NCBI RefSeq assembly: GCF_022436675.1 | Contig: NZ_JAKUJZ010000001.1 | Location: forward strand, 124,001-188,000 | Direction: 5' to 3' | Source: Rheinheimera hassiensis | Lineage (GTDB): Bacteria > Pseudomonadota > Gammaproteobacteria > Enterobacterales > Alteromonadaceae | Length of the DNA stretch: 64,000 nt | Shown here: positions 1 through 64,000 of the stretch, piece after piece | Layout of the letters: each line of letters starts with the position of its first letter | How positions within the stretch are numbered: position 1 is the stretch's first letter | Program-made: the position numbers and the translations under genes | Notes under the pieces: generated by a model | Told to the model about the DNA's origin: nothing | The model's database searches: none | Seen by the model: the letters and a program-made list of their open reading frames with translations, nothing else

Positions 1-926
1 AACTGTTCCGTGCCATTGAAGATGGCGACATTGCCAACATTAATCCCAATGGCAAAATCAGAGTTATTCTCTCAAGAAGAGCTAATCACAATACATTATT
101 GTTAACTGAACGCTGCGATAATCGATGTCAATTCTGCTCTCAACCGCCTAAAGACGGCGATGACAGCTGGCTGCTGGAACAAGCAATTCTGGCAATATGT
201 GCATTTAACTTAGACGGGGAAATTGGTCTTAGTGGGGGCGAGCCATTACTTTATCGTGATGATTTTATAAGGCTACTTGATACCACAATAGAGCACGCAC
301 CTCGCACCAGACTGCACATACTCACTAATGGTCGGGCATTTGCAGATCTGTCATTTACCAAATCAGTAGCACAACGTACAGAACATCTATCAATGAGTTT
401 CGGCATTCCCCTTTATGCTGCCAACAGTGCGGTTCACGATAAGCTCGTCGGCGCAGAAGGTGCTTTTAATGAGACAGTAAAAGGCATAATAAACGCCGGC
501 AACTCAGGAATAAATATCGAACTTCGATTCATCCCTACCAGCGAAAATGCGCAAGAATTGCCATTCGTTGCCGAATACGCCAATAGAGTTTTTACCAACA
601 TTAATCAGATTTCAGTGATGAATATGGAGCCTATGGGGTGGGCACGTAAAAACTGGGATGAGCTGTATTTGCATCCCTTGGAGTACCCTTTAATACTTGA
701 GTATGCAGCAAAAATAACACGGCAAAACAGTACCCCGCTGTACTTGTTTAATTATCCGTTATGCCAGTTACCTGAACACTTGCACGAGTTGTCAGTTCAA
801 TCCATTTCTGACTGGAAAAACTATTATCCGGAAGAATGCTCTTCATGTTCGATGAAAAGCCAATGCGGTGGTTTTTTCGCATCAGCCAAAGGAAAATTTC
901 TTCAATCACCTCAGAGGTATATATGA
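1..926 (+). CDS. hxsC: HxsC, His-Xaa-Ser system radical SAM maturase (5' end outside window)
   Basis: The reading frame is open from base 3 with no start, so the N-terminus lies upstream; 307 codons are visible. The radical SAM CxxxCxxC cluster reads CDNRCQFC (cysteine codons near 114-137) and is followed by SQPPKDGDD and the glycine-rich SGGEPLL strand that contacts SAM. A C-terminal cysteine group (CSSCSMKSQC) resembles an auxiliary cluster site. The N-terminal stretch DGDIANINPNGKIRV and the SQPPK motif are, from memory of the family, typical of HxsC. HxsC is one of two radical SAM enzymes (HxsB, HxsC) thought to modify the repeat protein HxsA; the chemistry is not established. The stop overlaps the hxsA start (ATGA), so the two are translationally coupled. 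hxsB and hxsD are expected just upstream of the window. Confidence 0.85.
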   Translation, partial: LFRAIEDGDIANINPNGKIRVILSRRANHNTLLLTERCDNRCQFCSQPPKDGDDSWLLEQAILAICAFNLDGEIGLSGGEPLLYRDDFIRLLDTTIEHAPRTRLHILTNGRAFADLSFTKSVAQRTEHLSMSFGIPLYAANSAVHDKLVGAEGAFNETVKGIINAGNSGINIELRFIPTSENAQELPFVAEYANRVFTNINQISVMNMEPMGWARKNWDELYLHPLEYPLILEYAAKITRQNSTPLYLFNYPLCQLPEHLHELSVQSISDWKNYYPEECSSCSMKSQCGGFFASAKGKFLQSPQRYI

Positions 927-1504
927 AACGCTTGTTGAATTTAGCTGCTTTCTTACCAGGCTTTTTAAGTCTCAATAGCAACGCCTCTGATTTTGATGCA
1001 GGGCCGGCAGCAGATAATTATCGTGATTTTGGCTTAGATAGCCTGGAGCTATCGCCTTTAAGCAACGAAACACCCATTTATATTGCCGGGCATCGCAGTC
1101 ATCGCTCTCATAGCAGTCACCGAAGCCATAGCTCTCATCGCTCCTCAGCTGGTGGTTCTTATACTCCCTATACGCCACCCACGCCGAAGCCATCTGCTCC
1201 AGAGCCGAAAAAGCCAACACCTGCGAAATCAACACCACCAAGCAGTGCATCGCCTAATGCCTCAACTACAATAAATACTAAGCAAGCTGCGGATACACTG
1301 ACCGACCAACAGAAACGTAAGTTACTGATAATGCGGGTGCAATTGGCTTTATATTCCAGTGGCCATTATTTAGGCGCGATAGACGGCATAATGGGCCCTC
1401 AATTAAGAAGCAGTATTAAAAAATATCGGGCAGAGCATTACTTGATGGATTCAGAGCAAATAGACGGCGGGCTACTTAGCTCTTTGGGCGTTAGTGCCAA
1501 CTAA
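923..1504 (+). CDS. hxsA: HxsA, His-Xaa-Ser repeat protein with peptidoglycan-binding-like domain
   Basis: 193 aa. The ATG at 923 is chosen because AGAGG lies 5 nt upstream and it overlaps the hxsC stop; an upstream in-frame start would read through hxsC. Residues 1-22 form a signal peptide with likely cleavage after SNA. Residues 57-74 are six perfect His-X-Ser triplets (HRS, HRS, HSS, HRS, HSS, HRS; bases 1091-1144). A Pro/Lys/Thr/Ser-rich linker (about 79-115) follows, then a C-terminal domain (about 130-193) resembling PG_binding_1, with YSSGHYLGAIDGIMGP as its core. This architecture matches the HxsA family, the predicted substrate of HxsB/HxsC. The nature of the modification and the function of the exported product are unknown. 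The PG-binding domain suggests location at the cell wall (inference). Confidence 0.87.
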   Translation: MKRLLNLAAFLPGFLSLNSNASDFDAGPAADNYRDFGLDSLELSPLSNETPIYIAGHRSHRSHSSHRSHSSHRSSAGGSYTPYTPPTPKPSAPEPKKPTPAKSTPPSSASPNASTTINTKQAADTLTDQQKRKLLIMRVQLALYSSGHYLGAIDGIMGPQLRSSIKKYRAEHYLMDSEQIDGGLLSSLGVSAN

Positions 1505-1638
1505 TTACCTCCTAGTTTTTATGCGGATTGCTTGGATTTAAAGAAATCGAGAGAAATGGAAAGGACTGGTGTCATTGATATTTCCGCCAAAAAAATATGC
1601 CTTTGCCGAATCAATGTCACTGACCCTATTGATTGATT

Positions 1639-1682
1639 CAAAAAATCGTAAGCGCTCCATTACCCTGCGGGGCGCTTACGAT
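1639..1682 (-). terminator. Rho-independent terminator of the secreted-protein gene at 1690-2616
   Basis: Arms ATCGTAAGCGC (1645-1655) and GCGCTTACGAT (1672-1682) pair perfectly and extend by three more pairs, one a G-T wobble, into the loop. On the minus strand the stem is followed by a run of T (complement of 1640-1644). It lies just after the stop of the minus-strand gene. No comparable T run follows on the plus strand, so it probably does not terminate hxsA. Confidence 0.8.
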
Positions 1683-1689
1683 AGTTTGG

Positions 1690-2616
1690 TTAAAGTGGGT
1701 TTCTACAAACTGTTTCAGTACTATTCGAACAGTCTGTTATTGTTACTGTCCCTTTTGGTACTTGAGTATTGTTAGTATTTGGTACAATCAGTCCAAACGT
1801 TCTCAATGCTGAACGAAATGCATTCCAAGATGAAAGGGACATATTTGAAACATTATAGGTTTTACTTACAAAAGGATTTGCACTTTCCAAATCAAATTGA
1901 TTACCATTTGCATCAATTAATTTTGTAAATTTAAAATGTACGTTGTCATCCATGTCATAAAAGTCAATGTCAGCGTAAACACTGGAGCCATCAGCGAATA
2001 AAAATACTAAAGATGGCATAACCATATTTAAATTCGAGTTATTTGCTATCTTCATTCCCGCACTTAATAGAACAATGCTTTTTTCTAAGAAAGTCTGCCT
2101 AAGATCTGATTTATTAAAATGATTTATAATCTTTGTTTCAACAAAGGATGCTCCGATTATTTCATATCCTGAGCTCACGACGGTAGATGGTATTGATATT
2201 GCTCGTTGATGTACTAATTTTCTCATATCGTTTGTTGCGTTAGCTAAATCAATGAAGTCATTGTATTCTTCACTAGTTAGATTAACCTCACTTATTGAGT
2301 AAGTGTAATTCCAATGGCAATCTTGAATAAATCCACCGCGCCCATCTGGTTCTCTAGATTTAGGATCACAAACTAAATTTGATTTTTTTGATGCCCTGAA
2401 TTTCTTCATTTGAAGACTATCAAAGTTCATGATTCTTATGTAGCGATCGATTATATTAGATTTCCTTTTTGCTTCTTCGTAAAATTGAGCATCTGTTATA
2501 CAACTGGCGCATTCAGTGTGCTCTGAGTCTTTTAGACTAACAGCAGCTTGAGTTTGAAATGAAAAAGAGCAGGCTATAAATGCTAATGATGAAATGGTTA
2601 TAAATAAATTTTTCAT
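1690..2616 (-). CDS. Unrecognised secreted cysteine-containing protein
   Basis: 308 aa; I do not recognise the family. It begins with a Lys then hydrophobic signal peptide (residues 1-24, likely cleaved after QTQA). FIAC at residues 13-16 could alternatively be a poor lipobox. The mature part has a CxxC (ECASC) near its start, further Cys in LVCDP and QDCHW, and two near the C-terminus (TDCSN, TVCRN), suggesting disulfides in the periplasm or outside the cell. The C-terminal third is Asp/Asn-rich with beta-like stretches (FLFADGSSVYADIDFYD). The gene and its upstream region are visibly richer in A+T than the neighbours, a sign of recent acquisition. It converges on hxsA, has its own terminator, and sits beside transposase debris. 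Confidence 0.75.
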   Translation of the reverse strand: MKNLFITISSLAFIACSFSFQTQAAVSLKDSEHTECASCITDAQFYEEAKRKSNIIDRYIRIMNFDSLQMKKFRASKKSNLVCDPKSREPDGRGGFIQDCHWNYTYSISEVNLTSEEYNDFIDLANATNDMRKLVHQRAISIPSTVVSSGYEIIGASFVETKIINHFNKSDLRQTFLEKSIVLLSAGMKIANNSNLNMVMPSLVFLFADGSSVYADIDFYDMDDNVHFKFTKLIDANGNQFDLESANPFVSKTYNVSNMSLSSWNAFRSALRTFGLIVPNTNNTQVPKGTVTITDCSNSTETVCRNPL

Positions 2617-2858
2617 AAATTAATTATTCTCGATAACAATAGAGTCAAGTAAGTTGCATAAATATAATAAAAAATGCAACAATTTCACTTTAGCATATTA
2701 AAGGAAAATATTAAAGCTATTTTAGGAACAAATTGCGATGTTTATGTTTGCGTGGTAGATGCTTATTGCTATTGTGTTTTGTTATTTATTTACATGCCCT
2801 TATCAGATCTCTAGAGAGGTTCCGCTGGGATTCTGGATCATGGTGAGATTACGAGTGT
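2617..2858. other. AT-rich non-coding segment between the secreted-protein gene and transposase remnant
   Basis: No convincing gene is seen. Near 2652-2680 an inverted repeat GTTGCAT...ATGCAAC is separated by an A/T-only spacer, upstream of the 1690-2616 gene. It could be an operator or simply a low-complexity palindrome. The base composition matches the adjoining AT-rich gene rather than the rest of the window. Confidence 0.4.
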
Positions 2859-3118
2859 TCATTTAGTCACCACACTCATGCCAGCTTCCAACACCGCATT
2901 AAGATAGTCTGCATTCATTAAAGCCTGACGTTGCTTTCTTCTGATACTCATTTTTCGCTTCTCAGCGCGTAACATAGTCAAGCTAAAGTGTCGCATCGAG
3001 GCAAGATTGGCTGCAGGATTACCACGGTAAATCTGGCACACATCCTTACCTAAGCTCACATCCAGCAACCTGTGTACCTGATTTTCGATCCTCGAATGCT
3101 CTCGCACTGCACGGAATT
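2859..3118 (-). pseudogene. C-terminal fragment of an ISAs1-type transposase
   Basis: About 85 codons are readable (from FRAVREHSRIEN to the stop at 2859). They resemble the end of ISAs1-family DDE transposases: a REHSRIENQVHRLLDV block (family form R.HWGIEN..HW.LDV, carrying the catalytic Glu), then RGNPAANLASMRHFSLTMLR and a basic SIRRKQRQALMNADYL tail. The catalytic core upstream is missing. The frame runs into TAATAA exactly where the palindromic element at 3119-3182 begins, so the gene was truncated there. It cannot encode an active transposase. Confidence 0.75.
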
Positions 3119-3182
3119 ATTAGGATCAGATAAGAACTAAACCTGATACCTCACAGTAATTTCAGTTTTATCTGACACCCTT
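3119..3182. repeat. Palindromic repeat element, copy A
   Basis: A ~64-bp sequence whose ends are imperfect inverted repeats (TTAGGATCAGATAAGAACTAA against TTCAGTTTTATCTGACACCC read in reverse complement), with the core ACCTGATACCTCA. A second copy with the same core lies at 3980-4042. It abuts the broken end of the transposase fragment. It looks like a small non-autonomous or REP/MITE-like element; no family name is assigned. Confidence 0.65.
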
Positions 3183-3187
3183 TGTCT

Positions 3188-3844
3188 TCATTTATTTTTT
3201 TCAGCCCCTATTGCTCTCAAAAGCCAACCAAGCTCAGTAGCCTGGCACTTACGTTTTAGCCCACCCGGCACGTCAAGCTTTTCCAGGCAGTTAAGACTGT
3301 AAACCTTGCTATAGAGTTTATGCATCTCAGCGCTATCAACAGAAAACGGTGGGCCTGGCAGTTGCGTTTGGTCGTACTCAAAGCAAATAACCAGTTGCGG
3401 CGCACTTTGGCTGATGGTTATCAGGTGTTGTGCATAGCGCTGTCGCATAGCGTCAGGCAAGGCTACCAGCGCGGCGCGGTCGTATATGGCGGCAACCGGG
3501 CCGAGGGTGTGTTTTGATAACTGAAAAATATCGCCGACAAACACCTGCAGCTTGTCAGCTTGATAATGCTGCAAGTTACCCGCGCTACTCACGCTGGGTG
3601 TTAGCCCCAGCTCAGCAAACAGTTCTTGCACCGCCATTTCGTTTAACTCAGCGCCAACCACCGAATAACCCTGCGCCAATAGCCAGTGTATATCGAGGCT
3701 TTTACCGCACAGCGGCAGAAAAACAGTAGCGCCGGGCGCGAGGGCCAGCTGATTAAACCAACTTACCAGCAAAGGATTGACCGCCGCCTGATGAAAGGCA
3801 ATTTCTCTTTTTTGCCATTTTTCCTGCCAGAATTCCGGGTTCAC
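3188..3844 (-). CDS. tpm: Thiopurine S-methyltransferase
   Basis: 218 aa, the usual length for bacterial Tpm. It opens with FWQEKWQKREIAFHQ, the family's N-terminal signature. The SAM-binding loop PLCGKSLD is at residues 44-51, followed by GYSVVGAELNEMAVQELF, and AIYDRAALVALP corresponds to motif IV. The cytosolic enzyme uses SAM to methylate thiopurines; in bacteria tellurite and selenium oxyanion derivatives are also substrates (family knowledge). The gene stands alone, bracketed by the two palindromic elements at 3119 and 3980, with no operon partner. A stretch of about 290 bases upstream holds only repeats, listed separately. Confidence 0.92.
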   Translation of the reverse strand: MNPEFWQEKWQKREIAFHQAAVNPLLVSWFNQLALAPGATVFLPLCGKSLDIHWLLAQGYSVVGAELNEMAVQELFAELGLTPSVSSAGNLQHYQADKLQVFVGDIFQLSKHTLGPVAAIYDRAALVALPDAMRQRYAQHLITISQSAPQLVICFEYDQTQLPGPPFSVDSAEMHKLYSKVYSLNCLEKLDVPGGLKRKCQATELGWLLRAIGAEKNK

Positions 3845-3936
3845 ATGTTCTCCTTTTACTTTACTGATAATGGCCCACGATCAACCGGCCATCGATATCG
3901 CTATTTTGCACTATAACATCTGTCGTTTGGTATTTA

Positions 3937-3976
3937 TGACGGAAACAATTGCCTGATTAAACTCATGCAAAATTCT
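3937..3976. repeat. 40-bp direct repeat, copy 1
   Basis: Starts TGACGGAAACAATTGCC and ends CAAAATTCT. It matches 4053-4092 with only two mismatches over 40 bases. The two copies flank the palindromic element at 3980-4042 almost exactly. Confidence 0.85.
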
Positions 3977-3979
3977 AAT

Positions 3980-4042
3980 ATTAGGGGCAGATAAAAATTA
4001 AACCTGATACCTCAACATAATTTAGTTTTGCTCTGACCTTAT
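3980..4042. repeat. Palindromic repeat element, copy B
   Basis: Same core (AAACCTGATACCTCA) and same imperfect terminal inversion as 3119-3182: the left end ATTAGGGGCAGATAAAAATT resembles the reverse complement of the right end AGTTTTGCTCTGACCTTAT. It lies between the two 40-bp direct repeats. Confidence 0.7.
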
Positions 4043-4052
4043 TGGTGTTATG

Positions 4053-4092
4053 TGACGGAAACAATTGCCAGATTAAACTCATACAAAATTCT
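4053..4092. repeat. 40-bp direct repeat, copy 2
   Basis: Copy of 3937-3976 with two substitutions (CCA for CCT, ATAC for ATGC). The flanking sequence also shows weak similarity (GGTGTTATG against GGTATTTA), so the duplicated unit may be slightly longer than 40 bp. Confidence 0.85.
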
Positions 4093-4140
4093 GTTTTAAG
4101 TAAAATCAGGCTAAATGTTTCCGAACCCATTTGCAGGCTG

Positions 4141-5304
4141 TTAAGGCTGCTTGGTCGCTTCCTGATTCAGCAGTGCCACCATGGCTTTTGCCACACCGGC
4201 AGAGGAAAGCTGATTCTGGCCTGTGATGATACGTCCATCTATCTCAATATGTGGCGTATTACGTGGGCTGTATAGAAAAGTACCGCCACGCTCTTCAATG
4301 GTTTTGGTAATTAAAAACGGGAACTGCTTAAAATAGGGCCTGTCCTGCAGCTCATACTCGTCGGGAGAACCGCTGATACGCCGCCCTTTTACCAAATACT
4401 CGCCGTTTTTCAGGCGAAGGTGGGCAATGCCGGCCGTGCCATGACAAACAGCGGAGATAAGGCCACCGTGCTGTTCATAAATCTCCATGCTGATTTTTTG
4501 CAGTTGCGGGTGATCGGCCACCCCATACATAGCATTGGAGCCTCCCACATAATGCACAGCCCGGTAGTCTTTAGCGACAATCTGCTCAGGCTTCATGGTA
4601 TGACCAATGGCATACATAAAATCGCGGTCGTATAAATACTGCTTATGTTTTTGCTCAGAGGTATCGATATAAGCCAGCGGCAGAGCGCCCCCTTGCGGGC
4701 TGACAAAGTCAACACTGAATCCCGCCTTGCTGAATTCATCGTAAGCATTAACGATTTCAGAGAAGCTGACGCCGGCGGGCAGGGCGGAATCCCCATGAAA
4801 GTGCGCGCTGGAAAGAATAAACAAAATGCGCTTGCCGTTGTAATGGCTGGCCTTGCCAACGGCGCTCTTGCTTAAGATCTGCCAGACCCCGTCGAGCTTT
4901 TTCAGTAACAACATATCGATATATCGCTGCTGCCTGGCCGGCATTAAGATTTCTGCTTTCACCGTAGCCAGGGTGCCTTCTATATCTATATTTAGAATAC
5001 GGCCGATGCGACCGTTAAACTTGCCCTGATTTTCCGCTTTATACAAATTGATATAATCGCTGGCCGGTAATTCCCAATAGGCCATATCAGCTTTTTCCAG
5101 ATACAGCCGTGCCTGACGGTGAAAGGCTTGCTGTAGCCTGGTTTTATCGCTGTAGGCACTGCCATGGAAATAATGATTGATGGCCGCCTCTATGGCGATA
5201 GTTTCTTCTGTTTTAATCACATTGGCGTCTGAAAAGGCCGTACTGGCCTGCACAAAGGCCTGTGAAATAAGCAAGGTTACAAGTCCGAATAACCAATTTT
5301 TCAT
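4141..5304 (-). CDS. Exported NTF2-like (Lumazine_bd_2-type) + DJ-1/PfpI fusion protein
   Basis: 387 aa from the ATG at 5304, chosen because GGAGGG lies 6 nt upstream and it opens a clean signal peptide (MKNWLFGLVTLLISQAFVQA). A longer frame to 5361 would put non-signal sequence in front. Residues ~25-135 look like an NTF2-like fold of the putative lumazine-binding/SnoaL kind (AIEAAINHYFHGSAYSDKT, VKAEILMP, DGVWQILSKS). Residues ~150-380 are a DJ-1/PfpI glutamine-amidotransferase-like domain with nucleophile elbow SAVCHGTAG and an upstream conserved Glu (GVSFSEIVNAYDEF). Periplasmic location is predicted. Members include chaperones, deglycase/glyoxalase-like enzymes and hydrolases, so the substrate is unknown. 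It lies directly downstream of the AraC-type gene and is a plausible target of it. Confidence 0.8.
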   Translation of the reverse strand: MKNWLFGLVTLLISQAFVQASTAFSDANVIKTEETIAIEAAINHYFHGSAYSDKTRLQQAFHRQARLYLEKADMAYWELPASDYINLYKAENQGKFNGRIGRILNIDIEGTLATVKAEILMPARQQRYIDMLLLKKLDGVWQILSKSAVGKASHYNGKRILFILSSAHFHGDSALPAGVSFSEIVNAYDEFSKAGFSVDFVSPQGGALPLAYIDTSEQKHKQYLYDRDFMYAIGHTMKPEQIVAKDYRAVHYVGGSNAMYGVADHPQLQKISMEIYEQHGGLISAVCHGTAGIAHLRLKNGEYLVKGRRISGSPDEYELQDRPYFKQFPFLITKTIEERGGTFLYSPRNTPHIEIDGRIITGQNQLSSAGVAKAMVALLNQEATKQP

Positions 5305-5353
5305 CGTTTTACCCTCCGTTAAAGTGGATGGCCAGCTTAGCGAAGGGGTATGG

Positions 5354-5384
5354 AAAAACACTACGAAATGATAATTTCGTAGTG
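5354..5384 (-). terminator. Palindrome with T tract after the AraC-type gene
   Basis: Perfect 11-bp arms CACTACGAAAT (5359-5369) and ATTTCGTAGTG (5374-5384) are separated by GATA. On the minus strand the stem is followed by TTTTT (complement of 5354-5358). It lies between the AraC-type stop and the start of the DJ-1 fusion gene. An intrinsic terminator is the simplest reading. Its low G+C and perfect symmetry also permit an operator function. Confidence 0.6.
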
Positions 5385-5389
5385 TCGGA

Positions 5390-6517
5390 TTATGCTTCAG
5401 AAATCTTGTCTGATGCCTGCTGGCGAAACTTAGCCGGGGTGGTGCCGGTAAATTTCTTAAATGCAGAATAAAAGGTGGAAAGGCTGTTGTAGCCGGATAT
5501 ATCGGCTACGTATTCGGCGCTTAAGGATTCGTCAGACAACAATAATGACTTGGCATGCTCAATACGTTTTTCATTCAGGTAGTGGGTAAAGGACATATTC
5601 AGGTTGTCATTTATAAACTGAGACAGCCTGGACGTATTAATGCCCAAGCGTTTGGCTAACTGTGCCAGCGTAAGATTGGGATTTAGAAATAACTGCTCCC
5701 CGGTCATCAATGGGGTTAGCCTGGCCATTATGGCTGCAGCGTCATCCTCCGGGATCTTCTTATCCTGATACCGGTTTTGCCGGCGTTCGCGGCGGGCCAG
5801 CATAACCATCATTATGCTCAGGTAAAGTATCAGCGAAAAGCTTAGTGCGCCGCTAATATAGGAGGTATAAGGACCGGTAAAATATGCAATCCAAATCACC
5901 GCGCAGCCCAGCCATACGCTCAGGCAAAGGGTGTGTGCAACAGGTAAACTGAAGGCCTTTTGCAGGGCTTTTGTTCTGGCCTGATGCAACAGCGGTAGTA
6001 TCTGTAGCAGGCTGAGCACCAGATAAAGCAGCCAGACATAGTTGACCACCTTATACAGAATATGGCCCCACAGCGCTGCATGGCTTTGATAAGGATAAAT
6101 CACGCCAATAACAATGATAGCCAACATTGGCAGCAGCACATTGGCCCAGGCGTATTTGTGTACCCGAGCCGGGCGCACTACCGAAAGACAGTACAGATAC
6201 AAAAATGGCCCAATCAGCAAACAGGCAGATAAGCCCAGCTGCAGGAAGATTTTTGCCAGGTCAGGCGAGAAATAGAAAAATACCGATTTGCCCACCCTTA
6301 TGGTCAGCATCGTCAGCAAACAAGCCAGCAGCACGTCACTCAGGCTGCGCGGGGCTTTGCTCAGCAGATAGCCTATCAGCAACAAAGCATTAAATACGCC
6401 CAAGGCGCTGAAAAAGAAAAGCAGTTGTGTTGTCATCAATGCATTATCAAATGGCGCGGCCATAGTTGCCGGTGACACTATATCTGTTGTAGTGGGGTTA
6501 TAGGAACTATAAACCAC
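5390..6517 (-). CDS. Membrane-anchored AraC-family transcriptional regulator
   Basis: 375 aa. The N-terminal ~240 residues hold about seven hydrophobic segments (for example LLFFFSALGVFNALLLIGYL and VLLPMLAIIVIGVIYPYQ). The C-terminal ~100 residues are an AraC HTH pair: LTLAQLAKRLGINTSRLSQF then the second helix-turn-helix with YVADISGYNSLSTFYSAFKK and GTTPAKFRQ. This integral-membrane-sensor plus AraC architecture is common in Alteromonadales and is thought to sense an envelope signal. The listed start is a GTG with a weak ribosome site; in-frame ATGs at residues 19 and 28 are credible alternatives. The next gene downstream is the exported DJ-1 fusion. Confidence 0.85.
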   Translation of the reverse strand: MVYSSYNPTTTDIVSPATMAAPFDNALMTTQLLFFFSALGVFNALLLIGYLLSKAPRSLSDVLLACLLTMLTIRVGKSVFFYFSPDLAKIFLQLGLSACLLIGPFLYLYCLSVVRPARVHKYAWANVLLPMLAIIVIGVIYPYQSHAALWGHILYKVVNYVWLLYLVLSLLQILPLLHQARTKALQKAFSLPVAHTLCLSVWLGCAVIWIAYFTGPYTSYISGALSFSLILYLSIMMVMLARRERRQNRYQDKKIPEDDAAAIMARLTPLMTGEQLFLNPNLTLAQLAKRLGINTSRLSQFINDNLNMSFTHYLNEKRIEHAKSLLLSDESLSAEYVADISGYNSLSTFYSAFKKFTGTTPAKFRQQASDKISEA

Positions 6518-6632
6518 CTATTTATCCCTGAAGCGAAGTATGCTACCGGAAATCGGGCCGCAGAAGCTCTCTCATTTGTTTGAAATCATCGTCATTCAAA
6601 GATCTGGAATGTATTTTCATGTTCCACCAGTT

Positions 6633-8909
6633 TTATTTTGTAGCGAGCTCTGGCGTACAGCGTCTGGCATTTATCAACTTCAACAATTCCACCGTGGCGG
6701 TGGCATCTGCCAGCGCGCGGTGGTGGTTGGTGAGTTTAATGTCGAGCTCTGCGCACAGCTTGCCCAGGCTGTAAGACGCCAGTCCGGGATAATAGCGACG
6801 CATATTCACTACGGTACACAGCTGCGGCATATCGAACGGCAATTCACAGCGGGCAAACTCACTGCGGAGAAAGCCGTAATCGAACTTAGCGTTATGGGCA
6901 ACAAACACCGCGCCCTGTAGAAATTCACTTAGCTGTATGGCAATATCAGCAAACCTGGGCGCTCCGGCTACCATGGCGTTGCTGATACCGGTTAAGCGGC
7001 TGATAAAAGACGGAATATGCCGCTCAGGGTTGATCAGGCTGTTAAAGGTATCCAGCACTTCACCGGCCTGCACTTTTACTGCGCCAATTTCGGTAATACG
7101 ATCGGTACCCGCTTTGCCGCCGGTGGTTTCTACGTCCAGCACTACGTATAAACGATTCGGATCGACTATCCATTGTAGTTTTTCTATCCGCGCGCTAAAA
7201 CCGGCATTTTGCAGTGCTAACAGCCGCGCTAACTGGTGGCGCTGTATTTTATCGCCCGGCGCCTTTACTTCGATAAACTGCAACTGGTTATCTTTGAGCA
7301 AAAACAGATCCGGGTAACCACTGCTGTGGCGGGAGAAATCCTGCGCCATGGCGCGTAGTATTGCCGCTAAGCTGCTAACGCCCTGCACTTTGGGGGCGTG
7401 TTGCAGTAGTGGCAGTAACTGCTCTGCTAAATCGCTATGCCAGTAAAACAGGCTATTGGCTTTGCCGTAATGCGCGGTTAAGCCGCTAAGCAGCGTGGTA
7501 GCTGCAGCTGGCTGTGCCAGTTGGCTTAGCTTGTGCTCTATGTCGTGTTCAAACTGCTGATAAAAGCCGCCGGCGGCTAAGTTACGCGGCCGGCGTTCAA
7601 ACGGGTTATGTAGCGCGCTGTCGCTATGCTCGAATAATTCATACCAGAACCACAGGCCAAACAATGCCAGCCAGAGGTTATTCTCGGCGTGAAATACCGT
7701 ATACCCCTGCGCGGTATAATGCGCCATTAAGCCCTGCTCGGCTTTACCCAGATACAGCTCGTCGATACCTACCAGCGGCGCATCGTGCAGTAATTGCGTA
7801 AGCTGCGAACGTTTGCGGCCAATGGTGGCTTCACCAAATTTACGCTGGTAAAAATCTTCGGCAAACAACCATTCTTCGTCGCAGCTGGGGTCGTCTAACA
7901 GCTGCTGTAAATATTGCCGGCACAGTTGCTCGTCGCCTGTTTGGGCGTAAAGCCGGGCCAGCCGTTCACTGGCCGGAAAGCCATTACTTTGCTGATAAAA
8001 CGCGATGGCGATATCGTTCAGTTTATATTGCTCGGCCAGCTTACCCAGCTGATAACTGCGATCGCTGCGCTTTAGCAGTAAGGCGTTATCGTCTGGCAGT
8101 GGCCACTGCACCACCTCCGCCAGCCACTGACTGAGCAGCGCTGTAGCGTTATCCGGCTGTTTTTTTAGCTGCTTGCCAAGTTCGATAATGGCCGGTTTAG
8201 CTTTAGCCAACTGATACGCCAGTTGCGCCTGCGCAGCATCGGTAAAGCGCGGGGTAAACTGCTGTTTAAACTGCCCGGTTTGGCGAATACCTAAATCGCG
8301 CAGCGTAAATAGCGCCAAATTGGCTTCGATACGGCCAAAATAGAGGAAATAAATATAGTTAAGTGCGTCCTGCCGTTGCAGCACTACATAGCGCTGTGGC
8401 AGCCTGGCAATCAGCGCCAGCCAGTTAACCGGCAGTTTTAAGGCTGCGCCCAGCAACTGCGGTTTGGTTTGGCTTTTTTTAATGCTACTGGTATCGGCCT
8501 GCGCTGTGTGTGTCTGCTTAGTGGGAGCGTGCTCAGCGTTAGTCAGCTCGGCTTTTGCCAGTTGCAGTAATTGCCATAAGGTGTCTTTAGATAAACGCAG
8601 CCAAAAATCGGCGAGATCAGGTTCAGTTAACGCTGCAATAAAACCGGCCTGGGTTAACTCGTCCAGCACCGGTGCGGTTGGGCCAATTTCGCTGTAGCTA
8701 AGCTCGGTATCGGCAAATACGCTGCCTTTGCGGTTTAGCATACGCACCAGCAGTTGCTGCGCTGCTGCGCTTAAGGCGGCAAAATCCTGTAGTAAGGCCT
8801 GGCTATCGGCGGTTAATACGCCCTGATAGTGCGCCGCGACAAAATGCAGCAGCTCGTTAAAGTGCTGCAGGTAATATCCACTGTCGAGTTCTTTGCGCGG
8901 CGCGGCCAT
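6633..8909 (-). CDS. FAN1-like VRR-NUC nuclease fused to a DEDDh 3'-5' exonuclease
   Basis: 758 aa. Residues ~1-530 match the layout of bacterial FAN1-like proteins: LDSGYYLQHFNELLHFV start, winged-helix-like and TPR-like helices, and LVGIDELYLGKAEQGLMAHY. The VRR-NUC catalytic core is GYPDLFLL...FIEVKAPGD, with D534, E547 and K549 as the PD-ExK set. Directly after it, residues 586-758 form a DnaQ/RNase T-type exonuclease: D592 and E594 in LDVETTG, D677 in HNAKFDYGF, H730 and D735 in HHRALAD, a complete DEDDh set. FAN1 nucleases act on 5' flaps and interstrand-crosslink repair intermediates; DEDDh enzymes trim 3' ends. The gene follows the exchanger gene by 16 nt and may share its transcript. 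Confidence 0.88.
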   Translation of the reverse strand: MAAPRKELDSGYYLQHFNELLHFVAAHYQGVLTADSQALLQDFAALSAAAQQLLVRMLNRKGSVFADTELSYSEIGPTAPVLDELTQAGFIAALTEPDLADFWLRLSKDTLWQLLQLAKAELTNAEHAPTKQTHTAQADTSSIKKSQTKPQLLGAALKLPVNWLALIARLPQRYVVLQRQDALNYIYFLYFGRIEANLALFTLRDLGIRQTGQFKQQFTPRFTDAAQAQLAYQLAKAKPAIIELGKQLKKQPDNATALLSQWLAEVVQWPLPDDNALLLKRSDRSYQLGKLAEQYKLNDIAIAFYQQSNGFPASERLARLYAQTGDEQLCRQYLQQLLDDPSCDEEWLFAEDFYQRKFGEATIGRKRSQLTQLLHDAPLVGIDELYLGKAEQGLMAHYTAQGYTVFHAENNLWLALFGLWFWYELFEHSDSALHNPFERRPRNLAAGGFYQQFEHDIEHKLSQLAQPAAATTLLSGLTAHYGKANSLFYWHSDLAEQLLPLLQHAPKVQGVSSLAAILRAMAQDFSRHSSGYPDLFLLKDNQLQFIEVKAPGDKIQRHQLARLLALQNAGFSARIEKLQWIVDPNRLYVVLDVETTGGKAGTDRITEIGAVKVQAGEVLDTFNSLINPERHIPSFISRLTGISNAMVAGAPRFADIAIQLSEFLQGAVFVAHNAKFDYGFLRSEFARCELPFDMPQLCTVVNMRRYYPGLASYSLGKLCAELDIKLTNHHRALADATATVELLKLINARRCTPELATK

Positions 8910-8925
8910 TACTCTGTTTTATCTG

Positions 8926-9897
8926 TTAAGCAATAACAGTACTAACCAGATAACCGGTATAGCCGATAAACACTGCCAGCAAAATACCGCCTTCTACCCG
9001 GTTTATCCGGCCCTGCTTTTTATAGCCGTAGCCCATTACAAACACTGCTGCGGTTAATACGGCCATTAAGGTCCAGTCACGGGTTAATACCACAGCATCA
9101 ACTGCCATTGGCTCTATAGCTGCCGCTATACCTACCACGGCCAGCGTATTAAACAGGTTTGAACCGATAATATTACCCAGCGCAATATCATGCTCACCTT
9201 TTTTAATGGCAATTAACGACGAGGCCAGCTCTGGCAATGAGGTGCCTACGGCAACTACTGTTAAACCAATTACCAAATCGCTAACGCCCAGGCCCTGCGC
9301 AATAAACACCGCACCGTAAACCAGCATGCGCGAAGCAACAATTAACAACACCAGGCCTACCAGTAACCAGATAATGGCCTGCTTTAATGTCATTTTGCTG
9401 CTGTCGGTCAGCTCGTCGTTCATTTCAGTAGCCAGGGCATCCTGCGGGTTACGCATGCCCTGCCAGATTGACCAGCCCATTAATACAAAGAATACGCCCA
9501 GCAAACACCAGGCGTCGAAGCTGTTTAGCTGATGATCAAACAGTAACCAACCGGCGAATAAGGTTACCAGCATTAAAATGGGCAGCTCTTTGCGCAGCAC
9601 CTGCGAGTGCACAGCAATGGGGCTAAGCAGAGCAACTAAGCCCAAAATCAGCGCGATATTGGTAATATTAGAGCCATAAGCATTACCCAGCGCCAGAGCC
9701 GGATTACCATCGCTGGCAGCCATGGCAGATACCACCATTTCCGGCGCAGAGGTGCCAAAGCCCACAATAATCATACCAATTAGTAACGGTGGCATACCGG
9801 CATAACGGGCGGTGGCGGCTGCACCATCTACAAAGCGGTCGGCACTCCATACCAGAAGCGCCAAACCGGCAATTAACGCGACTACTGCCAATAACAT
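8926..9897 (-). CDS. Calcium/sodium antiporter of the CaCA superfamily (YrbG-like)
   Basis: 323 aa integral inner-membrane protein with ten or so hydrophobic helices in two inverted halves. Each half carries the alpha-repeat: GTSAPE at 48-53 with GNAYGSN at 71-77, and GTSLPE at 218-223 with GNIIGSN at 241-247. These are the ion-coordinating motifs of Na+/Ca2+ exchangers. A Lys/Asp/Glu-rich loop (~150-172) separates the halves. AAGGA lies upstream of the ATG. It is first in a two-gene minus-strand unit with the nuclease fusion; no functional link between the two is evident. Confidence 0.93.
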   Translation of the reverse strand: MLLAVVALIAGLALLVWSADRFVDGAAATARYAGMPPLLIGMIIVGFGTSAPEMVVSAMAASDGNPALALGNAYGSNITNIALILGLVALLSPIAVHSQVLRKELPILMLVTLFAGWLLFDHQLNSFDAWCLLGVFFVLMGWSIWQGMRNPQDALATEMNDELTDSSKMTLKQAIIWLLVGLVLLIVASRMLVYGAVFIAQGLGVSDLVIGLTVVAVGTSLPELASSLIAIKKGEHDIALGNIIGSNLFNTLAVVGIAAAIEPMAVDAVVLTRDWTLMAVLTAAVFVMGYGYKKQGRINRVEGGILLAVFIGYTGYLVSTVIA

Positions 9898-10033
9898 TGT
9901 TTTGTCCTTAACTTAGCTGATAATTGCGCGCAGCATAGCATGCAGTTATTTTAGCGCGAAGCGGTGGCAAGGCCTTTTTGAAACTAAAGTTTAAACAGGT
10001 TAAGCTGGCCGCAACATTGCTACGGAGCACATC

Positions 10034-10222
10034 ATGACCACCTTAATTACTATTTTAGCCCTGCTGTTTGCCGCGTTGTTTATTCTGGTTACGCTGGCAG
10101 AAAAGTTTGGCAGCCGCGACACAGAAAAAACCGCCAAACTCAGCCGTTATATTATTCCGTTGATGATTGCGCTGGTGGCGGCACAGGTTATCCGTTTTGT
10201 GTTTTTCCCTGAACACGGCTAA
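10034..10222 (+). CDS. Small two-helix membrane protein, unknown function
   Basis: 62 aa. Two hydrophobic segments (residues ~2-22, LITILALLFAALFILVTLA, and ~41-57, YIIPLMIALVAAQVIRF) are joined by a charged loop (EKFGSRDTEKTAKLS). GGAGC lies upstream of the ATG. Codon use is coherent, and its 3' end overlaps the convergent RND permease gene by 35 bp, which explains its position. No family is recognised. Confidence 0.65.
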   Translation: MTTLITILALLFAALFILVTLAEKFGSRDTEKTAKLSRYIIPLMIALVAAQVIRFVFFPEHG

Positions 10223-13200
10223 GCACCGTTACCAGCAACGCTGGTAAAAATGTCAGGCTGATCAGCGTAGAAAACAACAAACCACACAGCACAATAATCC
10301 CCACGCCGCGATATAGTTCAGTGCCCTCGCCCGGAATTAACACCAGCGGCGCCAAACCAAACACCGTGGTAGCGGTAGACATTAATATCGGCCTAAGCCG
10401 TGTTGCCACGGCTTGCAGCACGGCTTCGGTTACTGCCATCTGGCCACTGCGCAGGTTATTGCGGCTTTGATCGACAATTAAAATCGGGTTATTCACCACA
10501 GTACCCAACAGAATTAAAAAGCCCAGCATGGTGATCATATCAAACGGCTGATGAAAACCGCCCAACCCTACCAGCGCTAACGCACTGCTGACACCGTTTA
10601 CCGCGGCCAGGCCAACCAAAGCACCGGCCAGCCCCAGTGGCACAGTAGCCAGAATAAACAGCGGGTACCCCCAATGGGTGAAAATGGCCACCAGCAGCAG
10701 ATAAATTAATACAATGGCTATCACAAAGTTGCTGCCCAGTGCAGCTTGGGTTTCATCAAGCTGATCAGAAGCGCCGGAGATATCCAGTGTCACACCGGTG
10801 GCTATAGCCCCGTCACGTTGCAATTGCGGTACCAGTTGCTGCTGCACTATGGCTACTGCGGTCTCCAGCGCTACCTCACGCGGCGGCACTATATACAGTG
10901 TTACGGTGCGGCGGCCATCAACCCGGCGCAGCGTGTCGCTGTCGGCCACTTCAACCAGATCAGCCAGGCTGTTTAATGGCAATACAGCGCCCTGTGGCGT
11001 TAATACCGGTGTTTGCGACAACCTGGACAAGCTTTGCTCTGCCCCGGCACTGCTGAACAGGAAAATATCGACTTTATCGTCTGCCAGAAAAAACTCATCC
11101 ACAAAAGCGCCGTCACTGAGGGCCGATACGGCAAAGCCAAAATCGGCGGCGCTAAAATTAAGCTCGGCCAAACGCTGCCAGCGCGGGCGGATTTCGACTA
11201 ACGGCTGATCCAGAGATAACGACGAGGGCTCTGAGCTTAGCTGCGGGTTATCAAACAGCTGGCCTGCCGCCACATAAGCAGCATCTGCGGTGCTATATAA
11301 ACTGGCTAAATCCGGCCCGGAAATATCCAGCGCAACCGCCCGGGTGCCGCCGTCATTGCTACTGATAATAGAACCGCGCGACGAAAATGCCCGCATACCG
11401 GGATATTCGCGAAATTTCTTCGTTATCGCGTCCATCATGGCATTAATGTCTTCTGCGCGGGTGGGCTCGCTCATTACCCAAATACGCCCGACTGACACAC
11501 TAAGCGCATAATACTGCAGCGAAGGCATGCTAGTTTCACCGCGGTCAAACAATGCCGGATCGGCATTAACCTGCTCCGTAAGATAAGTGCGAACCTCCTT
11601 CGCTATTTCTGCCATTTCCGACAGATTATAACCAGGCGGCGCAATCATTGACGAAAAGGCTTTTGGCTCTTCGCCCTCGGGTAAATATTCTGCCGGTGGC
11701 AGTAAATACCAGGCAGCGCCCAGTGTGAGCAGTGCAGTAAGCGAAAGCACTAAACCCCGCCGTACTCTGGTGCGGATAACTGCCTGCACCAGGCGCAAAA
11801 TGGCGCCGGGGGCCAGGCTCTGGCTGTCTTCTTGTGCGCTGTCCTGGTGTATACCGTCTTGGTGTATAACTGCGTTTTTACCAAAGCCCAGCCGGGCAAT
11901 GGCGGCTGGCACTACAAACACCGCTACCAGCATAGAAGCAATAATTGCTGCTGCAATAGCAATGGCGATATCGGAATACAGCTGGCCGGCTTCCTGTTCG
12001 ACAAATAAAATCGGCATAAACACCAGCACTGTGGTCAGGGTTGAAGCCAGTACAGCAGGCCAAACATCGCGCACACCGGCAATAGCCCCTTCAATTCGGT
12101 CCAGGCCGCGCCTTCGCGCTTGTTCGATACTTTCCAGCACCACTATGGTGTTATCTACTGTCATACCGATAGCAAAAGCGACACCTGCCAGAGAAATAAC
12201 ATTGATGGTGCGGCCAAACGCCAGCAAACCTAAAAACGCCGCTATGGTGCAAATGGGTATGCCAATCACCCCTACCAGCGTAGCGCGGCCGGAGCGTAAA
12301 AACAGATACATGACAAAAGTTGCCAGCGAAGCACCCAGCGCCAGATTAGTCCAGACATTGGCGATGGAGTCTTCAACATAGCGCACATCATCGCCGATCA
12401 GCATCAGTTGCAGGCCATTGGCCGCCAGCATATCGCGGTTAACCTGGCTGACTACTTCCAGTATGCCTTGCTTAATATTGATAACATTAGAGCCGGGCTC
12501 GCGCCGCACAGATAAACCCAATGACTGTTCGCCATCGGCAAATGATAAATCGCGCACTTCAAAGTGGTCCAGCACTATGGTGGCCACATCTTTCAGCCGC
12601 ACCTGATTATCGCCCTGCTGGGTAAGAATAAGGTTTTCCAGCTCATCGATACGATCAAACCGGCCCACCATCCTAAGCAAATAGCGCCGCTTACCGCTGT
12701 CGATATCGCCTGCTGAGCTGTCACGGTTACGTGCGCGGATTACGTCTCGCACATCAGTCAGGCTAATGCCGCGCTGTGCTAATTTGGCCGGGTCGACAAG
12801 GATTTGAACTTGTCGCTCGGCGCCGCCGCTAACGCCCACTTCTGACACGCCCGGCACCCGCTCCATTTGCGGCCGCACATAGTCGTCGGCGTAATCGCGC
12901 AACATATCCATATCCAGCTTCAGCGGGTTACCGCTTAGAGGCATCAGGCGAAAATACATAAAGGCATTGCTGGAATAGGAACTGCTAAATAAACGCGGCT
13001 GGTCAACGTTTTCCGGATAAGCCGATACCTGGCTTAGCGCATTGCTGACGCGGATCAGAGCTTCGTTTACATCAACACCAAACGGAAATTCCAGTTCTAC
13101 CTCAGCCGAGCCTGTACTGGCACGCGATACCATGCGCTTTAAATTCGGCAGGGTGCGTAAATAGCGCTCCTGCTCAATCAGAATTTCTTTTTCTACATCC

Positions 13201-13364
13201 TGGGGCGTGGCACCGGGCCAGCCGGTAACCACACTGATGGTGCGCACTTCAAGATCAGGGATCATCTGCACCGGGATACGCAGTGCTGCCACAATGCCCA
13301 GTACACATATAATTAATACCGCTACGGTAAGAATAGTGCCACGGCGAATACCGGCTTCCAGCAT
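10188..13364 (-). CDS. RND efflux permease (HAE-1 type inner-membrane subunit)
   Basis: 1058 aa, full length for the AcrB/MexB superfamily. N-terminal TM1 is followed by the periplasmic IPVQMIPDLEVRTISVVTGW signature of RND proteins. TM2-TM6 contain the proton-relay region with GMTVDNTIVVLE, then a second periplasmic half, and a C-terminal TM set with GTVVNNPILIVDQSR and RLRPILMSTATTVFGLAPL. The start lies 3 nt after the adaptor gene stop, so the two form an adaptor-permease operon. No outer-membrane TolC-type gene or local regulator is adjacent. The substrate is likely drugs or other amphiphiles, but cannot be named from sequence. Confidence 0.93.
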   Translation of the reverse strand: MLEAGIRRGTILTVAVLIICVLGIVAALRIPVQMIPDLEVRTISVVTGWPGATPQDVEKEILIEQERYLRTLPNLKRMVSRASTGSAEVELEFPFGVDVNEALIRVSNALSQVSAYPENVDQPRLFSSSYSSNAFMYFRLMPLSGNPLKLDMDMLRDYADDYVRPQMERVPGVSEVGVSGGAERQVQILVDPAKLAQRGISLTDVRDVIRARNRDSSAGDIDSGKRRYLLRMVGRFDRIDELENLILTQQGDNQVRLKDVATIVLDHFEVRDLSFADGEQSLGLSVRREPGSNVINIKQGILEVVSQVNRDMLAANGLQLMLIGDDVRYVEDSIANVWTNLALGASLATFVMYLFLRSGRATLVGVIGIPICTIAAFLGLLAFGRTINVISLAGVAFAIGMTVDNTIVVLESIEQARRRGLDRIEGAIAGVRDVWPAVLASTLTTVLVFMPILFVEQEAGQLYSDIAIAIAAAIIASMLVAVFVVPAAIARLGFGKNAVIHQDGIHQDSAQEDSQSLAPGAILRLVQAVIRTRVRRGLVLSLTALLTLGAAWYLLPPAEYLPEGEEPKAFSSMIAPPGYNLSEMAEIAKEVRTYLTEQVNADPALFDRGETSMPSLQYYALSVSVGRIWVMSEPTRAEDINAMMDAITKKFREYPGMRAFSSRGSIISSNDGGTRAVALDISGPDLASLYSTADAAYVAAGQLFDNPQLSSEPSSLSLDQPLVEIRPRWQRLAELNFSAADFGFAVSALSDGAFVDEFFLADDKVDIFLFSSAGAEQSLSRLSQTPVLTPQGAVLPLNSLADLVEVADSDTLRRVDGRRTVTLYIVPPREVALETAVAIVQQQLVPQLQRDGAIATGVTLDISGASDQLDETQAALGSNFVIAIVLIYLLLVAIFTHWGYPLFILATVPLGLAGALVGLAAVNGVSSALALVGLGGFHQPFDMITMLGFLILLGTVVNNPILIVDQSRNNLRSGQMAVTEAVLQAVATRLRPILMSTATTVFGLAPLVLIPGEGTELYRGVGIIVLCGLLFSTLISLTFLPALLVTVLSRVQGKTQNG

Positions 13365-13367
13365 GGC

Positions 13368-14429
13368 TTACTCCTTATCGTCGCTAAGCACGCGCACAGC
13401 CTGGCCGTCACGCAGTGTTTCATTGCCGCGCACCACCACCGCTTGCCCTTTAGGCAGGCCGGACAAAATTTCCACGCCCTGCTCACTGCTACGGCCCAGC
13501 GTAACGTTGTGGCGCCAGGCTTTATTATCGCTGATAGCAAACAGGCTGAAATTGCCGTCGGGGTGGCGCAGTAAAGCGTCTGGCGGCACCACCAGCACCG
13601 TGGCATCCTCGCGCTCAAAATAAAAAGTAGCACTGGCAGAAGTGCCGGGTAGCAACGCCTGTTGCCCGTCAGTCACTTCCAGCCGGGCCAGAAAACTGCG
13701 CGCACTGCTGCTACCCACCGGCACCGTGGCCAGCAGCTTAGCACTGAGTTTTTCAGCGGGCAGCATATCGGCACGCACTTCAATACGGCGCAGTGCCGAC
13801 AGCGCAGCAAAATACTCCTGCGGTACCTGTACATCCAGCAATAGCGGCGTAAGGCTTACCAGTTGCAACACCGGCGTACCCAACGCCACCCATTCCCCCA
13901 CATCAGCAGTTCGCTGGGCAATAACACCGGCAAAAGGTGCGGTAAGAATATGGCGGGCAACTATTTCCTGCTGTTGCTGCTGCTCAGCTTTAGCCTGTTG
14001 CAACATAGCGTCGGCCTCGGCCAGTGCAGCCCGGCGCAGGCTTAATTCGGTTTGCGGAAATAATTTTTGCGCGGTAAGTTGTTCAGCTTCAGTCACCAAT
14101 CGCAGGCGTTCAGCTTGCAGCACCTGCGCGGCACTTAGTGCTGCCTGTCGCTGTGCCAGCTCGTGCTGCGCCAGGGCGGTATCCAGTTTCAGCAGCGGCT
14201 GACCTTTTTTTACTGTGCTACCGGCATCAACCAGTAATTCGGCCACTAAACCGGCAGTGCGGCTGGATAAACTGGCATCCTGCTGCGCAGTTAAACTACC
14301 GCTAAGTACCAGTTGTTCTGACAGGCCTTTTTCCTGTGGCATGGCTACCCGTACCGGCACTTGTTCCTGAGCATGCACCATCACCGGCAAGGTATTACAA
14401 AGCAAAGCTGCTACTATCAACCAACGCAT
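13368..14429 (-). CDS. RND efflux periplasmic adaptor (membrane fusion protein)
   Basis: 353 aa. Signal peptide MRWLIVAALLCNTLPVMVHA. A lipoyl/barrel-sandwich half-motif (GSLTAQQDASLSSRTAGLVA and DAGSTVKKGQPLLKLD) is followed by a long Ala/Gln/Leu-rich alpha-hairpin (about 75-150), the second lipoyl half (ILTAPFAGVIAQRTADVGEW), and beta-barrel and membrane-proximal domains (LPKGQAVVVRGNETLRDGQ). It joins the inner-membrane permease encoded 3 nt downstream to an outer-membrane channel encoded elsewhere. No lipobox is present. Confidence 0.92.
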   Translation of the reverse strand: MRWLIVAALLCNTLPVMVHAQEQVPVRVAMPQEKGLSEQLVLSGSLTAQQDASLSSRTAGLVAELLVDAGSTVKKGQPLLKLDTALAQHELAQRQAALSAAQVLQAERLRLVTEAEQLTAQKLFPQTELSLRRAALAEADAMLQQAKAEQQQQQEIVARHILTAPFAGVIAQRTADVGEWVALGTPVLQLVSLTPLLLDVQVPQEYFAALSALRRIEVRADMLPAEKLSAKLLATVPVGSSSARSFLARLEVTDGQQALLPGTSASATFYFEREDATVLVVPPDALLRHPDGNFSLFAISDNKAWRHNVTLGRSSEQGVEILSGLPKGQAVVVRGNETLRDGQAVRVLSDDKE

Positions 14430-14521
14430 AACGCATCCCTAACTAAATAAGAACTGTTCTTAATAAGCTAAAGAGTATGCCGTAAAGCGGGTTTCAGATC
14501 ACTTTTTTGTTAGTTATAACG

Positions 14522-15343
14522 TTAGTGCCAGCTAAGCGGATTCAGCCGGTAAAACCGGCTTAACTGCTGATACAGTTGCGGGTGCTGCGCAGATAACTGC
14601 TTTGGTTGTTCAAAAAACACTTCGCTTATTACCGCAAAAAACTCGGCCGGGTTAGTCGCGCCGTAATGGTCAAATAAACTGCCCTCTCCCCTTGTAGCCT
14701 GTAATTGCAAAGTATTGAATTCAGTTGCCATAATGCCAGACCACTGCTGATAGTCACTGCTGCGCTCAAGCAGCGGCGCGCCATTGGCAATGCCCTTTTC
14801 CTGATCCAACTGATGAGCAAACTCATGGATCACCACATTGCGGCCATCACAAGGGTTGGCGGCACCATTTAAGGTGTCAGCCCAGCTTAAAATAACCTTG
14901 CCCAGGCCCCAGGATTCTCCCGACAGCACCCGGCGCTGCTCATGCATTACCCCGGCGCTGTCAGGGCTGTTACCACTAACCACAAAAGCAGCAGGGTATA
15001 GCAGAATTTGTTTTAGTTTCGGGTAGTAATAATCCGGCCGGTTTAGCAGCAACAGGCAAGCCTGCGCTGCGATGGTTATACGCATTTCATCGGTAACGGT
15101 TAAACCGTCGCAGCCAATAAATTGCTTTTCGGCGACAAACACCTGAATATGTTTTTTCAGCTGTAGCTGTAAATCGGCTGGTAAGGCGCGAAAATAAGGC
15201 AGGCGGCGTTTTAAAATATCGCGCCAGACCGCCGGAAAGGGTTTTGCCATCAATTGTTTGCGTTTATAACGCTGCCACAGCGGCGATAATAACACCAGCG
15301 CAATGATCGCTGCGCCAAGTAACACTGTAATCAGGATAGCCAA
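14522..15343 (-). CDS. mtfA: MtfA-type zinc-dependent peptidase (M90)
   Basis: 273 aa. One N-terminal hydrophobic helix (residues 2-24), unlike cytosolic E. coli MtfA, so this homologue is probably membrane-tethered. The zinc site is HEFAHQLDQ (HExxH at 173-177). A downstream Glu in AEFFAVISEVFF is a likely third ligand, and the family stretch RRVLSGESWGLGKVILSW precedes it. In E. coli MtfA inactivates the repressor Mlc and so links to PTS glucose regulation; whether that holds here is unknown. The start is a TTG with GAGGTG 5 nt upstream. Not in an obvious operon. Confidence 0.85.
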   Translation of the reverse strand: MAILITVLLGAAIIALVLLSPLWQRYKRKQLMAKPFPAVWRDILKRRLPYFRALPADLQLQLKKHIQVFVAEKQFIGCDGLTVTDEMRITIAAQACLLLLNRPDYYYPKLKQILLYPAAFVVSGNSPDSAGVMHEQRRVLSGESWGLGKVILSWADTLNGAANPCDGRNVVIHEFAHQLDQEKGIANGAPLLERSSDYQQWSGIMATEFNTLQLQATRGEGSLFDHYGATNPAEFFAVISEVFFEQPKQLSAQHPQLYQQLSRFYRLNPLSWH

Positions 15344-15525
15344 GCTTCACCTCAGACTAAGGCAACGGTATGCTGCCAGCACTATGCTGCAAGTTTATTG
15401 CTAAAAGCTTAATGCGGTGTTTTGGCTTGTTTTTCAAGTTCGGTATGCTTTAGCCTGTTAACAGCCTTAGCAGAACTTTGCACCGGCACTGGCCTCTAAT
15501 GGCGGTAATCAATAAAGGACATGCA

Positions 15526-15987
15526 ATGTTTCAGTTATTTAAAACCTTACTTGATAAAGTAAATGATGGTTTGTCTGCTCCGGCAGCTAGCAAAACAACC
15601 TATGGTCTGACAGAAGCCGAACTGGCTTGTGTGTCGTTAATGCTGATGGTGGCACACGCCGATTTTACCAGCAGCAACGAAGAGCTGGCACTGGCAGAGC
15701 AGTATGTAAAAGATGAATTTGAGCTGTCGGCAGTGGATGCTAAAGCGGTAGTGGCACTGGCAGAGCAACAGGCAACCGATGCAACCTCGCTGCACCAGTT
15801 TACCGCGCAGTTAAAGCAACTTAGTTATGACGCCAGACTGGCGCTGCTCGATAGCTTATGGCAGCAGGCGTATGCCGACGGTGTGCTGGACCCGAATGAA
15901 GAGGCGATGCTGCGTAAAATTGCTGACTTATTGTTTATCCGCCACGGTGACTATATTCAGGCCAAGCTGGCTGTGTGTGGCGAATAA
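15526..15987 (+). CDS. TerB-family protein
   Basis: 153 aa from the ATG at 15526, chosen for AAGGA 6 nt upstream; an upstream in-frame ATG at 15478 lacks one. All-alpha TerB-like domain: ELACVSLMLMVAHADFTSSN with the acidic helix after it, and LLDSLWQQAYADGVLDPNEE, the paired acidic metal-binding loops of this family. TerB domains occur in tellurite-resistance operons and in DjlA. Here the gene stands alone, so a specific role cannot be assigned. Predicted cytosolic. Confidence 0.82.
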   Translation: MFQLFKTLLDKVNDGLSAPAASKTTYGLTEAELACVSLMLMVAHADFTSSNEELALAEQYVKDEFELSAVDAKAVVALAEQQATDATSLHQFTAQLKQLSYDARLALLDSLWQQAYADGVLDPNEEAMLRKIADLLFIRHGDYIQAKLAVCGE

Positions 15988-16045
15988 CCTGCTTTAATAC
16001 CTGATTAAGAAGAACCGGTTCGCGAGACTTAACAACTTCAGCCGG

Positions 16046-16354
16046 TTAATCTTCACGCTTACGCAGCACTTCGCCTTCAATTACACTGCGTGGCTGCTCT
16101 GCCGATTGCCCTGTGCTACCCGCGCCAGCTTGCTGGCGTTGCTGCCAGGCTTTAATTTTAGCGCGGTGGCGAAACAGCAGTATTGGAATTAAAATCCAGC
16201 TTAGTAACAGCATAAACACCAAAATAGCCGCCCCGGCCAGCAACATCAGCCCCAGTATTAACCAGGCCAGTAAGCGCTGCAGCGGGCCCGCACTTTGGCG
16301 CCGGGCAAACATTTGTTGCCACTGACTACCCTGCTGTTTAAACGATGAAAACAT
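16046..16354 (-). CDS. Small membrane protein, unknown function
   Basis: 102 aa. A basic N-terminus (KQQGSQWQQMFARRQS) precedes one long hydrophobic region (residues ~29-58, two closely spaced helices around LLAGAAILVFMLLLSWILI). A cytosolic basic/Gln-rich stretch and a hydrophilic tail ending SVIEGEVLRKRED follow. The IEGEV tail resembles that of short proteobacterial membrane proteins with no known function. It converges on the TerB gene without an evident terminator between them. Confidence 0.7.
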   Translation of the reverse strand: MFSSFKQQGSQWQQMFARRQSAGPLQRLLAWLILGLMLLAGAAILVFMLLLSWILIPILLFRHRAKIKAWQQRQQAGAGSTGQSAEQPRSVIEGEVLRKRED

Positions 16355-16485
16355 AATTACCTCAATTCAGGCCTTTGGCCACAAGTATACAGCCTTAGTG
16401 TGGGTGACTGCGCTGAAGTTCAACCCCACCCGGCTTACTGGCTGCTATACTTGGTGCCAGCTACAAGACACTGTGGATCATCGAT

Positions 16486-17664
16486 ATGTTCTTAGCTTTG
16501 TCGCTCAGCACCTTAATGGTTATTTCTGACGTAGGCGGCGCAGTGCTGCTGGGCACCAATGTGCCTGCCAACAGCGGCAACACCAGCCATCAGCAAATTA
16601 ACTGCATTATGCAACAAACCCAGCAACCTTATAAGTTATTGCCGATGCCCTGGCGCCGGGCCAAGCAAGAAGTAAAAATGGGCCGCATTGACGGCTACTT
16701 TACCGCTATTCCCAACGATGAAATGAACGATTACGCCAAGCTGTCGGCGCCGTTGTTTCTGGAAAACTGGTATTGGTTCTGGCATCCGCGCCACAGCGGG
16801 CCAGACAGCGGCGGTAAAGTGCGTTATGGCGCTATTTTAGGCAGCCATCAGGCCGACTGGTTTAACAGCCAGAACTACAAGCTGGAAGTGGAAGTCAGTG
16901 ACATTGCCCAGTTGGTGCAGTTATTAGCGATAGGGCGCATCGATGCTGTGCTGGCCGATCTGGAAGAATTTACCCACACCGCCAGCCGGTTAAAACTACC
17001 GGCAGATCAGTTTGAACAACGCTTTTTTCGTTACGTGCCGCTGGGCGTGTATTTTTCGCAGTTGCGCTTACAGCAAAAACCCGGCTTTATGCGCCACTTT
17101 AATGCCGCCGTGCATTTATGTGCTTCAGCGCCTTTTGCACTGGCCCAGAGCGAGCAACAACAAATTCTGACCTTATTGCTTAGCAACGTACAACAACTGG
17201 CCCGCAGCAACACCTTGCTGGAGGCCGTGCAACAGCACAACCTTGCAGCAACAACACTGGCAGAAATTCGCCGGCAAGACACCCTGTGGCAGCAGCAATT
17301 ACTGCAAGGCCAAAACGACGGCAGCCTGGCATATAAGCTGCTGGAAAGCAAAGCTTCGGCCCTGCTGCGCAACTGGCAGGCAAACTACAGCGGCCTGGTA
17401 ACAGAAGTGATCCTAATGGACAATCAGGGCGCTAATGTTGCGATCAGCGAAATAACCACAGACTACTGGCAGGGGGATGAAACGCCATTTCTCAGTGTAT
17501 TTGGCCAGCAAAGTGACTATTTTATCGATGTGGTGGAATATGATCAGTCTACCCGGCGTTTTCAGGTAAAGCTCAGTGTGCCGGTAGCGGATGCACAGGG
17601 CAGCCATAGCGGCGCACTCAGCATCGGTATTGATGTTGAGCGCGCTTTGTCGGCAAACGATTAG
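16486..17664 (+). CDS. Periplasmic protein: solute-binding-like domain + PDC/Cache-like domain
   Basis: 392 aa. The hydrophobic start (FLALSLSTLMVISDVGGAVL) acts as a signal peptide. Residues ~20-220 resemble family-3 solute-binding proteins of the sensor-associated kind (LPMPWRRAKQEVKMGRIDGY, AVLADLEEF). Residues ~285-388 look like a PDC/Cache sensor fold (VTEVILMDNQGANVA, TTDYWQGDE, LSVPVADAQGSHSGALSIGI). No transmembrane anchor or output domain follows, so it would be a soluble periplasmic ligand-binding protein that needs a partner (inference). No neighbouring sensor kinase or cyclase is coupled to it. Confidence 0.72.
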   Translation: MFLALSLSTLMVISDVGGAVLLGTNVPANSGNTSHQQINCIMQQTQQPYKLLPMPWRRAKQEVKMGRIDGYFTAIPNDEMNDYAKLSAPLFLENWYWFWHPRHSGPDSGGKVRYGAILGSHQADWFNSQNYKLEVEVSDIAQLVQLLAIGRIDAVLADLEEFTHTASRLKLPADQFEQRFFRYVPLGVYFSQLRLQQKPGFMRHFNAAVHLCASAPFALAQSEQQQILTLLLSNVQQLARSNTLLEAVQQHNLAATTLAEIRRQDTLWQQQLLQGQNDGSLAYKLLESKASALLRNWQANYSGLVTEVILMDNQGANVAISEITTDYWQGDETPFLSVFGQQSDYFIDVVEYDQSTRRFQVKLSVPVADAQGSHSGALSIGIDVERALSAND

Positions 17665-17684
17665 TCGGCTTTATTACTCAGCGC

Positions 17685-18839
17685 TCAGCGCACTATATCG
17701 CCCCATGACGGCTCTTTACCGTACATTTGCATACCGCGTAAAAACACCCGGCCGGCAACGCGGCGCATCCAGTACACGGTGGCCAGCAGTAGCAGTAGCG
17801 AAAGCAGCGGCTGCCACCAGGGCACCGTTACCATGGCCATTTTTACCGGCATAGCAGCAAAAGACGTTAGCGGTACAAAGCTCAGTATTGTCATGCCGAT
17901 ACCTGCCGGGCTATCAATCACTATGAACGTAAACACCATTGGCAACCAGGTGATCATCATTACCGCACTTTTACCGCTGTTGTTCGGATCGTCAATTGAT
18001 GCCGCTATCGCGCCCATAAAGCTGGCACATAACACTACGCCCAGTAGCGCAAACGGAATCAGCCACAGCACCACACTGATATCCAGCCAGCTTAAGTCGA
18101 CGGCTTTTTTCGTAAACACACTCACCACAGCAAAAGACAGCAGCATTACCAAAGCTGAGGTAAGCATAGCCTTAAGCGCACTGAAACTATGGCCCAGCAC
18201 TTTGCCATCCATCCATTGCTGTGGTGTTACTATGGCGTAAAGCTGCTCGGTTACGCGCTGCTGTTTTTCACCGGTAATGCTTACCAGCACCTGACCAAAA
18301 GCTGTGCTTAAGCCGACAAACAGCAAAATTAACGCGCCGATGGCAATTATCTTCTCCGGGGTATCTTTGCCTTTGTAGGATTGGTCCAGGTAACGGGTTT
18401 CAATCTCTACCGGTTGCTCCAACGCAGCCAGTTGCGTCGTATTTAACCCCATTTGTTGCGCTGCCAGATGTCGGTAATGTTTTTGCAGCACTTCGTCCAG
18501 TTGCTGTAACCATTTTTTACCGGTCAGGGTATGCACAACCAACTGGCCGTCTTGCAGGCTGATTACGGCATGCCAGGAGTCATCACTTTGCATCTGCATA
18601 AGTTGTGTTTCCAGCGCTATACCGGGGCGCTGAAACTGAAATTGCTCTGTGTTAGTTATTTGCAGCTCGGCCGGCACCGCAATGCGATATTGCTGCTGGC
18701 TCTCATCGGTGAAAAAACTCCATAACGCTATAGCCGCAATCACGGCCAGCATCAGTAAATACGACACCAGTTGCTGTTTCCATTTAAAAAAACGTAAAAA
18801 CTCCCACCTGGCCACAATTAAACTTTGCCGCGATATCAT
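17685..18839 (-). CDS. ABC-2 type exporter permease (NatB-like)
   Basis: 384 aa. One N-terminal helix (SYLLMLAVIAAIALWSFF) is followed by a large extracytoplasmic domain (about 45-165). Five or six C-terminal helices include AIGALILLFVGLSTAFGQVL and VVLWLIPFALLGVVLCASFM. This matches the NatB/YhaP ABC-2 layout. The start overlaps the ATPase stop by 4 nt (ATGA), so the two form a tight operon. NatAB exports Na+ in Bacillus; the substrate here is not evident. Confidence 0.88.
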   Translation of the reverse strand: MISRQSLIVARWEFLRFFKWKQQLVSYLLMLAVIAAIALWSFFTDESQQQYRIAVPAELQITNTEQFQFQRPGIALETQLMQMQSDDSWHAVISLQDGQLVVHTLTGKKWLQQLDEVLQKHYRHLAAQQMGLNTTQLAALEQPVEIETRYLDQSYKGKDTPEKIIAIGALILLFVGLSTAFGQVLVSITGEKQQRVTEQLYAIVTPQQWMDGKVLGHSFSALKAMLTSALVMLLSFAVVSVFTKKAVDLSWLDISVVLWLIPFALLGVVLCASFMGAIAASIDDPNNSGKSAVMMITWLPMVFTFIVIDSPAGIGMTILSFVPLTSFAAMPVKMAMVTVPWWQPLLSLLLLLATVYWMRRVAGRVFLRGMQMYGKEPSWGDIVR

Positions 18840-19765
18840 GCTGCTGCCTCCGGTTTATGCCTGGCCATTGCCGCCAGATAAAGCTGATGTAAATCGGCCG
18901 ACTGCATTTCAACCTGGGTCAGCTCACCATATTGCAGTAGCTGCTTCAGGCAATCTGACACACTAGCCTGCTCTGCCAGCGTTAGCAGATAATGCCGCGC
19001 CTGCAGTTGCTGTACCGTGACAACGGCTGCCAGTTGCTCTAACTGTGCCGCATTTACCTCACTGCTAAAGCCCACTTTCATCTGACGCTGATTCTGGCTT
19101 TGTTGCTGAATTTGCTGCAGGGTGCCGGCCAGCACAACCTGGCCTTGTGCCATCAGCAGCATATGGTCGGCCAGTTTTTCTACCATGGCCATCTGGTGGG
19201 CGCTTAAGATCACCGTCATGCCTTTGGCTTTCAGTTGCTGTAAAAACAGCACAACTTTTTCCTGGTTTATCGGATCCAGCCCGGAGAAGGGTTCATCCAG
19301 AATAACCAGCGCGGGCTGGTGCAATACGGCTGCAATCAGTTGTACCTTTTGCTGATTGCCCTTCGACAACTGTTTTAACTCGTCGTGGCGCCGCTGTGTC
19401 AGCTCAAATACATCCAGCCAGTAGTCCATTTCACTGAGGGCTTTGCTTTTGCTTAAACCATGTAACTGCGCCAGATACAGCAGGTTTTTTTCTATGCTTT
19501 TGTCGGGGTAAAGCCCTCTGTCTTCTGGCAGATAACCCAGCAGACGGCGCGGCACATGGTCGTAGTGTTGGTCCTGATAGCTGATCATAATGCTGCCACT
19601 GTCAGGCTTGGTCATGCCAACCAGCATACGGATAATGGACGATTTACCGGCGCCATTTGGGCCTAACAAGGCAAAAATTTCGCCGCTGTTAATATGAAAG
19701 CTGGCATTTTTAACAGCCTGTACTGAGCTGTAAGCTTTATTAATGGCGGTAACAATTAACTGCAT
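18836..19765 (-). CDS. ABC transporter ATP-binding protein (NatA-like)
   Basis: 309 aa. Walker A is LLGPNGAGKSS, the signature is LSKGNQQKV (QLSKGNQQK form), Walker B is LVILDEPFSGLDP, and the switch His lies in ILSAHQMAMVEKL. A ~90-residue C-terminal extension follows the nucleotide-binding domain, as in drug/Na+ exporter ATPases. AGGAAAC precedes the ATG. It heads the two-gene exporter operon with the permease at 17685-18839. Confidence 0.92.
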   Translation of the reverse strand: MQLIVTAINKAYSSVQAVKNASFHINSGEIFALLGPNGAGKSSIIRMLVGMTKPDSGSIMISYQDQHYDHVPRRLLGYLPEDRGLYPDKSIEKNLLYLAQLHGLSKSKALSEMDYWLDVFELTQRRHDELKQLSKGNQQKVQLIAAVLHQPALVILDEPFSGLDPINQEKVVLFLQQLKAKGMTVILSAHQMAMVEKLADHMLLMAQGQVVLAGTLQQIQQQSQNQRQMKVGFSSEVNAAQLEQLAAVVTVQQLQARHYLLTLAEQASVSDCLKQLLQYGELTQVEMQSADLHQLYLAAMARHKPEAAA

Positions 19766-19871
19766 GTAGGTTTCCTGTTAATAATATGGCGCCAAGCTTA
19801 TCACCGGCAAAGCGTTTTATTCCAACGCCAAAGTGTGAGCAAATATGTAAACCCTGATACTAGCCGTTGTA

Positions 19872-22148
19872 TTAATAATGTTTGCCAAACGACAGATACA
19901 CCGCATCAGAGTAATCAGACTCGCCCTGCTCAGCCATGCCTACGCCAAAATACAAAGGTCCCAGCGGCGTATCCCAGCCCAGAAATACACTGCCTGCCCA
20001 CAACCAGTTGGTGGCGTCAGCACCACCTGAGGCTCCGAACAGATCTTTACGCACCCGGCCGCGCTCAAGTGAGGTACCAAAATACAGCGGCGCATTAAAA
20101 AATGAGATTTTCTGCTCGGTAAGCCGGTATAGATACACCAGGCTGCCAAACTGAATTTGGCTGCCAAACAGTGAATCGGCCGGATAACCGGACAAATTCA
20201 GAAAACCGCCCAGATTAAACTGCTCCAGCGCAAAGCTGTCCTCGTCGACGTTGTAATGGTCAAAGCGCCAGCGGGTGCGCAGTGTGTGCTGTTGCCAGGT
20301 TTTAGCCGCCAACACCTCAGTACTGCTGCTTTTGCTGGACACTTCAGTGCCCAGAGCATCGTCATTCAGAAAGCGGTAGTTACTGGCCAAACGAATACCG
20401 CGGGTGGGAAAACTGCGGCTGTTTAGCGTATCCCAGATAAACTGCATCTCAGGCCCGTTGCGCTGGTAGCTAACAGTGTCAGTGCCTATTTGGCTGGCAT
20501 ACAAACTGGGCAATAAGTATTTGCCATCGCGTAAGGTCCAGCCCAGTTGCAGACGGGCGTGATCCGATATATTCCAGCCGGTACTTAGCAGCAGGCGGTT
20601 TTCTGTGTTTTTCAGCTCACCGGCAGATAACGACCGCGTATCCTGCAGTGACTGAGTATCTCGCCGGTGGTGATAACTGGCTTCTGTATAAAACCCGCTG
20701 TCTGCCAGCGGCCAGTATAGTTCGGTATGCAGGTATTTATTGCTGCCAAGCGCCAGTTCAGAGTGCCACTCTGCCCCCCAGGGTGACAAATTACTGCGGG
20801 TATAACCTGCGGCCAGCTGGTATTGATGGTTATTGCGAAAATCATCTTCAAACATCAGACGAAAGTTCATATATCCCGGCCCCCAGCTTTTCTCTTCGGC
20901 CCGCACTGTTAACAGGGTTTCACCGTTATCATCGACGGTAAGCTGCTGGGTAATACGCTCAAAAGTGTCCAGGCCATACATCTGGCGCAAGCCACGGCGG
21001 ATACTGCGCTCAGTATAAAAATCGCCCGGTTGTAACTCCAGCCGCGCCAGCAACAGCTCGTCACTGAGGCGGGAATCATTTTGCAGGGCAATATTGTCAA
21101 TTTTAATGGCGGCGGCGTCGGCCTGGTCAAACCGGCTGAACCATTCGCGATAGACTTTTTGCGGCTGGCTAAAATCGGCCAGTGCCTGCACAAAGCGGAT
21201 AGCACTTTGCCGCCCCGACTGCACAGCCTGGGCAATATTGCCAAAATCCAGCATGCTGATATTGACCAGATCCGGTTGCAACAGCAGATCACGCTCGGTC
21301 AGCAATTGCATTTGCTGCTGCACCCCGGCCCGCACCAAAAAACTGGTTAGCTGTTCAGTCACGCTAAATGCAGATTCCATCTGCTCGCGGCGCAACAGCG
21401 GCGAATCGATACTTACAGCAATAATTCGGTCTACCCCCAGTTGCCGCGCCACACTGATTGGCAGGTTGTTTACCACACCACCATCTACCAGCAACTTACC
21501 GTTAAGCTCCAGCGGCCGCACCACACCGGGCAGACTCATTGAAGCCTGAACGGCTTGCACCAGGCTGCCATCGCTGAGAATAACTTCTTCCTGGGTAAGT
21601 AAATCTGTTGCCACTGCGCGAAAAGGTACCGGTAAGTCATCAAAATGCTTCAGGTTAGCAAAGGGGCCAAAGGTGCCGTTAAGAATTTCTGCCAGCGCCT
21701 GACCGCTTAAAATACCCTTGGGCAAGCGCACCCCCTCTTCTGATACCCCCAAATCCAGATTTACCGGTAAGTCGTCGCTTTTATGTTTACGCCGCAGCGG
21801 CATTTCATCGCGATATACGCGGTCACGAAAGCCATCAGCCCAGGGGGTGTTTTCCAGCCGGGCAGCAATTTCGCTGGCACTATGGCCGCTGGCATACAAG
21901 CCACCAATAAAGGCACCAATACTGGTGCCTACTACCAGATCAACCGGTATTTGCTGGCGCTCCAGTTGTTCGATCACCCCCAGATGCGCGCCACCACGGG
22001 CACCACCGCCGCCCAGCACCAGTGCCACACAAGGCCGTTGCTGCTGCCTGGCTTGCTGGCAAATATCAGCAGCTGTGGCGGCAGGGCTATAAAGTAATAT
22101 AATAACCGGCAGTAACAACGCCAGTTGAATGCCTAATCCTGTCTTCAT
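19872..22148 (-). CDS. Patatin-like phospholipase autotransporter (type Vd, PlpD-like)
   Basis: 758 aa. Signal peptide 1-26. The patatin domain (~40-330) has the oxyanion loop GGGGARGG at 46-53, nucleophile S76 in GTSIG, and catalytic D222 in VDGGVVNNLP. It is followed by a POTRA-like linker (IALQNDSRLSDELLLARLEL, DFYTERSIRRGLRQMYGLD) and a 16-strand BamA-type barrel ending in an aromatic C-terminus (AVYLSFGKHY). This is the type Vd secretion layout of PlpD: the lipase crosses the outer membrane through its own barrel. The catalytic Ser-Asp dyad is intact, so activity on phospholipids is likely. It is divergent from the GGDEF-EAL gene. Confidence 0.93.
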   Translation of the reverse strand: MKTGLGIQLALLLPVIILLYSPAATAADICQQARQQQRPCVALVLGGGGARGGAHLGVIEQLERQQIPVDLVVGTSIGAFIGGLYASGHSASEIAARLENTPWADGFRDRVYRDEMPLRRKHKSDDLPVNLDLGVSEEGVRLPKGILSGQALAEILNGTFGPFANLKHFDDLPVPFRAVATDLLTQEEVILSDGSLVQAVQASMSLPGVVRPLELNGKLLVDGGVVNNLPISVARQLGVDRIIAVSIDSPLLRREQMESAFSVTEQLTSFLVRAGVQQQMQLLTERDLLLQPDLVNISMLDFGNIAQAVQSGRQSAIRFVQALADFSQPQKVYREWFSRFDQADAAAIKIDNIALQNDSRLSDELLLARLELQPGDFYTERSIRRGLRQMYGLDTFERITQQLTVDDNGETLLTVRAEEKSWGPGYMNFRLMFEDDFRNNHQYQLAAGYTRSNLSPWGAEWHSELALGSNKYLHTELYWPLADSGFYTEASYHHRRDTQSLQDTRSLSAGELKNTENRLLLSTGWNISDHARLQLGWTLRDGKYLLPSLYASQIGTDTVSYQRNGPEMQFIWDTLNSRSFPTRGIRLASNYRFLNDDALGTEVSSKSSSTEVLAAKTWQQHTLRTRWRFDHYNVDEDSFALEQFNLGGFLNLSGYPADSLFGSQIQFGSLVYLYRLTEQKISFFNAPLYFGTSLERGRVRKDLFGASGGADATNWLWAGSVFLGWDTPLGPLYFGVGMAEQGESDYSDAVYLSFGKHY

Positions 22149-22343
22149 TTAATATCTGTCCGTCTCATTAGCATTACTTTGCTACCAGTTTTTATTTGAG
22201 CCTGCTCTGGCTTATTGCTATTGTTGATAAAATTTCCAATTTGGTATCCAGCATTATGCCTTATTCTTGCCTTTTCGCGCCCCTGTTCGGCGTGCTGCTT
22301 TGCTAAGCTTTATTGTTGTTTTAATAAACATAGTTAAGCCCTG

Positions 22344-24677
22344 ATGACATTCAGCTCTTTACGCACCAAACTTATACTCATTTTGTTGGTATTGTTAAGC
22401 CTGCTGGCAACAGCAACCGGGTTGGCTACGCTTAGCGCCATGAAACGCGACAGTGAGTTACAGGCCATGCAAATTCTGAGCGTGGCCAGTAAAGTACTAC
22501 GTGAAGCACTGAATAACAGAGCTGGCCAGTTAAGCAGCAGCGTGCAAATTCTGGCTACCGATTTTGGCTTTCGTCGTGCTGTTGCCACTGCAGAGCAGGA
22601 AACCATAAAATCGGTGCTGGCTAACCATGGCAGCCGCATTAATGCCAGCCTTACCTTACTGTTGTCGCCCGACGGTGCTTTGCTGGCCAGCTCGGATACC
22701 GCAATTACGGCCGCCGATATAGCGCCACTGTTTCAACAAACACAGGGCAATAGCACTGCGCCGGTAAACGATATTTTGCATCTGGCTGGCCAACCCTATC
22801 AACTGGTATTGGCCCCGGTAAGAGCGCCAGCGTTAATTGCCTGGGTTGGCATGGGTTTTCCGCTTGATAGTACCTTAGCCAAACAGATCCGCGGCATAAC
22901 TGATCTGGATATCAGCTTTGTGGCCGAACAGGCGCAAGGTTATCAGTTATATACTTCTACGCTTGATGCCACTTATCAACAGCAGCTACCTGCATTACTT
23001 GATAAACTGATAGACGATGCGGGTGTGGCGCACAGCAACCCACAGCAAGATTACATTTCGCTGGCGCTGCCGCTGGATCAACAACAGCAGTTATGGGCTG
23101 TGCAGCATTTATCTAACCAGCGCTGGCTTAGCAGCTATCAGCAGTTCCGGCACCAGTTGCTGCTTATTTTCGGTGCGGCGTTGTCGCTAACCTTACTGGC
23201 AGGTATTATTTTTGCCCGCAGCATTACCCAGCCACTAAAAGCGCTAAGCTACTTTGCCAGACGTATAGGCCAAGGGTTTGACGAAACTATTCCGGTGCGC
23301 GGTAAAGACGAAGTAGCGTTGCTTAGCCGCACGCTCAGTGCCATGCAGCACGATATCCGCCAGCGTGAACAACAATTGCAGTTTAATGCCGAGCATGACT
23401 CACTGACGGGCTTATATAACCGCAACGCTGTCGAGCGTTTACTGCCAAACCTGCTGGCCAGCAGCGACGGTAGCCTGCTACAAATTAACATTAAGCAGTT
23501 TAAGCATATTAATGACGTGCTGGGGTTTAGCAACGGCGATATTTTGTTGCAGCAGCTGGCCCGGCGGCTACAACTGGGTCCTGAAACACCGGCAATGCTG
23601 GCACGGCTGGGCGGCGATGAGTTTTTACTGGTATATAATACCTTACTAACCGAAGGCCAGGTGCGGGCCAAGCTGGCGGCTTTGGGAGAGGGTTATCAGT
23701 TAGATAACTCTCAAATCAACCTGAAAATTTGCATTGGTATTTATCATTTCTTTAGCCAGCAAAGCAGTGTTAATGACGCCCTGCGCAGAGTCGATATTGC
23801 GCTGGATAATGCCCGGCTGGCACCACAACGCACTGCTATATATCTGCAAGGCCAGGATGAAAGCCACCAGCGAGAGCTGATGCTGATCCGCGACCTGCCT
23901 GAAGCCCTGCACAATGGCCAGTTTTATGCCGTATATCAGCCCAAAATGGATCTTGCCTCACAGCAATGCCACAGTGCAGAGGCATTGATCCGCTGGCAAC
24001 ACCCCAAACTGGGCCCTATTGCTCCGGATGAGTTTATCCGGCTGGCGGAGCATTCCGGCAATATCAGGCTGATTTCGGATTGGATGTTACAGCACGTCAT
24101 AGCGCAAACAGCAAAATGGTGGCAGCAAGGGCTACGGCTGCAAATAGCCGTAAATCTGTCGGTACAGGATCTGCTAAACCCGGCTTTAGCTGACAATATC
24201 AATGCTCAACTGCAGCAATACAAGTTAAGCGCTGCAGCATTAGCGCTGGAAGTTACCGAAAGCGCCATTATGCAGGATGCAGCAACGGTAATAGCGCAGT
24301 TACAGCGCATCCGTAGCCTGGGCATTACGCTGGCGATTGACGACTTTGGTACCGGGCAGTCGTCTTTGGCTTATCTGAAACAATTACCGGTGCATGAAAT
24401 TAAAATTGACCGCGCTTTTGTTAAAGATATTGAACACAATAGCAATGATGCTCTGATTGTTGCAGCGACAACCCAGCTGGCACATAGCCTGGGCTTTGTT
24501 GTTACAGCTGAAGGTCTGGAGAATCAGGCCGGGCTGGCAAAACTGCAACAATGTGGTTGCGATAAAGTGCAGGGTTATTATTTTTCCCGCCCACTGCATG
24601 CCGACGCCTTTGCTACCTGGCTACAGCAATATAGTAGCCACCATCCGCACTGGCTTAATGCTCAAACCGTTAAATAA
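22344..24677 (+). CDS. GGDEF-EAL cyclic-di-GMP protein with periplasmic sensor and HAMP
   Basis: 777 aa. TM1 (~10-30), a periplasmic sensor region (~31-275), TM2 (LLIFGAALSLTLLAGIIFA), and a HAMP linker beginning ARSITQPLKALSYFARRI. The GGDEF domain has an intact LARLGGDEFLL near residue 421; no RxxD inhibitory site precedes it. The EAL domain (~500-760) has SAEALIRWQHP, AVNLSVQDL, LEVTESAIMQD, AIDDFGTGQSS, KIDRAF and TAEGLE, so all metal and catalytic residues look present. It could be bifunctional, or one domain could dominate in vivo. The 195-bp gap to the divergent patatin gene probably carries both promoters. Confidence 0.93.
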   Translation: MTFSSLRTKLILILLVLLSLLATATGLATLSAMKRDSELQAMQILSVASKVLREALNNRAGQLSSSVQILATDFGFRRAVATAEQETIKSVLANHGSRINASLTLLLSPDGALLASSDTAITAADIAPLFQQTQGNSTAPVNDILHLAGQPYQLVLAPVRAPALIAWVGMGFPLDSTLAKQIRGITDLDISFVAEQAQGYQLYTSTLDATYQQQLPALLDKLIDDAGVAHSNPQQDYISLALPLDQQQQLWAVQHLSNQRWLSSYQQFRHQLLLIFGAALSLTLLAGIIFARSITQPLKALSYFARRIGQGFDETIPVRGKDEVALLSRTLSAMQHDIRQREQQLQFNAEHDSLTGLYNRNAVERLLPNLLASSDGSLLQINIKQFKHINDVLGFSNGDILLQQLARRLQLGPETPAMLARLGGDEFLLVYNTLLTEGQVRAKLAALGEGYQLDNSQINLKICIGIYHFFSQQSSVNDALRRVDIALDNARLAPQRTAIYLQGQDESHQRELMLIRDLPEALHNGQFYAVYQPKMDLASQQCHSAEALIRWQHPKLGPIAPDEFIRLAEHSGNIRLISDWMLQHVIAQTAKWWQQGLRLQIAVNLSVQDLLNPALADNINAQLQQYKLSAAALALEVTESAIMQDAATVIAQLQRIRSLGITLAIDDFGTGQSSLAYLKQLPVHEIKIDRAFVKDIEHNSNDALIVAATTQLAHSLGFVVTAEGLENQAGLAKLQQCGCDKVQGYYFSRPLHADAFATWLQQYSSHHPHWLNAQTVK

Positions 24678-24689
24678 TGCTGCATACTG

Positions 24690-24929
24690 TTAAACAGCGC
24701 GGGTATCCGCTTTAACCAGCTTTGCAGTGATCTTGCGGCTTAGCGGTGCAAAAATAAATACCAGCGGAAAAGCACAGGTATGGGCATATAAATAGGCTTT
24801 AAGCCAGGCACCGATAAAAGCGTCAAACCAGCCCAGATTAATAAATGTCAAAATGCCTGACATCAGGAACGCCATAAAGCCAGACATAATAAAAGCAAAA
24901 ATAAACGGCTGAAAACGCATTGGAAACAT
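24690..24929 (-). CDS. DUF2798-family membrane protein
   Basis: 79 aa. Two hydrophobic helices: residues ~6-28 (QPFIFAFIMSGFMAFLMSGI) and ~45-62 (YLYAHTCAFPLVFIFAPL), ending RKITAKLV. This matches the short two-helix DUF2798 family of unknown function. An alternative start at residue 4 (MRFQPF) is possible. It converges on the GGDEF-EAL gene with only 12 nt between stops. Confidence 0.75.
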   Translation of the reverse strand: MFPMRFQPFIFAFIMSGFMAFLMSGILTFINLGWFDAFIGAWLKAYLYAHTCAFPLVFIFAPLSRKITAKLVKADTRAV

Positions 24930-25067
24930 GCTCGACCCACACTATAAGAAAGGTTTTGTTGGTATGCGACTTTAGCATAATTCAGAACCATAACAGTTTA
25001 CCGCTCGCCCAAGCGCTGGTATAACGCGGCGGAACAATAACACCGGCCGCTTTAACAGGACAATATT

Positions 25068-26018
25068 ATGCATAATATGGTTTTTCTTGATGCAGACTCT
25101 ATGGGCGATGCCGACTTATCGCCGTTACGCAGCAGCACCACAGCCCTGCAGTGCTATCCGTACACCACGCCGCAGCAGGTAGTCAGCAGGTTGCAGCAAG
25201 CCAGTATTGCCATCGTCAATAAAGTAGAGCTGACCGCCACCATGCTGCAGGCGTTACCCGGCTTAAAACTGATTTGCGTAGCCGCCACCGGGGTAAATAA
25301 TGTCGATGTTGCAGCGGCCCGCCAGCTGGGCATTACCGTCTGTAACGTGCGGGGCTATGCCGACACTGCTGTGCCACAACATGTTTTTGCGCTGTTACTC
25401 CAACTTACCAACAAAGTTCAGCAATACCATCAGGCTGTGCTTGACGGTAAATGGAGCCAGAGTAAACACTTTTGCCTGCTGGATTACCCGGTAACTGAAT
25501 TAGCGAATAAAAACTTTGTCGTAGTGGGCTACGGCGCTCTGGGCCTGGCCAGTGCAGCCCTGGCACAAGCATTTGGTATGCAGCTGATTATTGCCGAGCA
25601 GCCAGGCGCAGTGTCTTGCCGCCCGGGCAGAGTACCATTTACCGACGCGCTGGCGCTGGCCGATGTAATATCGCTGCACTGCCCGCTGACAACTGCCACC
25701 ACAAAACTGTTTAACGCTGAGGTTTTTGCCGCAGTTAAACCCAGAGCGCTGCTGATCAATACCGCCCGTGGCGGCCTGATTGATGAGGCCGCCCTGCTTG
25801 ATGCCCTGCAAAACGGTACTCTGGGCGGCGCTGCGCTGGATGTGGTGACACTAGAGCCACCTGCGCCAGACAATATACTGATCCGCGCCAATTTACCCAA
25901 CCTGTTGATTACACCACATATGGCCTGGGCCAGCGCCGAAGCACGCCAGCGCATGGTGTTACAACTTGCCGATAACATAAAGGCATTTACACAAGGCAGC
26001 CCACGGCATCAGGTGTAG
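25068..26018 (+). CDS. D-2-hydroxyacid dehydrogenase (glycerate/hydroxypyruvate reductase-like)
   Basis: 316 aa. The N-terminal substrate domain ends in CVAATGVNNVDVAAARQLGI and NVRGYADTAVPQHVFALLL. The Rossmann dinucleotide loop is VVGYGALGLAS. INTARGGLID carries the catalytic Arg, and PHMAWASAEAR carries the catalytic His in the C-terminal segment. These are the hallmarks of HprA-like enzymes that reduce hydroxypyruvate or glyoxylate with NAD(P)H. AGGAC precedes the ATG. It stands alone between unrelated genes; the exact substrate is not certain. Confidence 0.88.
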   Translation: MHNMVFLDADSMGDADLSPLRSSTTALQCYPYTTPQQVVSRLQQASIAIVNKVELTATMLQALPGLKLICVAATGVNNVDVAAARQLGITVCNVRGYADTAVPQHVFALLLQLTNKVQQYHQAVLDGKWSQSKHFCLLDYPVTELANKNFVVVGYGALGLASAALAQAFGMQLIIAEQPGAVSCRPGRVPFTDALALADVISLHCPLTTATTKLFNAEVFAAVKPRALLINTARGGLIDEAALLDALQNGTLGGAALDVVTLEPPAPDNILIRANLPNLLITPHMAWASAEARQRMVLQLADNIKAFTQGSPRHQV

Positions 26019-26071
26019 CTGCCAGGGTGAAATAAGGCTAAACTGCGATAAAAATAAAAACAGTTATTATT

Positions 26072-28126
26072 ATGCTAATACGTAACGCCCTGCTGTCTGT
26101 AGCTCTGCTATCCCTAGCGCTGCCCTCTACAGCACAGGCTTCTGAGCACTTACAGTTGCGCCTGAATGAAGCCAGCAGCAATGCCGAACACGTCAGCAAT
26201 AAGCTACTGTCGCAGCCAACTGCGTCTTTCAGTAGTGAAGACTGGCTGGTGCTGGGTTTGACACAGTTGCGGTTGCGTAATAAAGAAGCTGCCATGGACG
26301 CTGCAGAACACGTACTGCAAAGCTCAGCTCCTGCATATTTGCAGGCTCAGGCATACTTATTAAAAGCGCAAATTTATGGCATTTTATACCGCGACACAGC
26401 CATCGCAATTACCCAGCTGGAACGGGCAGAACTAATACTGCAAGACGAAACCGATCCTTTCAGCCTGCAACTGTACAGCGATGTGCTGCAAAATTTTGCT
26501 CAGGCTTACAACCAGCTGGGTCATGTGCAAAAAGCCATTCCTTATGCCGAGCGCAGCCTGACACTGGCATTAACCGGACAACAGCCTGAAGCTGAACTAA
26601 AAGCCCGCATTATGCTGGGCCGGCTGGCGCTGCAGAACAATGCCTATAATCAGGCTTACCAGAATCTTAATCTGGCGCTGCAACTGGCCACTGTGCTGCA
26701 GGATAACGAAGCGCTGGCCTCCATTCACTTTCGTCTTGGTATGGCGTACCGCAAAATTGAAGACCACAAAAATGCGCTATCTCACTTATTGCAGGCAAAA
26801 CAGCGCTACCAGCAACTGCAGCAGCATTCCAGCTATACCTATACCCTGTTGTTTATCGGCGAAACCTATCTGGAAGATATTAATACCGCAGAGCAAGCCA
26901 GCCAATATTTGCACGAAGCGCTGACACTGGCCAGACAGCAAGATGATTTACTCCGGGTGGGTATGGCCATGCAGGGTCTTGGCCGGCTGGCGGTGTTGCA
27001 AAAAGAAGATGAGCAGGCTCTACAGTTTTTTAATGATGCCTTACAGTTATTTCGCCAGCAAAACCTGCAAACTTACCTACATGAGAGCAGCTTAGCTCTG
27101 GCCGAGTTATTATTTCAGCGTCACCAATATGCAGAGGCAAACGCGTTGCTGGCAGAGCTGCTACCACATATTTCACAGTTGGCAGCTTACCTGCAATACC
27201 GCTACAACGAGCTCGCGTCTAAACTGGCGGCACAACAGGGTAACTGGCAACTGGCCTACACCAGCATGCAGCAAGCCAGTACCCAGCGCTTCGAGCAATT
27301 TGCCGAGCAAAATAAACTGCAGCTGGATTTAATTAATAACGGCTTAAGCCAGGTTGCTGCGGCAAGCCAGCACCAGACTGAACTGGCACAACTGCAACAG
27401 CAATTGCAGCAACAACAGCGCTATAACCATTTCCTGATGCTGGCTGTACTGCTGCTGGTTCTGGCAGCGATACCAGCGTTAGTGTGGCGTAAGTGGCGCA
27501 AACCTGTCAGCCAAAGCACAGTAAGCCTGGCCTCTGCCGACTGGCACAACTTTTGTCAGCGTACACAACATCAGTCGGCAAAAACAACACTACACCTCTT
27601 AGCGTTTGCGCCAGCAGCAGTAACAGAGCTTAAATTACAATTTGGTGCACAACGTTTGCAGCAGGCAGTGCACACCTTCATGCAGCAATTGGATTGCGCG
27701 CAGCTAACCGCCAGCTGCGTTAACGACGATGTGCTATGGCTTGCTTTGCATACCGACGACGATACCGCCAAAGCGTTGCAACAACAGCTGTCGGCACAGC
27801 TGCAGGCTTTACTGCCGGAGCGTTTTGCCAACCAGGCTTTTATCAGTTTACGCCTGGCTTTACCGCAGTTGTCAGATACACCCTGGCAACTGGCAGAACT
27901 TAACGCCCTGCCGGAAGCCTTCTGGCTAAGCTGGGCCCTGGCGGCTACTTCGCCGCCACAGCAACAACTGTGGTTACTGGCACTACACGGTAAAGCAGCC
28001 AGAGCCTGTGAATGGCACAGCAATATGGTAAGGCAAGACTTACTCAATGCTATCCGGCTGGGAAGTATTGAACTTAGCTGCAATAACACGCTACTGCCTG
28101 CCAGTGTTGCCGACGAGCTCATCTGA
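26072..28126 (+). CDS. TPR-repeat membrane protein with unrecognised cytosolic C-terminal domain
   Basis: 684 aa. Signal sequence 1-23. Tandem TPR-type helices span ~60-430 (for example AYNQLGHVQKAIPYAERSLT and GMAYRKIEDHKNALSHLLQA). A Gln-rich coiled coil (ELAQLQQQLQQQQR) precedes one membrane helix (~455-475). The ~190-residue cytosolic tail has the rough length and order of a GGDEF domain (HLLAFAPAAVTELKLQFGAQ, then CVNDDVLWLALHTDDD), but no GGDEF motif. In this order of bacteria signal-TPR-TM-GGDEF proteins are common, so this may be a degenerate relative (inference). The ribosome site is weak. Confidence 0.72.
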   Translation: MLIRNALLSVALLSLALPSTAQASEHLQLRLNEASSNAEHVSNKLLSQPTASFSSEDWLVLGLTQLRLRNKEAAMDAAEHVLQSSAPAYLQAQAYLLKAQIYGILYRDTAIAITQLERAELILQDETDPFSLQLYSDVLQNFAQAYNQLGHVQKAIPYAERSLTLALTGQQPEAELKARIMLGRLALQNNAYNQAYQNLNLALQLATVLQDNEALASIHFRLGMAYRKIEDHKNALSHLLQAKQRYQQLQQHSSYTYTLLFIGETYLEDINTAEQASQYLHEALTLARQQDDLLRVGMAMQGLGRLAVLQKEDEQALQFFNDALQLFRQQNLQTYLHESSLALAELLFQRHQYAEANALLAELLPHISQLAAYLQYRYNELASKLAAQQGNWQLAYTSMQQASTQRFEQFAEQNKLQLDLINNGLSQVAAASQHQTELAQLQQQLQQQQRYNHFLMLAVLLLVLAAIPALVWRKWRKPVSQSTVSLASADWHNFCQRTQHQSAKTTLHLLAFAPAAVTELKLQFGAQRLQQAVHTFMQQLDCAQLTASCVNDDVLWLALHTDDDTAKALQQQLSAQLQALLPERFANQAFISLRLALPQLSDTPWQLAELNALPEAFWLSWALAATSPPQQQLWLLALHGKAARACEWHSNMVRQDLLNAIRLGSIELSCNNTLLPASVADELI

Positions 28127-28138
28127 AGAGCTAAACGG

Positions 28139-28996
28139 TTATTGCGTTGCTGAACGGTGCAACCTGAGCTCTGGCGGCACACCAAAACGTTGGCTTTTGT
28201 GCCGCAACGGGCAGCTAAAGCTAAGCGTAACCGCCTGTAATGCTAAACCAGTGGCATCTTTATTACCCTGGCCGTATTGCGGATCGCCCATTACCGGATG
28301 GCCAACCGCGGCAAAGTGCCGGCGGATCTGATGCTTACGACCGCTGATAAGATCAACCTCCAGCCAACTTTGTTGCGTCAGCGCTTCAAACTGCAATAAC
28401 TGGAACCGGGTAAGGCAAGCTTTGTCGTCCAGCGGCAAACTGATTTCGCCCTGCTGCAATAAGCTGTCAGACAGCTGCCCCTTCACCCGGATAACATATT
28501 GTTTGCTGATTTTATGCCCGGCAATCAGCTTGCTAAATGCCGCCGCTGCATTTTTACTATGGGCAACAATAACCAGACCACTGGCTTCGCGGTCCAGCCG
28601 GTGCAGTAAAAACACCTGGCGTTTCGCGGCAAAATGTTGCTCAACAGCACGTAGCAGCGACAAATGGTCGCCCCACTCGTTACCCTGCGACAACATCCCT
28701 GCAGGCTTAAACCATACACTGTACTGCTGCTGATCGCTGATTAGCTGCGCTGGTTCACAACTGCGTTGCAATAACTCGTCATCATAGTGCAGTTGTAATT
28801 GTTGCCCTGTTTGTAAGGCAGTTTGGGCCCGGCGCAGCCGTTTTTGTGGTTTGCCGCTTAGCAGTACCGCGCCTTTGGCCATTGCATCTTTCAGACGGCC
28901 TTTTGACAACTCAGGCACACGAAGGCTAAGTAAATCAATTGCATTTATGCTGCCCTCGGCCACTACAGTGCGAACCAGTCTCATTGCTTTACACAT
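28139..28996 (-). CDS. RluA-family RNA pseudouridine synthase
   Basis: 285 aa. An N-terminal S4-like domain (~20-75, INAIDLLSLRVPELSKGRLK) is followed by the catalytic domain with HRLDREASGLVIVAHS, whose Asp is the nucleophile, and a C-terminal SGRKHQIRRHFAAVGHPVMG motif. It converts a uridine in rRNA or tRNA to pseudouridine; the target base cannot be told from sequence. An ATG at residue 5 (28984) is an alternative start. It converges on the TPR gene, with 12 nt between stops. A second family member, RluA, lies at 36367-37005. Confidence 0.88.
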   Translation of the reverse strand: MCKAMRLVRTVVAEGSINAIDLLSLRVPELSKGRLKDAMAKGAVLLSGKPQKRLRRAQTALQTGQQLQLHYDDELLQRSCEPAQLISDQQQYSVWFKPAGMLSQGNEWGDHLSLLRAVEQHFAAKRQVFLLHRLDREASGLVIVAHSKNAAAAFSKLIAGHKISKQYVIRVKGQLSDSLLQQGEISLPLDDKACLTRFQLLQFEALTQQSWLEVDLISGRKHQIRRHFAAVGHPVMGDPQYGQGNKDATGLALQAVTLSFSCPLRHKSQRFGVPPELRLHRSATQ

Positions 28997-29069
28997 CCTT
29001 TACGTTGAAGTTCAGCCAAAATTCATCCCGCCAGCTTGTAATAGTAACAAAGCATAAGGAGATACCGTT

Positions 29070-29726
29070 ATGAAAAATATCAGCTTAAGCCTGCTAAGTT
29101 GCCTGCTGTTGTGGTTTGCTGTACCAATCGAAGCCAGCAGTGCTGACAGCACTACCACTGAACGGCGTAGTGAACACAAACCGCTGTTAAAAAGCATGAA
29201 AGAGACCAAAGTAACGACCCAGGCTTACCAAAGCCATGTCTGGTTTCACAGTGTTGATGTGTTTATCAGCGGCGATCTTAATGACAACGGTTATTACCAT
29301 AGACTGGAAGTTGAACTGGATGCTGATACTTCAGTGTCGTATCAACAGGTATTTGCTGAATTTACCCTGCTGCCCACCTATGGCGATGAGCGGGTATATT
29401 ACACCAGCAGTATATTTGAATTGTACGGCCAAAGCCCTGACGACTGGCTGGCAATTGATACCGTGCTGGAGACCCGCTTTGCACCAGACGACTATTTCCT
29501 GACTGTCCGTCTGTTTGACGCCGCAACCGGTTACCTGCTGGCAGAGATTTCTGGTTTTGATGACGCAAACCTTGATTACATTCCACTGGAAGATTACAAC
29601 AGAGACAGCTACATCGGCAGCAGCACAACGGTTGAAGCATCAGGCGGTGCCACTGGTATCTTGTTGCTGCTGGTATTATGCTTGTTGTCTGGGCAACGTT
29701 ATCGGGCATTACGTCAGCGGAGCTAA
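29070..29726 (+). CDS. Exported protein with GlyGly-CTERM-like C-terminal sorting signal (choice-of-anchor H-like)
   Basis: 218 aa. Signal peptide 1-22 (LLSCLLLWFAVPIEASS). The body is predicted to be beta-rich, with VWFHSVDVFISGDLNDNGYY, AEFTLLPTYG and VLETRFAPDDYFLTVRLFDA. The C-terminus is tripartite: Gly motif (ASGGATG), hydrophobic helix (ILLLLVLCLLSG), basic tail (RYRALRQRS), the form processed by rhombosortase-type peptidases. This resembles the family called choice-of-anchor H, recalled and not checked. It sits immediately before the transglutaminase-like gene (TAA then ATG, no gap), which suggests a two-gene operon of cell-surface function. Confidence 0.72.
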   Translation: MKNISLSLLSCLLLWFAVPIEASSADSTTTERRSEHKPLLKSMKETKVTTQAYQSHVWFHSVDVFISGDLNDNGYYHRLEVELDADTSVSYQQVFAEFTLLPTYGDERVYYTSSIFELYGQSPDDWLAIDTVLETRFAPDDYFLTVRLFDAATGYLLAEISGFDDANLDYIPLEDYNRDSYIGSSTTVEASGGATGILLLLVLCLLSGQRYRALRQRS

Positions 29727-30650
29727 ATGAAATTTATCCTGTTGTTTTTTATGCTGCTGCCGCCACTACTGGCGGCAGATACGTTACGTTTTTCACTGCA
29801 ACAGGATGACGGACAGGCACATTTTAATTACCGTTTCAGTGTGGCCGGGCAGGCACAGCAACTGAACTTTAGCATCGCACAACCTACGTTAAGCAACCAC
29901 TTCCGCCAGTTTCGCCGTTTCCAAACCAGCGTTATGCAGCAGTATTTATGGCGGGATCTGCAAATGCATATGGCAAAATATCCAAACGCCCGCCTGATAC
30001 GCCAGCCAGACAGAAATGCGCTGAGTTATCAGATCGCCAGTGCCGATAACACACTATTGCCACAGCTGCAGCAGGAGCTAAGCCAACTTACTACTGAGCG
30101 CAGCCAGTTTTATCTGCAGCAAGCTTATTATTATCAGCTGAGCCTGCCCTGGAGCGGCCCTGTTATTGTGCCCGACCACCAGCGGCTGATGCAGGACAGC
30201 CTGAAAGACCTGTTGCCCGTCGCCAAAGCCTTGCATGAGAAACTGGTTAACACGGCCAGCCGGGATACGGTGGCATACATTAGTAGTTGGTTACAGCAAC
30301 TGCCTTATCAGGATTTATCTGATCGCCGAAATTCCACCGGCAATACTTTTAGCCCACCGCTAAGAGTGTTGCAGGATAACCGTGGTGACTGCGACAGTAA
30401 AACGGTGTTACTTGCTGCACTGATCCGTATGCTGTTACCGGATGTAAAACTGGCTATTGTGTACTTACCACAGCACGCCATGCTGGCAGTACAATTGCCG
30501 GTTACCGGCACTGACGATAAAGCCACCATAGAGGGCAAAGAGTATTTACTGGTAGACCCTACCGGCCCGGCACTGTTCTCCCCCGGTACGATAAGCCAGG
30601 ATTATATTATGTATACCCGCAGTGGTCAGTTTGGTTATCGTTTACTCTGA
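29727..30650 (+). CDS. Exported transglutaminase-like cysteine protease-fold protein
   Basis: 307 aa. Signal peptide MKFILLFFMLLPPLLAA. The C-terminal half has a transglutaminase-like core: Cys in VLQDNRGDCDSKTVLLAALI, His in YLPQHAMLAVQL, Asp in YLLVDPTGP, a complete Cys-His-Asp triad. The N-terminal half is all-helix/beta and unassigned. In bacteria such domains act as peptidases or crosslinking enzymes on envelope proteins. The ATG directly follows the stop of the GlyGly-CTERM-like gene. Its 3' end overlaps the convergent sensor gene by 9 nt. Confidence 0.82.
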   Translation: MKFILLFFMLLPPLLAADTLRFSLQQDDGQAHFNYRFSVAGQAQQLNFSIAQPTLSNHFRQFRRFQTSVMQQYLWRDLQMHMAKYPNARLIRQPDRNALSYQIASADNTLLPQLQQELSQLTTERSQFYLQQAYYYQLSLPWSGPVIVPDHQRLMQDSLKDLLPVAKALHEKLVNTASRDTVAYISSWLQQLPYQDLSDRRNSTGNTFSPPLRVLQDNRGDCDSKTVLLAALIRMLLPDVKLAIVYLPQHAMLAVQLPVTGTDDKATIEGKEYLLVDPTGPALFSPGTISQDYIMYTRSGQFGYRLL

Positions 30651-31712
30651 ATCCGGCTTTTTGCTGTCATGTAGCTGGTACACCTTATCGAATACCTCTG
30701 TCCAGCCTTGTGGAATATGCCGCACTCCATGGGGCTGGCCCGCAGCCAGCCGGTCAATGTGCACGATTAAGCGACCTACAGCAGACAAAGTGCGTTTTTT
30801 ATAACGCAGTTGTAACGCCACCAACAGCGCCCCAAGCAGCAGTAAATACCCCAGCCAGTGCCAGAAAAAGGTCTGCAGGCCGGCTGCAAACACATTGGTC
30901 TTATATTCCAGCACTGCCAGTGACCAGGGAGTACTGCTTAAACGCTGAATCTGCAACATATGCTCATCGGCACGCTGCGGACGTTTTATATTGCCCGCGC
31001 CGCCTACCAGATCGCCAGACTGAGCCAGCAACATAAAATCCAACTGCGGATACTGGCTGTGCACCGGTGCCAGCAAAGAGTCGGTTGCCACTATGTATAA
31101 AAAGCTGCCCAGCTTTTTATCCTGATAACTCAGTGGCACCATCATTGCTGCCTGCTGTGGCGAAAAATGCGAATAGAACACTAAGTCACGTTCAAAGCTT
31201 AAAGTTTGTGCGGTGTCCTGCCGCCATTTTAACAATTGCTCGGCCAGGTAATCCGGCCATTTTGAGGCGCCGTTGTAAGCAAAACCCTGCTCCGAAATAT
31301 AATACAGCCCTTTGACAACCGGCTGCGTTTCACCAGCCAGCTCAAAATAAGGCTGTAACCGCAACAACATCTGTAGCTCCAGATTAAGCGCCGCATTTTC
31401 GCCGTAAAGCGGTAGTTGCTCAGTATCAGTCGTGTTAACCGATAACACCGGCAGGCTGTCATCACTTTGTATGGCAGGTAATTGCAGTTTAATCTGTGCA
31501 TTGCGCCGCAGTGCCTCAGCAAACCCCATCAACGGCAGCAAGGTACTGTCTAACTGCTGTACTGCATTATCCAGCAGACTTTTGCTATGCACGACTTTGC
31601 TGTCAATCGTCAGCAAATAATGCCCGGTGGCGCCCAATAGCGACAGAGCCAGCACCAGCAATCCTCCCAGCAGGCTACTGCGTTTATATTCGGTGTAAAC
31701 AGGGTTTTTCAT
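30642..31712 (-). CDS. Membrane sensor protein (Cache-like domain) lacking an output domain
   Basis: 356 aa from the ATG at 31712, chosen for AAGGAG 5 nt upstream; a longer frame to 31790 has none. TM1 (~12-33, SLLGGLLVLALSLLGATGHY), a large periplasmic region (~34-275) with Cache/PDC features (YISEQGFAYNGASKWPDYLA, MVPLSYQDKKLGSFLYIVAT), TM2 (FFWHWLGYLLLLGALLVALQ), then only ~50 residues resembling part of a HAMP (LSAVGRLIVHIDRLAAG). No GGDEF, kinase or MCP domain follows. It may be a truncated cyclase or a sensor that signals through a partner. Confidence 0.72.
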   Translation of the reverse strand: MKNPVYTEYKRSSLLGGLLVLALSLLGATGHYLLTIDSKVVHSKSLLDNAVQQLDSTLLPLMGFAEALRRNAQIKLQLPAIQSDDSLPVLSVNTTDTEQLPLYGENAALNLELQMLLRLQPYFELAGETQPVVKGLYYISEQGFAYNGASKWPDYLAEQLLKWRQDTAQTLSFERDLVFYSHFSPQQAAMMVPLSYQDKKLGSFLYIVATDSLLAPVHSQYPQLDFMLLAQSGDLVGGAGNIKRPQRADEHMLQIQRLSSTPWSLAVLEYKTNVFAAGLQTFFWHWLGYLLLLGALLVALQLRYKKRTLSAVGRLIVHIDRLAAGQPHGVRHIPQGWTEVFDKVYQLHDSKKPDSE

Positions 31713-31756
31713 GCAACTCCTTTGCATGTCCGGATGGACCTTAGGGTAATAAGAAC

Positions 31757-31800
31757 AAAAAAAGCCTAGTTGAACTACATAATTAGTCAACCAGGCTTTT
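31757..31800 (-). terminator. Rho-independent terminator after phoH (also usable in the other direction)
   Basis: Stem GCCTAGTTGA (31764-31773) against TCAACCAGGC (31787-31796) with one A-C mismatch, flanked by A and T runs on both sides. It lies 20 nt beyond the phoH stop. Confidence 0.8.
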
Positions 31801-31819
31801 CATAAACAACATAACCAGC

Positions 31820-33211
31820 TTACAAATTAGCTTCTGCAAAAGACGCCAGACGGCTGCGTACCACACCATTTAAGTTAATGGTGGTACTGCCTTCAAAGTT
31901 CTTGAATCGTTCAACTATATAAGTTAATCCTGATGTTACTGCCGTTAAATAGTTACTGTCAATCTGCGATAAATTACCGGAACAAATCAGTTTTGTTCCT
32001 TCACCGCAACGGGTAATAATGGTTTTTAATTGTGCTGCGCTTAAATTCTGACATTCATCCAGAATAACGATCGCATTCTGAATACTACGCCCACGCATAA
32101 AATTAACTGACTTAAACTGAATGTTGGCTTTTTCCATAATGTAATTTACGCTGGCATGCGGATGCTCGTCGGTTTTGTGCAGCACCTCCAGAGAGTCGGT
32201 AATCGCAGCCAGCCAGGGCGCCATTTTTTCCTCCTCTGTACCGGGTAAAAAACCGATAGACTCGGCAATCTCCGGAGTGTTGCGCGTAACAATAACCTTA
32301 TCATACATGCCTTTTTCTATTACCAGCTCCAGCGCAGCTGCCAGCGCAATTAAGGTTTTACCGCAACCGGCAGGGCCAGTCAGAATGACTAAATCCATCT
32401 GTGGGTCGAGTAAAGCCTGCATGGCCATCGCCTGATAAATGTTTTTTGGGTGAATACCCCAGGCATGACGGTGCATTAAGCGCTCATAACCAAAATCAAT
32501 AATACGGATCTCTTTGTCTGTTATAGCAACCACCTTACCGGCAAAGCCTTCCACTTCATCAATCAGGTATTCGTTAAGATAAGCATTGGGTAATATACTG
32601 CGGCTAACATAATGATAGGTTTCACGGCCTTCGTTCTCGGTTCGGCACTCACCTACCTGACTCCAGAAATCACCGGGAAATTTGTAATAGCCTTTATATA
32701 AAAAACGGACATCATCAATCAGCTGGTCAGTACGATAATCTTCTACCAGTTTTAAACCGGCTCCTTTGGCTTTGAGCCGCATATTGATGTCTTTGGTAAC
32801 CAAAATTACCTTAGTCGGGCTTTTTTCCCGCTGCAGGTAGAGCGCAGTATTTATAATTAAGTGATCATTTTCGCCGCCGGGTAAACCGGGGATTTCATCA
32901 GTGATGTGGTGATCATTAACAATAAACAGGTGGCCGCCCTGTTTTTGTTCACCCTGACGCGGCATAGCCACACCTTGCAGCATCTGATCCGGCGACGCAT
33001 CTTTTAACACATCTTCCAGCGCACGAATGGCGACACGGGCATCACGGCTGACGTCTTTGTTGCGGTCTTTGATATGATCAAGTTCTTCCAGCACCGTCAT
33101 CGGTATTACAACATCGTGTTCTTGGAAGTTAAGGAAGGCAAAAGGTTCGTGTAGCAGGATATTGGTGTCTAGAACGTAGATTTTTTTTTCTTTACTTTTT
33201 CTTCGCGCCAT
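31820..33211 (-). CDS. PhoH-like ATPase with N-terminal PIN domain
   Basis: 463 aa from the ATG at 33211, chosen because GAGGAG lies 7 nt upstream; an in-frame start at 33235 would encode that ribosome site. The PIN domain (~10-150) has YVLDTNILLHEP (D15), conserved acids near LEELDHIKDRNKDVSRDAR and ILVTKDINMRLKA. The PhoH domain (~250-460) has Walker A TGPAGCGKTLIALAA and Walker B VILDECQNLSAAQLK. PIN-PhoH proteins are RNA-acting NTPase/nuclease fusions. It is monocistronic with its own terminator and is divergent from rapA. Confidence 0.92.
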   Translation of the reverse strand: MARRKSKEKKIYVLDTNILLHEPFAFLNFQEHDVVIPMTVLEELDHIKDRNKDVSRDARVAIRALEDVLKDASPDQMLQGVAMPRQGEQKQGGHLFIVNDHHITDEIPGLPGGENDHLIINTALYLQREKSPTKVILVTKDINMRLKAKGAGLKLVEDYRTDQLIDDVRFLYKGYYKFPGDFWSQVGECRTENEGRETYHYVSRSILPNAYLNEYLIDEVEGFAGKVVAITDKEIRIIDFGYERLMHRHAWGIHPKNIYQAMAMQALLDPQMDLVILTGPAGCGKTLIALAAALELVIEKGMYDKVIVTRNTPEIAESIGFLPGTEEEKMAPWLAAITDSLEVLHKTDEHPHASVNYIMEKANIQFKSVNFMRGRSIQNAIVILDECQNLSAAQLKTIITRCGEGTKLICSGNLSQIDSNYLTAVTSGLTYIVERFKNFEGSTTINLNGVVRSRLASFAEANL

Positions 33212-33451
33212 ACGGGGCTCCTCTTCGCCTGACACTGGTCCTTACCACTGTCATAAAACAAGCATAGTGCAACTGATAAACTTTGCCGCAGCTTATGCAA
33301 AAAATTACTGTAACTTTAGCCACTCTTACTGTGCCGTTATGGTATGTCAAATAGATGACAAAATACTCTGTGCTATTTAATGCGAATACAGATGCAGCAA
33401 AGCACGATTCCTAGTACCATAGCGCCCCCGTTTTAGCTGATAGGGTACAAG

Positions 33452-36364
33452 ATGAAGTTTGCTCTGGGACAACGCTGGATTAGTGACACAGAATCCGATT
33501 TAGGGTTAGGCACCATAGTCGCGCTGGAAGGCCGTAATGTAACATTGCTGTTTCCCGCCAGCGGAGAAACCCGGCTTTATGCCCAGGCCGAAGCGCCATT
33601 AACCCGGGTACAATTTAATATCGGTGACGAAGTCGCCAGCGCTGAAGGTTTTAAACTGCAGATCAGTGCTATCAAACCGTTGCACGACACGCTGGTATAT
33701 TGCGGCAGCAGGCTGGATGACGGCAGCTACACAGAGCTGCGTGAAACCTTTCTTGATCACTTTATCAGCTTTAACCAACCACAAGACCGCCTGTTCGCCG
33801 GCCAGATTGACCGCTTTGACTGGTTTACCCTGCGCTATCAGGCGTGGCAACAGCTGCATTTGCAGCAAAAGAACCCGTTACGGGGTTTATCCGGCCCACG
33901 CGTCAGCTTAATTGCGCATCAGCTGCATATTGCCAACGAAGTGGCACAGCGCCACGCACCGAGGGTACTGCTGGCCGACGAAGTTGGCCTTGGCAAAACC
34001 ATTGAAGCCGGTTTTATCATTCATCAGCAAATTATCAGCGGCTTAGCCAGCCGGGTGATGATAGTGGTGCCCGACTCATTGCAGCATCAGTGGCTGGTAG
34101 AAATGCTGCGCCGCTTTAATCTGCACTTTGCTGTTTTTGATCAGGAGCGCTGCGAGCAGTCACTGCTGGATAACCCTAATCCGTTTGATACCGAACAACT
34201 GGTATTATGCAGCCTGGCATTTCTGAAAAATCATCCGCGCTGGCATCAGTTAGCCACACAAAGCCAGTGGGATTTATTAGTAGTTGACGAAGCTCACCAC
34301 CTGCAATGGCATGAACAGGCACCAAGCGAAGAATATCAGCGCGTAAGTGAACTGGCAGCCAATACAGCAGGACTAATTCTGCTTACCGCCACCCCTGATC
34401 AATTGGGCCATGAAAGCCACTTTGCCCGGCTAAAATTACTCGACCCGGCACGTTTTCACAGCTACAACACATTTTTGCAGGAAGAACAAAGCTATCAGCA
34501 TATTGCTGCCGTCGCCAAACCACTGTTAGCGCAGCGCAACCTGAGCCAGGCTGAAGCTCAGGCACTGCAGCAGGTGCTTAATGAAAGCGATATTACTGCT
34601 GAACTGGCCTCACTAACCGATGCCAGCAGCGATACAGAACAACAAAACACAGCGCGGCAACAATTACTGGCCCAGTTGCTGGACCGTCACGGTACCGGCC
34701 GGATTTTATTCCGTAACAGCCGCGCCGGTGTAAAAGGCTTCCCCAAGCGCCAGGCACGGCTTTACCCGCTTAGCTTGCCGGAGCAATATCAGAATGCTTT
34801 AAAAGTACATTTCAGCCTGAACCCGACACTGACAGAGGCAGATCGGATTAATGCCAACCTGTTTCCGGAGCAAGTGTTTCAGCAGTTAGATGCACAGAGC
34901 AACTGGTGGCAGTTTGACCCCAGGGTAGAGCAACTGCTGCAATTACTGAAACAACATAAACACGATAAATTTTTATTGATATGTGCCAGGCCGCAAACTG
35001 CCATTGCCCTCGAAGAGGCCGTGCGGGTACGCGAAGGTATCCGTGCGGCAGTATTTCATGAAGGTATGAGCATACTGGAGCGTGATAAAGCTGCCGCCTA
35101 CTTTGCCCAGGAAGAATACAGCGCCCAGTTGCTGCTGTGCTCAGAAATAGGCAGCGAAGGGCGTAACTTCCAGTTTGCCCATCATCTGGTGTTGTTTGAC
35201 CTGCCGCTAAATCCGGATTTACTTGAGCAGCGCATTGGCCGTCTGGACCGTATCGGCCAGCGGGAAGATATTCAGATCCACCTGCCGTATTTTAGCGGCC
35301 ATGCCCAGCAGGTACTACTCGATTGGTATCAGCAGGGGCTAAATGCGCTGGAGCATACATGCCAAACCGGCCGTACGGTATTTGAGCAGTTTGCGCCACA
35401 GCTACTACCGCTGCTGGCAACACAAAATGCAGACGACAATGCATTGCACCAGCTTATCGCCCAAACCAGTCAGTTTAACCAACAGCTAAAACAACAGCTG
35501 GAACAAGGCCGGGATCAACTGCTGGAAATAAACTCCGGCGGCGGCGCTGCTGCCAAGACACTGGTAACAGCGCTGGCAGCGCAGGACAACGACACTGCCC
35601 TGCCGATGCTAATGTTTAAAGCCTGGGACATGTTGGGTATTAACCAGGAAGATCGCAGCGACACCAGTATTATTCTTACTCAGTCAGAGCACATGCACTG
35701 CGCCAGCTATCCGATGCTGAATGATGACGGCATTACCATTACCTTTGATCGCGCTACCGCACTGGCCGAAGAAGATATCCAGTTGCTAAGCTGGGATCAC
35801 CCGATGGTGCGCGGTACGCTGGATATTTTAACCACCGAAATGCATGGCAGCAGCTCAGTGGCGCTCCTGGCTAATAAAGCCCTGCCGGTTGGCAGTTATT
35901 TGCTGGAGTTTATTTTTATTGTTGAAGCCAGTGCCCCAGCTGCTTTACAACTTAACCGCTATTTACCGGCAACACCGCTGCGTTTATTGCTGGATAAAAG
36001 CGCCAACAATCTGTCGGCTAAAGTCAGCTTCGAGCAATTAAATAAACAACTGAAACCTGTTGGTCGCCAGACCGGCAGCAAGCTGGCGGGTGCGCTGCAA
36101 AGCTTAATTCATCCGTTAATTGCCAATGCCTCAACGATGGCAGAACAACAATTAGCAGATATTATGCAGGCTGCACAACACACTGCAGAGCAAGCACTGA
36201 ACGAACAACAGCAGCGCCTCACTGCCTTGCGTAAATACAACCCGTCTGTAAGACAAGACGAAATTGATGCTTTGGCTCAGCAACAACAGCAACTAACACA
36301 TTACATCAGTAAAGCACGGCTGAAGCTTGATGCCATCCGCCTTATTGTTGTCAGCCACGATTAA
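33452..36364 (+). CDS. rapA: RapA (HepA), RNA polymerase-associated SWI2/SNF2 ATPase
   Basis: 970 aa, the family's usual length. It begins MKFALGQRWISDTESDLGLG, the RapA tandem-Tudor N-terminal domain. Motif I is LADEVGLGKTIEAGF, motif II is VVDEAHHLQW, motif III is LLTATPDQLG, and motifs V/VI are CSEIGSEGRNFQFAHHLVLF and QRIGRLDRIGQRED. It binds RNA polymerase and recycles it after transcription. AGGGTAC precedes the ATG. It lies 2 nt before rluA, the same order as in E. coli. Confidence 0.96.
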   Translation: MKFALGQRWISDTESDLGLGTIVALEGRNVTLLFPASGETRLYAQAEAPLTRVQFNIGDEVASAEGFKLQISAIKPLHDTLVYCGSRLDDGSYTELRETFLDHFISFNQPQDRLFAGQIDRFDWFTLRYQAWQQLHLQQKNPLRGLSGPRVSLIAHQLHIANEVAQRHAPRVLLADEVGLGKTIEAGFIIHQQIISGLASRVMIVVPDSLQHQWLVEMLRRFNLHFAVFDQERCEQSLLDNPNPFDTEQLVLCSLAFLKNHPRWHQLATQSQWDLLVVDEAHHLQWHEQAPSEEYQRVSELAANTAGLILLTATPDQLGHESHFARLKLLDPARFHSYNTFLQEEQSYQHIAAVAKPLLAQRNLSQAEAQALQQVLNESDITAELASLTDASSDTEQQNTARQQLLAQLLDRHGTGRILFRNSRAGVKGFPKRQARLYPLSLPEQYQNALKVHFSLNPTLTEADRINANLFPEQVFQQLDAQSNWWQFDPRVEQLLQLLKQHKHDKFLLICARPQTAIALEEAVRVREGIRAAVFHEGMSILERDKAAAYFAQEEYSAQLLLCSEIGSEGRNFQFAHHLVLFDLPLNPDLLEQRIGRLDRIGQREDIQIHLPYFSGHAQQVLLDWYQQGLNALEHTCQTGRTVFEQFAPQLLPLLATQNADDNALHQLIAQTSQFNQQLKQQLEQGRDQLLEINSGGGAAAKTLVTALAAQDNDTALPMLMFKAWDMLGINQEDRSDTSIILTQSEHMHCASYPMLNDDGITITFDRATALAEEDIQLLSWDHPMVRGTLDILTTEMHGSSSVALLANKALPVGSYLLEFIFIVEASAPAALQLNRYLPATPLRLLLDKSANNLSAKVSFEQLNKQLKPVGRQTGSKLAGALQSLIHPLIANASTMAEQQLADIMQAAQHTAEQALNEQQQRLTALRKYNPSVRQDEIDALAQQQQQLTHYISKARLKLDAIRLIVVSHD

Positions 36365-36366
36365 TT

Positions 36367-37005
36367 ATGTTGCTGGAGTACAAGCCACCGATGTCGCCTT
36401 ATCTGGATATTTTGTATCAGGATGAGGCGCTGGTGGTGTTTAATAAGCCCAGCGGCTTGCTGACAGTGCCAGGCAAAGCAGCAGAGCACAAAGACAGCCT
36501 GGAATACCGCGCACGATTAGTCTGGCCCGGGGTGCGGATAGTACACCGACTGGATATGGCAACATCAGGTATTGTTGTTATGGCGCTGACAGCCGACAGC
36601 CAGCGCGAACTTAACCGCCAGTTTCAACAACGTGAAACTGAAAAACATTATATTGCGCGCGTTAGTGGGCAGGTTGAAGCTGACAGCGGCAGTATAAACC
36701 TGCCGTTAATCTGTGACTGGCCAAACAGGCCAAAGCAAAAAGTCTGCTTTGAACATGGTAAGGCATCATTGACACATTATCAGGTATTACAGCGTGAAGA
36801 GCATTGCAGCCGGCTAAAATTAACCCCGGTGACCGGTCGTTCGCATCAGTTACGGGTGCACCTGCAATGGCTGCAACACCCTATTCTTGGCGATAAATTT
36901 TATGGTGATGCAGAAGGCAGGCTGCAATTACATGCCGAAAAATTGATACTAACCCACCCTGTAACGGGGCGAAGGTTACACTTTATTACTAAAAGTCCTT
37001 TTTAA
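36367..37005 (+). CDS. rluA: RluA, 23S rRNA/tRNA pseudouridine synthase
   Basis: 212 aa. No S4 domain, as in RluA. The start at 36367 is kept because LEYKPP...YLDILYQDEA aligns with the E. coli N-terminus. Catalytic HRLDMATSGIVVMAL, then TGRSHQLRVHLQWLQHPILG. RluA modifies U746 of 23S rRNA and U32 of some tRNAs (known for the E. coli enzyme). Encoded directly after rapA, probably co-transcribed. Confidence 0.92.
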   Translation: MLLEYKPPMSPYLDILYQDEALVVFNKPSGLLTVPGKAAEHKDSLEYRARLVWPGVRIVHRLDMATSGIVVMALTADSQRELNRQFQQRETEKHYIARVSGQVEADSGSINLPLICDWPNRPKQKVCFEHGKASLTHYQVLQREEHCSRLKLTPVTGRSHQLRVHLQWLQHPILGDKFYGDAEGRLQLHAEKLILTHPVTGRRLHFITKSPF

Positions 37006-37174
37006 TAAGATATTACTGTATTTATTAACCCACGGTTCATATAAGTGGTATATCATATGCAAATACAAATAAGATTGTTAGTTAATAGAAATTAATTTCT
37101 ATCTACAAAAAATCAAAAACCAACGCATAATAACTTAATTGTTAAAAGTGTCAGTGTAGTCTAAGGAGATATGG

Positions 37175-38254
37175 ATGAAACTTAATAAAACTTTTCTGGC
37201 TGTAGCAGCAGCTTTACCATTGTTCAGCTTTGCAGTTAATGCAGATACTGTAACGACAGCTGATCTGAAAGAGCGCGTATTTGGTTCTTTATTCGGCGAG
37301 TATTACATGCCGGATACTGACAAAACTGAATCTCCAGATTGGAATTACATGGAGAAAGATTGGGGCTACGGTGTTGAGTTAGGTTATTACCTGACTGAAC
37401 AGTGGGCCATCCGTGCAGAATATGCCCGCATGGAAATGCAATCAAAGCTGGACGGTTCAGATGTTAACGGTAACCGTTATGGTTTAGATGTAATGTATCA
37501 TTTGCCACAGTGGTCTTCTGTTTATCTGGTAGGTGGTTTAAAGCGTTTTGATGCAGCTCAAAATACCACTGCATTTAATGTGGGTTTAGGCTACAAACAT
37601 TTCTTCAATCAAAACTTCGCTTTATATGCTGAAGCTAACCGTTATCAGGGCATTGACGAAACATACGGCGATGCGGGTATCAAACTGGGTATGACTTACG
37701 CATTTGGTTCTGCGGCAGCAAAAGCGGCACCAACTCCGGCTCCTGCACCAGTTGCACCAGTTCAGGCTGCACCAGTAGATTCTGATGGTGACGGCGTGCC
37801 AGATACTGCAGACAAGTGTGCAAACACTCCTGCTAACCATAAAGTAGATGCAACTGGTTGTAGCATTTTCGAAGAGAAAATGGCTGCTGTTGGCGACGTT
37901 GACATCGAAGTTCGCTTCGCATTCGATTCTGCCGCTATTCCAGCAAACCAGATCTCTGATGTAGAAGGCCTGGGTGCATTTATGCAACGTTTCCCAGAAT
38001 CAACAGTGATGATTGAAGGCCACGCTTCCAGCATCGGTCAGGACGATTACAACATGCGTTTATCTGAGCGTCGTGCTAAATCTGTAGCTGATATGCTGAA
38101 AAGTAAATTTAACATTGCGCCTTCACGTATTACTTCAGTAGGCTACGGTGAAACCAGACCACGCGTTGAAGGTAATACACCTGCTGCACATGCCGCTAAC
38201 CAGCGCATTGAAGCTAAAGTAACGGCAACGATTAAAGAGCCAGTACTGCGTTAA
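37175..38254 (+). CDS. OmpA-family outer-membrane porin
   Basis: 359 aa. Signal peptide 1-23 (AVAAALPLFSFAVNA). The N-terminal eight-strand barrel region (~30-185) is rich in aromatic beta strands (GYGVELGYYLTEQWAIRAEY). A Pro/Ala hinge (AAPTPAPAPVAPVQAAP) and a thrombospondin-3-like calcium loop (DSDGDGVPDTADKCANTP) precede a C-terminal OmpA peptidoglycan-binding domain (~245-350, FAFDSAAIPANQ, IEGHASSIGQDDYNMRLSER). AAGGAG precedes the ATG. It is transcribed alone, ends at a strong terminator, and has an A+T-rich leader. Likely highly expressed. Confidence 0.94.
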   Translation: MKLNKTFLAVAAALPLFSFAVNADTVTTADLKERVFGSLFGEYYMPDTDKTESPDWNYMEKDWGYGVELGYYLTEQWAIRAEYARMEMQSKLDGSDVNGNRYGLDVMYHLPQWSSVYLVGGLKRFDAAQNTTAFNVGLGYKHFFNQNFALYAEANRYQGIDETYGDAGIKLGMTYAFGSAAAKAAPTPAPAPVAPVQAAPVDSDGDGVPDTADKCANTPANHKVDATGCSIFEEKMAAVGDVDIEVRFAFDSAAIPANQISDVEGLGAFMQRFPESTVMIEGHASSIGQDDYNMRLSERRAKSVADMLKSKFNIAPSRITSVGYGETRPRVEGNTPAAHAANQRIEAKVTATIKEPVLR

Positions 38255-38269
38255 TTTAAATTTTTTCAG

Positions 38270-38300
38270 AAAAAAGCCGCTGTAAATCAGCGGCTTTTTT
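38270..38300 (+). terminator. Rho-independent terminator of the ompA-like gene
   Basis: AAAAAGCCGCTG (38271-38282) pairs with CAGCGGCTTTTT (38288-38299) over a TAAAT loop, with a following T. Confidence 0.93.
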
Positions 38301-38467
38301 ATTTTGTCGCCCACTTAGTAAAAAACAGGCTGCACCTTGTAAAAAAGCTGTGCTAGCATGTCGCCGTGCGCTGGTAATGCCACAGTGATATGACAGCCAG
38401 TCTGTCTTTATTGCCTAAAAGCTGCAACAGGGAGTGAAGTACCGCTTTTTAAGGTCTGGAGTCTGTT

Positions 38468-38827
38468 ATGTCAAAGTATTATCGGCCACTTCGTGTGTGG
38501 TGTTGTGTCAGTATCTTCAGCTGTTTTGCCACATTCGCGGAACAAGCTCCTGTTATTGTTAACCTGATGGAAAACTCGCACGTCTGTAATTCAGAGACAG
38601 AGACTGCCCGGCTGGCAGAGAATGAACAACTGCAGGAAATGGCCCGGGCGCTGGTAGAGTTTAAAGCGACAAAATTCTGTTTTATTCTGCCTTCAGCAGC
38701 GGCTGTGCAGGTGCTGGAACAGCATGCAACTTATATAAAGTTCGACTATAAATCGCAAATTCTTTATACCTTCGCCAAATATGTACAGGCTCAAACTCAC
38801 ACCCTCGCGCAGGAACCAACCTACTAA
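38468..38827 (+). CDS. Small secreted hypothetical protein
   Basis: 119 aa. Signal peptide ~1-24 (VWCCVSIFSCFATFAE). The mature part is mostly helical, with a single pair of cysteines in SHVCNSETE and TKFCFILP that could form a disulfide. GGAG precedes the ATG. No family is recognised. The downstream DUF3530 gene is 72 nt away and may be co-transcribed. Confidence 0.6.
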   Translation: MSKYYRPLRVWCCVSIFSCFATFAEQAPVIVNLMENSHVCNSETETARLAENEQLQEMARALVEFKATKFCFILPSAAAVQVLEQHATYIKFDYKSQILYTFAKYVQAQTHTLAQEPTY

Positions 38828-38899
38828 CAAGAGTGAAGCTGTTAAAGAGTTATCGCGAACAGCCGATAACGGATTATTCGCCGCAAATAAGATCAGGCT

Positions 38900-39676
38900 A
38901 TGCCTTACCTACTTTTTGGACTACGGATTGCAATGTTTGGCATGGCAGCTAGCGGTTATGCCAGTACAATAACGCCCGAACAGGCCCTAACAGCAGATTT
39001 AAACCGACAGTTACCCGCTTATGAGCAGATAGAGCAAACAGTAAATGGCAGCACTTTTTTATTGCTGCAACGTGAGAGTATGACCAGCTTTACCAAAGGT
39101 ACTGCAATATTAATTCCTGACTGGTCACAGCATGCTGCAAGCCCAAAACATATTGACCATTTGCGCCAGCAACTAACGGACTACGGCTGGCACACGTTGG
39201 CAGTTATGCCCCCTTCTTACCCTGAGCACCCACTGACTGAAGACAGCCTGCAACAGTATCAGCTGAGCCTGAAAGACAGAATGGAAGCGGTGCAACGTAC
39301 AGCCGAGCAACAGCCTGGTGTTAGTATAGTGATAGCACAAGGCAGCAGCGCTGCGGTACTCAATCGTTTATATGCCGACAAACAACTGCAAGAACCTGCC
39401 GCATTTATTATGCTGGGTGCCTACTTGCCTGATCAGGAACTGAACCGACAGTTGGCCAAAGCTATGGCCTCTCACCAGATCCCGACTCTGGATATTAATC
39501 ATCAATACGACAACGACTATGTTAGCAGCCAGTTAAAACTGCGCCAGCAACTGGCGAAAAAGCAGCTCAAAGCCATTTACCGCCAACGCCAAATTGTCGG
39601 TTCAGGCTATCACAACGATGAGCAAGAGTGGGTATTGCAGGAAATATATGGTTGGCTTACATCAGTCGGCTTATAG
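38900..39676 (+). CDS. DUF3530-family exported alpha/beta-hydrolase-like protein
   Basis: 258 aa. Signal peptide ~1-20. The body has the DUF3530 pattern: FTKGTAILIPDWSQHAASPK, LRQQLTDYGWHTLAVMPPSY, then IVIAQGSSAAVLNRLY where hydrolases carry GxSxG (here GSSA) and a late DINHQYDNDYV. Function unknown. The start is a weakly supported ATG with no strong ribosome site. Its 3' end overlaps convergent djlA by 6 nt. Confidence 0.75.
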   Translation: MPYLLFGLRIAMFGMAASGYASTITPEQALTADLNRQLPAYEQIEQTVNGSTFLLLQRESMTSFTKGTAILIPDWSQHAASPKHIDHLRQQLTDYGWHTLAVMPPSYPEHPLTEDSLQQYQLSLKDRMEAVQRTAEQQPGVSIVIAQGSSAAVLNRLYADKQLQEPAAFIMLGAYLPDQELNRQLAKAMASHQIPTLDINHQYDNDYVSSQLKLRQQLAKKQLKAIYRQRQIVGSGYHNDEQEWVLQEIYGWLTSVGL

Positions 39677-40486
39677 TTTATTGCGGTTTCGTTGTTGCTT
39701 GATCAATTCATAAGCCGCCTGAATATCCTGTGTTCTGCGTTTTGCTACTTCCAGCATATCTGCTGGCACCCCCTGTGCCATTAGCTTATCCGGATGGTGC
39801 TGTGCCATGAGCTTACGGTAGGCTTTCTTTAATACAGCATCACTGGCTGACTCAACTACATCAAGCACTTTATAGGCATCTGCCAGGCTGTGCCTTGTGC
39901 TGTTGGCAGGTTGATTACGTCCGGCAAAACGGCTCTGCGCCTGAAATGCCATAATTAATGCATCCAGCTGCACACTGCTAAAGTTTAAATGTCCGGCAAC
40001 CTGTTGCAGTAAAGCATATTGCTCTGCGGTCATCTGGCCGTTGACACAGGCTGTGTTAATCTGAATTTCGACAAAAAGTTGTAATACATCCCGGCGACGC
40101 CGGTACGCCTGATAAAAACTGTTTAGCTGCGGTTGCAATGGAAAACTCACCGCCTTACCGTCACGAAATGCAGCCTGAGCTTCTTTTTGTTGTGCTGGCG
40201 TTAAACCAAGCTGATTCATAAACTGCGTGGCCTGGCTGATATGAGCAGACGTCACAACTCCGGTGGCTTTAGCAACGTGCCCCATAGTCGCAAAAGTGGT
40301 ATAGCGAAATAATGCCTGTTCGTCGAGATTGTCGTTAAACAGCCCGCTAAAGCCGCCATTTTTCTCAAATTGCTGTTTAAAAGCACGATCAAACCAATGG
40401 CCAATAATCACACCAATCAACAGGCCAGGCAGTTTCAGTAATGCCAAACCAAACAAGGCCCCGAGAATTTTACCCCACACAATCAA
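39671..40486 (-). CDS. djlA: DjlA, membrane-anchored DnaJ-like co-chaperone
   Basis: 271 aa. One N-terminal helix (GALFGLALLKLPGLLIGVII), a TerB-like middle domain (~50-180), and a C-terminal J domain (~205-271) with the HPD motif in YRKLMAQHHPDKLMAQG. DjlA recruits DnaK at the inner membrane. It is divergent from lptD, the arrangement found in E. coli and many gammaproteobacteria. Confidence 0.93.
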   Translation of the reverse strand: MIVWGKILGALFGLALLKLPGLLIGVIIGHWFDRAFKQQFEKNGGFSGLFNDNLDEQALFRYTTFATMGHVAKATGVVTSAHISQATQFMNQLGLTPAQQKEAQAAFRDGKAVSFPLQPQLNSFYQAYRRRRDVLQLFVEIQINTACVNGQMTAEQYALLQQVAGHLNFSSVQLDALIMAFQAQSRFAGRNQPANSTRHSLADAYKVLDVVESASDAVLKKAYRKLMAQHHPDKLMAQGVPADMLEVAKRRTQDIQAAYELIKQQRNRNKL

Positions 40487-40619
40487 ACCCTTTTGTCACA
40501 ACGAGATTATCGACTGATTGCACTATATCGGATTAGCAGGATTTCTAAAATTGATTTATCATAGCAAGTCCTTTGTACACCTGATAATGTTAACCTTTAC
40601 GTAAGGCAAGAGTAGCTGC

Positions 40620-42893
40620 ATGAAGCATGGTTTAGCGCTGTTTTTTTTCGTTCCGGTTGGTGCTGCCTGCTTTGACAGCCATGCTCAGACTTCGCAAGCG
40701 GCTATGTGTTATTTGCCAGTCCAGCCCCCGGTAGCATTTAACCAGCTAAATGCGAAGGACCCGGCAATCCGCATCAGTTCTGAAACTGTCAATCTATCTG
40801 GCAATCAAACTGCTGAGTTTATCGGCAATGTTGAAATAAGTTATCGTGATACCTTGTTAATTGCTCCCAAAGCGAATTTTAGTAGCAGCCAACAAACGGT
40901 GTTAGCTGCAGGGGGAATCGAGTACTTTAACAGTTCCATTCAGGTAAGCGGCTCAGAATTTAGCGCCGATCTTATTAATGATAAAGCCAGCCTTAATGAT
41001 GCCAACTACCGGTTTTTAGAACAGGCTGGCCGCGGCTATGCTGCTGAGCTTACTGCAACAGAGCAGGTGCTGACATTAGACAGCGCATTATTTACTACCT
41101 GCCCGGTTGACGATAATAGCTGGGCATTGCATGCCAGCGAGATCCGCATTGAAGAAAGCGAAGGCTGGGGCGAAGCCCGCAATGCCGTGTTTAAAATTAA
41201 AGATATTCCGGTATTTTATCTGCCTTATCTGACCTTCCCGGTCAACGAGAACAGACGTAGCGGCCTTTTACTACCCAAAATCGGTAACTCGCAGCGCTTA
41301 GGTTTGGATCTTGAGCAGCCGTATTATATTAATCTGGCTGAAAACTATGATATGACGCTGACACCGCGTTATATGAGTAAACGCGGCACTCAGCTCAAAT
41401 CAGAGTTTCGTTATCTGACCGAGCAACACCGCGGTAATTTACAGCTGGAATATTTACACTCTGACAATGACAAGCCATCCGACTTTGGCAGCCGTTATCT
41501 GGGACACCTTAGCCATTTAAGCGATTTTACATCAGAGATCAGAGGCTACATTGACTTTACCGACGTCAGCGACGATGCCTATTTAACCGAACTGGGCTCA
41601 GACTACAGCAACCAAAGCGATACCCAGTTGCTGCGCCAGGCCGCGTTAAGTTATTACGGTACTCAGGTGCATTCGCACCTTAAAGTGCAGGGCTTTGAGG
41701 TGCTGGGTAATTATAGTAATGCTTACAGTACCTTGCCCGAACTCAGCCTGAGTTCAGCCAAGCCTTACAGCCTGTTACCCAATGTTAATTTTAACTGGCA
41801 GGCGCAATACGCTCATTTTGAAAACAGTACAGCGCAAATCAGCAATGCCGATCGCCTGCATATCGAGCCTGGTATTGAAATTCCGTTTATCACACCAGCA
41901 CTGGAGCTTACGGCTCAAGCCAGTCTGATGTATACCTATTACCAGCAAGACTTTGATGATAACAATATCGATTACATCAGCAGTAGCGTCACCCGTACCA
42001 TACCTAAGGTACGTTTGCATTCCCGCGTAAATTTTGAGCGCGAATACGAATGGTTTGGCGAACCGGCCCTGCATACGTTTGAACCACAGATCCAGTATCT
42101 GTATATCCCCTACCGCGATCAGAGTAATATCGGTTTGTATGACACTACCCGTCTGCAGGATGACTACTACGGCTTATTCCGGGAAAACCGCTATTCTGGC
42201 CTGGATCGGATTAACGAAGCAAACCAGCTTACAGTAGGCTGGACTACCCGTTTTTACGATAATATCGATAACGAGTTATTTCGTTTTAGCCTGGGCCAGA
42301 TTTTCTTTCTGTCAGATCCCAAACCACAACCTGACAAAACAGAAACCGTTGACGATCTGACATCAACAGAATCTATGCTGGCTGCCGAGATGATTTGGCA
42401 CTGGTTCAGTAAATGGTATTTCAGCACAGCCGTGCAGTACGATATCGACAGCGATCAGTTAATTAAAAGCAATGCCTCGCTGGATTACCGTGGCAGTGGT
42501 AAAAGCCTGTTCCAGTTGAACCATAGGTACAGTCGGGCAGTCTCAGGTCAGGAAATCCAACAAATGGGCGTGCTGGGAACTATGCCAGTAAGTGACAACT
42601 GGCAACTGGTAGGTACTTACTATCGGGATGTGACAAATAATCGTATGATAGACGCCAGTTTTGGTGTGCAATACGAATCATGCTGCTGGGCTGTGCGTTT
42701 AGTTGCCCGACGTCAGGTACTGACTGATCTTGAACTACCGGTTGATGCTATTAATGGCACCAGCAGGCTGGATAGCAGCATTGGATTACAATTCGTCCTT
42801 AAAGGCTTTGGTGACAGTGCTGGCTTCGGTGTAACCGACATGCTGTCTAACGGTATTTTCAGTTACCGCAAGCCATACTTATTAACTAATTGA
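40620..42893 (+). CDS. lptD: LptD, outer-membrane LPS-assembly protein
   Basis: 757 aa. Signal peptide ending in DSHA. An OstA/LptA-like jellyroll (~55-165, ISSETVNLSGNQTAEFIGNV, YRDTLLIAPKANFSS) precedes the 26-strand LptD barrel (~220-750), with FKIKDIPVFYLPYLTFPVNE and RSGLLLPKIGNS. Family cysteines near TTCPVDD and YESCCWAV are candidates for the LptD disulfides. With LptE it inserts LPS in the outer leaflet. It heads the lptD-surA-pdxA-rsmA-apaG-apaH run; surA follows after 11 nt. Confidence 0.95.
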   Translation: MKHGLALFFFVPVGAACFDSHAQTSQAAMCYLPVQPPVAFNQLNAKDPAIRISSETVNLSGNQTAEFIGNVEISYRDTLLIAPKANFSSSQQTVLAAGGIEYFNSSIQVSGSEFSADLINDKASLNDANYRFLEQAGRGYAAELTATEQVLTLDSALFTTCPVDDNSWALHASEIRIEESEGWGEARNAVFKIKDIPVFYLPYLTFPVNENRRSGLLLPKIGNSQRLGLDLEQPYYINLAENYDMTLTPRYMSKRGTQLKSEFRYLTEQHRGNLQLEYLHSDNDKPSDFGSRYLGHLSHLSDFTSEIRGYIDFTDVSDDAYLTELGSDYSNQSDTQLLRQAALSYYGTQVHSHLKVQGFEVLGNYSNAYSTLPELSLSSAKPYSLLPNVNFNWQAQYAHFENSTAQISNADRLHIEPGIEIPFITPALELTAQASLMYTYYQQDFDDNNIDYISSSVTRTIPKVRLHSRVNFEREYEWFGEPALHTFEPQIQYLYIPYRDQSNIGLYDTTRLQDDYYGLFRENRYSGLDRINEANQLTVGWTTRFYDNIDNELFRFSLGQIFFLSDPKPQPDKTETVDDLTSTESMLAAEMIWHWFSKWYFSTAVQYDIDSDQLIKSNASLDYRGSGKSLFQLNHRYSRAVSGQEIQQMGVLGTMPVSDNWQLVGTYYRDVTNNRMIDASFGVQYESCCWAVRLVARRQVLTDLELPVDAINGTSRLDSSIGLQFVLKGFGDSAGFGVTDMLSNGIFSYRKPYLLTN

Positions 42894-42904
42894 TGTAGGA
42901 ATTT

Positions 42905-44194
42905 ATGAAGTTATCACAACTTATCTGTACCGCCTTATTATGCGGTTTCAGCTGCAGCAGCATGGCTGCTGAGCGTGAAATAGACCGGGTAGCCGTTATT
43001 GTTGATAACAGCGTGGTGCTTGAAAGCGACATTACAGATATCGTTGAGCGGGTAAAGCGTAATGCCGCCAGCCAGGGGCAAACCCTGCCATCTGATGCAG
43101 CGCTGCGTACCCAGGCATCAGAACGTTTAATTATGACCAACCTGCAATTGCAGATGGCTCAGCGTATGGGTTTACAGATAAGTGATGCCCAACTTGACGA
43201 CACCATTCGAAACATCGCACAAGGCGAAAACCTGTCGCTTGATGCTTTTCGCCAACAGGTGATTGCAGAAGAAGGTAACTACGAGCGTTTTCGTGAGCGT
43301 TTGCGTGAAGAAATGATTACCGGCGAAGTAGTCAGAGCCAACGTACAGCGCCGGGTTTACATCAGCCCGCAGGAAGTAGATAGCCTGCTTAAACTGATGG
43401 AAGAACAAGGCGCCAGCAATGAGCAATACAATTTGGGGCATATCCTGATTGCAATTCCAAGCCAGGCTACCTCAGACGACATTAACGACGCTAAAGAGCG
43501 GGCAGACAAAGTCATGGAGTTGCTGCGCACTGGCAGTGATTTCAAACGTATAGCCATTGCTTCATCATCAGGAGCCAATGCCCTTGAAGGTGGCGATTTA
43601 GGCTGGATGAATATTAATGAAATGCCCACCTTGTTCTCAGAAGCTATTCGTGGCCGCAAAAAAACCGATGTTGTTGGCCCGTTACGCTCGGGTGCAGGCT
43701 TTCATATCCTGACTATTTTTGACATACGCGGCGAAAATGTTGCAGAAATTAGCGAAGTTAAATCACGGCACATCTTAATTAAACCATCAATTATTCTGAG
43801 CGAAGATCGTGCCCGCACTATGCTAACCGAGTTTGCTGCTAAGCTGCGCACCGGCGAAGCAGACTTTGCCGAATTAGCCAAACAGCACTCTGAAGATCCA
43901 GGTTCAAAACTCAATGGTGGCGATCTGGGCTGGAGCGAACCGGATGTGTTTGTACCGGCATTTCGCGATACGTTAAACCGTTTGCAGGTTAATGAAATAA
44001 GCGAACCCTTCAGAACCGAACACGGCTGGCATATTGCCCAGGTACTTGAGAAACGTACTGTAGACGCCACCGCCGATAAAAAGCGCCAGCAGGTATACCG
44101 GATGATTTTCAACCGCCGCTACAACGAAGAGTCGGCTAACTTTTTGCGCGAACTTCGTTCAGATGCACATATTGAAGTAAGGTCAGAGGGCTGA
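42905..44194 (+). CDS. surA: SurA, periplasmic chaperone/peptidyl-prolyl isomerase
   Basis: 429 aa. Signal peptide 1-22 ([11 protein letters not shown]). An N-terminal chaperone domain (~25-165, [20 protein letters not shown]) and two parvulin domains (~170-275, [32 protein letters not shown]; ~285-385, [27 protein letters not shown]) are followed by a short C-terminal helix. It escorts outer-membrane proteins such as LptD to the Bam complex. AGGA precedes the ATG. Stop and pdxA start overlap (TGATG). Confidence 0.96.
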
Positions 44195-45189
44195 TGACAC
44201 TGCGAATTGGCATTACACCGGGTGAGCCGGCCGGTATAGGGCCAGATTTAGTTATCACCCTTGCCCAGCAGGCGTGGCCGGTAGAGCTGGTTGTGTGTGC
44301 CAATGCAGCATTGTTAAGCGAACGCGCCGCCCAACTCGGGCTGGCGCTGAGTATCATACCTTACGACGCTTCAGCGGCTCCCAGGCCACAACAGGCTGGC
44401 ACACTAACAGTCGTGGACTTTGCGCTGTCAGAGCCGGTTATTCCCGGCACGCTTAACGTTGTTAATGGCCGTTATGTGGTTAATACGTTAACCTTCGCCG
44501 GCGAAAAATGCATAAGTAGTGAGTTTGCTGCTATTGTTACCGGCCCGGTGCACAAAGGCATTATTAATCAGGCTGGCATTCCTTTTAGCGGCCATACTGA
44601 GTTCTTTGCTTTGCAATCTAACACCCCTTATGTGGTCATGATGCTGGCAACCGAAGGCCTGCGCGTTGCACTGGCCACCACGCATATTCCGTTAGCCTAT
44701 GTGGCAAAAGCCATTACCAGAGAACGTTTACTGAAAGTTCTGACAATACTGCATCAGGATTTACAGCAAAAATTTGCTATTGCTGAACCCAGGATCTACG
44801 TCTGTGGCCTTAACCCCCACGCCGGAGAGGATGGCCACCTTGGTAGAGAAGAACTGGACATTATTATCCCCACCCTCAATGAACTGCGGGCAGAAGGCAT
44901 GCAGCTGATTGGGCCGTTACCGGCTGATACACTGTTTCAGAGTAAATATCTTGATCATGCCGATGCGGTGCTGGCGATGTACCATGACCAGGGCTTACCG
45001 GTACTCAAACATATGGGCTTTGGCCGTTCTGTTAATATCAGTCTTGGCTTACCGTTAATCCGAACTTCGGTTGATCACGGTACCGCACTGGATTTAGCCG
45101 GTACCGGCAAAGCCGATGCCGGCAGTTTATTTCACGCAGTTAATCAGGCTATTACACTGGCCAATAAAACGACGACTCTACATGACTGA
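44194..45189 (+). CDS. pdxA: PdxA, 4-hydroxythreonine-4-phosphate dehydrogenase
   Basis: 331 aa. It opens [17 protein letters not shown], the PdxA signature. [20 protein letters not shown] carries the metal/substrate His, and [20 protein letters not shown] and [19 protein letters not shown] follow. It catalyses an NAD-dependent step of pyridoxal 5'-phosphate synthesis. Start overlaps the surA stop by one base, and the last 8 nt overlap rsmA. Confidence 0.96.
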
Positions 45190-45994
45190 TAATGTACATT
45201 TAGGCCACCGCGCCCGTAAGCGTTTTGGCCAGAACTTCCTGCACGACCCTCAGGTAATTGGCCGCATTGTTAAAGCCATCGCGCCTAAACCCAACGATCT
45301 GCTGGTTGAGATTGGCCCTGGCTTGGGCGCACTGACAGAGCCCGTCGCCGAAGCAGCTGGCCATCTGACTGTTATCGAACTGGACAGAGACTTAGCTGAG
45401 CGTCTGGTTCAGCACCCAACGCTGGCCAGTAAGTTAACCGTACATCAGGCTGATGCAATGAAATTTGATTTTACTTCATTGGCGCAAGAAGGAAAAAAAC
45501 TGAAAATTTTCGGTAATTTACCTTACAACATCTCCACGCCGTTGCTATTTCATCTGTTTCAATACGCAGACCTTATCGAAAACATGCACTTTATGCTGCA
45601 AAAAGAAGTGGTTCAGCGTATGACAGCCGTGCATGGCAGCAAAGCATTTGGTCGTTTAAGTGTAATGACTCAGTACTACTGTGAAGCTATGCCAGTAGTT
45701 GAAGTAGGGCCAGGCGCATTTAAACCGGCACCTAAAGTAGATTCTGCCGTGGTACGTTTGCTGCCCCGGGCAGTAGCTGAACGCGCAGCCGTGCCCGCAG
45801 AGGTGCTAAACCGGGTTTGTCTGGAAGCATTTAACCAGCGGCGCAAGACAATTCGTAATTGCTTTAGTAATTTTGCCAGCGCAGAACAATTAGAACAGTT
45901 AGGGCTGAATCCAGGCCTGCGCCCGGAACAACTTGCAGTGGCCGATTTTGTAAGTGTAGCCCAATGGTTGCAACAGCAGGAAACCGCAGTATGA
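45182..45994 (+). CDS. rsmA: RsmA (KsgA), 16S rRNA dimethyladenosine transferase
   Basis: 270 aa from the ATG at 45182, aligned with the family start ([20 protein letters not shown]). SAM motif [16 protein letters not shown], acidic loop TVIELDRD, and motif [25 protein letters not shown] is in the C-terminal domain. It dimethylates A1518 and A1519 of 16S rRNA (E. coli numbering). Overlaps pdxA by 8 nt and apaG by 4 nt (ATGA). Confidence 0.96.
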
Positions 45995-46368
45995 CATCAC
46001 ATTTTAACGTACCGGTAGAAGTTGAAACCTACTATATCGCTGCACAATCAGATCCGGTAGCAGAACGTTATGTGTTCGCCTATACCATTACCATCCGCAA
46101 TCACAGTAGTGAACCAATACAACTCCTAAGGCGTTACTGGCTAATTACAGACGCCAATGGCAAACAAACCGAAGTAGAAGGTGAAGGTGTTATTGGTGAG
46201 CAGCCCCATCTGGCGCCGGGCGGCAGTTATCGTTATACCAGCGGTGCAGTGCTGGAAACTCCGGTTGGCACCATGCAGGGGCACTATGAAATGATAACAA
46301 CGCAGCAGGAGCGCTTTCACGCCACTATCCCACTGTTTCGTCTGGCTATGCCAAACATTCTTAACTAA
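45991..46368 (+). CDS. apaG: ApaG
   Basis: 125 aa from the ATG overlapping the rsmA stop. Typical Apa[81 protein letters not shown]. Fibronectin-III-like beta fold of uncertain function. Stop overlaps the apaH start (TAATG), so translation is coupled through this run. Confidence 0.95.
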
Positions 46369-47186
46369 TGGCCACTTATGTCATTGGCGATTTGCAAGGC
46401 TGCTATGATGCGTTACAGCGCTTGCTTGAACATGTCAGTTACAACCCACTGCAGGATCAGCTCTGGTTTTGTGGAGATCTGATTGCCAGAGGCCCGCAGT
46501 CATTAGAATGCCTTACTTTTGTTAAAGGGTTAGGCGTCAAAGCCGTTACAGTACTCGGCAACCACGATCTGCATTTTATTGCCTGCCATTATGGCCTGAG
46601 CACGGTTAAACCGCAGGATAAGTTGCAGTCATTACTGGACAGCCCGCAGCGGGATGAACTGGTGCAGTGGTTATGCCAGCAACCGTTGCTGCACTTTAGT
46701 GATGATCGGCGTTTTATGATGGTTCATGCCGGCCTGGCACCGGAATGGCAACTGGACGATGCTATTATCGCCACAACAGCAGTGCAACAGATACTGCAAA
46801 ACGACCCGCTAGCACTATTAAGCAGTATGTACGGCAACAAACCCGAACGTTACAGCGAGGCAATATCAGACGAACAGCGTTGGCGCTTCACTATTAACAG
46901 CTGCACCCGGATGCGCTTTTGTCGTCAAGATGGCTCGCTTGAACTGAAAGAGAAAGGACACCCCAAGAACCAGACGCAACTGGTACCCTGGTATGAATTC
47001 TGGCGCACAAAAACCCACCCTGAACTGTTCTTTGGCCACTGGGCAGCATTAAATGGTTATAGTCCGGTAGCAAATATTCATGCACTTGACACCGGTTGTG
47101 TCTGGGGTAATGCATTGACTGCATATTGTATTGATACGCAACAACGTTATAGTGTGGCAGGCATTCCACGGAACCTGTATATTTAA
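46368..47186 (+). CDS. apaH: ApaH, diadenosine tetraphosphatase
   Basis: 272 aa. Calcineurin-like phosphoesterase motifs GDLQGCYDALQRLL, FCGDLIARGPQS, VLGNHDLHFIA, VHAGLAPEW and the late FGHWAAL-type His. It hydrolyses Ap4A to two ADP. Last gene of the lptD operon; no clear terminator is seen before the chemotaxis gene 73 nt downstream. Confidence 0.95.
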   Translation: MATYVIGDLQGCYDALQRLLEHVSYNPLQDQLWFCGDLIARGPQSLECLTFVKGLGVKAVTVLGNHDLHFIACHYGLSTVKPQDKLQSLLDSPQRDELVQWLCQQPLLHFSDDRRFMMVHAGLAPEWQLDDAIIATTAVQQILQNDPLALLSSMYGNKPERYSEAISDEQRWRFTINSCTRMRFCRQDGSLELKEKGHPKNQTQLVPWYEFWRTKTHPELFFGHWAALNGYSPVANIHALDTGCVWGNALTAYCIDTQQRYSVAGIPRNLYI

Positions 47187-47259
47187 CGGTGTTGTCCGGA
47201 ATTGTTAAGTTTTGCAATTTGAACTACGTTGCATAAAAAAACAAAAAATGGGAGTTATT

Positions 47260-49272
47260 ATGAAGTTAACCGTAGCATTACGGGTGATTGGTGGGTTTGG
47301 CATCATTTCGCTACTCCTATTAATCATAGGTACAACATCTTATGTAAGTTTGAACAATATCAGCGCATCAACTGCAGAAGTAAACGAAGTTTCTATACCT
47401 GCTCTGGAACAAAGCGCGCTAATGCAAAGCGGTTTCGTGGTAATGAGCAAACAAAGTCTGCAAGCGTTTTACTCTACATCACTGGAAGAAGTATCTTCTT
47501 TACGTAAATTGTTCTCTGAAGAACAACAGCGTTATGGGCAAGCGGCAAAAAATTTGAGTGCTGCAGTACAAAATGAGGCTACGCTGAGAAGAGCGGCTGA
47601 AACAGTAAACGAAGCCTATAGTAATTTCACGCCGGTAACCACGCAGTTATTTCAGCAGCTGGAAAATAATTTAACCTTGCGTGACAATATTGACAGTAAC
47701 CTGTCTGACTTGGAAACTCATGCGGATGATATGGCGTCATTGATTCTGGATTTCACCGACGTGCGCGATGTTCAACGCCGTTTTCCACGTTCCTATCAAG
47801 CTGCAACCTCCATTGAAACGGGTATAAACACCCTGATTAGCAATGTGGTTGATTTAAACCGTACTACATCAGACACCACTGCCAATACTATCAGTAACGA
47901 AATTGCGTTTCGGCTGAAAGAGCTTAATGATCAGTTCGAAACAATTAAGACAGAAACAGCAGGCCAGGTAAACCTGATTGATGATTTGGCAGAAAAGTTT
48001 GCTGAAATTAACAAACTGCTCGCTGGTAGTGGCAGCATTGTAGAACTAAAAACCCGCCGTCTACAAAGTACTGCAGAAGCAACAGCGTTGCTTGCCTCAG
48101 CCGAACAACAAACTGCCAGTGCTATGGCCAGCCTTGCTGGCTTGTTAAACCAGGCCAGCACAGCGGCAGAAACTATCCAGCAAGACTCAGCTTCAGGTGT
48201 ATCTAATGCTATTACACTGATTTTTACCGTAGTATTGATCTCAATTATTGTTTCAGTTGTTATTGCAACAGTGACGGTGCGCAGTATTTCTATTCCACTG
48301 GCTAAGGTAAATCAGATCCTTGGTGTGGTGGCTTCCGGTGATATGACACAAAAACTGGATGACAGTGCCAAAGACGAGTTCGGTGAACTGGCCCGTAACT
48401 GCAACAAGGTTATTGCTAACCTGCAGCAGCTAATTCAGGGCATTATCTCGCGCTCTACTCAGTTAGCAGCAGCTTCTGAGCAAACGTCAGCGATCACTGT
48501 ACAAACCACCCAAGCGATCCGTGAGCAGAAATCCCAGGTTACCCAAGCTGCAACCGCCACAACGGAGATGAGCAGCACAGCACAAGGTGTATTACAGAGC
48601 TCTAACGATGCGGTAGCTGAAATTAAGAACGCCGACAATGAAGCTGAACGCGTTAAAGGTATCTCTCTGGAAAATAAAACTATTATTCTGCAGTTGTCAC
48701 ACGAAGTTGAGCAGGCATCCGTTGTTATCAACAAATTACACAAAGACAGCGCCTCTATCGGTAGCATTTTGGATGTAATACGTGGCATTGCTGAGCAAAC
48801 TAACCTGCTAGCATTAAATGCAGCTATTGAAGCAGCCCGTGCAGGTGAGCAAGGCCGCGGCTTTGCGGTAGTAGCAGACGAAGTTCGGTCGCTGGCCAGT
48901 AAAACTCAGGCATCTACCCAGGAAATTCAGGCGATGATCCAGGTGCTGCAAAGCGGCGCGCAGGCTGCGGTAGAAGCAATGAACAAAGGTAAAAAACAAG
49001 CTGAAAACTGTGTGGCGAAAACCGAAGTTGCTACCAAGGCGCTGGACTCTATCACCCATGCTGTGCATCTGGCACATGATATGAGTACACAAATCTCTGA
49101 TGCAGCTAAAGAGCAAAATCAGGTGTCGCATGAGATCAGTAAGCTATTGGAGTCTATTGTTTCTATTGCGGAAGAAACAGCATCAGGTGCTGAACAAACC
49201 TCTGAATCCAGTCATGAAGTGGCAAGATTGGCAGAAGAGTTACGTGTTTCTGTAGAGCAATTCAAAGTCTGA
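47260..49272 (+). CDS. Methyl-accepting chemotaxis protein
   Basis: 670 aa from the ATG at 47260 (GGGAG 5 nt upstream). TM1 (~5-32), a long helical periplasmic sensor (~33-325), TM2 ([20 protein letters not shown]), HAMP (~350-405), and a cytoplasmic coiled coil with the hairpin tip [20 protein letters not shown]. The sensor is all-helical and long, like helical-bimodular types. The ligand is unknown. No pentapeptide tether for CheR is present (it ends VEQFKV). It ends at a strong terminator. Confidence 0.94.
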
Positions 49273-49288
49273 TTTAACTGCTAGCAAT

Positions 49289-49318
49289 AAAAAAATCCGC
49301 CAACTGGCGGATTTTTTT
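49289..49318 (+). terminator. Rho-independent terminator (bidirectional) after the chemotaxis gene
   Basis: AAAAATCCGCC (49291-49301) pairs with GGCGGATTTTT (49306-49316) and is followed by more T. The A run gives a mirror terminator for the DUF3718 gene on the other strand. Confidence 0.92.
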
Positions 49319-49333
49319 ATTTGCAGACTAAAT

Positions 49334-49714
49334 TTAGTCACCCTCTCCGGCGCGGCTTTTCAGCACAGCAAGCAGTGGTGAAGCCGAGAACCCATTTGCT
49401 TCAGCCCAGGCAATATCACCTGATGCACCAACAGCAGAACCGGGTAACTGCTTGACAATAAATTCGCCAACATCAGCAGCATTGCTTTTAAAAGCGTGCC
49501 GGACCAGACTTTCACCGTTACATACAACACCATCGTAAATATTGCGTAAGCGTAGACGATAATCACTAAGAACTTTCCTCAGACGGTTCTTATCATCAGC
49601 TGCCACATAATCACACATAGAAGCAGCTAACTGATCATCTGCTACCGCACCCGGCGATACCAGTGCGGCGACACTCAAAGCAACACCGCAAAACAACATT
49701 GGTAACAATCTCAT
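49334..49714 (-). CDS. DUF3718-family small exported protein
   Basis: 126 aa. Signal peptide 1-25 (LFCGVALSVAALVSPGAVA). It contains the DUF3718 stretch: AASMCDYVAADDKNRLRKVL, LRNIYDGVVCNGESLVRHAF, DVGEFIVKQLP. Two cysteines (MCDY, VCNG) may form a disulfide. Function unknown; periplasmic location predicted. It converges on the chemotaxis gene. Confidence 0.82.
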   Translation of the reverse strand: MRLLPMLFCGVALSVAALVSPGAVADDQLAASMCDYVAADDKNRLRKVLSDYRLRLRNIYDGVVCNGESLVRHAFKSNAADVGEFIVKQLPGSAVGASGDIAWAEANGFSASPLLAVLKSRAGEGD

Positions 49715-49791
49715 TTACTACTCCTTGCTGAATACAACCTGAAGCATCTTAACAATATGTAGCTGCAGGTGCAAATAGAGCCAGCAGAAGC

Positions 49792-50280
49792 CTAATTGCG
49801 TATTAAGGTGATAAAACGGCAGTCGTACGGGTTGCTATCGTCAGCAGGCAGAAAATGTTGCTCGGCTAAAGTCCAGCTGCCAGCAGCGTGGTAATCAGGG
49901 AAGCATGCATCCCCCTCTGTTTCCAGAGTTATTTCAGTCAAATATAAGCGCTGAGCTAAGGGCAAACACTGGCGGTATATCTCCGCACCACCAATGACCA
50001 TTACCTCAGGTTGGTCCTGCAACAGCTCAAAAGCTTGCGCTAAGCTGTTAACCCATTCTGCGCCACGATGATCTGTTACTGTTTGACGACTAACTACAAT
50101 ATTACGCCGCCCGGGCAGAACGCGGCCGATAGATTCAAAGGTTTTACGCCCCATCACAACCGGTTTACCCAGTGTCACTGCCTTAAAATGCTTTAAATCT
50201 GCCGGCAAATGCCAGGGCATCTGATTATCTTTGCCTATTACACGATTGGCAGCCATCGCTGCCACCATAGAGATGATCAT
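49792..50280 (-). CDS. folA: Dihydrofolate reductase
   Basis: 162 aa. ISMVAAMAANRVIGKDNQMP with the WHLPADLKHFKAVTLGKPVV core and MGRKTFESIG, then IGGAEIYRQCLPLAQRLYL. The substrate acid is the Asp in PADLKHF. NADPH-dependent reduction of dihydrofolate to tetrahydrofolate. It lies 9 nt downstream of obgE on the same strand, probably co-transcribed. Confidence 0.96.
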   Translation of the reverse strand: MIISMVAAMAANRVIGKDNQMPWHLPADLKHFKAVTLGKPVVMGRKTFESIGRVLPGRRNIVVSRQTVTDHRGAEWVNSLAQAFELLQDQPEVMVIGGAEIYRQCLPLAQRLYLTEITLETEGDACFPDYHAAGSWTLAEQHFLPADDSNPYDCRFITLIRN

Positions 50281-50289
50281 GAGCTTACC

Positions 50290-51465
<1,176 letters not shown>

Positions 51466-51571
51466 TCAGATTAGAACCAGTTAACAGCTAACTGGTGATA
51501 AGTATAACTTAGGTTAAGTACAAGTGTCCCGCTAACATCAACGTTACGCAGTCTGCTGCACCTTGTTTAAT

Positions 51572-51600
51572 AAAAAACCCCGCACTTAGGCGGGGTTTTT
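51572..51600 (-). terminator. Rho-independent terminator between rpmA and obgE
   Basis: AAAAAACCCCGC pairs with GCGGGGTTTTT over ACTTAG. On the minus strand it ends in a T run 16 nt past the rpmA stop. Confidence 0.92.
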
Positions 51601-51615
51601 CTGAAGCCTATCAGC

Positions 51616-51873
51616 TTATTCGCTGACGATGCTTACGAAATTGCGGTTGTACTCGCCTTTCACTTCAAACTTCACTTTACCTTCAGTTAAAGCGAATAAA
51701 GTGTGGTCTTTACCGATACCAACGTTAGTGCCAGGGTGGAATTTAGTACCACGCTGACGCACGATGATGCTACCAGCTAAAACTGTTTCGCCACCGAAGC
51801 GCTTAACACCTAAGCGTTTAGCTTCTGAATCGCGACCGTTACGAGTGCTACCTACACCTTTCTTACTTGCCAT
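51616..51873 (-). CDS. rpmA: Ribosomal protein bL27
   Basis: 85 aa. [20 protein letters not shown] start, [41 protein letters not shown] 50S subunit protein that reaches the peptidyl transferase centre. 15 nt downstream of rplU. Confidence 0.98.
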
Positions 51874-51888
51874 GTGTCGATACTCCTG

Positions 51889-52197
51889 TTACGCGCTGAT
51901 GCTGGTAATTTTCACTTCAGTGAACCACTGGCGGTGGCCCATCTGTTTACGTGAATGCTTACGACGACGGAATTTAACGATTTTAAGCTTATCGCCACGG
52001 CCATGAGTGACCACTTCCGCTACTACTTTACCACCTTCAACTAAAGGTGCACCGATACTGATATCTTCGCCATTAGCGACCATCAACGGTGTAAATTCGA
52101 TTGTTGCGCCGGTTTCTAAATCTAGTTTTTCTAGACGTAGAGTTTGACCTTCCGTCACACGGTGCTGTTTGCCACCACTTTGGAAAACCGCGTACAT
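51889..52197 (-). CDS. rplU: Ribosomal protein bL21
   Basis: 102 aa from the ATG at 52197 ([20 protein letters not shown]); a GTG 21 nt upstream is in frame but not conserved. [20 protein letters not shown] is the L21 signature. First gene of rplU-rpmA, divergent from ispB as in many gammaproteobacteria. Confidence 0.97.
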
Positions 52198-52407
52198 AGT
52201 TAACTCCGTACAAAGCACGCCATCGCTTGATTAAGGGGCGTGTTAATTCAATTCACAGGGCGCGAATTGTACGCAATTTCCCCTACCCCCGCAAGTAGTA
52301 ATATAAAAAAGATCACTCTGTTCAGAAAAGGATCCGGTTTTGCTTTGGGACTGCCCGGCCAATAGTGTAGAATTAGCAGCATTCTATGGTTTAAGTAGTT
52401 GTTTTTC

Positions 52408-53379
52408 ATGACGCTCGAACAGATCCAGCAGCTAACGTCTGCCGATATGGCTGACGTTAATCAACATATTTTTTCTCAGTTAAATTCAGATGTCGCCCTG
52501 ATTAATCAACTAGGCATTTATATCGTCAATAGTGGTGGCAAACGCCTGCGCCCTTTATTAGCCGTATTGGCAGCAAAAGCGCTGGGCTATCGGGGCAATG
52601 CTCATGTTACGGTTGCGGCTATTATCGAATTTATTCACACCTCAACACTGCTACACGATGACGTGGTAGATGAATCTACTTTACGCCGGGGCAAACAAAC
52701 TGCTAATGCAGTGTTTGGTAACCAAGCCAGCGTATTAGTTGGTGACTTCCTCTATAGCCGCTCGTTTCAGATGATGGTATCGCTGGACAACATGCGCATT
52801 ATGCAAATTCTTGCTGACGCCACCAACGTGATAGCTGAAGGTGAAGTGCTGCAATTAATGAACGTAAATGACCCGGATACGACTGAGCAAAGCTATATGC
52901 AGGTTATTTACTGTAAAACAGCAAAGCTGTTTGAAGCCGCCACCCAGCTAGCCGCTATTATTGCTAACCAACCTGAAGCCATCGTGAACAGTATGAAGCT
53001 TTACGGTATGCACCTTGGCACTGCTTTCCAGCTGATTGACGATGTACTGGACTATCAGGCTGATGCCAGTGAGCTGGGGAAAAATATTGGCGACGATCTT
53101 GCTGAAGGCAAACCCACGTTGCCGTTAATCCATGCACTGAAACACGGCACTGCAGCCCAACAGACACTGATCCGTGAAGCTATAGTAGAAGGCAATGGCA
53201 TGGCACATCTTGACGCTATTATGGCCGCGTTGCATGAAACGAAGGCCTTTGATTACACCCGTGACCTTGCAGAGCAAGAAGCAGAAAAAGCCCGTCAGGC
53301 ATTGGCGATTTTACCGGAGTCAGAACATAAACAGGCATTACTGGCTTTAGCCAATATTGCCGTGTCCAGAACCCACTAA
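52408..53379 (+). CDS. ispB: Octaprenyl/polyprenyl diphosphate synthase
   Basis: 323 aa from the ATG at 52408 (an in-frame TTG three codons earlier is less likely). First Asp-rich motif LLHDDVVDESTLRRGKQTAN, second LIDDVLDYQADASELGKNIG, and VNSGGKRLRPLLAVL near the start. It makes the isoprenoid side chain of ubiquinone/menaquinone. Divergent from rplU. Confidence 0.95.
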   Translation: MTLEQIQQLTSADMADVNQHIFSQLNSDVALINQLGIYIVNSGGKRLRPLLAVLAAKALGYRGNAHVTVAAIIEFIHTSTLLHDDVVDESTLRRGKQTANAVFGNQASVLVGDFLYSRSFQMMVSLDNMRIMQILADATNVIAEGEVLQLMNVNDPDTTEQSYMQVIYCKTAKLFEAATQLAAIIANQPEAIVNSMKLYGMHLGTAFQLIDDVLDYQADASELGKNIGDDLAEGKPTLPLIHALKHGTAAQQTLIREAIVEGNGMAHLDAIMAALHETKAFDYTRDLAEQEAEKARQALAILPESEHKQALLALANIAVSRTH

Positions 53380-53390
53380 ATTTTGCCAGG

Positions 53391-53422
53391 TATAAAAAAA
53401 GGCGCATCAGCGCCTTTTTTTA
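53391..53422. terminator. Bidirectional rho-independent terminator between ispB and mdh
   Basis: A run, GGCGC (53401-53405), ATCA loop, GCGCC (53410-53414), T run. It serves both converging genes. Confidence 0.92.
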
Positions 53423-53435
53423 TACTGTGGCTAAC

Positions 53436-54374
53436 TTAGTTATTCTTTACAAACTCTTCGCCTAAGGTGATATCAGCTTTTAAAGTACCCAGCATGTCGT
53501 TCATAGCTTTTTGCTCATAGGCACTTAAAGTACCGATTGGCAGCAATGCTTCTACGCCATTTTTACCCAGCGTAATAGGTTGAGCAAAGAAGCGCGCATA
53601 CTCGCCGTTACCTTCAACATAAGCATATTCCGATACTTTTTCGCCCTGTAAGCCCTTGATTAAGGAAATACAGAAACGCGCAGCAGCCTGACCCATTGAT
53701 AACGTAGCAGATCCACCACCGGCTTTAGCTTCAACCACTTCGGTACCGGCGTTCTGGATACGGTGCGTTAATGATGCGACTTCGTCATCAGAGAAACTAA
53801 CACCGGCAACCTGTGATAATAACGGCAGAATAGTAGTACCACTATGGCCACCGATTACCGGCACTGTTACTTCTGTTGGATTTTTACCTTTTAATTCACC
53901 GATAAAGGTTTCTGCCCGGATCACATCCAGCGTAGTAACACCGAACAAACGACGTGGATCGTAGGTACCGGCCTTTTTGAAAACGTCAGCAGCAATAGCA
54001 ACAGTCGTATTTACCGGGTTAGTAATAATACCCACCAACGCTTTCGGACACTGTTGCACAATCGCTTCAGCTAAAGTTTTTACCACACCGGCATTAATGT
54101 TGAATAAATCTGAACGGTCCATACCTGGCTTGCGTGGCATACCGGCAGGGATCATCACAATGTCTGCACCAGCCAGTGCAGTGTGTAAGTCTTCTTTACC
54201 GTAGCCTGTTACTTTAACAGCGGTAGGGATATGGCTTAAATCAACCGCAACACCCGGGGTTACCGGCGCCAAATCATATAACGCTAAATCTGTGCCTGCA
54301 GGTAAGTCTAATTTAAGCAATAACGATAATGCCTGGCCAATACCACCGGCGGCACCTAATACGGCAACTTTCAT
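53436..54374 (-). CDS. mdh: Malate dehydrogenase
   Basis: 312 aa. NAD loop [19 protein letters not shown], substrate loop [20 protein letters not shown] with the two substrate Arg residues, [19 protein letters not shown], and catalytic His in [12 protein letters not shown]. Oxidises malate to oxaloacetate in the TCA cycle. Divergent from argR, the arrangement seen in E. coli and Shewanella. Confidence 0.97.
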
Positions 54375-54561
54375 AATTATCTCCCTAGATAACGGTTGAA
54401 TGAAAACGCGCCAACAATACTGAAACCGCGTTGAAAATACAAATAGCTTAAGCCTAAAGTCTAAGCATTTTAGCGAATTTTAGTGTACTTTACTTCACAA
54501 AGTGAATGCGGCTACGAACTTTGCTAAGATAACGCCACGAAACAAGAGGTAAGAGTGTTAT

Positions 54562-55035
54562 ATGACCAGGCAAGCCAAACAGGAAGTGTTAATTCAGGCT
54601 TTTAAAGCGCTGTTGAAGATGGAAAAATTTGGTTCTCAAAGTGAAATTGTCGACGCCCTGAAAAATGAGGGCTTTGATAATATTAGCCAGTCAAAAGTAT
54701 CACGTATGCTGAGCAAATATGGTGCTGTGCGCACCCGCAATGCTAAGCAGGAAATGGTATACACCCTGCCGCCCGAATTGGGCATGCCAACGACTAAAAG
54801 CCCATTACGCCAGTTAGTACTGGATATCGAACACAACGATGTCATGATCATTATCCGCACCAGCCCGGGCGCAGCGCAGCTTATAGCCCGTATGCTCGAT
54901 TCTATTGGCAAGGCAGAAGGTGTGCTGGGTACTATTGCCGGTGACGACACCATCTTTATCGCGCCAAATAAGGTGCAGAATATTAATGAGATCCTGCAGA
55001 CAGTAACGCAGCTATTTGAAGGCAAGCTGGCCTGA
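54562..55035 (+). CDS. argR: ArgR, arginine repressor
   Basis: 157 aa. N-terminal winged helix (~1-70, [38 protein letters not shown]) and a C-terminal arginine-binding oligomerisation domain ([33 protein letters not shown]). Represses arginine biosynthesis with arginine as co-repressor. TGAAT half-sites occur in the 187-bp mdh-argR gap, but no clean ARG box was found there. Its stop abuts the convergent peroxidase gene stop. Confidence 0.96.
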
Positions 55036-55956
55036 TTATAGTTTGGCTGCCAGCTCAAGAAAACTTATAGACGGTACAAAAAACGCGGCACTAAAATCAA
55101 TACGGCTGTAATTTAGTAGCTGATCATAGCCCTGTGTTTGCTCTGCCAGCCCTAACCTGCGTTTGAGTTGCTGCAGCAGAACGCCCGCATCTGCTGCATA
55201 GGTTAACTGCAACATCCCCTGCACCTTTGGTTGTGAAAAAGGCATGTTTTGCTGCAAAAAAATACCCTGCGCGGTATCTGGCTGCATCACTACATAATGG
55301 CTATCAGCGGTCTGCCTCCCTGGTAGAAAGGGTTTACCCGACACTTTATCCATCCCCATTATGTCTTCCTGTTGCGCAGTGTTCAGTTGCTGCCAACTGC
55401 TCAGATCAAAATTAAGACAATGTAAATACAAGTAACTGCCTCCGGCAAAGACCGGCTGCTGAAGATGGTCAACTAATGCCGCCACACGCTTGGTTTTTCC
55501 TTTTGGATTACACGGTGCATCAATGAAACCGGTAAGGCTGCGGCCGTCAAGATAACGAAACCCCTGAATATGATCCTGCAACTCAGCATGGCCCTGTAAC
55601 AGCTGCAATACCTGTTGCGTAGCAATAAAATTAACGTCAAGACGGTCAGAGCGGATTTGAATCATTAAATCCAGTGGCACAGGTGCAAGATCAATATCCT
55701 CAGCAGGTAAATCAGGAAAAGGGCTAAGGCCCGCAGGTCTGGCATCCGGATACAACATATCCCAGTAGTTGCTACCAATAGCCACGACACTGGTTAACAA
55801 TGCTTCAGAAAAATGCGCGGCCAAGCGATCAAATAGCTGTGGCAAACGGGCGAGCTTATGTCGTAACACCCGCTCGTGTCCCTCCAGCGCGTTAAAGAAT
55901 AAATAGCCACCGTGCAGGTTTGCTTCAGTACAAATTCCCAGTTGCTCTCTGGCCAT
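55036..55956 (-). CDS. Dyp-type peroxidase homologue with altered active-site motifs
   Basis: 306 aa, close in length to YfeX. Fold landmarks align by eye with YfeX: SVVAIGSNYWDMLYP, RSDRLDVNFIATQ, GFRYLDGRSLTGFIDAPCNP, AGGSYLYLHCLNFDLSSW, IMGMDKVSGKPF, TADSHYVV and the ending FFVPSISFLELA. The proximal heme His (SHYVV) is kept, and so is the distal Asp. The GxxDG motif reads GFIDA-P-C-NP, and the distal Arg (YfeX VRQSLP) aligns with Gln (LQQNMP). It may have weak or altered peroxidase activity. Cytosolic, no Tat signal. Transcribed away from the csrB-like gene. Confidence 0.78.
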   Translation of the reverse strand: MAREQLGICTEANLHGGYLFFNALEGHERVLRHKLARLPQLFDRLAAHFSEALLTSVVAIGSNYWDMLYPDARPAGLSPFPDLPAEDIDLAPVPLDLMIQIRSDRLDVNFIATQQVLQLLQGHAELQDHIQGFRYLDGRSLTGFIDAPCNPKGKTKRVAALVDHLQQPVFAGGSYLYLHCLNFDLSSWQQLNTAQQEDIMGMDKVSGKPFLPGRQTADSHYVVMQPDTAQGIFLQQNMPFSQPKVQGMLQLTYAADAGVLLQQLKRRLGLAEQTQGYDQLLNYSRIDFSAAFFVPSISFLELAAKL

Positions 55957-56198
55957 AACAATCCTTTTTTAACTACATGCCACAATAACCGCTTTCAGGC
56001 CGGTATTCTTGTGAGATATATCTCACAAAAGAGTAAGTTTAAACGCTATTTTACATAGAAAGCACAAAGATGAAGAAACTGCATCACTATGAAAGTAAAA
56101 GAAAAATCACAAAAAACAACACTTTTACAATAATATTACATAGTGCAAATTATAAAAAAGCCCTGCCGGATACTCACAATAAAGCGCATAATTTCTTC
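55957..56198. other. Upstream regulatory region of the CsrB-like RNA
   Basis: About 240 bp without a gene. It holds the UvrY/GacA-type palindrome at 56009-56028, a long A/T-rich stretch (56040-56160) that could bend or bind IHF/H-NS (no clear consensus seen), and a putative -10 box CATAAT at 56187-56192. No convincing -35 hexamer is seen, which fits an activator-dependent promoter. The Dyp-type gene starts at its left edge on the other strand. Confidence 0.6.
56009..56028. promoter_or_regulatory. UvrY/GacA-type binding palindrome
   Basis: TTGTGAGATATATCTCACAA is a perfect 20-bp palindrome. Its core fits the BarA-UvrY/GacA consensus TGTNAG-N6-CTNACA. It lies ~180 bp upstream of the predicted 5' end of the CsrB-like RNA, a distance similar to the far-upstream UvrY site known for E. 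coli csrB. Confidence 0.78.
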
Positions 56199-56531
56199 GT
56201 CAACGGATAAGCAGGCTGACAGGATGTCAGCGTTAAATGCACGAAGCAATACCTTGCTAGGATAGCACAGCGGTAGCGGACAGGACATGCTCAGGACGAG
56301 CACAGAATTTTCAGATTCTTCACCGGCGCTGAAAATAAAAACGGAAGAAAGCAGGAGCTCTCAGGATGAGAGTACATTATCAGGATGATAATGTTTATGG
56401 ATGACAGGACCAGGCAAGACGCCTTTTGGACACTCCGGGATGGAGCCAGGGATGAAATGCTACGGATAGTATCGACACGGATGACGAAAAAGGACCTTAG
56501 GTGGCCGCGTAGTTTGCGGCCTACCTTCTTT
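56199..56531 (+). ncRNA. csrB: CsrB-type CsrA-sequestering small RNA
   Basis: About 333 nt in the plus direction with ~19 GGA motifs, mostly as AGGA or CAGGATG. At least six are in the loops of perfect small hairpins: 56215-56231 (GCTGA/TCAGC), 56255-56267 (TGCT/AGCA), 56288-56302 (TGCTC/GAGCA), 56358-56372 (CTCT/AGAG), 56376-56392 (ATTAT/ATAAT), 56433-56445 (CTCC/GGAG). This is the layout of CsrB/CsrC RNAs, which bind many CsrA dimers and free target mRNAs. The 5' start GTCAACGGATAAG resembles known CsrB starts. The 3' end has a GC-rich terminator. No open frame here is plausible as a protein. The ends are predicted by eye. Confidence 0.9.
56499..56531 (+). terminator. Terminator of the CsrB-like RNA
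   Basis: AGGT-GGCCGC (56499-56508) pairs with GCGGCC-(T)-ACCT (56516-56526) with one bulge, then TCTTT. The T tract is imperfect. Confidence 0.7.
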
Positions 56532-56662
56532 ACAGATACCGCAACAATATCTACCTGCCCCACACTCGTTTATCTCATCTTCAGTACAAAATCCAATGTA
56601 ATATTATCTTACTCAGGCTACACTTGCCCTTGCTGTAATCTGTCAAAGGACCTGTATCTGAT
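56532..56662 (+). promoter_or_regulatory. Leader of the PrsT-like TPR gene
   Basis: 131 nt between the csrB-like terminator and the ATG at 56663. The tail AAAGGACCTG (56645-56654) provides a ribosome site containing GGA, so the message could itself bind CsrA (inference). No riboswitch-like fold is seen. Confidence 0.35.
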
Positions 56663-59476
56663 ATGCCATTAAATGGACGTAGAACCTGCATTATATTGTT
56701 ATGGTGTTTATCGTTAACGCCCGGGACATTGTTTGCCTCAGCAGAGGCTGATTATGAGAAAGCACTACAAGCCTTTCAGAAAGACGAGCAACAGGCCGCT
56801 TATATTCACCTGAAAAATGTCCTGCAACAAGCCCCCGACCATATCCCTGCCAAAGTGCTGATGGGAAAGATCCTGCTGCAAAAAGGTTATTTCAACGAGG
56901 CTATTGTCGAGTTTGAAGAATCCCTGCGTGAAGGCGCCGATATCGAGCTTATGTTAGCTGAACTGGCAAATAGCTATTTATTTACCGGCAAACATCAACA
57001 GGTTATTGCTTTGGGCCAGGACCATAAGCTATCTGCCGACAGTCAGTTTGACTGGCATTTATTTACCGCTGCGGCCTATCTTAATCTGAATGACACTGAC
57101 AACGCGCGGCAGCATTTTCAATTGGCGGGAAAACTGCAGCCAGACTCTGTACGGCTGTTAAACAGCCAGGCTGCATTGCTGTTAAAAGAAAAAAGTTTAA
57201 AAGAAGCCGAATTACTGATAGAGCAAGCGTTGCAACAAAATAACGCTAACCCCCAGTCACTGCAGTTGAAGGCTGAGTTATTACAACTACAAGGACAGTT
57301 GCCCAAAGCGCAGCAGTACTATGAACAAGCGGTTCAGCTCAGCCCCCAGGATCCCTTACTTCGACGTGCTTTACTGCGCAACTATGTCAGCCAGTATAAA
57401 ACGGAGCTGGCAGAAGCAACGCTGCAAATAATTTTACAGCAAACCCCGGATGACCCTTATGCCTTGCTATTATCAGCCTGGCTGTCATCATTAAAACAAA
57501 ATCTGGTTGATGCCACAGCTGTCAGCACTCAGCTTAGCGAAAAATTGTGGCAACTGTCGAAAGAGCAAGTAGTTAACCAACCATCCCTGCTGTTTTCCCG
57601 CGCTTTGTTATCTTACGTCGACGGCAACTATGAGAAAGCCCGCAGTGATCTGGTTTCTTATAATCAGGCGGTGCCGGCAGATCTTAACGCCGTTGCTATC
57701 CTGACAGATGTTTATATCAGACAGGGCGATAACGGCGTAGCAATACAACTGTTGGAGCGCCATTTAGCACAGCTTAATAATATGCCGGAACTGGCACAGC
57801 GCCTGATAACACTTTATATAAGAACAAACCGGGCTTACAAAGCTGAGCAGCTGATAGCTAATTTACGCTTACAGTTCCCAGACAATATCGATTTTACACT
57901 GCTTCATGCTGCTGTATTAAAGCAAATAGCCCAGGATCAACAAGCCCGTGATTTAATCGCCGAGCAATCAGCACTGCATAGCGATAACCTGTTACTGCGT
58001 ATAAACCATGCGTTGCTGGCTTTGGATAATAAAGATTATGCCCAGGCACTGACGCTGGCGGATCAACTGCTGTCGGAAGACGCCGATAATGTGCATTATC
58101 TGAATTTTAAAGCTGCGACACTGATCAAAAGTGGCCAGGCACAGCTAGCTATTCCTGTGCTGGAGCATATATTAACCTTGCAGCCAGCACATACGGCAGC
58201 GCAGTTTAATCTGGCAACGCTGGCTATTCACCAGCAGCAGTATCAACAGGCCATTGCATTGCTGGAACCTTTGGTACAGCTTTATCCACAGCATAAGCCA
58301 GCCAGTACCTTATTGGGCATGGCGTATTTCAGGGCTGAGCAGTTTGAAAAAGCTGAAACGGTGCTACTGAAAACCGTTGCCAGTAAACCCTATCCACCGG
58401 CAGACGAACTGCTGTTTGACCTGTACTTTCACCAAGGCCGTTACCAGCAGGCTCTGGTTGTGACAGAGCAAGCGCTTAAACGTTCTTTTATGGATGAAAC
58501 ACTGCTGTGGAAGAAAGCCCAACTATTGCTGTTATTAAAGCAACCTGACGAAAGCATAAAAGTACAGAACTTGCTGGTTGGCCTGATAACGGCAGATGCA
58601 GACAAGATGCTACGCCTGGCCCTGATGCAGCGTGAAAGCGCAGATCTTGCAGCATCCGGCCAGTCACTGCACAGTGCACTGCAACTTGCTCCGCAACATA
58701 AGCTATTACAGCTGGAACTGGTCAACCATTACCTTATTACTGAGCAGTACAACAAAGCAGAGCAACAGCTTAAACCGCTGGCAGCTAAGTTTCCATCTGA
58801 TCCGAACATACTGATGTTACAAGGTGATATTGTCGCCGCTCAGCAGCAATACGAAGCTGCCAGAAAAATCTACTTAAATGCTATAGGGCACGACCCACAG
58901 TTCAGACTAGCCTGGGTTAAGCTGTACCAGCTGGCAAAATCTGGCTATGGCGCAAATGCCTTTACTGACGCAGCGTTAAAAACACTAAATACCAGCAAAG
59001 ATCCAAGCTGGCTTCGAAGATTACTGGCAGAACATTATGTGAATCAGCAACTCACAGCAGAAGCTATTACTCAGTATGAAACGTTGCTGGCCAACGGCGA
59101 CTTTACGGAAGACGCTTTGCTGCACAATAACCTGGCTAACCTGTATCTGGGCTCTGATACCGCAAAAGCCTTACAACATGCCGAAAAAACGCTGGCACTG
59201 GCACCTAAACAGGCATTCTCGTTAGATACCTACGGCTGGGTATTGGCGCAATCGGGTCAGTATCAGCAAGCGGTGGCAGTCTTGCGGCAGGCAAATGCAC
59301 TGAATGCCACTGATCCGACTATTCGTTTTCATATAGCTTATACACTGGTAAAACTGCAGCGTCAGGCTGAAGCTATCGAGCTGCTGCGACAAGTGCTGGC
59401 AAATAGCAATGACTTTACCGAAAAGCAACAAGCGACACAGTTGCTAGAGCAGCTTGTTGCAGCCAACTCAGCCTGA
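56663..59476 (+). CDS. PrsT-like (PEP-CTERM/exosortase-associated type) TPR-repeat protein
   Basis: 937 aa. Signal peptide 1-25, with no lipobox Cys at the cleavage site. About 20 TPR-like units fill the rest, opening ADYEKALQAFQKDEQQAAYI and HLKNVLQQAPDHIPAKVLMG, which matches the PrsT family style (recalled). It ends KLQRQAEAIELLRQVL. In known systems PrsT sits beside exosortase/polysaccharide genes; none are nearby here, so a role in exopolysaccharide export is only a suggestion. It is 3' of the CsrB-like gene and overlaps mgsA by 9 nt. Confidence 0.72.
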   Translation: MPLNGRRTCIILLWCLSLTPGTLFASAEADYEKALQAFQKDEQQAAYIHLKNVLQQAPDHIPAKVLMGKILLQKGYFNEAIVEFEESLREGADIELMLAELANSYLFTGKHQQVIALGQDHKLSADSQFDWHLFTAAAYLNLNDTDNARQHFQLAGKLQPDSVRLLNSQAALLLKEKSLKEAELLIEQALQQNNANPQSLQLKAELLQLQGQLPKAQQYYEQAVQLSPQDPLLRRALLRNYVSQYKTELAEATLQIILQQTPDDPYALLLSAWLSSLKQNLVDATAVSTQLSEKLWQLSKEQVVNQPSLLFSRALLSYVDGNYEKARSDLVSYNQAVPADLNAVAILTDVYIRQGDNGVAIQLLERHLAQLNNMPELAQRLITLYIRTNRAYKAEQLIANLRLQFPDNIDFTLLHAAVLKQIAQDQQARDLIAEQSALHSDNLLLRINHALLALDNKDYAQALTLADQLLSEDADNVHYLNFKAATLIKSGQAQLAIPVLEHILTLQPAHTAAQFNLATLAIHQQQYQQAIALLEPLVQLYPQHKPASTLLGMAYFRAEQFEKAETVLLKTVASKPYPPADELLFDLYFHQGRYQQALVVTEQALKRSFMDETLLWKKAQLLLLLKQPDESIKVQNLLVGLITADADKMLRLALMQRESADLAASGQSLHSALQLAPQHKLLQLELVNHYLITEQYNKAEQQLKPLAAKFPSDPNILMLQGDIVAAQQQYEAARKIYLNAIGHDPQFRLAWVKLYQLAKSGYGANAFTDAALKTLNTSKDPSWLRRLLAEHYVNQQLTAEAITQYETLLANGDFTEDALLHNNLANLYLGSDTAKALQHAEKTLALAPKQAFSLDTYGWVLAQSGQYQQAVAVLRQANALNATDPTIRFHIAYTLVKLQRQAEAIELLRQVLANSNDFTEKQQATQLLEQLVAANSA

Positions 59477-59905
59477 TACTTTATCCAGCCGTTGCTGATA
59501 TACAGAGAAATCTGGCACCTCGCGCTGGTAATCTTGTTGATAAAGCGAAGAGTGCACAATAAAATCTGCTGTAGCCTGATTACAGGCTACAGGTATATTC
59601 CAGACCACAGCCAAACGTATCAGCGCTTTTACGTCAGGATCATGAGGTTGCGATGACAGTGGGTCCCAGAAAAATACCAGCCAGTCAATTTTCTGCTCAG
59701 CAATCATCGCACCAATCTGCTGATCGCCCCCCAAAGGCCCACTGGCTAAACACTGCACCGGTTGTTGCAACGCTTCAGCCACTAACTTGCCGGTAGTGCC
59801 GGTTGCTACCAGCTGTTTATCAGCAAAAAAATCTTTGTGCGTAGTCACCCAGCGCAGCAATGCCTGCTTTTTACCATCATGGGCGACCAGTGCTATGGTT
59901 TTCAT
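59468..59905 (-). CDS. mgsA: Methylglyoxal synthase
   Basis: 145 aa from the ATG at 59905, chosen because AAGGAG lies 10 nt upstream and MKTIALVAHDGKK matches the family start; a longer frame to 60022 would run through the ilvC terminator. Catalytic Asp in SGPLGGDQQIG, and FFWDPLSSQPHDPDVKAL binds phosphate. Converts dihydroxyacetone phosphate to methylglyoxal, a bypass of lower glycolysis under phosphate limitation. Convergent with the TPR gene. Confidence 0.94.
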   Translation of the reverse strand: MKTIALVAHDGKKQALLRWVTTHKDFFADKQLVATGTTGKLVAEALQQPVQCLASGPLGGDQQIGAMIAEQKIDWLVFFWDPLSSQPHDPDVKALIRLAVVWNIPVACNQATADFIVHSSLYQQDYQREVPDFSVYQQRLDKVSG

Positions 59906-59968
59906 ATCTATCGTACTCCTTAATCTGCATTGCAACGCCCAGGGCGTGAGTGTGGTTAATATATCAGA

Positions 59969-59998
59969 TAAAAAAAAAGCCCTGCATAGCAGGGCAAA
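59969..59998 (-). terminator. Rho-independent terminator of ilvC
   Basis: GCCCTGC (59979-59985) and GCAGGGC (59989-59995) pair over an ATA loop. On the minus strand a run of nine T follows (complement of 59970-59978). About 90 nt past the ilvC stop and upstream of mgsA. Confidence 0.9.
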
Positions 59999-60089
59999 AC
60001 AACCAAGGTCCACGTATAACATCGTTATTGGTCAGGTAACACAGCAGCTTCTGGCGGCTTGTGTACCTTTAACCACATCATTCTTCCGG

Positions 60090-61571
60090 TTACTGATTCG
60101 ACTCCACTATGCGCTTCATCGCTGTCATATAACCACGTAACTTTTTACCTACTGTTTCTACCGGGTGTTGACGGATAGCATCGTTTACCGCAATCAACTT
60201 CAGGTTATCCACGCCATTACTGCCGTTGATACCTTTACCGATATACTCGCTGCTTAAACCATTGACAGTGTCTTTTAACAACGGCACTGCGGCATGGGCA
60301 AACAGGTAGTTACCATATTCTGCTGTATCTGAAATCACTACGTTCATCTCATACAAACGCTTACGCGCTATGGTATTGGCAATTAACGGTGTTTCATGTA
60401 ACGACTCATAGTACGCCGATTCAGCTACTATGCCGGCATCTACCATGGTTTCAAACGCCAGCTCTACGCCAGCTTTAACCATAGCGACTAACAATAAACC
60501 ACGGTCAAAATAATCCTGCTCAGCAATTTTTTCATCTGACACCGGTGCTTGCTCAAAACCACTACTGCGAGTTTGTTCACGCCAGGTCAGCAGGTTTTTA
60601 TCATCATTGGCCCAGTCCGCCATCATGGTGCGCGAAAACTCGCCGCTGATAATGTCGTCCATATGTTTTTCAAATAAGGGCCGTAGTGTGTGTTTTAGCT
60701 GCTCTGCTAAATCAAAGGCTTTGATTTTTGCCGGGTTACTTAAGCGATCCATCATGTTGGTAATACCACCATGTTTTAACGCTTCGGTTACCGTTTCCCA
60801 GCCGTACTGAATCAACTTGGCGGCATAACCTGCCTCCGCCCCATCGGCGACCATTTTATCGAATGCTAAAATAGCGCCGGTTTGTAACATGCCACACAGT
60901 ATGGTTTGCTCGCCCATCAGGTCGGATTTCACTTCCGCCACGAAAGACGACTGCAGCACACCAGCCCGATCTCCCCCCGTTGCCGATGCGTATGCTTTGG
61001 CAATTTCCAAGCCTTGTCCTTTGGGATCATTTTCCGGGTGTACCGCGATTAATGTCGGTACCCCAAATCCTCTTTTATATTCTTCCCGCACTTCCGTCCC
61101 CGGGCATTTAGGTGCCACCATCACTACCGTGATATCAGGCCGGATTTGCTTGCCTTCCTCTACTATATTAAAACCGTGTGAGTAGGCTAAGGTTGCACCT
61201 TGCTTCATCAGCGGCATAATTGCATCTACTACACTGCTGTGTTGTTTATCCGGCGTCAGGTTTAATACCAAATCTGCCGTCGGAACTAACTCTTCGTATG
61301 TACCTACAACAAAACCGTTGCTGCTGGCCTTTTGAAACGATGCGCGTTTTTCTGCAATGGCCTCAGCACGCAATGCATAACTGATATTTAAACCTGAGTC
61401 ACGCATATTCAGGCCCTGGTTTAACCCCTGAGCACCGCAACCTACAATAACAATCTTCCAGCCTTGTAGCAGTGCGCAGCCATTGGCAAACTCAGATTTA
61501 TCCATAAAACGACATTGGCCTAACTGGCCCAACTGCTGACGTAAATTCAGCGTATTAAAATAATTTGTCAT
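60090..61571 (-). CDS. ilvC: Ketol-acid reductoisomerase, class II
   Basis: 493 aa from the ATG at 61571 ([20 protein letters not shown]); a longer frame to 61655 lacks conservation. NADPH loop [20 protein letters not shown], then [20 protein letters not shown], and a duplicated C-terminal knotted domain (the enterobacterial long form). It converts acetolactate or acetohydroxybutyrate in valine/isoleucine synthesis. Divergent from ilvY, whose product with inducer should activate it. Confidence 0.96.
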
Positions 61572-61671
61572 ACTACATCTCGGAATTAGTGAAGTTTGCT
61601 CCGGCCAGTTTTGGCGAGCATAAGCACAGCACAGGCTCTGCTTTAATAAGCTCATCTTAGTCGCTGCATAT

Positions 61672-61715
61672 AATTGCGTGAAGTGATATATTTACAACTC
61701 TGTATTTCACTTTAT
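61672..61715. promoter_or_regulatory. Candidate IlvY operator between ilvC and ilvY
   Basis: The 157-bp divergent gap contains an inverted pair GTGAAGTGA (61679-61687) and TTCACTT (61706-61712), each LysR-like half, with A/T-rich sequence around. The position matches the tandem IlvY operators known in E. coli; the exact sites were not compared. Confidence 0.4.
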
Positions 61716-61728
61716 GGAATAGAAGCAG

Positions 61729-62613
61729 ATGGATATTCGCAGCGCACAGCTATTTCAGCACCTGGCCAGCAGCCTGAACTTCAGTAAAACCAGTGAGCAA
61801 CTGTATGTTAGCCCACCAACGCTGACCCGGGTGATACAACGTCTGGAGCAGGAGTTAAATACTGAGCTGTTCTATCGTGACAAACGCTCAGTAAAACTGA
61901 CACCCGCCGGCCATCGCTTTCAGCAATTTGTCCGGTTATGGCTTGATGAATGGCATCAGCTACAAATTGATTTACAGCTGGCCAGCGCCGGGCTCAGTGG
62001 TGAGATCAGACTATTCTGCACTGTCACTGCCAGTTATAGCCATTTGCCCGCTATTCTGGACAGGTTCCGCCTTATGTGTCCCAAAGCAGAAATAAAACTG
62101 ACTACCGGTGATGCATCAGCCGCAATCGAAAAAGTCCGTCTAGATGAAGCAGATATTGCCCTGGCTGCCCACCCCACAACCTTACCCGCTAATATGGCTT
62201 TTCGCAGTATCGCCAAGCTGCCGGTAATGATGATTGCACCGGTTATTCCCTGCAAAGTGAACGATCTGCTGCAAAAAAAACCTATTCCATGGCAGGATAT
62301 ACCGGTTATTCTGCCCGAGCATGGCCCTGCCCGCAGCCGTTTTGATCGCTGGTTGCACGATACCGGCATTAACCCGCCGGTAGTGGCTAAAGTAGATGGA
62401 CATGAAGCGATGGTGTCCATGGTAGCCTTGGGCACCGGTATTGCTCTGGCAGCTGACGCAGTAGTGCTACATAGCCCGGTACGTGAGCGGGTTCGCAGCC
62501 TGGAGTTGGGGTATCAGTTTGAAGCTTTTGATTTAGGCGTGTGTATGCTGAGCAAACGTTTAAATGAACCGCTGATCCAGGCGTTCTGGCAAGTCGCTGT
62601 AGCAAAAAACTAG
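61729..62613 (+). CDS. ilvY: IlvY, LysR-type activator of ilvC
   Basis: 294 aa. N-terminal winged helix (SLNFSKTSEQLYVSPPTLTR, VIQRLEQEL) and a C-terminal inducer-binding domain (~90-294). In E. coli IlvY senses acetolactate/acetohydroxybutyrate and induces ilvC. Assignment rests on the divergent ilvC position and the family match; other LysR regulators look alike, but the context is strong. Confidence 0.92.
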   Translation: MDIRSAQLFQHLASSLNFSKTSEQLYVSPPTLTRVIQRLEQELNTELFYRDKRSVKLTPAGHRFQQFVRLWLDEWHQLQIDLQLASAGLSGEIRLFCTVTASYSHLPAILDRFRLMCPKAEIKLTTGDASAAIEKVRLDEADIALAAHPTTLPANMAFRSIAKLPVMMIAPVIPCKVNDLLQKKPIPWQDIPVILPEHGPARSRFDRWLHDTGINPPVVAKVDGHEAMVSMVALGTGIALAADAVVLHSPVRERVRSLELGYQFEAFDLGVCMLSKRLNEPLIQAFWQVAVAKN

Positions 62614-62633
62614 AAGCTGCCTGAGCAGCTTCA

Positions 62634-63053
62634 TTATTTAATGACTTTCAGGTGTGAGCCTTTCTTTGGTTTCGGTGGCTCAGGATGAATATCGTCGTGG
62701 TCAAAGTTTTCACTGAAAATATCAGCTTCATCTTCTTCTTCTTCCAGTGTAAACACTGTACCAGCGCCATTTTCACGGGCATATATTGCTAATACTGCAT
62801 TTACCGGAATATAAAGCGAAAATGGCTGACCACCAAAGCGGGCATTAAACGTAACCGCATCATTGCCCAGTTGCAGATTACCCACTGCTGAGGGCGTAAC
62901 ATTTAGCACAATCTGGCCATTTTGAATAAACTGAGTCGGTACTTTCACCCGCTCAAAAGTAGCATCAACAACCAGATAAGGCGTGCAATTGTTATCCACA
63001 ATCCACTCGTAAAACGCCCGTAATAAATAAGGGCGGTTTGCCGTCATCTTCAT
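62634..63053 (-). CDS. sspB: SspB, ClpXP specificity-enhancing factor
   Basis: 139 aa. RPYLLRAFYEWIVDNNCTPY, GQIVLNVTPSAVGNLQLGND, VTFNARFGGQPFSLYIP, VLAIYARENGAGTVF, then an acidic linker and the C-terminal ClpX-docking tail LKVIK, similar to the E. coli LRVVK end. It delivers ssrA-tagged proteins to ClpXP. Its start overlaps the sspA stop (TAATG). Confidence 0.95.
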   Translation of the reverse strand: MKMTANRPYLLRAFYEWIVDNNCTPYLVVDATFERVKVPTQFIQNGQIVLNVTPSAVGNLQLGNDAVTFNARFGGQPFSLYIPVNAVLAIYARENGAGTVFTLEEEEDEADIFSENFDHDDIHPEPPKPKKGSHLKVIK

Positions 63054-63691
63054 TAGAACTTCATTCCTCTGCGGATCTCACGCTCAATATCTGTTAAAGA
63101 TGCCTGGAATGCGTCACGTTCAAAAATGCGCGTCATGTAGTTTTTCAGCTCTTTACTACCCGGACCGTTCAGCTCAATACCCAGTAAAGGCAAACGCCAT
63201 AGCAAGGCAGCCATGTAGCAATCGACCAGCCCAAATTCTTCACTCATAAAGAATGGCGCTTCGTTAAACAGCGGCGCTATAGATAACAAGCCTTCTTTCA
63301 GCTCCTGACGTGCCGTTGCAGCGTTGTCGTCACCGCCCAGAATAGCTGCAGCCTGGCGATACCAGTCTTTTTCAATGCGGTACATCATCAGCCGCGCCTG
63401 GCCACGTGCAACCGGATACACCGGCATCAATGGCGGATGCGGAAAACGCTCATCCAGGTATTCCATAATAATATTGGCTTGATACAGCGCCAGCTCACGA
63501 TCAAGCAAAGTTGGCAGGCTACCATACGGGTTTACTTCGTACAGATCCTCCGGCAAATTATCTTGTGCGACCTGAAGAATATCGACAGTTACGCCTTTTT
63601 CAGCCAGTACTATACGTACCTGATGACTGAACATGTCATCAGCTGCTGAGAACAATGTCATCACAGGGCGTTTATTGGCAGTGATCGCCAT
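63053..63691 (-). CDS. sspA: SspA, stringent starvation protein A
   Basis: 212 aa. GST-like fold: N-terminal thioredoxin-like part (MTLFSAADDMFSHQVRIVLA, SLPTLLDRELALYQANIIME, YLDERFPHPPLMPVYP) and a helical C-terminal part. The Pro-His-Pro surface patch of SspA is kept (FPHPPLM). It binds RNA polymerase holoenzyme in stress. GGAGG precedes the ATG. Co-transcribed with sspB, and downstream of petC. Confidence 0.94.
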   Translation of the reverse strand: MAITANKRPVMTLFSAADDMFSHQVRIVLAEKGVTVDILQVAQDNLPEDLYEVNPYGSLPTLLDRELALYQANIIMEYLDERFPHPPLMPVYPVARGQARLMMYRIEKDWYRQAAAILGGDDNAATARQELKEGLLSIAPLFNEAPFFMSEEFGLVDCYMAALLWRLPLLGIELNGPGSKELKNYMTRIFERDAFQASLTDIEREIRRGMKF

Positions 63692-63714
63692 GTCTTCCTC
63701 CGGTAAAATCTAAA

Positions 63715-63742
63715 AAACGGCAAAGGGGCGCGAAGGCCCCTG
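63715..63742 (-). terminator. Possible weak terminator between petC and sspA
   Basis: AGGGGC (63725-63730) pairs with GCCCCT (63736-63741). On the minus strand T-rich sequence follows (TTTGCCGTTTTTT), but not directly. It may attenuate rather than stop read-through to sspA. Confidence 0.5.
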
Positions 63743-63768
63743 TAAACATATCTAGTTGATATAACTAG

Positions 63769-64000
63769 TTAATGTACATCTTTCCAATATTCTTTCTTCA
63801 GCAAATAAGCCAGCACAAAGAAAATCAGCAGGAACACCATAACCTTGGTACCAAGTTCACGAGCTTCCAGTTTTGTTGGCTCACCAACGTATTCCAGGTA
63901 GTTTACCAGATCTGCAACAGCGCGATCATATTCTTCTGCGTTAAGCTCACCGCTACCGTCTGTACTAAGGCCAACATAAACTTCTTTTGACTCACCATCT
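63769..64000 (-). CDS. petC: Cytochrome c1 of the bc1 complex, C-terminal part (cut by window edge)
   Basis: 76 codons visible, ending EYWKDVH and stop at 63769. It contains the family's membrane anchor (TKVMVFLLIFFVLAYLLKKE) and the preceding VADLVNYLEYVGEPTKLEAR stretch. Heme-binding CXXCH lies outside the window. Anchored in the inner membrane with the heme domain in the periplasm. petC-sspA-sspB is the common order in gammaproteobacteria. Confidence 0.9.
   Translation of the reverse strand, partial: DGESKEVYVGLSTDGSGELNAEEYDRAVADLVNYLEYVGEPTKLEARELGTKVMVFLLIFFVLAYLLKKEYWKDVH

Follow-up and report, generated by a model that had tools for sequence, protein, structure and literature searches.

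A complete HxsDBCA operon of the known His-Xaa-Ser system in Rheinheimera hassiensis, with support for horizontal gain

Results

Operon Layout and Family Assignment

Four genes in the order hxsD-hxsB-hxsC-hxsA, all on the plus strand, with overlapping ends and open frames, straddle the left edge of the window, by which we mean the whole 64,000-nucleotide stretch of Rheinheimera hassiensis DNA that was analyzed. Upstream coordinates are given on a fetched stretch of the same contig (L002), whose position 12001 is window base 1.

L002:10158-10436, plus strand: hxsD, 92 aa, upstream of the window
L002:10433-11830, plus strand: hxsB, 465 aa, upstream of the window
L002:11823-12926 (window 1..926), plus strand: hxsC, 367 aa, radical SAM maturase by TIGR03977
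L002:12923-13504 (window 923..1504), plus strand: hxsA, 193 aa, His-Xaa-Ser repeat protein by TIGR03979, probably exported

Of the 1,104 bases of hxsC, which starts 178 bases upstream of the window, the final 926 fall inside it; the operon starts 1,843 bases upstream. A first-pass annotation had covered bases 1-1504, that is, the hxsC part and all of hxsA, and proposed an HxsA-HxsC system in which a radical SAM enzyme is coupled through ATGA to the repeat protein, with hxsB and hxsD to be sought upstream. These points are borne out. The ATGA at 923-926 is a 4-base overlap of the hxsC stop and the hxsA start, hxsB and hxsD lie directly upstream, and all four proteins exceed the curated cut-offs of their NCBIfam profiles (HxsD, 80 bits against 50 for TIGR03976; HxsB, 525 against 370 for TIGR03978; HxsC, 383 against 267.9 for TIGR03977; HxsA, 166.8 against 121.65 for TIGR03979). 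Assignment of the window enzyme to another radical SAM family was rejected, the next best profile scoring 47–48 bits against 383–384 for HxsC. The operon fits no known anti-phage defense model in PADLOC-DB 2.0.0, where both radical SAM enzymes gave just weak viperin cross-matches (E 1.1e-5 to 7.9e-9); HxsC reaches 29.5 bits against the NCBIfam viperin cut-off of 180.

With the Hxs system as defined in NCBIfam the locus shares the four genes, their D-B-C-A order and overlaps, the H-x-S array, and the peptidoglycan-binding-like C terminus of HxsA. It has six triplets and, unlike some other Hxs copies, no MauG-like, TIGR03982, or DUF6119 gene after hxsA. The observation is confirmed and its interpretation supported, for a system that was already known: taken as a whole, the locus is very probably a complete HxsDBCA operon of the His-Xaa-Ser system, acquired horizontally, whose array would be modified.

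The Repeat Protein and Its Array

The product of hxsA combines a signal-peptide-like start, a His-Xaa-Ser array, and a wall-binding-like C terminus.

923..988, plus strand: signal-peptide-like N terminus of HxsA with a conserved LPGF core, its signal function presumed from composition
1049..1090, plus strand: conserved block immediately before the repeat (LSPLSNETPIYIAG), from the alignment of HxsA proteins
1091..1144, plus strand: six H-x-S triplets, HRS HRS HSS HRS HSS HRS (HRSHRSHSSHRSHSSHRS), the presumed modified core
1310..1492, plus strand: peptidoglycan-binding-like domain, by PG_binding_1 match

The six consecutive triplets had been placed correctly at first reading, and chance is ruled out as their source: in 100,000 residue shuffles of HxsA no run exceeded three triplets (three occurred in 5 shuffles), and elsewhere in the six frames of the window the sole other H-x-S run of at least two triplets is a pair at 41505. 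For comparison, a scan of species genomes gave 425 related loci, of which 80 were kept; counts over loci below are out of 85. Arrays were counted as every plus-strand ORF with at least three triplets, a total of 86 ORFs in 81/85 loci, with no such ORF in L091, L094, L118, and L120 within the stretches examined. The 47 repeat ORFs lying 3′ of hxsC hold 248 triplets with 243 different DNA spellings within their genes and 108 different protein triplets, Ser is written in their arrays with both TCN and AGY codons, and the six triplets of the present copy have six different DNA spellings. Maintenance of the repeat by DNA slippage was rejected on these figures. With many DNA spellings and few protein triplets, the array is held by selection on the protein rather than by DNA copying.

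Five triplets are found in 35/47 repeat ORFs after hxsC, compared with six in the present HxsA, and the middle residue is variable (R, S, G, A, Y, and more). Loci of the A-D-B-C order have the same B, C, and D families and an H-x-S array, with substrates that are mostly short and HxsA2/A3-like; here the repeat ORF precedes hxsC (39 ORFs, 233 triplets), and the last triplet is HYS in 30/39, unlike the HRS that ends the present array.

Outside the array, LPGF occurs within the first 25 residues in 32/37 HxsA proteins and GF in 35/37; conservation inside a signal peptide is unusual. The pattern of the pre-repeat block is present in 35/37, with a mean column identity of 0.69 compared with 0.32 for the preceding stretch (16 representatives). 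This alignment holds 37 of 45 references, identical proteins and L077 having been dropped earlier; left out were L063 (contig end), L065 (unclear start), L068 (near copy), and proteins of another type (L099 twice, L100, L108 twice). The first-pass annotation had described an exported protein with a peptidoglycan-binding-like domain. A signal-peptide-like start is read in the sequence, from which export would follow; for the domain, the present copy, at 16.6 bits, is below the Pfam gathering score of 23, but PG_binding_1 recovers it at E ≤ 0.01 in 36/37 HxsA scanned.

Two Radical SAM Enzymes and a Small Partner

HxsB and HxsC both show the CxxxCxxC motif plus C-terminal auxiliary cysteines, as in radical SAM/SPASM-twitch peptide maturases. 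The two HxsC elements lie within the window.

114..137, plus strand: CDNRCQFC, radical SAM cluster motif (C98, C102, and C105 of HxsC), read in the sequence
762..866, plus strand: stretch with HxsC residues C314, C339, C342, and C348, which probably bind one auxiliary cluster

The CDNRCQFC motif had been recognized in the first reading, and its radical SAM assignment agrees with the TIGR03977 match of HxsC. Its cysteines are present in 84/85 rows (the remaining one is a gap), and C314, C339, C342, and C348 are each present in 85/85. In HxsB, C96/C100/C103 are found in 83/83 rows, C402/C405/C411 in 82/83, and C435 in 81/83, all misses being gaps; there is no further conserved Cys, the next best columns reaching 42/83 and 34/83. 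From these sequence patterns we infer that HxsB and HxsC each carry one radical SAM cluster and one auxiliary cluster. The two enzymes are kept together in 83/85 loci. HxsD is found in 79/85; in L004, L005, L074, and L115 the stretch ends before or within the expected place of hxsD, which leaves L100 and L120.

HxsB was modeled from a Klebsiella oxytoca relative (54 of 80 references aligned, pLDDT 88.5), and the best near-full-length solved match of the model is the SCIFF maturase CteB (5why; Z 30.8, rmsd 3.7, 388 aligned, residues 5-449). An anaerobic sulfatase maturase (4k38; Z 30.6, rmsd 3.0, 352 aligned, residues 82-461) ties with CteB as nearest fold, followed by ChlB, TigE (8vpo; Z 24.2, rmsd 4.3, 387 aligned, residues 1-450), and SuiB. 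The first 80 residues of the model run strand-strand-strand-helix-helix-helix, in the order of a PqqD-like domain, a topology that is that of PqqD-type recognition domains; CteB and TigE alone align with this part, which is barely tested. No PqqD match was found in HxsB with Pfam at E ≤ 1. Because the match to the sulfatase maturase starts at residue 82, that enzyme is without the N-terminal part of HxsB.

HxsD, modeled from the same Klebsiella oxytoca relative (60 of 76 references, pLDDT 94), has the order strand-helix-strand-strand-helix and no solved structural match at E ≤ 0.001, and a PqqD-type recognition protein was rejected on these grounds. With VIA, designed proteins rank first (Z 8.9 and 8.1), followed by ferredoxin-like, KH, and other widespread arrangements, and these matches were treated as uninformative. 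Because it has no significant solved relative, any role given to HxsD is a guess.

A further gene pair accompanies some copies: MauG-like and TIGR03982 genes adjoin hxs in the same 14/85 loci, mainly in marine Gammaproteobacteria. An Hxs-specific MauG elsewhere in the present genome was rejected, no MauG-like protein (TIGR03981) exceeding the cut-off there (best 87.6 bits against 340, on another contig).

Distribution and Horizontal Gain

Within the genus, HxsD was found in this genome only (1/31). It exceeds its cut-off in 3/369 class genomes sampled (this one included; 5 at E ≤ 0.001) and is found in 0/14 control genomes, and HxsC exceeds its cut-off in 3/196 family genomes, again including this one. 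In a quick HxsC tree of 85 rows, to none of which the present HxsC is more than 55% identical, it clusters with rows from Enterobacterales and Vibrio (SH-aLRT 97) and away from its two family relatives. The AU test rejected a tree that keeps it together with L004, L005, and L076 (P = 4e-6), less firmly when the Pseudoalteromonas row L077 was added (P = 0.022), which argues against vertical inheritance in the host family on a quick tree supported by SH-aLRT only. L005, a family relative, shares an identical HxsC with Alteromonas sp. a30 (L076); these are probably one genome, and both are counted in the 85 loci and in the 14 with a MauG-like gene.

The flanks of the operon carry a small repeat, a hairpin, and a transposase remnant.

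L002:9985-10030, upstream of the window: left copy of a dispersed small repeat, bracketing the operon with the right copy
1575..1635 with core 1609-1635 (L002 about 13575-13635), plus strand: right copy of the repeat, palindromic
1639..1688, plus strand: strong hairpin 3′ of hxsA, a possible transcription end with no T run after it
2859-3107, minus strand: ISAs1 transposase remnant, last 46 of 314 profile positions, 40.3 bits against a full-length cut-off of 70

The repeat core has eight occurrences in the genome at up to two mismatches, and genomes G206 and G210 carry a single repeat copy at the corresponding position beyond the isomerase gene; exchange at such repeats is plausible. With blastn (E ≤ 1e-5) the operon has no match in seven congener stretches around the site, among which L138 ends before the right side and L139 has no methyltransferase gene match. 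Where congener stretches reach from the lactamase or isomerase genes as far as the methyltransferase gene, the intervening content differs, and three of seven hotspot genes searched with Pfam matched a family (DUF2971, DUF5677, and an endonuclease family, the last below its gathering score). Occurrence in a single genome of the genus, the grouping of HxsC, and a variable site bracketed by repeats together support horizontal gain of the operon.

The first-pass annotation had placed the locus in AT-rich, transposase-scarred DNA and called it probably mobile. The AT-richness is real but moderate: the operon has 43.3% GC compared with a mean of 48.6% (sd 2.7) in windows of the same size, of which 4/122 are as low, and bases 1505-3100 have 35.5%. 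The scarring was checked at one place, which holds the ISAs1 end fragment, and mobility is supported as horizontal gain, but no transposition or integration gene was identified as part of the acquired segment. The ORF at 1690-2616 on the minus strand matches no NCBIfam or Pfam family and has weak kin in 3 of 195 other family genomes. The fold of 1620-1710, which spans the hairpin, has a z-score of -5.45, with 0/200 shuffles equally stable; scans for promoters and terminators were near chance (12 found compared with 9.8 expected, and 5 found compared with 3.1 expected).

A Proposed Mechanism and Its Rivals

We propose that HxsB and HxsC, aided by the small protein HxsD, would bind pre-HxsA in the cytoplasm. 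HxsB would bring an N-terminal domain resembling a peptide-recognition element, a radical SAM core, and one auxiliary cluster, and HxsC a radical SAM core and one auxiliary cluster; 5′-deoxyadenosyl radicals would be used to modify each His-x-Ser triplet. The conserved signal-peptide-like region of HxsA, we suggest, may double as a leader read by HxsB or HxsD. Modified HxsA would then be exported, with its C-terminal domain anchoring it to peptidoglycan. The outcome would be a protein fixed to the wall that displays a row of modified His/Ser units, as opposed to a small peptide that is secreted. Where relatives have a MauG-like di-heme partner, an additional oxidation would take place in the periplasm.

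The chemistry that we prefer, tentatively and at appreciably less than an even chance, is one C–C cross-link per triplet, from the His ring at position i to the Ser beta carbon at i+2, giving a chain of three-residue rings. Such a ring would explain both why His and Ser stand two apart and why the middle residue is variable. PMC11002830 describes rings between i and i+2 in which His is linked to Ala or Arg, and others in which Phe is linked to Ser. The triceptide maturases (XncB, OscB, MscB, HaaB, and YhhB) share with the H-x-S system an i/i+2 motif with an aromatic first residue, His in first and Ser in third place being each described (PMC11002830). Family affinity does not favor rings in HxsA, because HxsB falls outside the triceptide profiles, far below the cut-offs of YhhB (NF041707; 51.2 bits against 445) and GrrM/OscB (TIGR04261; 39.5 against 310), and scores lower there than with PapB (69.1), CcpM (65.5), or sulfatase maturase profiles. 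The use of two radical SAM enzymes on one kind of triplet is also unaccounted for by this mechanism and counts against it. That one radical SAM enzyme may modify many copies of a repeat, as proposed for Hxs, has a parallel in TvgB, which differs in acting on Val side chains of Thr-Val-Gly-Gly repeats with a cyclopropane product (PMC11002830).

Some other radical modification, whether epimerization, methylene or ether links, His-N links, or a two-step reaction split between HxsB and HxsC, has a chance that falls only a little short of even. This would suit the presence of two distinct radical SAM enzymes with different auxiliary Cys patterns that stay together across loci, and the best non-Hxs profile of HxsB is that of a ranthipeptide maturase, PapB. 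The fold of HxsB is likewise that of CteB and other RiPP SPASM enzymes, including the N-terminal part, but their chemistry is a thioether on Cys; because the present array has no Cys, a thioether within it is excluded, and nothing else discriminates among these modifications.

Oxidation of serine is unlikely, though it draws on the tied structural match. HxsB would act like an anaerobic sulfatase maturase and turn each Ser into formylglycine, the row of aldehydes reacting with His, lysine, or a ligand. Beyond the fold, the third residue of every triplet is Ser, and D357 of HxsB, present in 82/83 rows, aligns with D277 of the sulfatase maturase, the catalytic base of that enzyme. Against this, the anaerobic sulfatase maturase has a second auxiliary cluster, whereas HxsB keeps one conserved auxiliary Cys set; HxsB reaches 64.6 bits with the sulfatase maturase profile (TIGR03942), whose cut-off is 349.45; and both the His and the second enzyme, HxsC, are left unexplained.

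It is improbable that the operon is a decaying passenger that arrived horizontally and is out of use in its present host. The occurrence of HxsD in a single genome of the genus and the ISAs1 fragment nearby would fit such a history, but four open frames, intact cluster cysteines, and an array with six different DNA spellings do not. Least credible, and in our view very improbable, is that the His/Ser array is a periplasmic metal motif and that the radical SAM enzymes have another target: His-rich arrays do bind Zn, Cu, or Ni, but the 4-base hxsA-hxsC overlap is also seen in the Klebsiella copy, the H-x-S protein of the other gene order sits just before hxsD, and H-x-S ORFs occur in nearly all loci. 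Substrate and enzymes thus travel together.

Returning to the preferred cross-link, if it is true, HxsA would present a series of strained rings while bound to the wall, in contrast to the released peptides that such enzymes usually make. The four genes here form a compact copy with open frames that could be expressed in laboratory E. coli, and the comparison narrows the questions to the mass change per H-x-S triplet, recognition through LPGF and through the block ahead of the repeat, and possible joint action with DUF6119 (below).

In the literature searched, which was mainly open-access and makes for a weak absence, no study of the product of Hxs was found among the texts available. HxsB and HxsC are referred to as putative maturases, after the first description by Haft and Basu, in PMC9062424.

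Mobile Elements and Genomic Context Elsewhere

In other genomes, hxs is carried by plasmids, by P2-like prophages, and by defense-bearing islands. By tblastn (E ≤ 1e-20), HxsC relatives occur in 430/72,556 plasmid records, of which 345 are conjugative and 332 are from Klebsiella. At E ≤ 1e-10 they also occur in 2 phage records, one of them a Leptospira phage that encodes an H-x-S protein along with hxsD, hxsB, and hxsC. The four hxs genes are listed with conjugation and phage genes in Pseudomonas aeruginosa (PMC8446631), and the system lies at a variable island site in Vibrio parahaemolyticus (PMC6537148). The operon of a Klebsiella plasmid matches 153/5,426 complete E. coli genomes, always in the chromosome, and together with the plasmid records and the related loci of the species scan these counts show Hxs to be widespread.

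Twelve E. coli neighborhoods, taken as an even spread of the list of 153, were read, and every one sits within a prophage, an integrase/relaxase island, or an IS-flanked island. Three loci are in P2-like prophages beside an ogr-like gene ("P2-like" being our reading of the annotation), four in ssrA islands, four in related relaxase or recombinase islands, and one in the IS-flanked island near a tRNA-Thr gene. Directly 3′ of hxsA, six of the 12 have a DUF6119/TIGR04141 gene (frameshifted in L150) and two a nuclease-helicase pair. PADLOC models matched 8/10 neighbor proteins (from five of the 12 loci), namely Gabija GajA and GajB (L145 and L153), Pycsar (L149), and a Lamassu-like system (L150), in 4/12 loci.

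The adjacency of DUF6119 extends to the Enterobacterales loci of the species scan, where the gene directly follows hxsA in 13/26 and GajA does so in 1; adjacency here means an ORF start within about 110 bases of hxsA, and some contigs end early. It is doubtful, if conceivable, that Hxs is a mobile-element conflict trait in which HxsA forms a peptidoglycan-bound barrier or sensor against competing phages or plasmids and DUF6119 is, in Enterobacterales, a fifth, effector-like component. The evidence is one of association, in mobile cargo that is rich in defense genes generally; neither of two DUF6119 proteins tested matched a PADLOC model, and the present locus has no DUF6119 gene. A link between hxsA and DUF6119 was not found in the literature searched, and among the literature matches listed there was no DUF6119 paper, its names having matched work on plant MADS-box genes. 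Of the 5,426 E. coli genomes, 29 carry one and 60 the other of two DUF6119 lineages tested, and a joined hxsA-DUF6119 query was covered over at least 80% in 31 and 66; because genomes share islands, these hxs and DUF6119 counts are not independent. As a minor observation, L156, one of the 12 neighborhoods read, retains hxsA alone.

Genes immediately 3′ of hxsA

Among the Enterobacterales loci from the species-genome scan, 13 have hxsA followed at once, on the same strand, by a DUF6119/TIGR04141 gene, a place that is sometimes taken by Gabija genes instead. The same position, immediately 3′ of hxsA and on its strand, is occupied by the gene in these two hxs loci:

L149:10467-12098 (E. coli): DUF6119/TIGR04141 gene
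L146:12417-14024: DUF6119/TIGR04141 gene

Surroundings of the Rheinheimera operon

Downstream of hxsA, the window contains the following features:

1690-2616, minus strand: protein of 308 aa whose start resembles a signal peptide
2859-3107, minus strand: C-terminal fragment of an ISAs1 transposase
3118-3176 and 3979-4037: two 59-base repeats, 80% identical, flanking a thiopurine methyltransferase gene

The 308 aa protein falls in no NCBIfam or Pfam family, and a sample of 195 other genomes from the bacterial family yielded only weak kin, in 3 of them. Further features were located on L002, which extends the contig upstream (window base 1 is L002:12001):

L002:8092-9951, plus strand, upstream of the window: single open frame, metallo-beta-lactamase and prolyl isomerase
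L002:7965-8046, 9985-10030 and 13553-13640 (the last being window 1553-1640): small palindromic dispersed repeat

In this frame a metallo-beta-lactamase of subclass B3, which scores 278 bits against a cut-off of 240, is fused with a prolyl isomerase of the cyclophilin type. Matches to the two parts lie at separate places in congeners, two of which (G206 and G210) have the isomerase followed by a short lactamase stretch. The palindromic repeat has three copies inside 6 kb and few in the rest of the genome.

Irregular hxs loci in other genomes

In Providencia stuartii NCTC11800, hxsD and hxsC are open, and hxsB (L065:4609-6005) looks broken because it is divided among three open frames. Legionella feeleii carries an HxsC-like gene:

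L120:5857-6921: HxsC-like gene

HxsB, HxsD and an H-x-S protein are all absent from the stretch examined around it, and no HxsD match was found in the genome. Two H-x-S repeat ORFs per locus occur in L098, L099, L102, L108 and L113; they overlap in L098, and in both L099 and L108 one lies 5′ of hxsD and the other 3′ of hxsC.
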